A stretch of DNA of 33,808 nt from a virus. Of the stretch, positions 1 through 33,808 are shown in pieces. Position 1 is the stretch's first letter; each line of letters starts with the position of its first letter. The translations under genes were made by a program, and so were the position numbers. The stretch spans positions 1 through 33,808 of IMG/VR virus record IMGVR_UViG_3300050343_000058. The stretch is one strand, 5' to 3'. The notes below the pieces were generated by a model. It was given only the letters and a program-made list of their open reading frames with translations. It did no database searches and was not told where the DNA came from.

Positions 1-98
1 TCTCTAAGTTTAAGAATAGTATTAGACAATAATACAAACTGGTCATAGTAATTAATTTCTAATTCTGTTGGCTTATCTATTATTCTGTCTGTATTCAT
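1..98 (-). CDS. Junction-spanning hypothetical protein, N-terminal part
   Basis: The ATG at 96-98 opens a frame of 32 codons that is still open at position 1. If the window is joined end to end, the codon split across the junction becomes GAA and the frame continues in phase at 33807 down to a TAA at 33628, giving a 92-residue protein. The start overlaps the end of the preceding gene by 26 bases, which suggests translational coupling. The protein is acidic and probably helical, with no motif I recognise. It sits just upstream of the recombination operon, so a DNA-metabolism role is possible but is only an inference from context. Confidence 0.7.
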   Translation of the reverse strand, partial: MNTDRIIDKPTELEINYYDQFVLLSNTILKLR

Positions 99-258
99 AT
101 AATTCAGTTCTTATTACTTGTTTGTATGCTTCAGGACAATCCCTATCACATAGTTCAAATATAAAAGTTTCTAATTCTAATATTCTTTTATTATTTTTAT
201 TAAGCTCTTTTAGTAAAGCTTCTATTCTGTAATTGTTATACTCTAATAAGTGTTTCAT
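73..258 (-). CDS. Small hypothetical protein, helical
   Basis: A 61-residue protein. The first two thirds are rich in Leu, Lys, Glu and Asn with heptad-like spacing (LLKELNKNNKRILELE), so a short coiled coil is likely; two Cys lie in a CDRDC stretch. The leader is the A-rich AAAAAATAATAAT typical of Bacteroidota genes, with no Shine-Dalgarno sequence. It lies 4 bases after the 263-475 gene and overlaps the junction-spanning ORF by 26 bases, so the three are probably co-transcribed. No family recognised. Confidence 0.6.
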   Translation of the reverse strand: MKHLLEYNNYRIEALLKELNKNNKRILELETFIFELCDRDCPEAYKQVIRTELYEYRQNNR

Positions 259-262
259 ATTA

Positions 263-475
263 TTATTTTTTGCTAAGTGTTTTGTTTAATTCATCTCTCC
301 ATTCTATTAATTCTTTTTTACTTCTCATACCATAACGAAATGCCTGTTTAAACATTTTTTCGTCATGTTCTAATACATATTCTAATGAAGCCCATAATTG
401 ATAGCAAAAAGAATCGCTTACTTGTGTACATTTATCATCTGAGTGAGATAGCACATATTTTTCTAATCTATTCAT
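263..475 (-). CDS. Small hypothetical protein, first gene of the early operon
   Basis: A 70-residue protein with a charged helical C-terminus (KKELIEWRDELNKTLSKK), two Cys, and no recognisable domain. The ATG at 473-475 is preceded by an A-rich leader (AAAATAAAAACAAT). Upstream are a candidate -7 box (493-500) and the terminator of the lysis unit (546-570), so this looks like the first gene of the unit that continues through the genome junction into the Erf and replication genes. Function unknown. Confidence 0.6.
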   Translation of the reverse strand: MNRLEKYVLSHSDDKCTQVSDSFCYQLWASLEYVLEHDEKMFKQAFRYGMRSKKELIEWRDELNKTLSKK

Positions 476-492
476 ATTGTTTTTATTTTCAA

Positions 493-500
493 CAAATATA
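493..500 (-). promoter_or_regulatory. Candidate -7 box TATATTTG of the early promoter
   Basis: TATATTTG on the minus strand matches the Bacteroidota -7 consensus TAnnTTTG and lies 18 bases before the start codon at 475, just after the terminator at 546-570. No clear TTG is found 19 bases upstream (TTTAG is closest), so the -33 element is weak or absent. Confidence 0.4.
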
Positions 501-545
501 TAATGAGTTATTTATATACTAAAGACTTTTAACATAGCTTTAACA

Positions 546-570
546 GAAAAGGGTGACCTAAGCCACCCCA
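546..570 (-). terminator. Rho-independent terminator closing the lysis unit
   Basis: On the minus strand GGGTG and CACCC pair around the loop GCTTAGGT and are followed by TTTTC. It lies about 43 bases after the stop of the 613-990 gene and before the candidate early promoter, so it separates the late lysis genes from the early operon. Confidence 0.65.
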
Positions 571-612
571 ATCAACACACAACAAGTCTAAACAAAACAA
601 ACAATTATATCT

Positions 613-990
613 TTACCAGATATAAAATGCCCTCTCTTTAAGGTCATCAGTATCAAAATAAACATATTCATTACTAACACCTATTCTATGAACCCCTTGC
701 TGAACTAATCCTCTAACAAGAGTTAATCTTTTCTTTGCACCTACACATCTAATCTTAATAGCTTTACCTACTCTATGAGAGTTGCTTCTTACTAATCTAA
801 GTTTATCTGCATGAGGTTTGCTTACATAACCTAAAATAACCTTTACAGTTATTCTGTATTTACTTACTAGATTATCTAATATTAAAACTGGTTCTCTTTC
901 CATAAACTTATAACCAGAGTTAGGAAGGTCAGGACTATCAAACATATCCCAAGTTAAATACTTTAAACCTTCACAATTATCTATATTCAT
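613..990 (-). CDS. Degenerate M15-type peptidase homologue (probable pseudoenzyme)
   Basis: A 125-residue protein with the architecture of the small phage M15_3 peptidases (D-Ala-D-Ala carboxypeptidase/endolysin fold): an N-terminal FDSPDLPNSG segment, a GYVSKPHADKLRLVRSNSH core corresponding to the usual GYRT..HN..VGG..SSH, and a C-terminal IGVSNEYVYFDTDD segment. Active enzymes use His, Asp and His as zinc ligands. Here the first His is kept (H72), but the Asp seven residues later is Lys79 and the last His is Tyr111. It is therefore probably not a zinc peptidase, while the fold and perhaps peptidoglycan binding remain. It is separated from the lysis genes by about 280 bases, has its own promoter (1009-1038) and is followed by a terminator. 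The family assignment is from memory of motif spacing; the role is unknown. Confidence 0.7.
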   Translation of the reverse strand: MNIDNCEGLKYLTWDMFDSPDLPNSGYKFMEREPVLILDNLVSKYRITVKVILGYVSKPHADKLRLVRSNSHRVGKAIKIRCVGAKKRLTLVRGLVQQGVHRIGVSNEYVYFDTDDLKERAFYIW

Positions 991-1008
991 TATTTATAGT
1001 AACTTACT

Positions 1009-1038
1009 GCAATATAATAATAATATATATAACTACAA
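1009..1038 (-). promoter_or_regulatory. Promoter TTG-N19-TATATTGC for the M15-like gene
   Basis: On the minus strand TTG (1036-1038) is followed after exactly 19 bases by TATATTGC (1009-1016), close to the Bacteroidota form TTG-N19-TAnnTTTG. The same arrangement, including the extension TATATTGCAGTAA and a TTTGTAG start, occurs before the Erf gene (33615-33644). It lies 19 bases before the ATG at 990. Confidence 0.6.
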
Positions 1039-1061
1039 AAATAATTATTTATTTAATTAAC

Positions 1062-1074
1062 TTGACTTTGTCAA
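1062..1074. promoter_or_regulatory. Inverted repeat TTGAC-TTT-GTCAA, possible operator
   Basis: Perfect 5-base arms around three bases, 24 bases upstream of the -33 element of the promoter at 1009-1038. It shares its half-sites with the palindrome at 21540-21556 before the late operon. On the plus strand it is followed by eight A residues and on the minus strand by none, so it is not a terminator for the minus-strand genes. Confidence 0.35.
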
Positions 1075-1131
1075 AAAAAACCTGTAACTTTCCAATCTTA
1101 ATTGAATTGTTATTATTTTTTATTTAAACAA

Positions 1132-1161
1132 GTAGAAGTATATGCAATGGAGTAGAAGTAT
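1132..1161. repeat. Two direct copies of GTAGAAGTAT
   Basis: Copies at 1132-1141 and 1152-1161, 20 bases apart (about two helical turns), in the non-coding stretch upstream of the M15-like gene. A third copy, extended to AAGTAGAAGTAT, lies on the opposite strand at 21847-21856 in the late control region. Possible protein-binding sites. Confidence 0.3.
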
Positions 1162-1269
1162 TTTATTTCTATATATATATTAATTAATAAGTTTCTTTAT
1201 GTATACAGGATAAGTATGTTCTATAATTAACCACATACTGTTTTTTATGTTTTGCTTCGCAAAAGATGT

Positions 1270-1417
1270 TTACAAGAAGTTATATGGTTCTGTGTCTTCT
1301 AATGCTGTTCCAAGTAATTCTTTTACTATTACCTAAGATTAATTTTCTATCAACTCTTTTATTGAAGTCGTCTCTTAAAGAGTTTAGTTGTGGGTTTCCG
1401 TTATCTTGTTTGTTCAT
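1270..1417 (-). CDS. Small hypothetical protein after the holin, probably frameshifted
   Basis: The ATG (1415-1417) overlaps the holin stop in a TAATG junction. The first frame gives about 28 residues (MNKQDNGNPQLNSLRDDF...) and would stop at residue 46. A one-base skip at CTTAGGTAA (about 1335-1345) moves to a frame reading VIVKELLGTALEDTEPYNFL with the same codon style as the neighbours and a TAA at 1270. I take this as one gene of about 48 residues with a +1 frame change, likely a sequence error. No domain recognised; the position in the lysis operon is the only clue to function. Confidence 0.5.
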
Positions 1418-1812
1418 TATTTTTTAAACTTCTCAGCACTTCTTCCTCCAAAGTAAGCACCTATTACTGTTATTAATACAAGCTGTAATAAGTCTATCCA
1501 ACTTGCTTTTACTTCAAATGCAATAACACCTGCATCTATAAATACCATTAGAACTGTAGATACTACTAGAAATATAAGAACTAAAGGTCTAACATTCTTA
1601 CTTAACCAAGAATCACTATTCATATCTGTCTTCCATCTTTCAGTAACATTCTTTTGTATATCAGCTTCTGCTTTTATCCATATCTCTTCCATCTCCTTTT
1701 CAAACTGAGCTTTCTCTACTTTACTAAAAGTATGTTTGTCTATAATACCAGAAATCTTTTCTGCTATGTTAGAACCTGTTGCACCAAATAGTTTTGATAA
1801 TATTTTTCCCAT
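1417..1812 (-). CDS. Holin-like membrane protein (3TM holin family type)
   Basis: A 131-residue protein with a charged, helical N-terminal half and two strong hydrophobic segments near residues 75-95 and 105-122, followed by the short basic tail RSAEKFKK. The segment WLSKNVRPLVLIFLVV before the first hydrophobic stretch is characteristic of the 'holin of 3TMs' type found in many tailed phages and gene transfer agents. It would sit in the inner membrane and control the timing of lysis together with the M15 endolysin (2011-2481). Start and stop overlap the neighbours (TAATG at 1812 and at 1417), so it is part of a tightly coupled lysis operon. Confidence 0.75.
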   Translation of the reverse strand: MGKILSKLFGATGSNIAEKISGIIDKHTFSKVEKAQFEKEMEEIWIKAEADIQKNVTERWKTDMNSDSWLSKNVRPLVLIFLVVSTVLMVFIDAGVIAFEVKASWIDLLQLVLITVIGAYFGGRSAEKFKK

Positions 1813-1955
1813 TATTCTATTTTTATATATATCATTAAAAAGATTAGATATATGTTTATTTCATTGTAATTAAGTTCTTCAGTAGGTCCATAAATAGACC
1901 AGCCAATCATGGGTCCAGTTGAAAACGTCTCAGCAAATCCAATACTATATTTCAT
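1812..1955 (-). CDS. Small hypothetical protein with a hydrophobic C-terminus
   Basis: A 47-residue ORF (starts MKYSIGFAETFSTGPMIGWS, ends with a hydrophobic IYLIFLMIYIKIE stretch). The ATG at 1953-1955 is one base downstream of the last copy of the 12-base repeat array, and its TAA overlaps the holin ATG (TAATG), which supports real translation. It may be a small membrane partner of the holin. It lies between endolysin and holin; function is otherwise unknown. Confidence 0.5.
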   Translation of the reverse strand: MKYSIGFAETFSTGPMIGWSIYGPTEELNYNEINIYLIFLMIYIKIE

Positions 1956-1958
1956 ACC

Positions 1959-2014
1959 TACTATGTTTAACAAATAACCTACTATGTTTAAGAAGTAGGA
2001 TATACTATGTTTAA
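1959..2014 (-). repeat. Repeat array A: three copies of TTAAACATAGTA
   Basis: Copies at 1959-1970, 1980-1991 and 2003-2014, steps 21 and 23, all in the same orientation. The first transcribed copy supplies the TAA stop of the endolysin (2011-2013), and the last copy ends next to the ATG of the 47-residue ORF. Each copy is usually followed by GG on the transcribed strand. The same element recurs at 10343-10371, 23321-23393 and 25986-26062. Confidence 0.85.
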
Positions 2015-2481
2015 GAGTTACTTATATCTTTATATTTAGTCTTACCATCTTCCTTATATGCAAGCAAACATCTCTTTCTGTTTGAGTCACTATCTACATA
2101 ACTAACGTGTACCCAATCAGGGTTAGTATCTGTACCAAACTCCCAAATAAGTTGGTCAAAATCGAGATTATCTTTAATGTAGTAATACATATAAGCATTA
2201 GAAACATAACCATAAAAGTCATCGATATCAATAGCTCTACCTTGACAATGTTGACTTCTACTGCTTCCACCAATTGATTTATTAAGTTCTTCACTTCTAT
2301 AAAATGAGTTAATTTTTATTGGACCATTAACAGCTTCTCTAAGTGGTTCAAACACTTTCTCTGCTATTAATTCCATATTCTGAAGCTCATACTCACTAGG
2401 TTTATTTTCAATACCTAAACGTAGAGCTGTGACACTTCTTGTAGCTTCTTTGTAGGTTATGTGTTTACTTATGCGATTCAT
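2011..2481 (-). CDS. Endolysin, peptidase M15 family (zinc D,D- or L,D-peptidase)
   Basis: A 156-residue enzyme expected to cut the peptide stems of peptidoglycan at lysis. The M15_3 signature is clear: INSFYRSEELN (about 57-67), the zinc motif SQHCQGRAIDID with His78 and Asp85, and WVHVS with His125 as third ligand. The length is usual for stand-alone phage enzymes, and there is no signal peptide, so export would depend on the holin. The start overlaps the stop of the thioredoxin-like gene by 4 bases. The stop is formed by the first copy of repeat array A. The same genome has a second, inactive-looking homologue at 613-990. Confidence 0.88.
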   Translation of the reverse strand: MNRISKHITYKEATRSVTALRLGIENKPSEYELQNMELIAEKVFEPLREAVNGPIKINSFYRSEELNKSIGGSSRSQHCQGRAIDIDDFYGYVSNAYMYYYIKDNLDFDQLIWEFGTDTNPDWVHVSYVDSDSNRKRCLLAYKEDGKTKYKDISNS

Positions 2482-2798
2482 AATTTACTTATTCTATTGA
2501 CATTGTTCTGTATGTCAAGATTACCTACTTTAATTTTTAATGATATGTCTGCTACATATTGCATTCTTACTCTACCATTTTTGTCTAGTATAACAATTAC
2601 AGGAACAGCAACAATACTTTTTTGCACATCTTTAGGTTGGTCTTTTAGGTAACTAAACTTTACAGTAGCACCAGTAATACCACTTAAGTCATAGTTGTTT
2701 CTTTTATTCCACTCTGCATTTATTTGCAGGACTGTTACATCCTGACTATATACAAAGGTCGCAACCAATACAAATATCGCACATAATATATTTTTCAT
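2478..2798 (-). CDS. Secreted thioredoxin-like protein of the lysis operon
   Basis: A 106-residue protein with a clear signal peptide (MKNILCAIFVLVATFVYSQ, probable cleavage near residue 19) followed by a compact domain. The order of elements (VTVLQINAEWN, ATVKFSYLKDQ, VPVIVILDKNGRV) resembles a thioredoxin fold: W29 stands where WC.PC would be, and VPVIVILDKNG matches the cis-Pro strand and following turn. The redox CxxC is missing, so a disulfide reductase role is unlikely. It would act in the periplasm or as a lipid-free exported factor. It overlaps the genes on both sides by 4 bases. The fold assignment is inferred from motif order. Confidence 0.6.
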   Translation of the reverse strand: MKNILCAIFVLVATFVYSQDVTVLQINAEWNKRNNYDLSGITGATVKFSYLKDQPKDVQKSIVAVPVIVILDKNGRVRMQYVADISLKIKVGNLDIQNNVNRISKL

Positions 2799-3073
2799 TT
2801 ACTAATTATTTCAAATAGCTTATCATCTATTTTCTTTAAAGCATTTGAGTTCTCCTCTACCTTAGTTCCAGTATTCATAATAGTTTCTCTAATTAACTGG
2901 TCTTTTAAATCGTACTCAGTTCTACTAATCTCTGGTTCTGGTAGTTTCTTAGCTTCCTCAATATCTGCTTGTAAAGCAAACCACATACCTATAAGGGTAG
3001 ATAATGCTACCCCTATAGCAATAAGTGTTTTTATACTAATCTCAAATTTACTGTCTTCGCTTAATTCACTCAT
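2795..3073 (-). CDS. Small single-pass membrane protein, lysis-associated
   Basis: I place the start at the ATG 3071-3073 (MSELSEDSKFE), which overlaps the stop of the preceding gene (ATGA); a longer frame to 3136 exists but lies inside that gene. The 92-residue product has one transmembrane segment (about residues 13-36, IKTLIAIGVALSTLIGMWFAL) and an acidic, coiled C-terminal domain rich in Glu and Lys. Short N-in proteins with a helical tail between fibre and endolysin are typical of holin or spanin-type partners; I cannot decide which. Confidence 0.65.
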   Translation of the reverse strand: MSELSEDSKFEISIKTLIAIGVALSTLIGMWFALQADIEEAKKLPEPEISRTEYDLKDQLIRETIMNTGTKVEENSNALKKIDDKLFEIISK

Positions 3074-3210
3074 AATTTCTTTGTTTTTTGAATAGTATAA
3101 ATAATTGTACAGACAAGAAGTATAATTTTTAGCCATACCTCTAACTCAGTTAAAGAAACCATAAAGGCTATTGAATTTATAAGGTATATCTTCATATCTG
3201 CAAAATCCAT
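3070..3210 (-). CDS. Small membrane protein, holin-like
   Basis: A 46-residue ORF with a hydrophobic segment (WLKIILLVCTIIYTIQK, about residues 26-42) and a basic end. The N-terminal MDFADMKIYLINSIAF also looks amphipathic. Proteins of this size and shape (KIYLIN..AF..S.....EVWLK..LLV..I.YTI.K) are common before the endolysin in flavobacterial phages and may be small holins. Its TGA overlaps the ATG at 3073. The family resemblance is from memory. Confidence 0.6.
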   Translation of the reverse strand: MDFADMKIYLINSIAFMVSLTELEVWLKIILLVCTIIYTIQKTKKL

Positions 3211-3214
3211 AGCG

Positions 3215-3463
3215 TTATTCTTTTACTTCTTCAGCTTCTTCAACAATCTCTTTGTAAGAACCATCTTTTAAGTCGATATTAATCTTACCATACTTACCTT
3301 CTAGTTCTTCTTTAACCTTGTTACTTTCTTCTTGCACTTGTGCATAAGCGTGTAACAGTCCGTGCTTCTGTACTTCTAAAGTACCTAAGTCGTGTTTGAT
3401 GGCAGAAAACTTCTTTTCTGACTCTAATAATGATTCTAATTCTTCTTTACTAATTTTTGACAT
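3215..3463 (-). CDS. Conserved coiled-coil protein between fibre and lysis genes
   Basis: An 82-residue protein, almost entirely charged heptad-like helix (EELESLLESEKKFSAIKHD, then LEVQKHGLLHAYAQVQEES) ending in a small KYGKINIDLKDGSY segment and an acidic tail. Proteins with the QKHGLLH core and the YG.INI.L.DG.Y end are widespread in Bacteroidota phages, but I know of no established function. It starts 31 bases after the fibre stop, behind a TATATTTG box, and may be the first gene of the lysis unit. Confidence 0.6.
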   Translation of the reverse strand: MSKISKEELESLLESEKKFSAIKHDLGTLEVQKHGLLHAYAQVQEESNKVKEELEGKYGKINIDLKDGSYKEIVEEAEEVKE

Positions 3464-3486
3464 TTTATTAAATTTATAGTTATATA

Positions 3487-3494
3487 CAAATATA
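3487..3494 (-). promoter_or_regulatory. Candidate -7 box TATATTTG before the lysis genes
   Basis: TATATTTG fits TAnnTTTG and lies 23 bases before the ATG at 3463. The nearest TTG upstream is 24 bases away inside the end of the fibre gene, longer than the 19 seen at the better promoters, so only partial support. Confidence 0.35.
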
Positions 3495-6400
3495 CTAATT
3501 ACATTTACATTCTTGTTTCAATTTGTCTACTTCTGCTTTTAGTTCTTGTATTGCTTTCATTAAATAAACTACCATACCAGATGGATTAAATTGGTGTCTA
3601 TCTTCTTTAGAAACATCATCATAAAGCAAAGGATATGCTTCTGGAAATTTATCTACTTCATTTTGAGCTATATAACCTTTTTGTTTTTCTTCTAAATCTT
3701 CTTGTTGATTAAAATGAAATTCTTTAGGTTGAATATCTTTAAATTTATCTAAAATATTTTCATCCCAATTAGTTATATTCTTTTTTAATCTTTCGTCTGA
3801 ACCTGTGGTGTTATATGAAGCAGTTAAATTACTATAACCTATAGTTCCACCATTCCCTTGTGAACCTCTAAATTGCACGTGAGTACCTGCATATTGAGAA
3901 GAATGTATTTTAATATTTCGAGCTACACCAGTAGCAGCAGCAGTATTATTATTACTATAAAAATAATATCGAGTATCAGTTTGAATAGCATAATTAAAGC
4001 TCATTCTACCGATAGAATCTATACTTATTCTTACTGTAGCAGCATTATTGTAAAACCTTAGGTTTTTGTCTCCAGAATCATAAGTAATTTTAGCTGATTG
4101 AGCTGCGTCTGCACTATCTAAGAATGTAATTCCTGATTCTGTTTCTGCCGTATTTGAAAGAACAATAAATGGGGTATCTCCTGACATAGTTAAATTACCT
4201 TCAGTAAGCAAAACATCCCCATCAGATTTTATACGCATTCTTTCTGTTGGTCCTGAACCTGCTGTATTAGTAGCTAATATTAAAGCGTTATCATTACTTG
4301 AACTTGTAATTATTGAAGATATATAAGCACCTCTATCATCATTTGCTACAGTAGATAAAAATAATCTTGCTTCAGTACCAACATTTGCTGAAGCTGAATT
4401 TCTAACTACTAAAGGAGTTGTAGAACTACCTGCTGAAGTTTTTACTATTGAGGTTGTTCCTGAACTATCTATACGCATTCTTTCTCCTGCTGCATTTCCT
4501 GTTACTGTATAAAAAGATAATTCCGCTGTATTATTTGTAGATTGTGCGATTGACCTTATTTGTGCCCTTGCACCTGTACCTGCTGTTAATCCTATAATTA
4601 AATCACTACCAGCATCTCGTTCTTTTAAATCTAATAAAACTGTACTCGGTATGCTTGTTTGTCCTATTCCTACGTTGCCAGAACTATCTATACGCATTCT
4701 TTCTGCTGAATTGTATTCATCTGTAATAGCAAAATAACCATTAGCACCATTAGAAGTAATACTAAAAGCATTTGTCGTGCTTTCTGTTAAATAATATCCA
4801 CCTGCTGTTTGTGCTTGTATTTTACCATCACTTGTAATACGCATTCTTTCTAAACTTGTAGTATCAAATCTTAAAAAATCACTATCAAAAGCTATCATTC
4901 TTGTAGATTGAGAATCATCTCCAAATGACGCACCACCGCTTCCACCGTTTATATACAAAAAATTATTACTTGCGTGATTTATACTTGCAACAGCCGTTGC
5001 GGTAGAAGCTGTTTTATTAAATTTAATAAATCCAGAACTGTCTATACGCATTCTTTCTGTGTTTGAACCACCTGTTGCAAAAGTCATAGCATCAACAATA
5101 TTGTTGTAAGCAATACTTCCACTTGGTGTTCCTGTATCTGCATCACTAAAGTCAATGTATGACAAAGCAGATGCACCACTTTTAATTCTTAAACCTTTGT
5201 CTGAAGTTCCTGTAATTAATACATTTCCTGCAAAAGTTGTGTTTCCTGAACTGTCTATAGTCATTTGAGTAGAAGCTAAACCAAATGCTCCTGTACCAAA
5301 TTCTAATCTTGAAACAGGAGCAGGGCTATTTGCTCCATCGTGTATTGCTCTAATATAAGCGTTAACAGTACCCCCGTAAGCAATATCAGTACAAAAAACT
5401 TGAGGACTAAAAAATTCTAAACCTCCAACAACATCTCCTTCTGTAAATAAAACATTACAATTATTACTTGTGTTTTCTAATCTTATTACAGGAGCATTTG
5501 TACTAGGGTCTCCTATATTTCCGTCAGATATGTGTAAACGAGTATCTGGGTTGTCTTCATTAATTCCTACGTTTCCATCAACAATTAGTTCATCGTGAAC
5601 CCTAACATTAGTATTATCAACAGTAAGTTTTTCAACTCCCTCTCCAAGACTAAAACTAATATCTCCAGACGTATCAAAAACATTAAAATTCATCTTGCTT
5701 ACTGCGTGGTCAAATGACATAAAGTTTTCTAAATAACCTGTGCCATCTTGAAAAGCTATATATGCTTTTTCAGTAGAAGAACTTACAAGAGTAATTCCTT
5801 TTTCATCTGGTGTATTTATAACTAAAGTATCTACTGAATAAGCTGAAGGATTAGTTAATCCAATACCTACTGAGTCCTCAGACGCATCTACAAATAAAGT
5901 ATCTGTATCTACTGCTAAATCTCCTCCTATTGTAGTATTACCAGTAATACTTGCTGCTCCAGTAACAGTTACGCCTGTTTGATTGACTTGAAATCTTTCA
6001 TTACCTAATGAAATAAACTTTTGTACAGATTGATTGAAGTCTAGATACTGATAGGTTCCACTATATGCTCTAAACACATTAGTAGTTATACTTGTTCCAT
6101 TAAGAGCTGTTTCTGTTTCTATTACAAAAGTGCTACCATTCCAATACATTTCTACATCATCTCCATCTCCTAATATAATTTTGCTATTATCTGGTAAACT
6201 TACATTTCCTGTAACACTAATTCCTGTGCTTGTAGTTACAAACTTTTCATCACCATCATAATATAATTTTACACCTGCTTCTTCATTAAGACGCATCATA
6301 TCATATATAGTACCATCTGAATCTCTTTTTCCATAAAAGATTAAACTTGATGATTCTGATTGTATAAAATTATAATTGGAACTATTAGACCAAATTTTTA

Positions 6401-7586
6401 AAACACCTGCATTAGGGTCTCCAAATCTTGCGTGAGTATTAAAGCCAAAATCAAAGTTTTTATTATCAGCTAAAGAAGCTGATTGAAGAATGTCTAAATC
6501 ATCTACTTCTAGTGCTCCATCAATATCAACATCACCACTAAAATCTCCTGTAGTACCTGAAATAGTACCTCCTGTTACGTTTCCTGTTAAGTTACCAGTA
6601 AAACTAACTGCATTAATATCTCCTGAAAAAGTTGCATTATTTGAACTATCAATTCGTAATACTACATTACTAGAAGTAACTAAATCTATAGTATCATTTG
6701 CAGAAAATCCAATATAAGTATTTGTGTCGCCAGTATGTCTTATATATGAAGGTATTTGAAGTTCACCTGCAAAAGTAGCATTTTGTGAAGTGTCTATTGT
6801 TAATGCTAGTGTTTCTGCTGTATTAAATATTAAGTCACCTGTAGCTGTAGTTATTTCATTACCACCAGAACTTGTTATAATTCTAAAATCATAATCATCA
6901 GAGTTAGGTGCTTTTAAATCTATATAACCACCTGAAGCTCCACCTATTTCTATTCTACCAAAAGCAGAACCTTCAACACTTATTACATCATCTACATCTA
7001 ACGTTCCATCAATATCAACATTGCTACTAAAATCTCCTGTAGTACCTGAAATAGTACCTCCTGTTACGTTTCCTTCTAAATTAGCAACTAAACTAGCTAC
7101 TGCATATCCTGTTCCACTTGTGTCTACTGTTGTAACAGGTTCAACTTCTAATCCTTTAAATAATCTGTATTTACCTGTTAGAGCTTCTCTAAACAGTCCT
7201 GAGTATAGTGTAGTATCAGAAGGATGATATTTGCCATAAAAACCTATGTCAACTGCGTCTGTAGAAGTGTTGTTGTTTGCTAATACAATTAAAGGGTCTT
7301 TAACTGTTAATGTATCTGTTCCTACTGTTGTAGTGCTTCCTTCTACTACTAAGTTTCCGATTACTGTTAGATTGCTACCTATTTTAGCATCTCCAAAAAC
7401 GTGAAGGTTTAATCCTGATTCTGGTGTAACACCTATTCCTACTTGTGTTGTTGATACAAACATAGGAGAGTTGTTACCAAAACCATCAGTTAGTTGTTTT
7501 GCACTAACTGTTATATTTCCATTATCAGAAAACTTTACAAGTGACTGATAAGTATTTTTTATTTTATTTCCTGAAAGTGTAGCCAT
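3495..7586 (-). CDS. Long tail fibre with C-terminal intramolecular chaperone (peptidase S74)
   Basis: A 1363-residue fibre, the largest gene in the window. The middle is built of repeats that suggest a trimeric beta shaft: two copies of GNVTGGTISGTTGDFS followed by VDIDG-L-VDD, five ERMRI-(D/T/K)S(S/D)G motifs, and related T/R/S-IDS-S-N forms. The last 101 residues (from about 1263) are the endosialidase-type chaperone: GSDERLKKNI with the Ser and Lys needed for self-cleavage, QPKEFHFN, YIAQNEV, and the helix LMKAIQELKAEVDKLKQE. This domain normally trimerises the fibre and is then cut off. The fibre would recognise the host surface. The portal, connector and a 35-residue ORF lie upstream. 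Confidence 0.88.
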   Translation of the reverse strand: MATLSGNKIKNTYQSLVKFSDNGNITVSAKQLTDGFGNNSPMFVSTTQVGIGVTPESGLNLHVFGDAKIGSNLTVIGNLVVEGSTTTVGTDTLTVKDPLIVLANNNTSTDAVDIGFYGKYHPSDTTLYSGLFREALTGKYRLFKGLEVEPVTTVDTSGTGYAVASLVANLEGNVTGGTISGTTGDFSSNVDIDGTLDVDDVISVEGSAFGRIEIGGASGGYIDLKAPNSDDYDFRIITSSGGNEITTATGDLIFNTAETLALTIDTSQNATFAGELQIPSYIRHTGDTNTYIGFSANDTIDLVTSSNVVLRIDSSNNATFSGDINAVSFTGNLTGNVTGGTISGTTGDFSGDVDIDGALEVDDLDILQSASLADNKNFDFGFNTHARFGDPNAGVLKIWSNSSNYNFIQSESSSLIFYGKRDSDGTIYDMMRLNEEAGVKLYYDGDEKFVTTSTGISVTGNVSLPDNSKIILGDGDDVEMYWNGSTFVIETETALNGTSITTNVFRAYSGTYQYLDFNQSVQKFISLGNERFQVNQTGVTVTGAASITGNTTIGGDLAVDTDTLFVDASEDSVGIGLTNPSAYSVDTLVINTPDEKGITLVSSSTEKAYIAFQDGTGYLENFMSFDHAVSKMNFNVFDTSGDISFSLGEGVEKLTVDNTNVRVHDELIVDGNVGINEDNPDTRLHISDGNIGDPSTNAPVIRLENTSNNCNVLFTEGDVVGGLEFFSPQVFCTDIAYGGTVNAYIRAIHDGANSPAPVSRLEFGTGAFGLASTQMTIDSSGNTTFAGNVLITGTSDKGLRIKSGASALSYIDFSDADTGTPSGSIAYNNIVDAMTFATGGSNTERMRIDSSGFIKFNKTASTATAVASINHASNNFLYINGGSGGASFGDDSQSTRMIAFDSDFLRFDTTSLERMRITSDGKIQAQTAGGYYLTESTTNAFSITSNGANGYFAITDEYNSAERMRIDSSGNVGIGQTSIPSTVLLDLKERDAGSDLIIGLTAGTGARAQIRSIAQSTNNTAELSFYTVTGNAAGERMRIDSSGTTSIVKTSAGSSTTPLVVRNSASANVGTEARLFLSTVANDDRGAYISSIITSSSNDNALILATNTAGSGPTERMRIKSDGDVLLTEGNLTMSGDTPFIVLSNTAETESGITFLDSADAAQSAKITYDSGDKNLRFYNNAATVRISIDSIGRMSFNYAIQTDTRYYFYSNNNTAAATGVARNIKIHSSQYAGTHVQFRGSQGNGGTIGYSNLTASYNTTGSDERLKKNITNWDENILDKFKDIQPKEFHFNQQEDLEEKQKGYIAQNEVDKFPEAYPLLYDDVSKEDRHQFNPSGMVVYLMKAIQELKAEVDKLKQECKCN
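6537..6585. repeat. 49-bp exact direct repeat in the fibre gene, copy 1
   Basis: The 49 bases from ACTAAAATC to TTTCCT are identical to 7026-7074, with further similarity on both sides. They encode the repeated GNVTGGTISGTTGDFS shaft module. Identity at synonymous positions suggests recent duplication or recombination within the fibre. Confidence 0.85.
7026..7074. repeat. 49-bp exact direct repeat in the fibre gene, copy 2
   Basis: Second copy of the repeat at 6537-6585, 489 bases away (a multiple of three), so recombination between the copies would delete 163 residues of shaft without changing the frame. Confidence 0.85.
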
Positions 7587-7671
7587 CTTTATTTAGTTTT
7601 TGTAAGAAAGTATCTAACTTAGCCACATTACTTTCTTTAGGTTTATATGTTTTTATTTTTTTACTCTTCAT
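7564..7671 (-). CDS. Small basic ORF between connector and fibre
   Basis: A 35-residue ORF (MKSKKIKTYKPKESNVAKLD...). Its ATG overlaps the connector stop (TAATG at 7671) and its end overlaps the fibre start by 23 bases. Tight coupling on both sides supports translation; the Lys-rich sequence gives no functional clue. Confidence 0.45.
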   Translation of the reverse strand: MKSKKIKTYKPKESNVAKLDTFLQKLNKDGYTFRK

Positions 7672-8186
7672 TAAAGTACCCAAGAATTGAAATTAACATC
7701 TTTATCAGGGTACATATCTCCATTTGTAGAAGATACATATTCTGGATATAGTGTACTGTTATAGTCCATGTAATCCACAAATCTTCTAGTATAGAATTCT
7801 GCTGTTTCTGTAACTTTAGCTAACATCATTCTCATTTCTTCTAATGAAATAGTTTCTGAGTTTTCACTTCTATGTTTAAATACACCTCCATTGCTAATCT
7901 GATACATAGCAAAAGGAAGGTAAGAGCTTTGCGTGAACCAAGTAAGCATAGGTTTTACATAATCATCTAGTAATAACTTATAATCAGAATTACCAGCATC
8001 ATCTATAGTACCTGCTAATATCAAAGCTTGTAGTTTTTTATAGAGTAATCCTCCTAAATAGTTTTGAATGTGTGTATCTTGAGCTACTTCAATAAACTGT
8101 ATTAGTTTATCAGCATCTACATTTCCATCTATTATAGATTTTCTTTTTAAATCATTTATTGTTATAAAGAGTGCTTTCTGTGCCAT
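7671..8186 (-). CDS. Head-tail connector (adaptor) protein, gp6-like
   Basis: A 171-residue protein resembling the head completion/connector proteins placed next to the portal in Bacteroidota phages (DUF6712-like, by memory). Features are an N-terminal ALFITINDLKRKSIIDGNVDADKL segment, helical IQFIEVAQDTHIQNYLGGLLYKKLQ, and a second helical part LLDDYVKPMLTWFTQSSYLPFAMYQISNGG. Such proteins bind the portal ring and form the first layer of the neck. It lies two bases after the portal gene, consistent with that role. There is no catalytic motif. Confidence 0.65.
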   Translation of the reverse strand: MAQKALFITINDLKRKSIIDGNVDADKLIQFIEVAQDTHIQNYLGGLLYKKLQALILAGTIDDAGNSDYKLLLDDYVKPMLTWFTQSSYLPFAMYQISNGGVFKHRSENSETISLEEMRMMLAKVTETAEFYTRRFVDYMDYNSTLYPEYVSSTNGDMYPDKDVNFNSWVL

Positions 8187-8188
8187 AA

Positions 8189-9919
8189 TTATTTAGTTTT
8201 TGGATAAGCACCTCTGTTTGGCATATCTACTGGTCTAACTTCGACTTCTTGAGGATTGTTTGGTTCCTTAAATCCGTCTTGTACAGCATCTGAAGCTTCA
8301 ACTTCGGTATTTGGTGTTACTTTCTTTTTATATACTCTTCTTTCCCAGAAGTGATGACAATTTTTACCTCCTTTGAACTTAAACAGGTTGTATTTACTCT
8401 TGTTATGCCCTAATTCACTGTTTAATCCTTTAAAAGACATAAGAGTAATGTCTTCTTTTCTAAACACTAAGTTTTTACTTGTAAGAGACTCCATTTGTTT
8501 ACAGAATACTCTACTTTTATCAGAGTTTCTTACTGGACCATAAGAATATCTTATTTTATATCCAGAATTATCTTGACTTGACTTCTTATTAGGTTTAGCA
8601 TCATCTTCTGATACACTTAGTTTAGTTAAATCAAACTCTTCATTATCATTACCTACTGCTTCACTATGTATAAGTTCCCATTCATCAGAAACAACCTCTC
8701 CTAATACTTCTAGTTGATTGTACAAGTCATCTGCACCTTCATCTGATAAATCTAGTTCTTCTTGTGAACTTAACTTCTCTCCTGTTTCTTCTTCTCTTTT
8801 AACTTTAGTAGAAATGTTTTCTAATTCTGTAAATTCTATTGGTTGTAGAGTTACAAAGTATAAGCTTAAGTATATTTTATTAAATGCAAGTATTTCATCT
8901 AAACCATCTATAATATTTTGTTGAAATGGTCTGATAACTATATTGTCCATAAGTATAGAAGCAGTTCTAAGTTCTTCTGCATTATTTCCAAACCCTGTAT
9001 TGTCTTTTATACCTAATAATATAGGAGAAACAATACCATGACCAAGCATTATTTTTTCCCTGCTTTCGTCAGCCAAGAATTGATACTGTGCGTGAGCATC
9101 TGGTAAGTGAATAGGTTGTAAATCTGCTTGAGTTTCTGTAGACTCATTAAAAGTAAGTATGAATTTACCTGCATTTGAAGAGCCACTAAACTTATCATAT
9201 ATTTTATGCTCAATAAGCTCTTGAGTTTCTTCATTAGGTACTCCATTGTTAAAGTTTATTAATAAAGAAGGTTGTAATCCATTCTTTATATTGTTTATAT
9301 GATAATTACTTACTTCTTCTTCTAATTCTGCATATTGTAAGCAAGACTGGTAGTCTACTGGAGAATAATAGTAGAATCCTGACCTGTATGGTTTAAACAC
9401 ATATATTTCTATAACCTCTTTTTTAGAACCATTACCAAAAGAAGGTATTCTTTTAGGTTTGTCACTAGGACTCATTTCAGACCACTTAGGATGGTAGTAA
9501 TAAGCTTCTATTTGACCTTTTTTAGCTTTTTCTGCTCTAAGAGTCTCCATAGGAAAGTGTAGCACCTTCACAATGGCTGTTTTACGCTTGTTATAGACCA
9601 CTTGAACAGCAGATTGACCTAACATCTTATAATCGTTTACAACACGCCTTAAATCCTTTTGTTTTAAGAGCATTTTCATTTTGGCATACATCTCAGGTTT
9701 TATCTCACTGTCTGTAGCTTCTAGTCCTCTGCCATAAATCATATCTACAATACCATTTATACATCTAGCATTTGTAGGACTGCCTAAGTATTTATCTATA
9801 AGTTCATCAAAGTAATCATTGTTATCTCCGTATTGAACCCAGTCTTTTCCGTAGACTTCTTTTATTTCTGGTATTTCATAACCAGATAAATTGACTACTC
9901 TAATATTTTTATTTTCCAT
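8189..9919 (-). CDS. Portal protein with a MuF-like C-terminal extension
   Basis: A 576-residue protein. Residues 1 to about 350 have the features of phage portals: YGKDWVQYGDNNDYFDELI, the helix-rich SPTNARCINGIVDMIYGRG, YKMLGQSAVQVVY, and FGNNAEELRTASILMDNIVIRPFQ in the stem region. After an acidic linker (about 365-445) comes a separate domain: RVFCKQMESLT..., ITLMSF..., GGKNCHHFWERRVYKKK, resembling the end of SPP1 gp7/MuF head proteins, which usually finish with an NCRHxW motif. It would form the dodecameric DNA gate at the capsid vertex. The fusion could replace a separate minor head gene, none of which is seen in the window. Confidence 0.8.
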   Translation of the reverse strand: MENKNIRVVNLSGYEIPEIKEVYGKDWVQYGDNNDYFDELIDKYLGSPTNARCINGIVDMIYGRGLEATDSEIKPEMYAKMKMLLKQKDLRRVVNDYKMLGQSAVQVVYNKRKTAIVKVLHFPMETLRAEKAKKGQIEAYYYHPKWSEMSPSDKPKRIPSFGNGSKKEVIEIYVFKPYRSGFYYYSPVDYQSCLQYAELEEEVSNYHINNIKNGLQPSLLINFNNGVPNEETQELIEHKIYDKFSGSSNAGKFILTFNESTETQADLQPIHLPDAHAQYQFLADESREKIMLGHGIVSPILLGIKDNTGFGNNAEELRTASILMDNIVIRPFQQNIIDGLDEILAFNKIYLSLYFVTLQPIEFTELENISTKVKREEETGEKLSSQEELDLSDEGADDLYNQLEVLGEVVSDEWELIHSEAVGNDNEEFDLTKLSVSEDDAKPNKKSSQDNSGYKIRYSYGPVRNSDKSRVFCKQMESLTSKNLVFRKEDITLMSFKGLNSELGHNKSKYNLFKFKGGKNCHHFWERRVYKKKVTPNTEVEASDAVQDGFKEPNNPQEVEVRPVDMPNRGAYPKTK

Positions 9920-9920
9920 A

Positions 9921-10274
9921 TTATATTACTATGTATTCGTCTTCAGAACCAGCACCATATTCAGTGTACTTGTTCGTATTTAATGTGTGTATTACTTCAT
10001 CATTTGTTTGAGAAGTTACATAAGCCTTATCTCTATACCATAAATTACCACCTTTACTGAATTGTAAGTAGTAAGCAGTTTCATCTTTTAATATAGTAGA
10101 AGCTAATGATACAGAAACAAAGTTTCCATTGTCAGAAGCTGTAAGGTCTGTTAGTGTTTCGCTTTTGTTTGTTCCGTCTTGTGTTATAGTAAGATTTATA
10201 CTTGACAAAGACGTTTTGTCTCTAGGGATTATATTAATCGTCTGAGAATCTGTATTTGGAAGTAATCTTATCAT
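9921..10274 (-). CDS. Small beta-rich structural protein
   Basis: A 117-residue protein dominated by Thr, Ser and Ile in alternating patterns (INLTITQDGTNKSETLTDLTASDNG), suggesting a small beta sandwich. It ends one base before the portal start and follows a terminator, so portal, connector and fibre may be read from a promoter near here. Proteins of this size and composition are frequent next to fibre and portal genes in marine flavophages; a virion role is plausible but unproven. Confidence 0.55.
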   Translation of the reverse strand: MIRLLPNTDSQTINIIPRDKTSLSSINLTITQDGTNKSETLTDLTASDNGNFVSVSLASTILKDETAYYLQFSKGGNLWYRDKAYVTSQTNDEVIHTLNTNKYTEYGAGSEDEYIVI

Positions 10275-10311
10275 AATAAGATAACTGAAAAGTATTGATT
10301 TTGTTTTATAT

Positions 10312-10338
10312 AGAAAAAGCCCTAATTAAAGGGCTTTA
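10312..10338 (-). terminator. Rho-independent terminator after the tail-tube-like gene
   Basis: On the minus strand AAAGCCC and GGGCTTT pair around TTTAATTA, followed by TTTC. It comes directly after repeat array B and closes the head/tail-tube unit. Confidence 0.75.
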
Positions 10339-10342
10339 TATC

Positions 10343-10371
10343 TATTATGTTTAAGAGTGTACTATGTTTAA
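10343..10371 (-). repeat. Repeat array B: two copies of the TTAAACATAGTA element
   Basis: Copies at 10343-10354 (one mismatch, ATAATA) and 10360-10371 (exact), 17 bases apart. The first transcribed copy supplies the TAA stop (10368-10370) of the tail-tube-like gene, exactly as at array A (both read AAC TCT TAA), and the array is followed at once by the terminator at 10312-10338. Confidence 0.8.
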
Positions 10372-10895
10372 GAGTTCACAACAGTAAACCCAGTAGTTGT
10401 TGGGTCAGCATCAATAAGAAATTAGCAGGAATCTTTTCCATCCCTGTTAATGTTAATGTGTATCCACTTAAATCTCCCATAGCACCACCTGTTACAACAG
10501 TTCCTCCTGAAACATCCATTCCATGCTCTAATCCAGACAAGAAATAGTTTCCGTTATTATCTTTTATGATAACGTGAGGTCTTCCCCAAGAAAGTAATTT
10601 TAATTCCTTGTGGTCAGCAACAGTTAGTTTGTGTAAAGAAAGTTCTAGTACTTGCTCAAAAGCAGTTGTTCCATTCTCTCTACTAGATTGAATGTTTTGT
10701 GTAAAAGATGAAGTTCCTTTAATATCGTATTCGTAAGCACTTGGAGAACCAGCAACAGCTTCTATAGAATCTGTGTTAGTTGTGTCATAAGCGATAGTCT
10801 CCTATTGTGCCATAATTAACAAAGTAAACTTTATCTAATCCACCAACGCTGTCTTTACAAGGCTCTGTTCTATATAGTGATAAATTACAAGACAT
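10368..10895 (-). CDS. Major tail (tube) protein-like, two compensating frame changes
   Basis: Read as one gene it gives 175 residues: MSCNLSLYRTEPCKDSVGGL..., then AYEYDIKGTSSFTQNIQSSR, LHKLTVADHKELKLLSW, NYFLSGLEHGMDVSGG and a C-terminal IDADPTTTGFTVVNS. The pattern (two early Cys, a glycine-rich C-terminal half, YTLTLTGMEKIPANFL) fits the tail-tube or major tail proteins of Bacteroidota phages. The sequence needs a +1 change near GACTATCGCTTATGAC (about 10787-10802) and a -1 change near TTTCTTATTGATG (about 10416-10428); the two cancel. I regard these as probable sequence errors. It lies directly after the capsid gene, which is an unusual place for a tail tube. Confidence 0.65.
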
Positions 10896-10921
10896 ATTAT
10901 TAGTTTTTTAAAAGTTAGTAT

Positions 10922-10951
10922 TAAAAGGGTGAGTGGTTAAGCCCACCCTTT
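10922..10951. terminator. Terminator after the major capsid gene
   Basis: AAAGGGTG and CACCCTTT pair around a short loop and are flanked by T runs on the minus strand (CACCCTTTTAAT). The hairpin starts 13 bases after the capsid stop and may reduce read-through and protect the abundant capsid mRNA. Confidence 0.7.
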
Positions 10952-10963
10952 ATTTAATTATTA

Positions 10964-11896
10964 TTAAGCGTTTACTCTGTAAACGATATCAGATCCAATT
11001 CCGTATTGAACTCCACTTGTAAACCTCATAATTACTCTTACATTTTGAGATCCATCTAAGTCAGCCATATCGATAACTTTCACTTCATTATGGTCAGATA
11101 ATAATCCTGTTCCAAAGAATAAGTTAGATTTTTCAGCTGCAACAGCAGTATCATCAGCTAATCCATTAGCAACAAATAATTTAACACCATCAAAAGAAAG
11201 TGATCCATTATTCCACCATTGAGTTCCTTGAGAATTTACACCGTTTGCACCTAATCCAGAAGCACCAAATCCACCTAAGCTTCTTACATAAGCTCTAGCG
11301 ATGTTTTGAGATACATATACATACATATCTTCTTTTCCATATAATGAAGATGGAATTGCATCTACGATAGAACCTAATTCAGCGATTACGTTAGCAGAAG
11401 TAATTGCAGATCCAGTTACATCAATAACATCAGAATCAGCAGCTAATAAAGTAGAGAAACCATCAAATTCACCAGCAGTAGCGTTAACACCACTCCAGAT
11501 ATTTTGCTCAGTTTTCTCAGCAACTTTAGAAGCAACGTGAGAGATTAAGAAGTCACTAAATTTAGGAGGTAATTTATCAAATGAAGAATATCCCATTTGA
11601 ATAGCTTCCCAGTCTGAACGGAAGTCTTTCTTACATAGCTCTATGTTAACTTGGAATTCTTCTGGTTGAAGGATTCTTTCAGTTAATGTGATTGTGCCTG
11701 TATCAGCAAAGTCACAAGAAGCGTTAGCAATTAGTCCACTAGAAGAAACTTTTTTCATTACTTCTTTGAACTTTACGTTTGGTTTTACTGTAATTCCACC
11801 ATTGTCTATAGTAGAACCAGATAATAATGCAGCAGAGATATACTTTCCAGCAAACTCTCCAGCATAAGTACTTGTAATTGAAGTTGTAGTAGCCAT
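10964..11896 (-). CDS. Major capsid protein
   Basis: A 310-residue protein beginning MATTTSITSTYAGEFAGKYI. The N-terminal arm, the ILQPEEFQVNIELCKKDF core, the FDKLPPKFSDFLISHVASKV helix, the AELGSIVDAIPSSLYGKEDM stretch and the C-terminal VRVIMRFTSGVQYGIGSDIVYRV match the HK97-fold major capsids of marine Bacteroidota phages. Codon use is richer in G and C than in its neighbours, with few rare codons, as expected for the most abundant product. The leader is a 35-base almost pure A/T tract ending AATAATAAAAAATG, typical of very strong translation starts in this phylum. Scaffold and protease lie immediately upstream, a terminator downstream. Confidence 0.9.
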   Translation of the reverse strand: MATTTSITSTYAGEFAGKYISAALLSGSTIDNGGITVKPNVKFKEVMKKVSSSGLIANASCDFADTGTITLTERILQPEEFQVNIELCKKDFRSDWEAIQMGYSSFDKLPPKFSDFLISHVASKVAEKTEQNIWSGVNATAGEFDGFSTLLAADSDVIDVTGSAITSANVIAELGSIVDAIPSSLYGKEDMYVYVSQNIARAYVRSLGGFGASGLGANGVNSQGTQWWNNGSLSFDGVKLFVANGLADDTAVAAEKSNLFFGTGLLSDHNEVKVIDMADLDGSQNVRVIMRFTSGVQYGIGSDIVYRVNA

Positions 11897-11924
11897 TTTT
11901 TATTATTTATTTATTTATTAATAT

Positions 11925-12410
11925 TTATGATATTTTGTTTAAAACCCTATCCATTATAGTTTGAGGTCTCTTTTGAGCATAAAGATTTAAGCTCTTTTTT
12001 TCTACAGAAGATTCTGGATCGTGAGCAATAGGCTCAACAGCAGGTTCTTGAGAAGATAATTGTTCTGGAACTTCGTTCATTTCTTCTTCGCCTTTAAGGT
12101 TTTCTATTAAAGCTTTCATTTCTGCCATAGCTTTTTCTAGATCTTCTTTAGTAGCGTACTTGTCCATTGGATCTTCTTTTACCTCTTCGATAATTTCATC
12201 CTCTTCTAATTTTTTCTACAGCTTCAACTTCATCAGACAATTCTGTTTCTGATTCAACTGCTTCTACTTCTTTGATTTCTTCACTTGAACAACTTCTTGT
12301 TCTTTTACTTCTATCAGAAGTTTCATTTTTAGCTCATTTCTGGAGCTTTAGAGATGACTTCTTCACTTAGAAGTACATTTTTGAATTTCTCTACTATTTC
12401 TTGCTTTCAT
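11925..12410 (-). CDS. Scaffold-like acidic protein before the capsid gene, frameshifted
   Basis: The last 80 residues are open without interruption (from 12167): MDKYATKEDLEKAMAEMKAL, then an acidic linker and SLNLYAQKRPQTIMDRVLNKIS. Upstream to the ATG at 12408-12410 the other frames read clear coding fragments (KNVLLSEEVISKAPEM, EIKEVEAVESETELSDEVEA, EEDEIIEEVKEDP), so the true protein is about 160 residues with several single-base indels. It is Glu-rich, helical and placed between head protease and capsid, the usual site of a scaffolding protein that is removed during head maturation. Function is inferred from position and composition. Confidence 0.6.
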
Positions 12411-12464
12411 AATAAAATTTTATATATAGTTAATTAATTAGTTATCGATCTGTTGTATTTTTGG

Positions 12465-13931
12465 TTAGTTAGCAGCACTACAAGCATCACAATCATTATA
12501 TAAGGTTGCTGATTCTATATGGTGTTCTCCGCTAGCAGAAACATTGAGTACAGTATAACAATTACTGTGTCCTGAGTTCTCAAACTCTAAGTAGTACACG
12601 TTACCAACTACAAGTTGAGTATCGTGTAAATGTATCTCTTTATGCATTGAATGACCACATCTTTGTACCCTATAATAATACTCATCTCCAGAAGGACTTT
12701 CTCCTTTTATTTTGCCTATTCCTTGAGCCTGTAATGAACCATCACAACACTTTGTTGAATAAGTTCCGTTAGCACATAAACATCCCCTTCTATCCCAACA
12801 AGGACTCTTAGTAGTTGCTCCAGCTTCTACCGAATGTGATTCACAAGGCATATACCACATCTTTCCTTCATACTCATGTTCGTGTATTAATTCACATCCT
12901 ATATCTTTAGCCATCTCTAATGCTTTCTCTTCAGAAGAGTATGCTAATCTATCATCTATAATAGCATAATCATCATTTATTATTTCAGAGTATAATGCAG
13001 TAACCGAATTGTTTACTTTCTTATCTATCCTTTTAAGTTTAGATATAGCCCAGTTAACACCAGCAGAACCACCCCAAGCATCCCACATTATTCCTCCACA
13101 TCCTTCAGAGTATGGTACATCTTTGTTTTGTTGATGTCTTTTAAAACTAGCCATTCTAGCAATCGTGGACCTTGTTATTTTTTGTTTATTAGCTAATTGT
13201 GAAGCTCTTCTCCAGCCTACGGAAGTTCCACAAGAACTACCATTTTCCTTTTTATACTTTAAAGCTCTCTTTGCATTGTTTACTGCACCTTGTGGATAAT
13301 CGTTATATGATTCTAATTCTACTTCTTGTGAATCTAAGAATGCTTCTTCCATTTCATATAATTTAGATAAAGCTTCCATTTCATCAAAGTCTTCTTCTAC
13401 ACTTTCTTTTGGTCTTTCATCTAACTTATCAGCAAAGAAACCTTCTATAGAGAACCCTTTTACTTTACCTTCTTTTACAAAGTTGTTCCATACTTCATCA
13501 TTATTTACTTTTACAGATACCATCCAAGTTCCTATAGGTAAATCAAAACCATATTTTCTTGACTTGTCTTTCTTTTTATCTTCTATAATCCAAGATTCTA
13601 CAACAGATAACCCATTGAGTTTAACGTCGTGTTCTAAAGTTGAATTGTTTTGTTTGCCTCTTGATAAGAATAATTCAGATGCTTTCCTAACAGTATCCTC
13701 ACTAAAGAATATATTATACTCATCTTCTCCATTAGTTCTGTATATTTTTTTATTAGGTATAAGAGCAGCACCCATTAAGATTCTTTTCTCTTTATCTACT
13801 TCAGCAAGTTTTACTTGTTGTTTCTTTAATGCAATAAAGTCTTCTTCTATTGCTGGATTCTCGACAACGCTTATAGCTTCTATTCCACTAAATTCGTTCT
13901 CTTCATCAATATATAGTTCTATTGTTTTCAT
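12465..13931 (-). CDS. Head maturation protease (XkdF-type) with extra C-terminal domains
   Basis: A 488-residue protein. Residues about 45-170 resemble the XkdF putative phage serine proteases: ILMGAALIPNKKIYR, FFSEDTVRKASELF, STLEHDVKLNGLSVVESWII, GTWMVSVKVNND, KGFSIEGFFADKL. Then follows a module of about 85 residues (YPQGAVNNAKRALKYKKENG ... ARMASFKRHQQNKDVPYSEG, WDAWGG, WAISKLKRID) that I know as a common insertion in Bacteroidota phage head proteins. The last 130 residues hold a Cys-rich region (CWDRRGCLCANG, KCCDG, CDAC) with His, possibly metal-binding. It would cleave scaffold and capsid arms. It lies directly before scaffold and capsid genes. Confidence 0.75.
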   Translation of the reverse strand: MKTIELYIDEENEFSGIEAISVVENPAIEEDFIALKKQQVKLAEVDKEKRILMGAALIPNKKIYRTNGEDEYNIFFSEDTVRKASELFLSRGKQNNSTLEHDVKLNGLSVVESWIIEDKKKDKSRKYGFDLPIGTWMVSVKVNNDEVWNNFVKEGKVKGFSIEGFFADKLDERPKESVEEDFDEMEALSKLYEMEEAFLDSQEVELESYNDYPQGAVNNAKRALKYKKENGSSCGTSVGWRRASQLANKQKITRSTIARMASFKRHQQNKDVPYSEGCGGIMWDAWGGSAGVNWAISKLKRIDKKVNNSVTALYSEIINDDYAIIDDRLAYSSEEKALEMAKDIGCELIHEHEYEGKMWYMPCESHSVEAGATTKSPCWDRRGCLCANGTYSTKCCDGSLQAQGIGKIKGESPSGDEYYYRVQRCGHSMHKEIHLHDTQLVVGNVYYLEFENSGHSNCYTVLNVSASGEHHIESATLYNDCDACSAAN

Positions 13932-13966
13932 AATATGATAACTTTTATTTTTGTATTTTGTTTTAT

Positions 13967-14251
13967 TTATCCTATTGTAGCTGTTGAGTCTATTTTTCTA
14001 TCTAGTTCTTGTGCTGAACTAACATCAGAACTTAACACATAAGCTTTTATTGGTTCACCAAACCTAGCACCAACCACACCAGCTAATTGACTACCTGCAC
14101 CTTGACCTACTACGTTGAAGTCTGGAGCTGATACAGAAATAGAACCTACTCCACCTCCACCAGCAGCTTCTACAGGAAGTTTAGTAGACATAATATCTTG
14201 TACTTGCTTCAGACCAAACGCTCCAACTGCTGCTGCTGTGCAATATTCCAA
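13967..14251 (-). CDS. Tail tape measure protein, C-terminal fragment
   Basis: An open stretch of 94 residues with no good start (TTG at most) that continues the tape measure ORF in another frame. It carries the typical end of Bacteroidota phage tape measure proteins: GAFGLKQVQDIMSTKLP, a Gly/Ser-rich linker, APDFNVVGQG, then AYVLSSDVSSAQELDRKI and STATIG. Together with 14333-16012 it makes one gene of about 680 residues broken by about three single-base changes between 14230 and 14410. Confidence 0.75.
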   Translation of the reverse strand: MEYCTAAAVGAFGLKQVQDIMSTKLPVEAAGGGGVGSISVSAPDFNVVGQGAGSQLAGVVGARFGEPIKAYVLSSDVSSAQELDRKIDSTATIG

Positions 14252-14332
14252 GGAATAAGGCTGGTGGACTACCTAACGCAGCAGTAATAGCTTCTTTAGT
14301 ATTCATTATAGCCATAGCAACTGCTAACTGCT

Positions 14333-16012
14333 TTACCTACAGCAGAACTTTCTCCAGCAAGACCAATTATAGCTTGAGCTAGTTTGATTGGCTATAGCAA
14401 GTTTTGCTTTTTGTTCTTTCTTATCTATTTTTTCTTTTGCTCTGGATGTCTTAGCAATAGCCTGTTCTTCTTTTATTAAAATATCTCCATAAAACTCTTC
14501 ATTTTCTATTCTTTTTTGTTTTTCTTTATCGAGAGCATCAAGCTTGTTTTTTAACTTCTCCTCTTCTAATCTTTTTTCAGCATCTAATCTGTTTAGTTCT
14601 CCAGTAGCCATAGAAGCTTCAAAACTTAATATAGCTTCTCTTTCTTTTGCATTTAATTGTGTGGCTAAATCAAATTGTTTAAGTAAAGCATCTCCTATTA
14701 TTTGAGTTTTTTTATCTTGTGTTTCTTTTGTTAATTGTATTTCATATTGAGACAAAGATGCTAATGACCTTCCTATAGCATAATTAGCTTGTGTTATCGC
14801 TTTCTTTCTGTCTTCTGGGTCTTTTATCGCATTTGCTCTTTTTAATTCTCTATCTGCAAATTCTTCTTGTTTTATTCTGGCTAACTCTTTTTGTAACTCT
14901 TCTTCTTGTTCTAATCTTGTAAATTGATTTTTAGTAACTTTTTTAGCTATCCTATCTTCAGATTTTAATATGTCATCAGCAAAAGACAATTCTTTAGCTA
15001 TAAACTCTCTTCTGCTTTTTGTTAATTTAGACTTGTCTGGTTTTATAAATGCCTTATCTAAATTGTTTGCTAAATCATTTATTTTTTCTATTATAGGAGC
15101 AGATTCTTTTTCTACATTATTAGCAAAATCTGTGAAATCTTTATTAATATCTTCTTGTGACCTTTTAACAAAAGTGGTAAACCTTCCCCCAAAAGTATCG
15201 TATTTTTCTACTTGTTCAGTTAAAGCTATTCCTTCTAGCTTTAAGAAGTTCTCAATAGCTTTTTGTCTTTTTTCTTCACTTTCTATTCCTTGAATGTTTT
15301 CAATTCTTCTTCTTTGTGAAAGAACTTCTGAGTTTTCTTGAACTAATTTATCCATTTGCAACCTAGAAGCTTGGGCTAAACTGTAATCAATTATTTTTTG
15401 TTTAACGATGTCTAGTTCTTTTCCATAATCTATTTCTTGGTCTTTTAGAGTAGGTATTAGTTTTTCTAATTCTTGTATTACACCAGCTCTTTTTTCTTCA
15501 GAAGTGTTTACATCTTCCAATATTTTAACATATTCATTAGCAACAACTATTTGTGAGTTTAATCCATCAGTAGCACTTTTAACAGAATCACCCAGTTTTT
15601 TACTGGCTTTATCTGCTTTTTCAAGCAATGTCACTACAATTTGAAATAAAACAATAATTCCTAGAGGACCTGAAAACGCTTTTTTTAATTCCTTCCAAGC
15701 AGCAGAAGTAGAGCCTGTAGTAGATATTAATGTTATCAAAAGAGTAGAAAGTTGTGAAATGTTGTTTGCCATTGCAGCAAATCCATAGTTGGCATCAGAT
15801 ATTGTTCTACCAATTTCTACAACAGCAGCTCCAGCTAATCCAGACTTATCTATAAAGGTTTCATTTGATTTAGAAGCCTTTTGAGCTATTTTATCAAATT
15901 TATTAAATTCATTTTGAGCTTGTTTAATGGTACTAGTTATTCCATTAATTTTAAGTTCACCAGTACTTGTGTCTACCTGTACTTTAAATACTTTTATGAT
16001 GTTTTCAGCCAT
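14333..16012 (-). CDS. Tail tape measure protein, main part
   Basis: 559 residues, mostly long charged helices (KANEF/EEEK/KRLEEEKLKNKLDALD). An N-terminal MAENIIKVFKVQVDTSTGEL segment, a Gly/Ala-rich hydrophobic region (about 60-130, including SQLSTLLITLISTTG and GPLGIIVLFQIVVTLLEK) and coiled coils follow, as expected of a protein that sets tail length and threads the membrane at DNA ejection. The true frame leaves this ORF near residue 540 (KAKLAIANQ then LAQAIIGLAGESSAVGKAV in the next frame). The joined protein is about 680 residues, which would fit a siphovirus tail of roughly 100 nm by the usual 1.5 angstrom per residue rule. Confidence 0.85.
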   Translation of the reverse strand: MAENIIKVFKVQVDTSTGELKINGITSTIKQAQNEFNKFDKIAQKASKSNETFIDKSGLAGAAVVEIGRTISDANYGFAAMANNISQLSTLLITLISTTGSTSAAWKELKKAFSGPLGIIVLFQIVVTLLEKADKASKKLGDSVKSATDGLNSQIVVANEYVKILEDVNTSEEKRAGVIQELEKLIPTLKDQEIDYGKELDIVKQKIIDYSLAQASRLQMDKLVQENSEVLSQRRRIENIQGIESEEKRQKAIENFLKLEGIALTEQVEKYDTFGGRFTTFVKRSQEDINKDFTDFANNVEKESAPIIEKINDLANNLDKAFIKPDKSKLTKSRREFIAKELSFADDILKSEDRIAKKVTKNQFTRLEQEEELQKELARIKQEEFADRELKRANAIKDPEDRKKAITQANYAIGRSLASLSQYEIQLTKETQDKKTQIIGDALLKQFDLATQLNAKEREAILSFEASMATGELNRLDAEKRLEEEKLKNKLDALDKEKQKRIENEEFYGDILIKEEQAIAKTSRAKEKIDKKEQKAKLAIANQTSSSYNWSCWRKFCCR

Positions 16013-16154
16013 TGTTGTATGTGTTTCGTTTTATACTTTTTTTAATTTCATTCCAAGTCTCTGGAGACTTATACTTTCCTTTTGCTATATCTATATCTTC
16101 ATCATATATATACCAATCAGAAGAGTTCAGTAAGTCTATTATATTTTTTATCAT
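16005..16154 (-). CDS. Small hypothetical protein before the tape measure gene
   Basis: A 49-residue ORF (MIKNIIDLLNSSDWYIYDED ...). Its ATG overlaps the stop of the upstream tail gene (ATGA) and its end overlaps the tape measure start by 8 bases. The coupling on both sides supports translation. The sequence is aromatic and acidic (DWYIYDEDIDIAKGKYKSPE), with no recognised domain. It may be a small tail accessory protein. Confidence 0.5.
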   Translation of the reverse strand: MIKNIIDLLNSSDWYIYDEDIDIAKGKYKSPETWNEIKKSIKRNTYNNG

Positions 16155-16585
16155 GATGGTAATTCGTTATCTACTACGTTTAATAATTCTATTTCACTTA
16201 ATTCAGTCTTTAAGTTTGTCTTTATTGAGTTTATTATAAATACTCTGTTATTAATAATAAATCTGTCGTTTAACTTCATATTAAGAAGAACTTCTGTAGT
16301 TAAGTATGCTTTTACTTTATACATTCTTCTTTTAATGTCAAATATGTCATCTATATATTCCTTATAAAACTTCTTAAATAAAGAGTTTGTACTACCCTCA
16401 TAGTCTTTTAAATTCCATTCATCTACTTCATTATCAAAGTTAATTGTATGAGCTGGGGCAGTAGAGGAAGTTCCATCTTCGTTTGTATTGGAAGGTCTAA
16501 AGTAAAAAGACAAATAATCCTGCCCTCCACTAATCCAATTTATAGCTTTGTCTTCAGTAGGTAATCCTGTTTCTCTGTATTCCAT
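16151..16585 (-). CDS. Tail/baseplate protein, C-terminal part (probably continues 16600-18540)
   Basis: 144 residues whose last 80 (STNSLFKKFYKEYIDDIFDI, then VKAYLTTEVLLNMKLNDRFI, INSIKTNLKTELSEIELLNV) match the end of the large tail proteins of marine flavophages, which in my recollection are one chain with the protein encoded just upstream. Between the two ORFs another frame reads KPLVFYGIQRN, also typical of that chain. Two +1 changes (near GTTAACTAAACC and ATTACCTACTGAAG) would fuse them into a protein of about 795 residues. The first residues MEYRETGLP are therefore probably not a real start. Confidence 0.6.
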   Translation of the reverse strand: MEYRETGLPTEDKAINWISGGQDYLSFYFRPSNTNEDGTSSTAPAHTINFDNEVDEWNLKDYEGSTNSLFKKFYKEYIDDIFDIKRRMYKVKAYLTTEVLLNMKLNDRFIINNRVFIINSIKTNLKTELSEIELLNVVDNELPS

Positions 16586-16599
16586 AAAACACTAGAGGT

Positions 16600-18540
16600 T
16601 TAGTTAACAGTAGCTTCATAATTACCTTGTGTATAATCTTCAAGTATCATATAGCTATCTCCTGAAGAAAACACATTATCAGAAACGGATAAGGTGTCTG
16701 CACTATCTATAGCAGTAATTAATGCAGATTTATTATTTGTTAAATTTCTTACTATATTTCCTACTGATAAGTTTTTCTTAGTAAAGTCTTCTACATTGGT
16801 ATCTTTTAACTTGTTAGACAAAGTATTGGTTGCAGCTCCTTGAACTTTAATAACATAATCTCCACTAAATTCTCCATTAGCAGAATATCCCCAAAGTATA
16901 TCTGTCAAGTAAGTGTCGTTTGTTCCAGTGTGATAAGGACTACTGCTAGACTTGTTATCGTCAAATAACCTTTCAAACTTCATGTGTTCAAATAGTGTCT
17001 CTACAGAATATATTTCTGCCTTATCTATACTAGCTCTAACTCTTTCATCTCCGAATACATCATTAAATTGTTCTTTGTGATTTATAGCCAATAATGTGCT
17101 AGGCTCTTGATATTTAAAATCAACTCCACTATAATTAACAGGAGCATCTACATTAGTATTTGATATATCTATCATGCTACTAATATCATAACTTCCAGAA
17201 GAAGGGTTGTTTATTGCGTCAGCGTAATAATTATCTAGAGTGTCTACATATATTTTGCCAAAGTCTGAATCATTAACATCATCAATATAATAAGCAGTTA
17301 GATTAAACATTTTAAATATACCAGTTAGAAAATCTATATTTTTCATTTCTGGCACGTTATCTGTAATTATTATTTCTTCCGTTGTTGATATTCCATTAGC
17401 TTCATAATCTGCTGTTGTCACTTGTTCAGGAACAGTAAATAAAACTTCTTCAATAGACAAATCTGCATCAAAAGATATGGCTTCAGTGGATTCTAATATA
17501 AATCTTAACTGATGACTGCCTGTGTTTAAGAATGCTTCAAATATACTGGTATTTCCCTGTAAGTTATCTTCCTCTATTAAAGTAACATCATTTTCTATAT
17601 CTACTAATTTTAAAGTATATGTTCCAGTGTCTGTGGTTGTTATGTCTAATTCAACAGTAAATGAGTTTGTATTCTTAACAACAGAAAATGTAATTAAGTT
17701 TCCTGATACATTAAATGGATTACTTCCTGTTCCTGTATAAGTCCAGTCTCCTATAAGCCTTGTCTTTAGCACATCATCATCTCCTCCTATTTTCCCTTTG
17801 TTCCTGCTTAACCATAAATATAAATTAGAAAATGGAGTAGTACCAAAGAAATCTCTAGTAAATGTTATGTTATATCTATCTTCTATTGCTTCTATTATGT
17901 TTAAGCATTTGACAGCAGGTTTTACGTCTAACCAAGATACTCCTTGATTATCAGAAGGATTAGTAGAATCGTGATATAAGTTGCCACTAAACTGAGGTAT
18001 TCTATTAGCAGAATCATAATAGAATCTTTTAGTATGAGATATTAAAGGGTATATTATAGACTGAGAAAATAATCCATTTCTAACAGCAAGTCTTACGTTT
18101 GTTGAGTTATAGGGATGATTATAATTGTCATCTAAATAAACTAATACATCTAACTTATCATCTCCCATCAGCGTTCCTAGCTCTACTGTATTGCCATAGA
18201 ATATTACACTATAAGAATATGGTTTGTTATCTTTAAGATTAACAGATTCTAGTTGTATTTTTCCTCTTTTATATGGGGAGTAATTTATTTCTAATAAGGC
18301 ATCTTTTTTTATTCTATTGTCAAACCCATTATCAATGTCATAATTATACCAATGTTGAAATAGCTTATTGTTTTCTTTAGATGCTGGAATTGTAAAAGGT
18401 TTAGTAAAATCAGTAAATACTTTAGATATGTCTCTTACATCTTGTATTTTAGAAGTTATAGTAATAGTTTCATCACTAAACATTTCTATTTGTTGGTAAT
18501 TACCATCATTGTCTTTTATGTATAGTATAGGTTGCTTCAC
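16600..18540 (-). CDS. Large tail protein (distal tail/baseplate type)
   Basis: 646 residues with an N-terminal KQPILYIKDNDGNYQQIEMF, then TSKIQDVRDISKVFTDFTKP, which is typical of the large tail protein following the tape measure region in marine Bacteroidota phages. Later parts are beta-rich (DLSIEEVLF, TTDTGTYTLKLVD, SGSYDISSMIDISN) and suggest several jelly-roll or fibronectin-like domains. It probably lies at the tail tip and contacts the fibre. It starts at the stop of the preceding tail gene (overlap of 1 base) and probably continues into 16151-16585. An internal 15-base copy of the repeat element lies at 17891-17905. Confidence 0.65.
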   Translation of the reverse strand: MKQPILYIKDNDGNYQQIEMFSDETITITSKIQDVRDISKVFTDFTKPFTIPASKENNKLFQHWYNYDIDNGFDNRIKKDALLEINYSPYKRGKIQLESVNLKDNKPYSYSVIFYGNTVELGTLMGDDKLDVLVYLDDNYNHPYNSTNVRLAVRNGLFSQSIIYPLISHTKRFYYDSANRIPQFSGNLYHDSTNPSDNQGVSWLDVKPAVKCLNIIEAIEDRYNITFTRDFFGTTPFSNLYLWLSRNKGKIGGDDDVLKTRLIGDWTYTGTGSNPFNVSGNLITFSVVKNTNSFTVELDITTTDTGTYTLKLVDIENDVTLIEEDNLQGNTSIFEAFLNTGSHQLRFILESTEAISFDADLSIEEVLFTVPEQVTTADYEANGISTTEEIIITDNVPEMKNIDFLTGIFKMFNLTAYYIDDVNDSDFGKIYVDTLDNYYADAINNPSSGSYDISSMIDISNTNVDAPVNYSGVDFKYQEPSTLLAINHKEQFNDVFGDERVRASIDKAEIYSVETLFEHMKFERLFDDNKSSSSPYHTGTNDTYLTDILWGYSANGEFSGDYVIKVQGAATNTLSNKLKDTNVEDFTKKNLSVGNIVRNLTNNKSALITAIDSADTLSVSDNVFSSGDSYMILEDYTQGNYEATVN

Positions 18541-19037
18541 TATTGTATATTATTTATTTTGTCATAAGCATAGTCAAATGATACTGTATAACTAATTAGC
18601 TTGTCATTAACTCCTTTTTTGAATAGTAGTGTATTAGATTTAAGATTTATAGGTAAAGTATTTGTTCCATCATAAACCCAAACTTGTTCTGACAATAACA
18701 TTTGTCTAATCACTTCATTAAAGCTTTCTTCATAGAATCCTGTATTCATTGTAATAGATTCTTTACCATTTGCCATAAATATCTTTTCTTGATGTTTAGA
18801 TAAAGAGTATGATGGGCTTCCTCCTGAATTGTCAAAGTCAATTATATTATTCTTAAATTTATTAGATGTTATAGAAATATCAGTCATTGACTTCTTAAAG
18901 AACCATAGGTTTTGTAATGCTCCATATTTGTTATAGAATATTGCACTAAGAGGAGTGTATTTAGGTTCACATACTTTTCTAAGTGTTATTATCAACATCG
19001 TCAGGAAGTTGCCACTAGTCACTAGATAAAGTGACAT
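18540..19037 (-). CDS. Tail protein, C-terminal part
   Basis: 165 residues, of which the part from LRKVCEPKYTPLSAIFYNKY is clearly coding: ALQNLWFFKKSMTDISITSN, SKHQEKIFMANGKESITMNT, ESFNEVIRQMLLSEQVWVYD, DKLISYTVSFDYAYDKINNI. This is the end of a tail protein of about 395 residues found in uncultured marine phages (from memory). The first residues MSLYLVTSGNFLTMLIIT come from a wrong frame. The N-terminal part is 19275-19724. It would belong to the tail tip or tail tube end. Confidence 0.65.
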   Translation of the reverse strand: MSLYLVTSGNFLTMLIITLRKVCEPKYTPLSAIFYNKYGALQNLWFFKKSMTDISITSNKFKNNIIDFDNSGGSPSYSLSKHQEKIFMANGKESITMNTGFYEESFNEVIRQMLLSEQVWVYDGTNTLPINLKSNTLLFKKGVNDKLISYTVSFDYAYDKINNIQ

Positions 19038-19274
19038 ATATCTCCATCATTTAAGTCTTCAGTGTCTGTTATGATTAAGTATTGTATCTTTTGATTTGTA
19101 TTACCGTTATCAGTGTATTTCTACAGGAGTTTGTCCTGAACCCCAAGTAACATCGTATGTATCCCAAAAGTCATCTGCATTATCCCAATTTATATTAGCT
19201 CCTGCTGTACTTGTTAAGTGTAGCTGTTATTGTATCTGGTGGAGAACCAGCAGCTTCTGCATATATAGGAATCT
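19038..19274 (-). other. Frameshifted middle segment of the tail gene 18540-19724
   Basis: The three frames carry coding fragments in turn: YDIKIPIYAEAAGSPPDTIT, then TSTAGANINWDNADDFWDTY and VTWGSGQTPVE, then TDNGNTNQKIQYLIITDTED, then QLPDDVDNN. They join the ORFs on both sides into one protein. About five single-base changes are needed within 320 bases, mostly +1. Confidence 0.6.
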
Positions 19275-19724
19275 TTATGTCATATCCTCCATAGATAATA
19301 TATAGTCAGTATTATGTTGAAGGACCATAGGAGTAGTATATTCAACACTTCTAGGGTTAATGCCATCTTCAAAGTAACCATAGCCGTCTATTGCTAAGAA
19401 TGGATAAATAGTTGTGTCTTGTCCTCCTACTTGTACTATAGCTCCTGCTGAATCATATATTGTTATATCTGCATCTACCCATAATGTATCTGTAGCATAA
19501 TCATTATACTCAGTTATCATATAGTCTCTTATAAGTTCACTTAATTCAAAAGTGACATAATTGTTTGTTCCTAGTTCTTCCTTTGTTATAGTATATTTTT
19601 TATCAGCAGCTACTCTGTCTGCATATACTCCAGTCCATACATATAATTCTAATTTAGCTTTTGCTAAAGAAGCATTAGATATTTTCTTATAGAAAGGACT
19701 TCGTGTGTTAATTACTGTTGACAT
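19275..19724 (-). CDS. Tail protein, N-terminal part
   Basis: 149 residues beginning MSTVINTRSPFYKKISNASL, then KLELYVWTGVYADR, TNNYVTFELSELIRDYMITE, DADITIYDSAGAIV, DGYGYFEDGIN. This is the recognisable N-terminal half of a conserved tail protein of marine Bacteroidota phages, with the ELIRDY motif and the GYFEDGIN turn. It breaks at SMEDMT, after which the next frame reads YDIKIPIY. With 18540-19037 it would give about 395 residues. It lies 10 bases after the neck gene. Confidence 0.65.
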   Translation of the reverse strand: MSTVINTRSPFYKKISNASLAKAKLELYVWTGVYADRVAADKKYTITKEELGTNNYVTFELSELIRDYMITEYNDYATDTLWVDADITIYDSAGAIVQVGGQDTTIYPFLAIDGYGYFEDGINPRSVEYTTPMVLQHNTDYILSMEDMT

Positions 19725-19734
19725 TTATTTTGTT

Positions 19735-20225
19735 TTATCGTTTATTTCCTTTAATTGCTTTTTCCAAGTCTTTTCTCATATGCTTCAAACAAGTCAGTCT
19801 CCCATTTGTTTAGATAAAGAGTTGTATACTTTATCTATTATTCCTGTACCTTTAAATCCATAGTCGTTTGAATCATACCACGAACACCTATGGACCTTGC
19901 TATAGCGAAAGCCATTCTTTTCATGTTGCTTTCACTTTGACCTCCTTTTTCTGGTGTAATTCCTTTTTCTTTAGCCCATTCTAATATTTTAGTGCTTGAA
20001 GGTATAACACCTCTTCTTCTTCCTTCAGATATTTGCTCTATATAACTATTTGCAAGTAATGATATTTCAGAATAAGTTATTGTTGATTTGGAATCATAAG
20101 CAATACTTCTATACTAAATCGACCAGAAGCATAAGTTTTGTCTTTTTTTATTTCAGACTTAAACTTCTGCTTGTACAGTTTACCATACTTTTGCAACTCA
20201 GCTCTTAGATTAAGTTTACAGCCAT
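19735..20225 (-). CDS. Neck/tail completion protein (HK97 gp10-like), several frame changes
   Basis: The ATG at 20223-20225 overlaps the stop of the tail terminator gene (TAATG). In sequence the frames give LRAELQKYGKLYKQKFKSEI, KDKTYASGRFSIEV, AYDSKSTITYSEISLLANSY, RRRGVIPSSTKILEWAKEKG, SNMKRMAFAIARSIGVRG, then NDYGFKGTGIIDKVYNSLSK and DLFEAYEKRLGK, ending at a TAA at 19735. The full product is about 160 residues. The mix of basic helices and its place after the tail terminator gene suggest the HK97 gp10-type neck or tail-completion protein. About four indels, so probably sequence errors rather than a dead gene. Confidence 0.55.
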
Positions 20226-20683
20226 TAGCAGATGCTTATATCATTAATCATGCTTACTTGAATCTCTATACCCCATCCAGCTAATTCATTCTCATATCTA
20301 TCTTGAAAAGGAGTAGCAGATGGTTCTCCTATAATCTGTATCTTACTATCAAACAAACTACCCCTTCTAACAGACTGCACAACATCATTTACAACTTGTA
20401 GTTGCGTATTGTAAACGTCTTGTAGGTTAGTATTACCATAGAATATATCATCATCATACTTCTCTTTATTATAATCTACTATATCTATACACATAAGTGC
20501 TATAGTAAAATTAATTACACTTCTCTCAAAGGTTACGTTTGTTATTGTAAGGTGGCTTAGAGGAAATATTGTTGTCTTGTTTAAGTCAACTTCACTAATA
20601 TCTCCAAAGGTTACTGTAAACACATTAGGATTGTCTCTTAGCTTGTCTCTTACTTTGTCTAGTATGTCGTATACTTGTGTCAT
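20225..20683 (-). CDS. Tail terminator protein
   Basis: 152 residues: MTQVYDILDKVRDKLRDNPN, FGDISEVDLNKTTIFPLSHL, an amphipathic beta core (FERSVINFTIALMCIDIVDY), NTQLQVVNDVVQSVRRGSLF, and DRYENELAGWGIEIQVSMIN. This pattern is that of the tail terminator proteins (lambda gpU-like fold) of Bacteroidota phages, which cap the tail tube and join it to the head. It lies between the chaperone pair and the neck protein, overlapping both by one base, as expected of a tail-completion operon. Assigned by motif memory and position. Confidence 0.65.
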   Translation of the reverse strand: MTQVYDILDKVRDKLRDNPNVFTVTFGDISEVDLNKTTIFPLSHLTITNVTFERSVINFTIALMCIDIVDYNKEKYDDDIFYGNTNLQDVYNTQLQVVNDVVQSVRRGSLFDSKIQIIGEPSATPFQDRYENELAGWGIEIQVSMINDISIC

Positions 20684-20931
20684 TATCTATTTTTATTATA
20701 AGCGTTTTTAATCATCTTTTGTTCTAGGTCGTTTTTCTCTTTCTCAAACTCTAACCATATCAAGCACTGGTGTAATGAAATTTTTGTGACTTCACTAATT
20801 CTTGATACGTCTTTTCCAGCGAGAGCATAAATTGATTGATACCATCCCCATTTCTTTCCAAAGCCTTCTCCTGCGTTGAAGTTTGATTCTGCTTTTGCTG
20901 AAGGAGTAAATAGTCCATCGTATATTTGCAT
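20683..20931 (-). CDS. Tail assembly chaperone, T-like extension in the -1 frame
   Basis: 82 residues in the -1 frame relative to the gene upstream, overlapping it by 172 bases. The part FGKKWGWYQSIYALAGKDVS, RISEVTKISLHQCLIWLEFE, KEKNDLEQKMIKN is typical of the second tail chaperone (gpT-like), which is normally made only as a frameshift fusion to the first (gpG-like). An ATG exists at 20929-20931, but the -1 frame is open further upstream through the T9 run at 20951-20959, so synthesis as a fusion is likely. It would guide the tube around the tape measure. Confidence 0.65.
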   Translation of the reverse strand: MQIYDGLFTPSAKAESNFNAGEGFGKKWGWYQSIYALAGKDVSRISEVTKISLHQCLIWLEFEKEKNDLEQKMIKNAYNKNR

Positions 20932-21476
20932 AATTTTTTCCCTAAACGATAAAAAAAAACCATTGCACCTAAAGCAACATTAACAGGAGCATCTTTCATT
21001 ACCTCCCAGTACCTATCTGTACCATCATAATCTTCAATTAGATATTTACCATTGTTATTATATTTAATAGGTCTGTATAGTACTGCCATTGCTTTGTGCA
21101 TACTATCCCAATCAGACATAAAGCTTTCTAAATCCACATACTCACCAAATGTCATTTCATCTAAAGAAGGTATCATACCAAAGCTAACCTCTACACCATT
21201 AGAGCCAGTCATGCTAAACTCCTTTATTAGTGGAGTAGGTTCTTCAAAGCATTTACCTATTTGATTTAATACCCTATCAAACATCGTAACAGGTAGATTA
21301 TAAGATTCTTTTAATGTTAATCCACAGAATATTTGAATACACTTAGAGTTAAGAAAGTTTGCAGCATCCTCAACATCTTCATTCTCCTTTTGTATCTTTA
21401 AGTATTCTTGATACTGTCTAAGTTTAATAGCTTCTAACTTCTGTGGTACCTTTAATTCTAATTCTATTATTGCCAT
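20760..21476 (-). CDS. Tail assembly chaperone, G-like
   Basis: 238 residues; the first late gene after the long control region. Recognisable pieces are MAIIELELKVPQKLEAIKLR, the core MTFGEYVDLESFMSDWDSMH, KAMAVLYRPIKYNNNGKYLI, NVALGAMVFFYRLG and the C-terminal NGDGINQFMLSLEKTYQELV, all characteristic of the large G-like tail chaperone of Bacteroidota phages. The C-terminal 57 residues are encoded by the same DNA as the T-like ORF in another frame. It would bind the tape measure during tail assembly and is not expected in the virion. It has an A/T-rich leader and follows a palindrome at 21540-21556. Confidence 0.7.
   Translation of the reverse strand: MAIIELELKVPQKLEAIKLRQYQEYLKIQKENEDVEDAANFLNSKCIQIFCGLTLKESYNLPVTMFDRVLNQIGKCFEEPTPLIKEFSMTGSNGVEVSFGMIPSLDEMTFGEYVDLESFMSDWDSMHKAMAVLYRPIKYNNNGKYLIEDYDGTDRYWEVMKDAPVNVALGAMVFFYRLGKKLCKYTMDYLLLQQKQNQTSTQEKALERNGDGINQFMLSLEKTYQELVKSQKFHYTSA
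20951..20960 (-). promoter_or_regulatory. Candidate -1 frameshift site: T9 run in frame G-TT TTT TTT TAT
   Basis: In the G frame the codons are GTT TTT TTT TAT, which contains the slippery form T TTT TTT. A -1 slip gives LSFREKIM and continues into the T-like frame with no stop. A second, weaker possibility is GGG AAA AAA at about 20936-20944. A homopolymer of nine is also a likely place for sequence error. Confidence 0.45.
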
Positions 21477-21539
21477 ATAGTATGATAACTAAAAAAGTAT
21501 AATTCTGTACCACCAATGCTTTATAGTAAGTGTGTATTG

Positions 21540-21556
21540 TTGACAATATTTGTCAA
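21540..21556. promoter_or_regulatory. Palindrome TTGACA-ATATT-TGTCAA, operator candidate
   Basis: Perfect 6-base arms around five bases, 64 bases before the start of the first late gene. It shares half-sites with the shorter repeat at 1062-1074. No T run follows on the minus strand, so it is not a terminator; a dimeric regulator site is the simplest reading. Confidence 0.45.
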
Positions 21557-21890
21557 TTGTGTTATTTAGAATAAGTATAAACTACCTCATATTGGTTGTA
21601 TAGGTTGAACAAAAACACTATATTGCAGTTATCTTATTGTAGTTGGAAATCTACATAACAAGTTCCTAAACTTCTGTCACAAATGTAAGGCAGTTGGTTC
21701 AGGCACACTAAGTCAGCTAAGTGATTGCAATGTTATTCTTTTAATCATCTTTTGTCCAGCACCCAAACATTATTCAACCTTACCTGCATTTCTATTTATT
21801 TAAAGATGTTAAGGGGGTGCATACTTCAGTATACTTAGCAGTGTACATACTTCTACTTGCTAATAAAAATGAGTTTGCTTATAATTTTCT

Positions 21891-21977
21891 AGGGTGCCTA
21901 ATAGAAACAAGTCGTTAGGTTTGAGGTACCCCCACCTCAAAATGGTTTGAATTCATAGAAGAGGGCTACTCAGCTCC
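21891..21977 (-). ncRNA. Cluster of three hairpins, possible structured RNA
   Basis: On the minus strand three hairpins follow one another: GAGCT/AGCCC around GAGT (21964-21977), the strong 8-bp stem TTTGAGGT/ACCTCAAA around GGGGGT (21920-21941), and CCTAA/TTAGG around a 13-base loop (21897-21919). No T run follows. The GC content is clearly higher than in the flanks. It could be a structured leader of the late mRNA or a small RNA; no known family is recognised. Confidence 0.35.
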
Positions 21978-22002
21978 CCATACTTCATTTTACGTTAATA
22001 TA

Positions 22003-22010
22003 CAAATATA
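22003..22010 (-). promoter_or_regulatory. Candidate late promoter -7 box TATATTTG
   Basis: TATATTTG fits TAnnTTTG and lies just upstream of the hairpin cluster. The sequence 19 bases before is CTT, not TTG, so the -33 element is weak. Transcription from here would give a leader of about 500 bases before the first late gene. Confidence 0.35.
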
Positions 22011-22225
22011 TTCTGTTAATATTATGTTAAAGTTTTAATGACTTAATATAAGACGTTTTAAGCTACTTTAATGTTTAAGTGATATGTTTATATAGGTGAT
22101 AGGGAGAAGATGGCTTAGAAGGGATAAAATCATCTTTGTTTGTTATATCTGAGACACATAACCTATTTAATTACAAAAGAGTTATAAAATAAGTGCATTA
22201 CTCTAATAGGTTAAATATAGGGTAT

Positions 22226-22250
22226 AAAAAAACCCCAATTAAGGGGCTTT
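22226..22250 (-). terminator. Rho-independent terminator after the accessory block
   Basis: On the minus strand AAAGCCCC and GGGGTTTTTTT pair around TTAATT and end in seven T residues. It lies 25 bases after the stop of the 22276-22650 gene, with one degenerate repeat copy (22252-22263) in between. Confidence 0.8.
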
Positions 22251-22251
22251 A

Positions 22252-22263
22252 TAACGTGTTTAA
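22252..22263 (-). repeat. Degenerate single copy of the 12-base repeat
   Basis: Reads TTAAACACGTTA on the minus strand (TTAAACATAGTA elsewhere). Like array B it lies between a stop codon and a terminator. Eight of twelve bases agree, including the TTAAACA core. Confidence 0.5.
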
Positions 22264-22275
22264 GAGGGTTAAATA

Positions 22276-22650
22276 TTATCTGCTTAGTATCTCATTAATA
22301 TCATCTGTAATATCATGAAAATCTTCTCTGGCTTTTTGTGATGCGTGTAAGCTTGCTAATAGTTCAGAGTTCACATTTTCTAATTCATAACCCATATCAA
22401 CGGCTAATTCTATTGACTCGCTTAAACTATTGTCATTCTCTGCAAGGTATTCCATAGCTCTAGAATAGTATATTATATCAATATTAAAAGCATCATTATC
22501 ATTTAACTCTTCATATAAATCATCAGCATTTCTTATATATTCAAAATCATGTTCAATGAAGTCAACAATATTAAGATTCTCAATATATAAATTCTCTAAT
22601 AAATTTAGTTTAATTTCTGTTTCTGTTTTGTTTTCTGTTTGTGTGTTCAT
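22276..22650 (-). CDS. Acidic accessory protein of unknown function
   Basis: 124 residues, strongly acidic. The C-terminal half (FNIDIIYYSRAMEYLAENDN, SLSESIELAVDMGYELENVN, SELLASLHASQKAREDF) is a pattern I know from small proteins of Bacteroidota phages and mobile elements, often near anti-restriction genes. A DNA-mimic role would fit the charge but is speculation. It is the last gene of the accessory block, followed by a repeat copy and a terminator. Confidence 0.6.
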   Translation of the reverse strand: MNTQTENKTETEIKLNLLENLYIENLNIVDFIEHDFEYIRNADDLYEELNDNDAFNIDIIYYSRAMEYLAENDNSLSESIELAVDMGYELENVNSELLASLHASQKAREDFHDITDDINEILSR

Positions 22651-22660
22651 GTGTTTAGTT

Positions 22661-22957
22661 TTATAGTGTTATTAATTCGTTGTTATTAATTTTATCATAT
22701 TTAAAATATACTTTACCATTATTAGTAAATAAATCTTTAGTCATTGTATATTCTTTTGACTCTAATGGTGTGCATTCAAAACAGAAAGACATTTTTATTA
22801 TGTCATCATCTGTATGTATCCAGTCGTTAATATGTTCAGCGTATTCCTCTAATGTCCATTTATTTAACCATTCTTTAGTTAAATCATACTTTAATATATT
22901 TTGGTGTGATTCATCAATAATGGGATTGTAAAAGGTTGAGATTATTTCTACTATCAT
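22661..22957 (-). CDS. Acidic accessory protein of unknown function
   Basis: 98 residues: MIVEIISTFYNPIIDESHQN, WLNKWTLEEYAEHINDWIHT, FCFECTPLESKEYTMTKDLF. It is acidic and aromatic with a single CxxC-like FCFEC. No domain recognised. It follows the 33-residue membrane ORF and precedes the 22276-22650 gene by 10 bases, probably in one transcript from the promoter at 23125-23154. Confidence 0.55.
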   Translation of the reverse strand: MIVEIISTFYNPIIDESHQNILKYDLTKEWLNKWTLEEYAEHINDWIHTDDDIIKMSFCFECTPLESKEYTMTKDLFTNNGKVYFKYDKINNNELITL

Positions 22958-23001
22958 AGTATTATTTTAAAAGGTTAAATATTATTAATTCAATTAGGCT
23001 T

Positions 23002-23103
23002 TCACCTATTAATAAAAAAGGTTAATGCACATAAAACAAATGTGTACATAAATAGTATTGTAAAAGCTTTGCTTAAGATAATTTTTTCTAATAATGTTTT
23101 CAT
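23002..23103 (-). CDS. Tiny single-pass membrane protein
   Basis: A 33-residue ORF: MKTLLEKIILSKAFTILFMY then TFVLCALTFFINR, with a basic N-terminus and one hydrophobic segment of about 20 residues. It is the first ORF after the best host-type promoter in the window (23125-23154), 22 bases from the -7 box. The promoter distance makes it a credible gene; function unknown. Confidence 0.5.
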   Translation of the reverse strand: MKTLLEKIILSKAFTILFMYTFVLCALTFFINR

Positions 23104-23320
23104 ATTATATATATTAATTTTAATCAAAGATAATCAAACTAATTTAATTAACAAATAATTAACAATGATAATATTAATTTATATTAATTCTAAATAATAA
23201 CCTTAACAAATATTTAACTAATTATTTTTATTTGGTTTGCTACTTTGCAAAGATGAAGAAGAACGCAAAAGTATTATCTAGAATGATTCTAAATAAGAAA
23301 ATAGAAAATCCCCAAAAATG
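23104..23320. other. Intergenic region with promoter, accessory block
   Basis: About 215 bases between repeat array C and the 33-residue membrane ORF. It holds the promoter at 23125-23154 and, on the plus strand, the start of a 46-codon ORF (23253-23393) that reads through the repeat array. The rest is AT-rich without recognisable structure. Confidence 0.5.
23125..23154 (-). promoter_or_regulatory. Promoter TTG-N19-TATCTTTG
   Basis: On the minus strand TTG (23152-23154) is followed after exactly 19 bases by TATCTTTG (23125-23132), a full match to the Bacteroidota consensus TTG-N19-TAnnTTTG. It would drive the membrane ORF and the two acidic accessory genes to the terminator at 22226. Confidence 0.7.
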
Positions 23321-23355
23321 TACTGCGTTTAATGATGTACTATGTTTAAGGGGAT
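23303..23355 (-). terminator. Weak terminator-like hairpin within repeat array C
   Basis: ATCCCC (23350-23355) and GGGGAT (23308-23313) can pair on the minus strand, followed by TTTTCT. The loop is 36 bases and contains two repeat copies, so the hairpin is weaker than the others. Confidence 0.35.
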
Positions 23356-23393
23356 ATAAAAACCTACTATGTTTAAGGATGTACTGCGTTTAA
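23321..23393 (-). repeat. Repeat array C: four copies of the 12-base element
   Basis: Copies at 23321-23332 and 23382-23393 (both TTAAACGCAGTA) and at 23338-23349 and 23365-23376 (both TTAAACATAGTA), so the arrangement is symmetrical: variant, main, main, variant with steps 17, 27, 17. The first transcribed copy supplies the TAA stop (23390-23392) of the 23390-23728 gene. Confidence 0.85.
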
Positions 23394-23728
23394 ATATATT
23401 CCCAATTATTATTCTTTAATATCTTAACAGGGTTTCCGTTCCATTTCTTATCAGCTAGAAACCATTGAAAGTTTTTTTGGTATATCTTATCAAATCCTAT
23501 TGAATCTAATAATCCGTTTAATCTTTCTTTTGTAGTGTTAGAAAACCAACCAGAGTTTGTTATTATTAAACTACTATACTTTTTATATGCTATTAAATTA
23601 TTATGTAAAAATAGCTTTGTTATTGGTGTTAATGAACATTCGTTACCATACCAAACTTGAGTATTATCTTTAGTAAAGTTTTCGTTATTATTAAATTTGT
23701 TTACTGCTTGTTTTGTTATTTGTCTCAT
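23390..23728 (-). CDS. Conserved phage protein of unknown function
   Basis: I place the start at the ATG 23726-23728 (MRQITKQAVNKFNNN), directly after the stop of the upstream gene; an ATG 30 bases earlier lies inside that gene. The 112-residue protein contains YSSLIITNSGWFSNTTKERL, NGLLDSIGFDKIYQKNFQWF and a final W-NG-P pattern. Proteins with GWFTNTTKERLNG are common in Bacteroidota phages, with no function known to me. The stop lies within array C. Confidence 0.6.
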   Translation of the reverse strand: MRQITKQAVNKFNNNENFTKDNTQVWYGNECSLTPITKLFLHNNLIAYKKYSSLIITNSGWFSNTTKERLNGLLDSIGFDKIYQKNFQWFLADKKWNGNPVKILKNNNWEYI

Positions 23729-23730
23729 AA

Positions 23731-23928
23731 TTATAAGTTTTTTGCGTGTTGTCTCCAATAATCGAAGAATATTTCTATTTGCTCAATATCTTTATTAAAT
23801 TCCTTTTGTTTCCCTCTTGCGTGTATATTTTCAATTAATTCATTTGTGTGATATTCTAGTTTTTTTAAATCATCAATTAAATATCTTTGCATGGTTCTTA
23901 ATCTTTTAATGTCTTCTTTGTGTGTCAT
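23731..23928 (-). CDS. Small coiled-coil protein
   Basis: 65 residues, highly charged and helical (DIKRLRTMQRYLIDDLKKLE, then NELIENIHARGKQKEFNKDI). The ATG overlaps the stop of the 30-residue ORF upstream (ATGA). No family recognised. Confidence 0.5.
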   Translation of the reverse strand: MTHKEDIKRLRTMQRYLIDDLKKLEYHTNELIENIHARGKQKEFNKDIEQIEIFFDYWRQHAKNL

Positions 23929-24017
23929 AGTTTATTTACTTTAATTCTATTATCTAATAATTCTATTATTTTAAAGATGTGTTCTTGTTTCTGTTCTTTT
24001 GTTTCTGTTGTTTCCAT
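23925..24017 (-). CDS. Very small charged ORF
   Basis: 30 residues: METTETKEQKQEHIFKIIEL then LDNRIKVNKL. It lies between two coupled ORFs and its TGA overlaps the next ATG. The sequence could be a short helix; function unknown, and its reality rests on the arrangement alone. Confidence 0.35.
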   Translation of the reverse strand: METTETKEQKQEHIFKIIELLDNRIKVNKL

Positions 24018-24021
24018 CACT

Positions 24022-24126
24022 CTAATCCAAAAAATGATTTGACTTCTTTGGGTTAAATATATCTTTTAATAAATTCCCAAACTTTCGCAAAGGTCTCACT
24101 GTTTTATATACTCTGTTTACTTTCAT
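24022..24126 (-). CDS. Very small basic ORF
   Basis: 34 residues: MKVNRVYKTVRPLRKFGNLL then KDIFNPKKSNHFLD. Basic N-terminal half. The ATG lies two bases after the stop of the zinc-ribbon ORF. A real gene is plausible but unproven. Confidence 0.35.
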   Translation of the reverse strand: MKVNRVYKTVRPLRKFGNLLKDIFNPKKSNHFLD

Positions 24127-24128
24127 AA

Positions 24129-24269
24129 TTATTTATTATTAAATTGATTTGCTATTGAATAAAACTCATAAGTTTCATATTTTAATTTGTATTCTTTACA
24201 TCTAAAACAAAATAACTTTGAGCCTTTTTGCTCTTCAAACTTGAAGGCACATTTATTACATTTTCTCAT
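24129..24269 (-). CDS. Small zinc-ribbon-like protein
   Basis: 46 residues with two Cys pairs (RKCNKCAF at 4-7 and LFCFRCKE at 25-28) spaced as in a small zinc ribbon. The rest is basic and aromatic. Its ATG overlaps the end of the 24266-24715 gene by 4 bases. It probably binds zinc and perhaps nucleic acid or a host protein; no closer assignment. Confidence 0.5.
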   Translation of the reverse strand: MRKCNKCAFKFEEQKGSKLFCFRCKEYKLKYETYEFYSIANQFNNK

Positions 24270-24715
24270 ATTATATCATTTATATTAATTCCATCTATAT
24301 TAAAATAATACTCATTAGCTTCAATAGTTTCAATTACTGCTTCCTCAGAGATTAAATAATCATATTCATTTGTTAAGGCAGTTAAGACTTCCTCAGCTAT
24401 TAATTTTTTATAATATTGTTTGTCTCCTTTGTTTTTTAAATAATCCTCACATACATTAATAATATCCTCATCTCCAAAATTATTTATTACATTAACACAA
24501 AACTCATTTATATCATCTATAAAATCAATGTCAATTTCTTGTCTATAAATATCAAATGAATTTATCTTTAATCCCAAATCGTTAAATTCTTGATATACAA
24601 AGTCCCACCAATATTCATCATCAACATTTAAACTGCAATATTCTTGTAATACTTTTTCTTTTGCTTTTTCGTTTAGTTCGCTAAACTCATAAGCTTTTAA
24701 CTCTATTGTTTTCAT
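24266..24715 (-). CDS. Acidic accessory protein, 'antitoxin-like' phage family
   Basis: 149 residues: MKTIELKAYEFSELNEKAKE, then DEYWWDFVYQEFNDLGLKIN, SFDIYRQEIDIDF. This N-terminal arrangement (I-L--Y-F-ELNEKAK, then WWDF-Y---LGL-I--FDI-R) is that of a widespread phage family sometimes labelled antitoxin of a toxin-antitoxin system, but no toxin partner is visible and I would not rely on the label. It is strongly acidic throughout. The start overlaps the upstream gene (TAATG at 24715). Confidence 0.55.
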   Translation of the reverse strand: MKTIELKAYEFSELNEKAKEKVLQEYCSLNVDDEYWWDFVYQEFNDLGLKINSFDIYRQEIDIDFIDDINEFCVNVINNFGDEDIINVCEDYLKNKGDKQYYKKLIAEEVLTALTNEYDYLISEEAVIETIEANEYYFNIDGININDII

Positions 24716-24870
24716 TATTCAATTACTTTAATTTCGTTATCAATTATTTTACCTTCCAAATCCACAATTGTGTATCCATGACTTTTTAATAGGTTAATTG
24801 ATTTTCTTATCTGTTTAATTCTTTCTTGTATTCTGTAATGTTCGAATGTTTCACTTTCTATCCAGCTCAT
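24715..24870 (-). CDS. Small hypothetical protein
   Basis: 51 residues: MSWIESETFEHYRIQERIKQ, then IRKSINLLKSHGYTIVDLEG, KIIDNEIKVIE. Helical N-terminal half and a short beta end. Overlaps the next gene in TAATG, which supports translation. No family recognised. Confidence 0.5.
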   Translation of the reverse strand: MSWIESETFEHYRIQERIKQIRKSINLLKSHGYTIVDLEGKIIDNEIKVIE

Positions 24871-24882
24871 AATTTTATAGTT

Positions 24883-25151
24883 TTAATTGTTAATTTCGTT
24901 TAATGATTCTTTTATTAAATCCAAATACATCTTTTGCATTCTAGTATTTTCTTTAGTTACCATATAAATTATGGAGGCTAAATCCTTAAATAAGTCATCA
25001 GTATTCCAAACCAAACGTTTATCCTCTTCATAGTCAACGTATAGTTCACCATTGTTACAATGCAAAGTATGTGTGTTATTAATATAGGTGTGTCTTTTTG
25101 CAATATCTAATTGCATTTCTAATTGACTTTAATCTTTTCTTTTTGTGTCAT
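24883..25151 (-). CDS. Hypothetical protein, probable frame change near the N-terminus
   Basis: The uninterrupted part (from 25116) is 77 residues: MQLDIAKRHTYINNTHTLHC, NNGELYVDYEEDKRLVWNTD, DLFKDLASIIYMVTKENTRM. An ATG at 25149-25151 with a good leader reads MTQKEKIK and reaches the same frame (SQLEMQLD) if one A is missing from the run before GTCAATTAG. The full product would be about 89 residues. Function unknown. Confidence 0.5.
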
Positions 25152-25153
25152 AA

Positions 25154-25288
25154 TTATTTAATTTTAGGGTTACAAATGTCAATTAATGTTTGAGAATATC
25201 CTCTAAATATATTATTTAAAGTTTCCCTTTCGTTTTCTTTTAACCTTTTGGCTTTGCTTAAATTGTGTTTAAATTGTTTTTTGTTCAT
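25154..25288 (-). CDS. Small basic protein
   Basis: 44 residues: MNKKQFKHNLSKAKRLKENE, then RETLNNIFRGYSQTLIDICN. Basic, helical N-terminal half; no family recognised. It lies between the degraded gene and the 24883-25151 gene with short gaps. Confidence 0.45.
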   Translation of the reverse strand: MNKKQFKHNLSKAKRLKENERETLNNIFRGYSQTLIDICNPKIK

Positions 25289-25305
25289 AGTGTTTTATTT
25301 AGTTA

Positions 25306-25739
25306 TTAATTATTTTCTATTATTTCAAAATCCATTTCAAATATATAAGTTCAATTTCATCAGCATATTCTTTTAATAGTAATTGAACATATATTGCAAT
25401 AGTATTTCATCTTCTTTTATAACTTCATTAATCCATTATACTTATAGTCATAGGATTTACTATTTTCTTACATAATATAATTCACTATTTAAATGTATCT
25501 TTTAATTTATTGTCATTTTCATTATTTCAATATCTTATCAGTAGTAAAATTGTAAAATTTAGGTGAATCTGAATAAAATTTGGCAAAGAATCAACAAATC
25601 AATCAATAGTTATTGCAAGTTTCTTTATAATTTACTTTGTCTTCATCTATTTCAATTTACTATCAGAATGAATAGAATGATAAAATCCTCCAAAGTCTAT
25701 TAAAATTCTTGTTTGCAATGGATTTAATGTCTCAGTCAT
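25306..25739 (-). pseudogene. Accessory gene broken by many single-base changes
   Basis: From the ATG at 25737-25739 the first frame reads MTETLNPLQTRILIDFGGFY and HSIHSDSKLK, then stops. Coding fragments follow in alternating frames: IEIDEDKVNYKETCNNY, FAKFYSDSPKFYNFTTDKIL, YDYKYNGL, EVIKEDEILLQYMF, LLLKEYADEIEL and EMDFEIIENN before a TAA at 25306. The intact protein would be about 145 residues. At least seven indels make this the worst region of the window; it is either a decayed gene or poorly resolved sequence. No family recognised. Confidence 0.5.
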
Positions 25740-25985
25740 AGTGTTTTACTTTTTGTTTACCCAAATATATAAACAAATAGTTAACAATTACAACTTGTTA
25801 ACAAAACTTTAACATAATCAAAGTGTCCTTATTATTGCGTGTGCGTGTATACAAAAAATAATTGAGACTAGCAAAATATTTTTGGTTTGGCTAATGGAAT
25901 ATTAACAAAAGATATTTGAACAAAGGAAAGTTCTATCTATTTAGAATCATTTCAGATAAGAGAGTTTTGGCTCAATCAGAAAACC
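25740..25985. other. Intergenic region upstream of the accessory block
   Basis: About 245 bases with no gene on either strand. It contains the promoter/inverted-repeat region at 25762-25801 and a GC-richer GCGTGTGCGTGTATAC tract (about 25838-25853), otherwise AT-rich. It separates the terminase operon and array D from the accessory genes. Confidence 0.5.
25762..25801 (-). promoter_or_regulatory. Promoter region with inverted repeat, accessory block
   Basis: TATATTTG (25762-25769) fits the -7 consensus and lies 23 bases before the ATG at 25739; a TTG (25791-25793) precedes it by 21 bases. The -33 region lies in the inverted repeat TTAACA-N9-TGTTAA (25781-25801), which could be an operator blocking the promoter. 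Confidence 0.4.
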
Positions 25986-26062
25986 TACTATGTTTAACGA
26001 CCTACTATGTTTAAGAGTAGAGAAGAACCTACTATGTTTAAGAAGTAACCTACTATGTTTAA
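25986..26062 (-). repeat. Repeat array D: four exact copies of TTAAACATAGTA
   Basis: Copies at 25986-25997, 26003-26014, 26030-26041 and 26051-26062, steps 17, 27 and 21, all same orientation and each followed by GG on the transcribed strand. The array starts three bases after the stop codon of the large terminase and marks the end of the replication/packaging module. Confidence 0.85.
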
Positions 26063-26065
26063 TGA

Positions 26066-26251
26066 TTACCTGATGACATACTTGCCAGAGTTCTGACCTT
26101 GTATAAGAAACATAAGTCCGTATCTGATAGCATCAATGTAGTGTTCATAACCTATGTTAGGTTTAGTATTTCTTTCTTGCCACACATAGTTATTAAGTTC
26201 TCTTACAATACCATGAGACTTTCTATCTACTACAATCTCATAGTCTTGCAT
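26066..26251 (-). CDS. terL: Terminase large subunit, C-terminal (nuclease) fragment
   Basis: 61 residues open in the frame +1 to the main terminase ORF. Upstream of its first Met the same frame reads NIRPTIKKKGSILSGIAL, the usual continuation of a terminase nuclease domain, so this is the end of the same protein. It carries the last acidic residue of the RNase H-like nuclease (YEHYIDAIRYGL, Asp). The stop (26066) is directly followed by repeat array D. Confidence 0.8.
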   Translation of the reverse strand: MQDYEIVVDRKSHGIVRELNNYVWQERNTKPNIGYEHYIDAIRYGLMFLIQGQNSGKYVIR

Positions 26252-26273
26252 TAAAGCAATACCAGAAAGTATA

Positions 26274-27281
26274 CTACCTTTCTTTTTTATTGTAGGTCTT
26301 ATGTTTAAGTCTCCCTTTCTGTTTTATCTCTTTGATAAGTCTAGGTTCACTTGAGTCACATATAATTAAGTCAGCTCCACATTCCATCTTATTCTTCATT
26401 GCTATCTCTGTTGTAGACAATCCTGCTTTACCATAGATTTCTTTTACATATAACTTACCTAAAGCTCTATCTACTGATATCTTTACAAGCGTTGTCAAAT
26501 CAACCGAAAATCCAAAATCTTGGCAATAACAGGTTGTTTCTGTTTGTATGTAATCTCCTACTCTCCAGTTCTTAAAGATAGCTCCTTCTGCTGCTGAAAG
26601 CCAGCCACCAAGTATCTGATGTTCATACTTGTCTGGTCTCTTTAATTTCATTTCAAATATCTGTTCTAAGAATGACTCAGATAAATTGTCTTTATTGTCT
26701 TTGTAACTTGTGTGTATGTATGTGGTTTTATTAGATGAACCATTCCAACCTGAGTTCACACCAGAAGTTTGAAAGAACCTTTGATATATCCAGTGTTCTT
26801 TAGTAGTTGGATTTAATATAAGTATACATCTATTCTGTTTAATCTGAGACCTTACAGAGAAATCAATCTTATCAAAAGAAGATTCATCTGTTAACTCTTC
26901 TGCTTCATCAATAACAAACGTTGTAACGCCATTTAGAGACTTCAGGGCAGCCGTTTGATTACCACTTGATGTTCTGATACCTTTAAAGATTATTGAGCTT
27001 CCTGTGGTCATATTTATAATCTCATCTTTAGTAATTCTAAAGTGGTCATTTACTCCCATTAAATCTATCTTCTCTATAAACTCAGGAATAATAGAAGTCT
27101 GTGCTGATATCATTGTATACCTAGTAAACAGAACTTTATGTCCTTGCTCATAGGTTAATGATAATAAGAATACAGCTACACCAAATGATTTACCAGAACC
27201 TCTACCTCCAGTACACACGAAGTATCTGCTCTTTGCAGTAAACAGAGGACTGTATTTATCGTTTAACTTTAGGTTATTCAT
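26274..27281 (-). CDS. terL: Terminase large subunit, ATPase and nuclease domains
   Basis: 335 residues. The Walker A motif TGGRGSGKS is at 24-32, Walker B FVIDEAEE at 122-129, and the motor motif ILNPTT follows. The nuclease part begins with YCQDFGFSVDLTTLV (Asp) and LIICDSSEPRLIKEI (Asp). The protein packages DNA into proheads and cuts it. The frame ends early (KHKTYNKKER) because of a one-base change between GGG AGA CTT AAA C; the rest is at 26066-26251, giving about 415 residues in total. It overlaps the small subunit by 8 bases. PBSX/phage-type terminase family by motif order. Confidence 0.9.
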   Translation of the reverse strand: MNNLKLNDKYSPLFTAKSRYFVCTGGRGSGKSFGVAVFLLSLTYEQGHKVLFTRYTMISAQTSIIPEFIEKIDLMGVNDHFRITKDEIINMTTGSSIIFKGIRTSSGNQTAALKSLNGVTTFVIDEAEELTDESSFDKIDFSVRSQIKQNRCILILNPTTKEHWIYQRFFQTSGVNSGWNGSSNKTTYIHTSYKDNKDNLSESFLEQIFEMKLKRPDKYEHQILGGWLSAAEGAIFKNWRVGDYIQTETTCYCQDFGFSVDLTTLVKISVDRALGKLYVKEIYGKAGLSTTEIAMKNKMECGADLIICDSSEPRLIKEIKQKGRLKHKTYNKKER

Positions 27282-27546
27282 TATTTAATTCATCCATATC
27301 AACCTCTTCTGACTCTATATCTATTGTATCTTCTAGTTTTTCTACTTGATTAGTAGAAGCGTAGAAATTAATTACAGGAACATTTAACTTCTTGTTTGCA
27401 TTATCTTCATTACCATCTTGAGGTTTACCATATCTATATTGCCATAGTAAATTCATGTGTGCAAAAGAATCCTTAGCTTGTTCTGCTAATGCTTTCCAAG
27501 CTTCCTCTTCACTACCAAATACGTCTTTCATTGCGTTTAAGAGCAT
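27274..27546 (-). CDS. terS: Terminase small subunit, C-terminal part
   Basis: 90 residues: AMKDVFGSEEEAWKALAEQA, KDSFAHMNLLWQYRYGKPQD, then the acidic, Asn-rich tail ending VDMDELNNE. The helical core (EAW..LAE.A..S..HM.LLWQYRYGKP) is typical of the small terminase of Bacteroidota phages. The first three residues are probably not the true start: the frame of the upstream ORF (ISIYAL) joins NAMKDVF if one A is removed at CTTAAACGC. It is followed directly by the large subunit. Confidence 0.7.
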   Translation of the reverse strand: MLLNAMKDVFGSEEEAWKALAEQAKDSFAHMNLLWQYRYGKPQDGNEDNANKKLNVPVINFYASTNQVEKLEDTIDIESEEVDMDELNNE

Positions 27547-27700
27547 AAATAGATATTCTCTCTTTCTTTGCTGGTGTTAGTTGTGAAGATGATTTAATCA
27601 ACTGTTTCTTTGGTCCATACTTGTCTCCTTTCTTTCTACCATTATTCTTTCTACCATCATTAGGTTTTATGTATGCTGAGTTTTGTTTTGCTCTTCCCAT
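27512..27700 (-). CDS. terS: Terminase small subunit, N-terminal part
   Basis: 62 residues: MGRAKQNSAYIKPNDGRKNN, GRKKGDKYGPKKQLIKSSSQ, LTPAKKERISIYAL, then LKRNERRIW from the wrong frame. The N-terminus is Lys/Gly/Arg-rich and would bind DNA. Together with 27274-27546 it gives about 141 residues. Its ATG lies inside the end of the 27667-27906 gene (34-base overlap). Confidence 0.6.
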   Translation of the reverse strand: MGRAKQNSAYIKPNDGRKNNGRKKGDKYGPKKQLIKSSSQLTPAKKERISIYALKRNERRIW

Positions 27701-27906
27701 CTCTTATATAGTTTTGTAAATAGTTTCCATATCTCTTTGCTAACTTCTTTGTTAGTATATATTTCTTTTGTTATTGCTTTCTTTTCACCAAGCTCTATAC
27801 CAATCTTACATTTAGTTCCTTTATTGTTTTGAGGTATAGGATATATTTTATAACCCTTCTCAATACACCAGCTCTGAGCTTTAAGATTGTACAGTATCTC
27901 TCTCAT
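27667..27906 (-). CDS. Small hypothetical protein before the terminase
   Basis: 79 residues: MREILYNLKAQSWCIEKGYK, IYPIPQNNKGTKCKIGIELG, then KEVSKEIWKLFTKLYKRWEE. Basic, aromatic and helical at the end, with a central segment found in small proteins of Bacteroidota phages close to DnaA-like and terminase genes. A nucleic-acid-related role is possible but unproven. It overlaps both neighbours (26 and 34 bases). Confidence 0.55.
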   Translation of the reverse strand: MREILYNLKAQSWCIEKGYKIYPIPQNNKGTKCKIGIELGEKKAITKEIYTNKEVSKEIWKLFTKLYKRWEEQNKTQHT

Positions 27907-28393
27907 GAAATACTCTCGTTACCTTAACAATAGTTTCTAGCTTATCACAAACTTCATTAATCTTTTCTTTTGGTATGCCTTCATATAAATCAACAAACCT
28001 TCTATCAAATAAACCTTCTTCTTTTATAGACTTAACTTCTTTTCTTAGACTTACATTTTCTTTTAATAGCCTTTCATAATTATCAAAGATAGTTTCATTA
28101 GTGTTCTTATTAGAGAACTTGTAATCATTATATAAGTCTTCTAAGAACTTATCATAAAGAACTACAGAGTCAAATACTTTATTTATAGAGTGTACTACTG
28201 AAGCATGGTCCATGCCCATTGTTTGCCCTATATCATCTAAGCTTAACTTAGTATATTCTCTACATAATTTAAAGTATACAGCTCTTGCATATACATAATT
28301 TCTCTTCCTTGTTCTTTTGCTTATATCAATGTTTAAACAGGATTCTATATAAGTTCTAATCCCTTTCGTTTGTAATGTCTTGTTTGATTTCAT
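27881..28393 (-). CDS. DnaA domain IV-like DNA-binding protein
   Basis: 170 residues without an ATPase domain. The N-terminal 75 residues match the DNA-binding domain IV of DnaA: KRTRKRNYVYARAVYFKLCR, then SLDDIGQTMG, MDHASVVHSINKV, corresponding to the signature in which DHTTVLHA-like residues contact the DnaA box. The rest is helical with a coiled coil (YERLLKENVSLRKEVKSIKE). It could recruit replication to a phage origin or compete with host DnaA. It lies between the exonuclease-like gene and the terminase genes. A helical N-terminal extension of DnaA itself is absent. Confidence 0.75.
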   Translation of the reverse strand: MKSNKTLQTKGIRTYIESCLNIDISKRTRKRNYVYARAVYFKLCREYTKLSLDDIGQTMGMDHASVVHSINKVFDSVVLYDKFLEDLYNDYKFSNKNTNETIFDNYERLLKENVSLRKEVKSIKEEGLFDRRFVDLYEGIPKEKINEVCDKLETIVKVTRVFHERDTVQS

Positions 28394-28643
28394 TTTCGTC
28401 TTCTTTAGTGTTATAGTTTAAATTTATTTCTCTTGTGTTCAGTTTGTCACTCATTACTGTTAACAACATAAAACCCATATATTCTATTGCTTTTTGTATT
28501 CCTGCACATTCCCAGTATAATTCCTGACTAGAGTATTCTTTCAATAGTTCTCTTAAATCATTTATAGACATACCATCTTCTAAATCATACATAGCAAGAT
28601 TATAATACTCTTCCTTAGTAGCCTTGCCTTTACAATGTTTCAT
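28356..28643 (-). CDS. Small hypothetical protein
   Basis: 95 residues: MKHCKGKATKEEYYNLAMYD, LEDGMSINDLRELLKEYSSQ, LYWECAGIQKAIEYMGFMLL, then a charged tail. Mostly helical. It overlaps the exonuclease-like gene by 14 bases and the DnaA-like gene by 38 bases. No family recognised; perhaps an accessory factor of replication by position. Confidence 0.5.
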   Translation of the reverse strand: MKHCKGKATKEEYYNLAMYDLEDGMSINDLRELLKEYSSQELYWECAGIQKAIEYMGFMLLTVMSDKLNTREINLNYNTKEDENEIKQDITNERD

Positions 28644-29394
28644 GTGTTACATAATTATCCAGATTAGGTATTTCATCTTGAAAGAAATACTTGTACTGTT
28701 CTATTGCCATCTCAAGCTTTTCTGTTCCAGTTCTTATAAACTCATCTGAACAATCACATATCATTATATCTTTAGAATCTTTATCTACTACAACAAATAT
28801 AAAAGCATCTGCATCAAACATCTTCATATATAAAGCAGCTTGAAGGTCATAAGAGAAATGCTTTGCACTCCATCTAAACTTAGTTATATCTCCTGTAGTC
28901 TTTAAGTCTATTATTACGTTACCATTTAAAACATCTGCCTTTCCTCTAAAAGGTATGCCCTCTATCATTTTAGCTTGAGGTACTTCAAACTCAGAGCCTT
29001 GTAATAAATTAGTTACCTCACTACATTTAAGAACTGCATTAGCTATTCTATTAGCATTATTAAATTCACTTCTTGTATATACATTAGCAGAACCTAAATC
29101 AAGAACTGCTTCCTTAAATGCTTTAGTAGCTTTAGAACCCTCTACGATAGTTAAATCCTTTACCTTTTGAGGTTCAAGTACAGATAAATGTACAAGCCTA
29201 CCATCTCTAAGTGGTTGAGCATCCTGATTCACATGAAGCGATTTAAGGTATGCTTTAGGACTTTGTAGTAGTTTCTTAGCTGAAGATGAAGAAAGTGCGT
29301 TAGAACCAAGATAACCATAGTAGAACTCATCGTCATACATTCTTTCTATAAGGTCTAAATACTTCCACTCTTTGTTGTCAAATGTTTTTATCAT
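28630..29394 (-). CDS. PD-(D/E)XK exonuclease-like protein (RecE/Cas4 type)
   Basis: 254 residues. The nuclease core is visible: a start SSSSAKKLLQSPKAYLKSLH, Glu in EVPQAKMIEGIPFRGKADVL, then GKADVLNGNVIIDLKTT with the Asp and D-L-K triad (D163, K165), and a downstream QAALYMKMF helix that in RecB-like nucleases carries the conserved Gln and Tyr. Together with the Erf annealing protein and SSB it would make the classical phage recombination pair, resecting ends for annealing. It overlaps the next gene by 14 bases. Confidence 0.75.
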   Translation of the reverse strand: MIKTFDNKEWKYLDLIERMYDDEFYYGYLGSNALSSSSAKKLLQSPKAYLKSLHVNQDAQPLRDGRLVHLSVLEPQKVKDLTIVEGSKATKAFKEAVLDLGSANVYTRSEFNNANRIANAVLKCSEVTNLLQGSEFEVPQAKMIEGIPFRGKADVLNGNVIIDLKTTGDITKFRWSAKHFSYDLQAALYMKMFDADAFIFVVVDKDSKDIMICDCSDEFIRTGTEKLEMAIEQYKYFFQDEIPNLDNYVTHETL

Positions 29395-29537
29395 AGTTCT
29401 GTTATATGTGAGTTTAATTCTAATATCTCTTCTTTAATCTGTTCCAATAAGTCTAATGTAGTTTCTTCATAACCATCCAACAGGCTTTCTTTAGCAGTAG
29501 ATGCTTTAAGGTAAATTTCTTTTAAGTCTTCTTTCAT
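29391..29537 (-). CDS. Small acidic ORF before the exonuclease-like gene
   Basis: 48 residues: MKEDLKEIYLKASTAKESLL, then DGYEETTLDLLEQIKEEILE. Acidic and helical, probably a coiled coil. Its TGA overlaps the ATG of the exonuclease-like gene (ATGA), which supports translation and coupling. Function unknown; perhaps a partner of the nuclease. Confidence 0.5.
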   Translation of the reverse strand: MKEDLKEIYLKASTAKESLLDGYEETTLDLLEQIKEEILELNSHITEL

Positions 29538-29552
29538 AATTTATATTTTGAG

Positions 29553-29560
29553 CTAATATA
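29553..29560 (-). promoter_or_regulatory. Candidate -7 box TATATTAG before the exonuclease-like genes
   Basis: TATATTAG (29553-29560) is one base from TAnnTTTG and lies 15 bases before the ATG at 29537. No TTG lies 19 bases upstream. Two copies of a GTTAAA/TTAACA-type motif flank the upstream region. Confidence 0.3.
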
Positions 29561-29593
29561 CACTTTTGTTAATTAAATGTTGTTAAAAGTCTG

Positions 29594-29878
29594 TTAAACT
29601 TTATTCTCATTCTCAATCTCCTTCTGTAGATTTGCTAATGCTCTCCAAGCAACTTTGGCAGAATGTTTGATACCATCTGAGTCTGTTGTACCAGCTTCAA
29701 GTAAATGTCTAGCAAGTGCATCTAATTCATCACCAGACTTACTTCTATCCCAATGTAAAGGTTTGTCTGGATTATGCTGATAGTTTCCTGCATAACTACA
29801 TTTAGCTACTTCTCTAATTGCATCAGGAAAGTAATTCAGTACTCCTGAGTAAACAGGTATTTTCTTTCTCTCTGTCAT
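29594..29878 (-). CDS. dATP/dGTP diphosphohydrolase domain protein
   Basis: 94 residues matching, by recognisable order, the small phage family labelled dATP/dGTP diphosphohydrolase N-terminal domain (DUF5664): YSGVLNYFPDAIREVAKCSY, AGNYQHNPDKPLHWDRSKSG, DELDALARHLLEAGTTDSDG, HSAKVAWRALANLQKEIE. The aligned His and Asp residues are those expected of the family. It would adjust the dNTP pool during phage replication. No PurZ-type gene is present, so there is no sign of a Z-containing genome. It lies 48 bases after the preceding nuclease gene. Confidence 0.75.
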   Translation of the reverse strand: MTERKKIPVYSGVLNYFPDAIREVAKCSYAGNYQHNPDKPLHWDRSKSGDELDALARHLLEAGTTDSDGIKHSAKVAWRALANLQKEIENENKV

Positions 29879-29926
29879 TATATATATAATTTACGTTAAC
29901 ATTATAAGAAGAACTCATAGTCCACT

Positions 29927-30331
29927 TTAAAAGGATAACTTCTTTATCTCCCATGATTCTCCTAGTTTATTTAATACTTCTAATAAAGGACCTGTTCTTT
30001 CTGACCATTTACCTTTATAGTAACATACTTCTACAGTACATTCATTTAAAGGAATATCCCTTGTGTCATCTTTAAAAGAGTGAACAACTTTCAGCACAAT
30101 AGCTTTATCTTGATTGTGCCAAGAATCGTTTATTCTTTCTAATAACAATCTTTGACCCATAGGAATCCTGTTCCCCTTTCCTTTAACCTCAATTAATATT
30201 AAGGCATCGTTATTAAATTCAAGTACAGCATCAATGTCAGAAGGATGTATCTTTCCGTTTTGTATACCAGTGAAATCAATAACCTGTTTAACTTGCTTCG
30301 AGTTTCTTATAAGTGATTTATCTGTAGGCAT
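29927..30331 (-). CDS. PD-(D/E)XK nuclease-like protein, restriction-endonuclease fold
   Basis: 134 residues. The segment HPSDIDAVLEFNNDALILIE followed by VKGKG gives Asp, Glu-x-Lys (IEVKGKG) in the spacing of a PD-(D/E)XK active site, with QRLLLERINDSWHNQDKAIV behind it as the supporting helix. It could be a Holliday junction or DNA repair nuclease of the Hjc/VRR-NUC kind, or a structure-specific endonuclease. It overlaps the Cys-rich gene by 14 bases, which suggests a shared pathway. It acts in the cytoplasm on DNA. Confidence 0.65.
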   Translation of the reverse strand: MPTDKSLIRNSKQVKQVIDFTGIQNGKIHPSDIDAVLEFNNDALILIEVKGKGNRIPMGQRLLLERINDSWHNQDKAIVLKVVHSFKDDTRDIPLNECTVEVCYYKGKWSERTGPLLEVLNKLGESWEIKKLSF

Positions 30332-30737
30332 CTACAACTTTTTTTAGCCTTAACACTACTGTTCTAACACAAGAAGAACAAGATGAAGGTTTGTTATTTT
30401 TATTAAATATTCTATTGCTTATTTGATAAAGTGATTTTATCTCCTCATTATTTAAAACATTCTTGTTCTTTGAGAACAAAGTAATTAAATAATCATACTC
30501 TTCTTCATTTAAACATTCTAACTTATTATGTCTAAATACCTTATTAAGCTTTTCTTTTCTAGCATCACATCCACAATCTTCTCCAGCTATAAACTTTACA
30601 AGCTTCTTAATTCCTGTTGCTTCTGTAATCTTTTCAATATCATCTCCTAATCCTTTTGATTTTGTTTCTTGTACTGCATCAAAGTTCTTCTTCCATTCTT
30701 TGTATGCTTTGGTTCTTTTGTCTTTTGGTTCTTTCAT
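30318..30737 (-). CDS. Cys-rich conserved phage protein of unknown function
   Basis: 139 residues. After a basic start (MKEPKDKRTKAYKEWKKNFD) comes TEATGIKKLVKFIAGEDCGC, DARKEKLNKVFRHNKLECLN and EEEYDYLITLF, then a C-terminal CSSC with another basic stretch. The GEDCGCDARKEKLN part is common to Bacteroidota phage proteins near recombination genes, function unknown. The four Cys could bind a metal or an iron-sulfur cluster. It lies directly upstream of the PD-(D/E)XK gene and overlaps it. Confidence 0.6.
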   Translation of the reverse strand: MKEPKDKRTKAYKEWKKNFDAVQETKSKGLGDDIEKITEATGIKKLVKFIAGEDCGCDARKEKLNKVFRHNKLECLNEEEYDYLITLFSKNKNVLNNEEIKSLYQISNRIFNKNNKPSSCSSCVRTVVLRLKKVVDAYR

Positions 30738-30740
30738 AAT

Positions 30741-30899
30741 TTATTTATTTTTATTTGATATTAAAACACCATTTCTTTTTACTTTAGGACTTCTTTCTCT
30801 TTCTAACAAAGATTCTTTTTGTAGCCTTTTCCTAGCCTTTTGAGCCTTAGACGTTGCTTTGATATGTTTTTGTCCTTTTAATGGTTTAAATTGTCTCAT
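30741..30899 (-). CDS. Small very basic protein
   Basis: 52 residues: MRQFKPLKGQKHIKATSKAQ, then KARKRLQKESLLERERSPKV. Highly basic (about a third Lys/Arg). The ATG overlaps the stop of the sigma-like gene (ATGA). A DNA- or RNA-binding role is likely from composition, but no family is recognised. Confidence 0.5.
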   Translation of the reverse strand: MRQFKPLKGQKHIKATSKAQKARKRLQKESLLERERSPKVKRNGVLISNKNK

Positions 30900-31453
30900 A
30901 ATAAATGATAATCTCCGTTTAAGTAATCCTCTATATCTTCTATAAACTTGTCTTTTAGTATTGCTCTATAATTCTTTATAGAATTAAATATGCTAGTTAA
31001 ACTTATATTTGTTCCTTTGGATATTTGCCTTAAAGACATATTTCCTGAATAATAAGTATTACATAGTTTAGCATCATAGCTATGCCAAGAATTAATCTCT
31101 CTAGCTAACTTCATTGTTATTTTATAGAATGCTTCTTCCTTCTCTGTTTCAGTGTCTGAATATAAATACTCTGCTGTATGTATTGTATCTGCATCATCTG
31201 TTTCAATGTAACTAAAGAAAGTATATTTGTTTTTAGCTTTCTTATAATCAGTATATAAGTTTCTTAATGTGACATATATGTAAAATCTATTTACATCATC
31301 ATCACCATACATTATCTTTCTTTTATCAGTAACTAATCTGTTTATCTTTAAATACATTTCCTGTACTATATCTTCACAAAGATGTCTAGGACATCCCATA
31401 TTAGAAACCATCTTTACCCATAATAGATGATTCTTAGCCAACAATTCTAACAT
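30896..31453 (-). CDS. Sigma-70-like (ECF-type) RNA polymerase factor
   Basis: 185 residues with the layout of a small sigma factor: region 2 near residues 27-70 (EDIVQEMYLKINRLV and RFYIYVTLRNLYTDYKKAK, matching the EDxxQExx signature of sigma region 2) and a C-terminal helix-turn-helix (about 140-170, SLRQISKGTNISLTSIFNSI). It would direct host RNA polymerase to phage promoters at a later stage. The recurring TTG-N19-TATATTGCAGTAA promoters (1009, 33615) are natural candidate targets. It lies between the resolvase and the basic peptide and is coupled to both (1- and 4-base gaps). The family is weakly conserved here. Confidence 0.7.
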   Translation of the reverse strand: MLELLAKNHLLWVKMVSNMGCPRHLCEDIVQEMYLKINRLVTDKRKIMYGDDDVNRFYIYVTLRNLYTDYKKAKNKYTFFSYIETDDADTIHTAEYLYSDTETEKEEAFYKITMKLAREINSWHSYDAKLCNTYYSGNMSLRQISKGTNISLTSIFNSIKNYRAILKDKFIEDIEDYLNGDYHLL

Positions 31454-31454
31454 A

Positions 31455-31865
31455 CTAATATTTAAGTATTAAAGTTATTAAATTCTCTTTGTCATAGTAC
31501 TTCTCAAGATTCTTTATCTTAACGATATTCTGGTCTTGTTCAAATACAATGCCTTCAAGTGCATCCATGAATGCTTTGTTTAAATTGTCGTGTAGGTCTG
31601 GTTTTGTGGTTTTTGGAACTTTACCTGTTCTTCTCTTCTTGGGTGTAGATTTGAGATATTCAAATTGATATGATAATCTCTGTATTGTTATTTCTGTACC
31701 AGCAGGAATCATTTCAAATCCTTTTGGTAATTGAGCTATAGCTAAAGCTCTTATTGCAACTTGGTAATTAATTATTTTCTTAGGTTTATAGGCAATATTA
31801 TTCCTGCCAATTCTGACTGATTGATGTGGAACGGGCTTTATATTAAACGTAAGCTTTAGTTGCAT
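31455..31865 (-). CDS. rusA: RusA-like Holliday junction resolvase
   Basis: 136 residues. The RusA signature KPDLHDNLNKAFMDALEG at 88-105 supplies the Asp residues and Lys that bind metal and cleave junctions (canonically KPDxDNLxKxxxDAL), here with one extra residue between the D and DNL. FEQDQNIVKI follows at the position of the usual acidic pair. The N-terminal half is the standard beta fold (QLKLTFNIKPVPHQSVRIGR). It would resolve recombination intermediates before packaging. It lies after the ATPase (23-base overlap). Confidence 0.8.
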   Translation of the reverse strand: MQLKLTFNIKPVPHQSVRIGRNNIAYKPKKIINYQVAIRALAIAQLPKGFEMIPAGTEITIQRLSYQFEYLKSTPKKRRTGKVPKTTKPDLHDNLNKAFMDALEGIVFEQDQNIVKIKNLEKYYDKENLITLILKY

Positions 31866-32703
31866 TTATATTACTATCTTCTATTATATTATATAAGTCA
31901 TCAACTATCTCAGGATGACCTTGTTTATTTATTTTAAAGCTAAACTTATCAAAAGGAAATCCTCTACTCCTTCTGCATTTAACTGTAACCATTTCATCGT
32001 TTACTGTGTTTAATTCTAATTGTATCTGTGTCTCTGCTTTCTTCTCTAAGTAAGAACCTAAATGTCCTGTAGGTTTCTCTGTTCCATAATTACTATGTAT
32101 TACTGTAACTATATGACAATTTAATTCTTCAGTCCACTTCATTAGCTTTTGTATAACCATACTAGATTCATCTAGGTTGTTTACATCAGAAACTAAATCA
32201 GCTATACCATCTATTACAACTAATCCTGCATCTTGAACCTTATGATATAAAAAGTATTCTATAAAATTTAATCTATCTCTATTGTTTAAAGTTCTAAGTC
32301 CAAAGGTATGATAACATTCATCACTCAAGCCCGTCATATCTAAGACTCTTCTAAATACTTTCTGAGCGTGAAACCTACCTTGTTCTGTATCAAAGTGTAC
32401 TAAACATCTTCCTTTTCTGTGACCTATCATTCCTTTTGCGTGGCTATCTAATTGTCCTTTAAGATATACTGCTGATAATAAACTAACAAAGAAAGTCTTC
32501 TTGCTTTTAGGAGGAGCAGCAATAAAAGAGAAGTTACCATAAGTACCTATTGGTATTGGATATACTTCTTTACCTGCCATAAAATTTCCCATGCTTATCG
32601 CTATTGGAGGATATTTAACTTCTTTATTAGGGTCAATATATGCTTTATCCTCGATATATTGCATATACTGTTGTTCCTCATTTGTATAATCTTTTATTGT
32701 CAT
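31843..32703 (-). CDS. RecA-fold replicative ATPase (RepA/AAA_25-like)
   Basis: 286 residues with the P-loop ATPase order: a degenerate Walker A APPKSKKT (63-70) instead of GxxGxGKT, an acidic DTEQ at 105-108, Walker B LVVIDGIADL (161-170), HSNYG at 203-207, and GHLGSYLEKKAET. This is the phage AAA_25/RepA-like type that hexamerises as a helicase or helicase loader. The change to S-K-K-T in the P-loop is shared by several phage members. It lies behind a terminator and is followed by RusA; together with the SSB-like and DnaA-like proteins it forms the replication module. Confidence 0.75.
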   Translation of the reverse strand: MTIKDYTNEEQQYMQYIEDKAYIDPNKEVKYPPIAISMGNFMAGKEVYPIPIGTYGNFSFIAAPPKSKKTFFVSLLSAVYLKGQLDSHAKGMIGHRKGRCLVHFDTEQGRFHAQKVFRRVLDMTGLSDECYHTFGLRTLNNRDRLNFIEYFLYHKVQDAGLVVIDGIADLVSDVNNLDESSMVIQKLMKWTEELNCHIVTVIHSNYGTEKPTGHLGSYLEKKAETQIQLELNTVNDEMVTVKCRRSRGFPFDKFSFKINKQGHPEIVDDLYNIIEDSNINATKAYV

Positions 32704-32721
32704 TGTGTGTGTTTATGAAAA

Positions 32722-32748
32722 TAAAAGGGGGAAATTAATCCCCCTGAT
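32722..32748 (-). terminator. Rho-independent terminator after the SSB-like gene
   Basis: On the minus strand GGGGG and CCCCC pair around ATTAATTT, followed by TTTTATTTT. It divides the Erf-SSB pair from the ATPase and following genes and probably sets a different expression level for the abundant SSB. Confidence 0.75.
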
Positions 32749-32751
32749 AAA

Positions 32752-33039
32752 TTAAAATAAGTCTCCCTCTGCTGATACTTCAGTAGGTTGAGCTTCTTTC
32801 TCTGCGTTTACAATAGAGCCATTGTTCCAGAATACTTTTCCGTTTCCTAGATACTGCTTAGGCTTTCCAGCCTTTCTCTCTTCTTGTGTTTGTGCATCAA
32901 ACATAGAAACATTGTTTCCATATTTAGTTTCATCGTTAACAGCAACAGTGAAGTTATAATAAACTCCCTTTTTACCTTTAACGAACTTTTCTTTAGGTAA
33001 TTTACTTACATCTAAAGACATTGAAATTAGTCCTGCCAT
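32752..33039 (-). CDS. Single-stranded DNA-binding-like protein
   Basis: 95 residues with a compact beta domain (MSLDVSKLPKEKFVKGKKGV, YYNFTVAVNDE, NVSMFDAQTQEE, YLGNGKVFW) and a disordered acidic tail ending in EGDLF. The tail resembles the acidic, aromatic end of bacterial SSB that binds partner proteins. It follows the Erf gene by 3 bases, the normal arrangement of phage annealing proteins and SSB. It would coat single strands during recombination and replication. The OB-fold assignment is by appearance, not by a motif match. Confidence 0.6.
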   Translation of the reverse strand: MAGLISMSLDVSKLPKEKFVKGKKGVYYNFTVAVNDETKYGNNVSMFDAQTQEERKAGKPKQYLGNGKVFWNNGSIVNAEKEAQPTEVSAEGDLF

Positions 33040-33042
33040 AAT

Positions 33043-33597
33043 TTAAGATTTAATATTAGTTAATTTAGTTTCTACAGTTTTAGATATATTGAATTTCTTT
33101 TTTATATCTAAAATCTTTCCTCCTTTTTTAATGTGTGCTATTGCTTTGTTAAATTCAGGGGTACCTTCATTAAGCCATTTAAGACTTGAAGTTGCGTGAG
33201 TGTTAGTTGAATCAGCATCTTTAGTATCATCAATTAACAATAAGCCATTTAAAGCATACTTTCTAGCATAAGAACTAGAGCTGCCAAATGACTGAGATAT
33301 ATCCATACCTTTCTTATTAATATCAATACCAGCTTGTGCAACTGATTCAATCTTACCATCTGTGCCATGTAGTATAGCTCTTGCTTCTACATAACAAATT
33401 CCTGATGGTGTTTCATTAATTGTGTCAGTTAAAGTTATAGATAACTCATACTTACTCAACAATGGTTTTACAGCTTCCAAAATGTCTTCTTGGTTTCTGT
33501 ATCTGTACTTACCAAAACTATTGTATTGGCTTTTAGGTGCTTTTAATTCTGACTGAATTGCAATTACCTTTTGTTCAAAATTTAATGTTTTCGACAT
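33043..33597 (-). CDS. erf: Erf-family single-strand annealing protein
   Basis: 184 residues with the two conserved parts of the Erf family: YNSFGKYRYRNQEDILEAVK (25-44) and QSFGSSSSYARKYALNGLLL (102-121), followed by DDTKDAD. Erf proteins anneal complementary strands and circularise or recombine phage genomes; the last 60 residues are a variable helical tail with HIKKGGKILDIKKKFN. It is the first gene behind a clear promoter (33615-33644) and precedes the SSB-like gene. With the PD-(D/E)XK exonuclease it completes a recombination system. Confidence 0.85.
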   Translation of the reverse strand: MSKTLNFEQKVIAIQSELKAPKSQYNSFGKYRYRNQEDILEAVKPLLSKYELSITLTDTINETPSGICYVEARAILHGTDGKIESVAQAGIDINKKGMDISQSFGSSSSYARKYALNGLLLIDDTKDADSTNTHATSSLKWLNEGTPEFNKAIAHIKKGGKILDIKKKFNISKTVETKLTNIKS

Positions 33598-33614
33598 ACT
33601 TTGTTTGTTTTACT

Positions 33615-33644
33615 GCAATATACAACTTTATTTTATATCTACAA
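33615..33644 (-). promoter_or_regulatory. Promoter TTG-N19-TATATTGC for erf
   Basis: TTG (33642-33644) and TATATTGC (33615-33622) are separated by exactly 19 bases, with TTTGTAG at the start and the extension TATATTGCAGTAA, as at 1009-1038. It lies 18 bases before the Erf ATG. Its -33 element lies in the coding sequence of the junction-spanning ORF. Confidence 0.6.
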
Positions 33645-33808
33645 ATCGATTAGATACAACCTCAGTGGTTAAGTCGTCTACTGCTTGTTTATAATAGTTT
33701 AATTCTGAGGATTTATACATAACTTTTAATTGTAATTCATTTACATAAAAAGCTAGTTCGTTTAACTGAGTTATAATAGTATCAATGTGTCTAGCACTTA
33801 TTCTACCT
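33628..33808 (-). CDS. Junction-spanning hypothetical protein, C-terminal part
   Basis: 59 residues open from position 33807 (frame set by the junction) to a TAA at 33628: SARHIDTIITQLNELAFYVN, ELQLKVMYKSSELNYYKQAV, DDLTTEVVSNRFVDIK. Joined to the part at 1-98 this is one 92-residue protein. Helical, without a recognised domain. The end of the gene holds the -33 element of the Erf promoter. Confidence 0.7.
   Translation of the reverse strand, partial: GRISARHIDTIITQLNELAFYVNELQLKVMYKSSELNYYKQAVDDLTTEVVSNRFVDIK

Follow-up and report, generated by a model that had tools for sequence, protein, structure and literature searches.

A sigma-like gene in the early operon of a marine phage genome raises the question of which promoters its product would read. 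The window analysed here is a viral stretch of 33,808 nt, and all coordinates below are window positions. A sequence-only reading of this DNA had distinguished two promoter classes, one with the box TATATTGC and one of the normal host type, and considered that the first may be read either by the phage factor or, as an early class, by host sigma. Our results indicate that these two classes omit the one that fits a phage sigma, namely AACA-N15-AGTTATC located before late genes.

Results

A predicted ECF-type sigma factor in the early operon

The sigma-like gene reported in the operon after erf is indeed present. Counted from erf it comes fifth among genes of one direction (30896..31453, minus strand), and sequence profiles agree with an AlphaFold model of the product, P0001 (185 aa). 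By the profiles and the predicted fold P0001 is an ECF-type sigma factor. It has only two domains, sigma2 (residues ~1-82) and sigma4 (~107-175), connected by a linker, as do ECF sigma factors of ~160-200 aa in general, and its C-terminal tail EDxxDYxNGDYxxI is strongly conserved across the family. P0001 itself has no Pfam match and scores 25 bits against TIGR02937 (sigma70-ECF), under the curated cut-off of 42.9 bits. Among the 27 aligned family members, which are 25–95% identical to P0001, 26 match TIGR02937 (best E 9.5e-14), 21 match PHROG 1740 (RNA polymerase sigma factor) and 10 match Pfam region 2. A PDB sequence search returned nothing meaningful. The AlphaFold model has a mean pLDDT of 78 and a pTM of 0.40, the latter presumably reflecting a flexible connection between the two domains. 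Each domain of the model aligns to ECF factors (Foldseek, VIA-align), specifically to sigma2 of RpoE with an rmsd of 2.5 over 77 residues and to region 4 of E. coli sigmaE on −35 DNA with an rmsd of 1.9 over 69/69 residues.

Promoters ahead of the early genes

As a record, the window is circularly permuted, and two relatives have its ends joined. Promoters A and B are thus separated by 1202 bp when the circle is closed, and they stand at the head of the early region. The TTTGTAG, spacer of 19 and box that had been noticed at two promoters are exact copies of TTTGTAG-N16-TATATTGCAGTAA, a sequence that occurs exactly twice on the minus strand of the window. Promoter A (1004..1039, minus strand) ends 13 bases 5' of the ATG at 990 of ORF gp125 (613-990, minus strand) and promoter B (33610..33645, minus strand) 12 bases 5' of the ATG at 33597 of the Erf-like annealing protein (33043..33597, minus strand); each of these genes is the first behind its promoter. 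The part from TTG to TATATTGC covers 1009-1038 and 33615-33644, exactly as first read. Since TTTG and TA are 19 bases apart at both sites and the spacers are unrelated, A and B do not represent a duplication. A terminator-like hairpin follows both units on the minus strand: GGGTGGCTTAGGTCACCC and then TTTTCT 3' of gp125 (548..570, read from sequence) and AGGGGGATTAATTTCCCCCT with a T-run 3' of the ssb-like gene (32726..32745). Note that gp125 is kept family-wide at the head of the early region and has no convincing match to any known family.

The two-part 20-base A/B pattern is specific. It is found in seven stretches among 2.9 million viral contigs, six of them from the same phage group. When up to three mismatches are allowed, TATATTGCAGTAA alone shows no enrichment in the window (43 occurrences, 36.4 expected). 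Comparison of spaced repeats in the window with shuffles was swamped by other repeat families and was dropped, as was a gapped TTTGTA-TATATTGCAG scan of all viral contigs, where spacing was flat over unrelated viruses and informative only for single phages. The core TTTGTA-N17-TATATTGCA is kept in ~15 close relatives, the family box being nearly always TATATTGCA, and the trailing GTAA is not kept. The letters shared by A and B in the window run past the −7 box, which is consistent with TATATTGCAGTAA being a host promoter overlapped by the operator of a phage repressor. However, GTAA at B is replaced by TTAA or TTTA at the erf site of close relatives and no regulator gene is tied to TATATTGCAGTAA, making an operator very unlikely.

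Regarding the host-type promoters, TTG-N19-TATCTTTG is present at 23125..23154 (minus strand, small-gene cassette) as the sequence-only reading had it, and is distinct from the A/B box. TTG-N21-TATATTTG is located at 25762..25793 (minus strand), also at a small-gene cassette. A candidate with the box TATATTTG (493..522, minus strand) precedes ORFs 263-475 and 73-258; in the closed circle it lies upstream of erf and the sigma gene, and the box is also found in the relative L003. Classes besides the normal host type are thus visible, as the earlier reading had it. Separately, a lineage-specific extended promoter, TTGC(G/A)TA(T/C)GTCA..CGTATGTTTGC, recurs within one genome (L074, positions 2371, 2713, 17076 and 17674) and is also found in L067 (4683).

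The window contains in addition a 15-base repeat, TTAAACATAGTAGGT, on the minus strand in clusters at 1956-2020, 10342-10375, 23320-23397 and 25980-26062. The clusters are located directly 3' of stop codons, between gene blocks. Nearly all close relatives have this repeat, and others have a related one, TTTAATATGATG.

Which polymerase reads the TATATTGC box

In F. psychrophilum, motif SM5 is TAnnTTGY at −12 to −5 from mapped starts, with TA and TTG one base closer together than in TAnnTTTG; reporter mutagenesis in one operon confirmed the conserved bases of SM5, and its authors assign it to an alternative sigma of unknown identity (PMC9723704). TATATTGC, the box of the SM5-like promoters A and B, fits SM5 exactly and differs from the sigmaA-type −7 box TAnnTTTG in the last two positions. 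In family upstream regions the TTG spacing is 19-20 for both box types, TAnnTTTG and TAnnTTGY (10+17 and 6+4 sites). At the erf and gp125 starts of more distant, sigma-bearing relatives, host-type TAnnTTTG boxes, TATATTTG or TATCTTTG, are found instead. The identity with SM5, this swap, the equal spacing and the location ahead of the sigma gene make it the best reading that the TATATTGC promoters are early, would be read by the host and serve early and recombination genes. Thus, of the two options offered originally, the early/host one is better supported and the phage-factor one less so. Given the alternative sigma that its authors propose for SM5, being read by the host does not equal being read by sigmaA.

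Alternatively, the phage sigma might read the TATATTGC class, with A and B acting as boosters for gp125 and erf-ssb after initial expression from host-type promoters. Every TATATTGC unit ends with a terminator-like hairpin, and the phage L001, found solely via the motif, encodes a sigma (29% identity); L142 and L194 encode one too. The family has 10 spaced TAnnTTGY promoters in 367 upstream regions, and base-by-base inspection of 145 such regions in five sigma-lacking phages found none, so TATATTGC and the phage sigma may yet be connected; the stricter TTTG-N18-20-TATATTGC has one match in 13 sigma-lacking Bacteroidota phages. Nevertheless, the same class occurs in chromosomal promoters of F. 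psychrophilum, the box and TAnnTTTG replace one another at the same gene starts among sigma-bearing relatives, the spacing of the box equals that of host promoters, and L138 has two TATATTGC-type promoters with no sigma found in its 24.9 kb record, which may be partial. With a better candidate site for the phage sigma at hand (below), reading of TATATTGC by this factor appears quite unlikely, and reading by the host is preferred.

A late promoter class in the window and in the family

The starting point for the late class was a third copy of TATATTGC (21619-21626, plus strand) in a noncoding gap of 770 bases. When this gap is aligned over 12 relatives the TATATTG box varies, and (G/A)AACA and GTTAT, ~16 bases apart, are kept. 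The resulting motif is AACA-N15-AGTTATC(A/T)TAnTAT; in the window lineage TATATTGC overlaps the promoter of this class. ECF sigma promoters combine an AAC-type −35 with a −10 that follows after about 16-17 bases, and the late class candidate has this layout.

Spacing between AACA and GTTATC peaks at 15-17 in the family, with sites directly 5' of terS, terL and the first structural gene. From ACA to (A/C)GTTAT the family peak is at 14-16 (17, 25 and 10 sites) and there is no such peak in sigma-lacking phages. GAAC alone as the −35 gave no spacing peak and was rejected. Strict sites number 3 in the window as compared to 0.1 in shuffles, plus one variant, and 70 in the family as compared to 9 in shuffles, near-identical contigs being counted. 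More specifically, two strict sites on the minus strand are each located 5 bases 5' of an ATG: one (13937..13962) before the ATG at 13931 of a head-maturation-protease-like gene (12465-13931), the other (10280..10305) before the ATG at 10274 of g117 (9921-10274), which has the genes for portal, tail fibre, endolysin and holin behind it and a hairpin with a T-run just upstream of its promoter. The variant TACA-N15-AGTTATCA, with TACA for AACA (21483..21509, minus strand), precedes gp238 (20760-21476), the first gene of the structural operon. The third strict site (21608..21633, plus strand) is divergent from the gp238 promoter and lies at the start of a structured RNA element. Taken over window and family, the class precedes the terminase small subunit, the head-protease-like gene, the portal-adjacent gene, the first gene of the structural operon and the structured RNA. 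As for the terminase large subunit, its gene is frameshifted at 26066-27281 in the window and is a single open frame of ~405 aa in relatives; the frameshift is probably a sequencing or assembly error.

Viral contigs were scanned for AAACAAA-N10..13-AGTTATCWTANTATG, a motif ending in the start codon, and at least 121 late sites were found. Among the matches listed, the gap is 12 (49 sites) or 13 (72 sites) although 10-13 was allowed. The gene 3' of the listed sites is g117 in 87 cases, terS in 14 and g488 in 10; nine lack an ORF of >=60 aa within the fragment and one has another gene. Hence 111 of the 121 listed sites precede homologues of g117, terS or g488. In the window, these late genes stand at the start of the segments that encode the head-maturation protease and the portal, tail fibre, endolysin and holin. 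The AACA-N15-AGTTATC promoter class is well supported by these observations.

A probable link between the late class and the sigma

Nonlabens phages P12024L and P12024S encode a divergent sigma (159 aa in P12024L), and each has six AAACAAA-N13-14-CGTTA sites, which share one strand; four of them were read in sequence and are 6 to 7 bases 5' of an annotated start codon. In 13 other Bacteroidota phages, where no ECF sigma is detectable, there are 0-1 late sites per phage, which equals background: in all, 5 sites in ~777 kb as compared to 7 for the reversed pattern. The −10 also varies with the sigma clade at constant AACA, being CGTTATA/G in L051-L063, CGTTAA in P12024L and AGTTATC in most others. 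In L051-L063, where the sigma is ~36% identical to P0001, CGTTATA/G stands at gene starts that have AGTTATC in most others, and the TATATTGCAG promoter 5' of exo is unchanged. A label test on the sigma tree found the −10 types clustered, with few independent changes, long branches that blur the tree and one row (L090) that is a paralogue. The late promoter by itself retrieved 13 longer records, of which six have the sigma and none was seen in seven; three of the seven were tested and also lack the early ATPase gene, so that these three look like fragments. A search of host genomes gave a single genome-contig locus (L100, in a MAG labelled Cellvibrionales) and was uninformative.

Together these patterns suggest that the late class would be read by the phage sigma. 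It should be considered that the elements are directly 5' of start codons and that their reading by sigma is deduced from sequence; AACA-N15-AGTTATC could instead serve host polymerase together with a phage activator, or be an RNA or translation signal. On the other hand, one conserved copy is 5' of a noncoding structured RNA, the element consists of two blocks at a fixed distance with an AAC −35, and it occurs in phages with the ECF sigma and at background level in those without. We regard these alternatives as unlikely and favour a promoter of the phage sigma.

A conserved RNA beside the structural operon

The noncoding region at 21627..22250 contains a conserved, covarying RNA element; it is assigned to the plus strand from the promoter only. 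In the consensus structure of 12 sequences 93.7% of cells are paired (75.8% when shuffled), 55 cells are changed on both sides (16.7 when shuffled), and sliding the alignment reduces pairing to 27-44%. Folding of single sequences was no better than of shuffles, and an Rfam search of the window, the element included, found no family at threshold. G–U counts and covariation do not settle the strand. The conserved late-type promoter suggests that the RNA is a plus-strand transcript, divergent from the structural operon.

Discussion

Based on the arrangement of promoters and genes, we consider a two-step transcription programme likely. Early in infection, host RNA polymerase would read TAnnTTTG-type promoters (e.g. 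493-522) and the TATATTGC promoters A and B. This would yield gp125, Erf and Ssb, with read-through supplying the ATPase, RusA and the phage ECF sigma. Late, the phage sigma, its sigma4 contacting AACA (−35) and its sigma2 (A/C)GTTAT (−10), would direct the host core polymerase to promoters directly 5' of terminase, the head protease, g117 with portal onward and the structural operon, and also to the divergent promoter of the conserved structured RNA. Most late sites have the start codon ~5 to 7 bases behind the −10. If the sites act as promoters, late mRNAs would therefore be leaderless or nearly so. Whether marine Bacteroidota siphophages in general share such a phage ECF-sigma late regulon, with lineage-tuned promoters, late mRNAs that lack leaders and a structured noncoding RNA transcribed divergently, is in our judgement evenly balanced.

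AACA-N15-AGTTATC is a newly recognised promoter type that is most likely used by the phage sigma for structural and packaging genes. For an abundant marine phage group it offers a promoter rule that is explicit and can be tested, with P12024L as a cultured representative, and natural sigma/promoter pairs for the study of changes in ECF specificity. A question separate from the promoter rule is raised by the conserved late RNA element. We found no open-access paper on phage-encoded sigma promoters in Bacteroidota phages; most subscription journals were outside the search.

Among known systems, F. psychrophilum SM5 has the same box as TATATTGC, but SM5 comes from mapped chromosomal starts and the phage box is nearly always TATATTGCA. 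SM6 and ECF promoters of this bacterium have a CGT box in the −10 region, similar to the CGTTA −10 of P12024L and L051-L063, whereas the window lineage has AGTTATC and the promoters considered here are late promoters of phages. For phages P12024L and P12024S (Inhavirus), the terminase large subunit is 54% identical, a sigma-70 region 2 gene lies upstream of terminase and there are six late-type sites, but the sigma is strongly diverged and the −10 is CGTTAA. Phages phiEco32, 7-11 and Privateer encode their own sigma, of ECF type in phiEco32-like phages, and have host promoters early and phage-sigma promoters 5' of structural genes (PMC4331800, PMC7881722). In the window phage, late-class elements precede late genes and may be read by its sigma. 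The phiEco32 group are enterobacterial prolate podophages, while those described here are phages of Bacteroidota. Unlike the phiEco32 group, the window phage has an AACA −35 with an (A/C)GTTAT −10, nearly leaderless starts as predicted from the sites, and a putative divergent late RNA.
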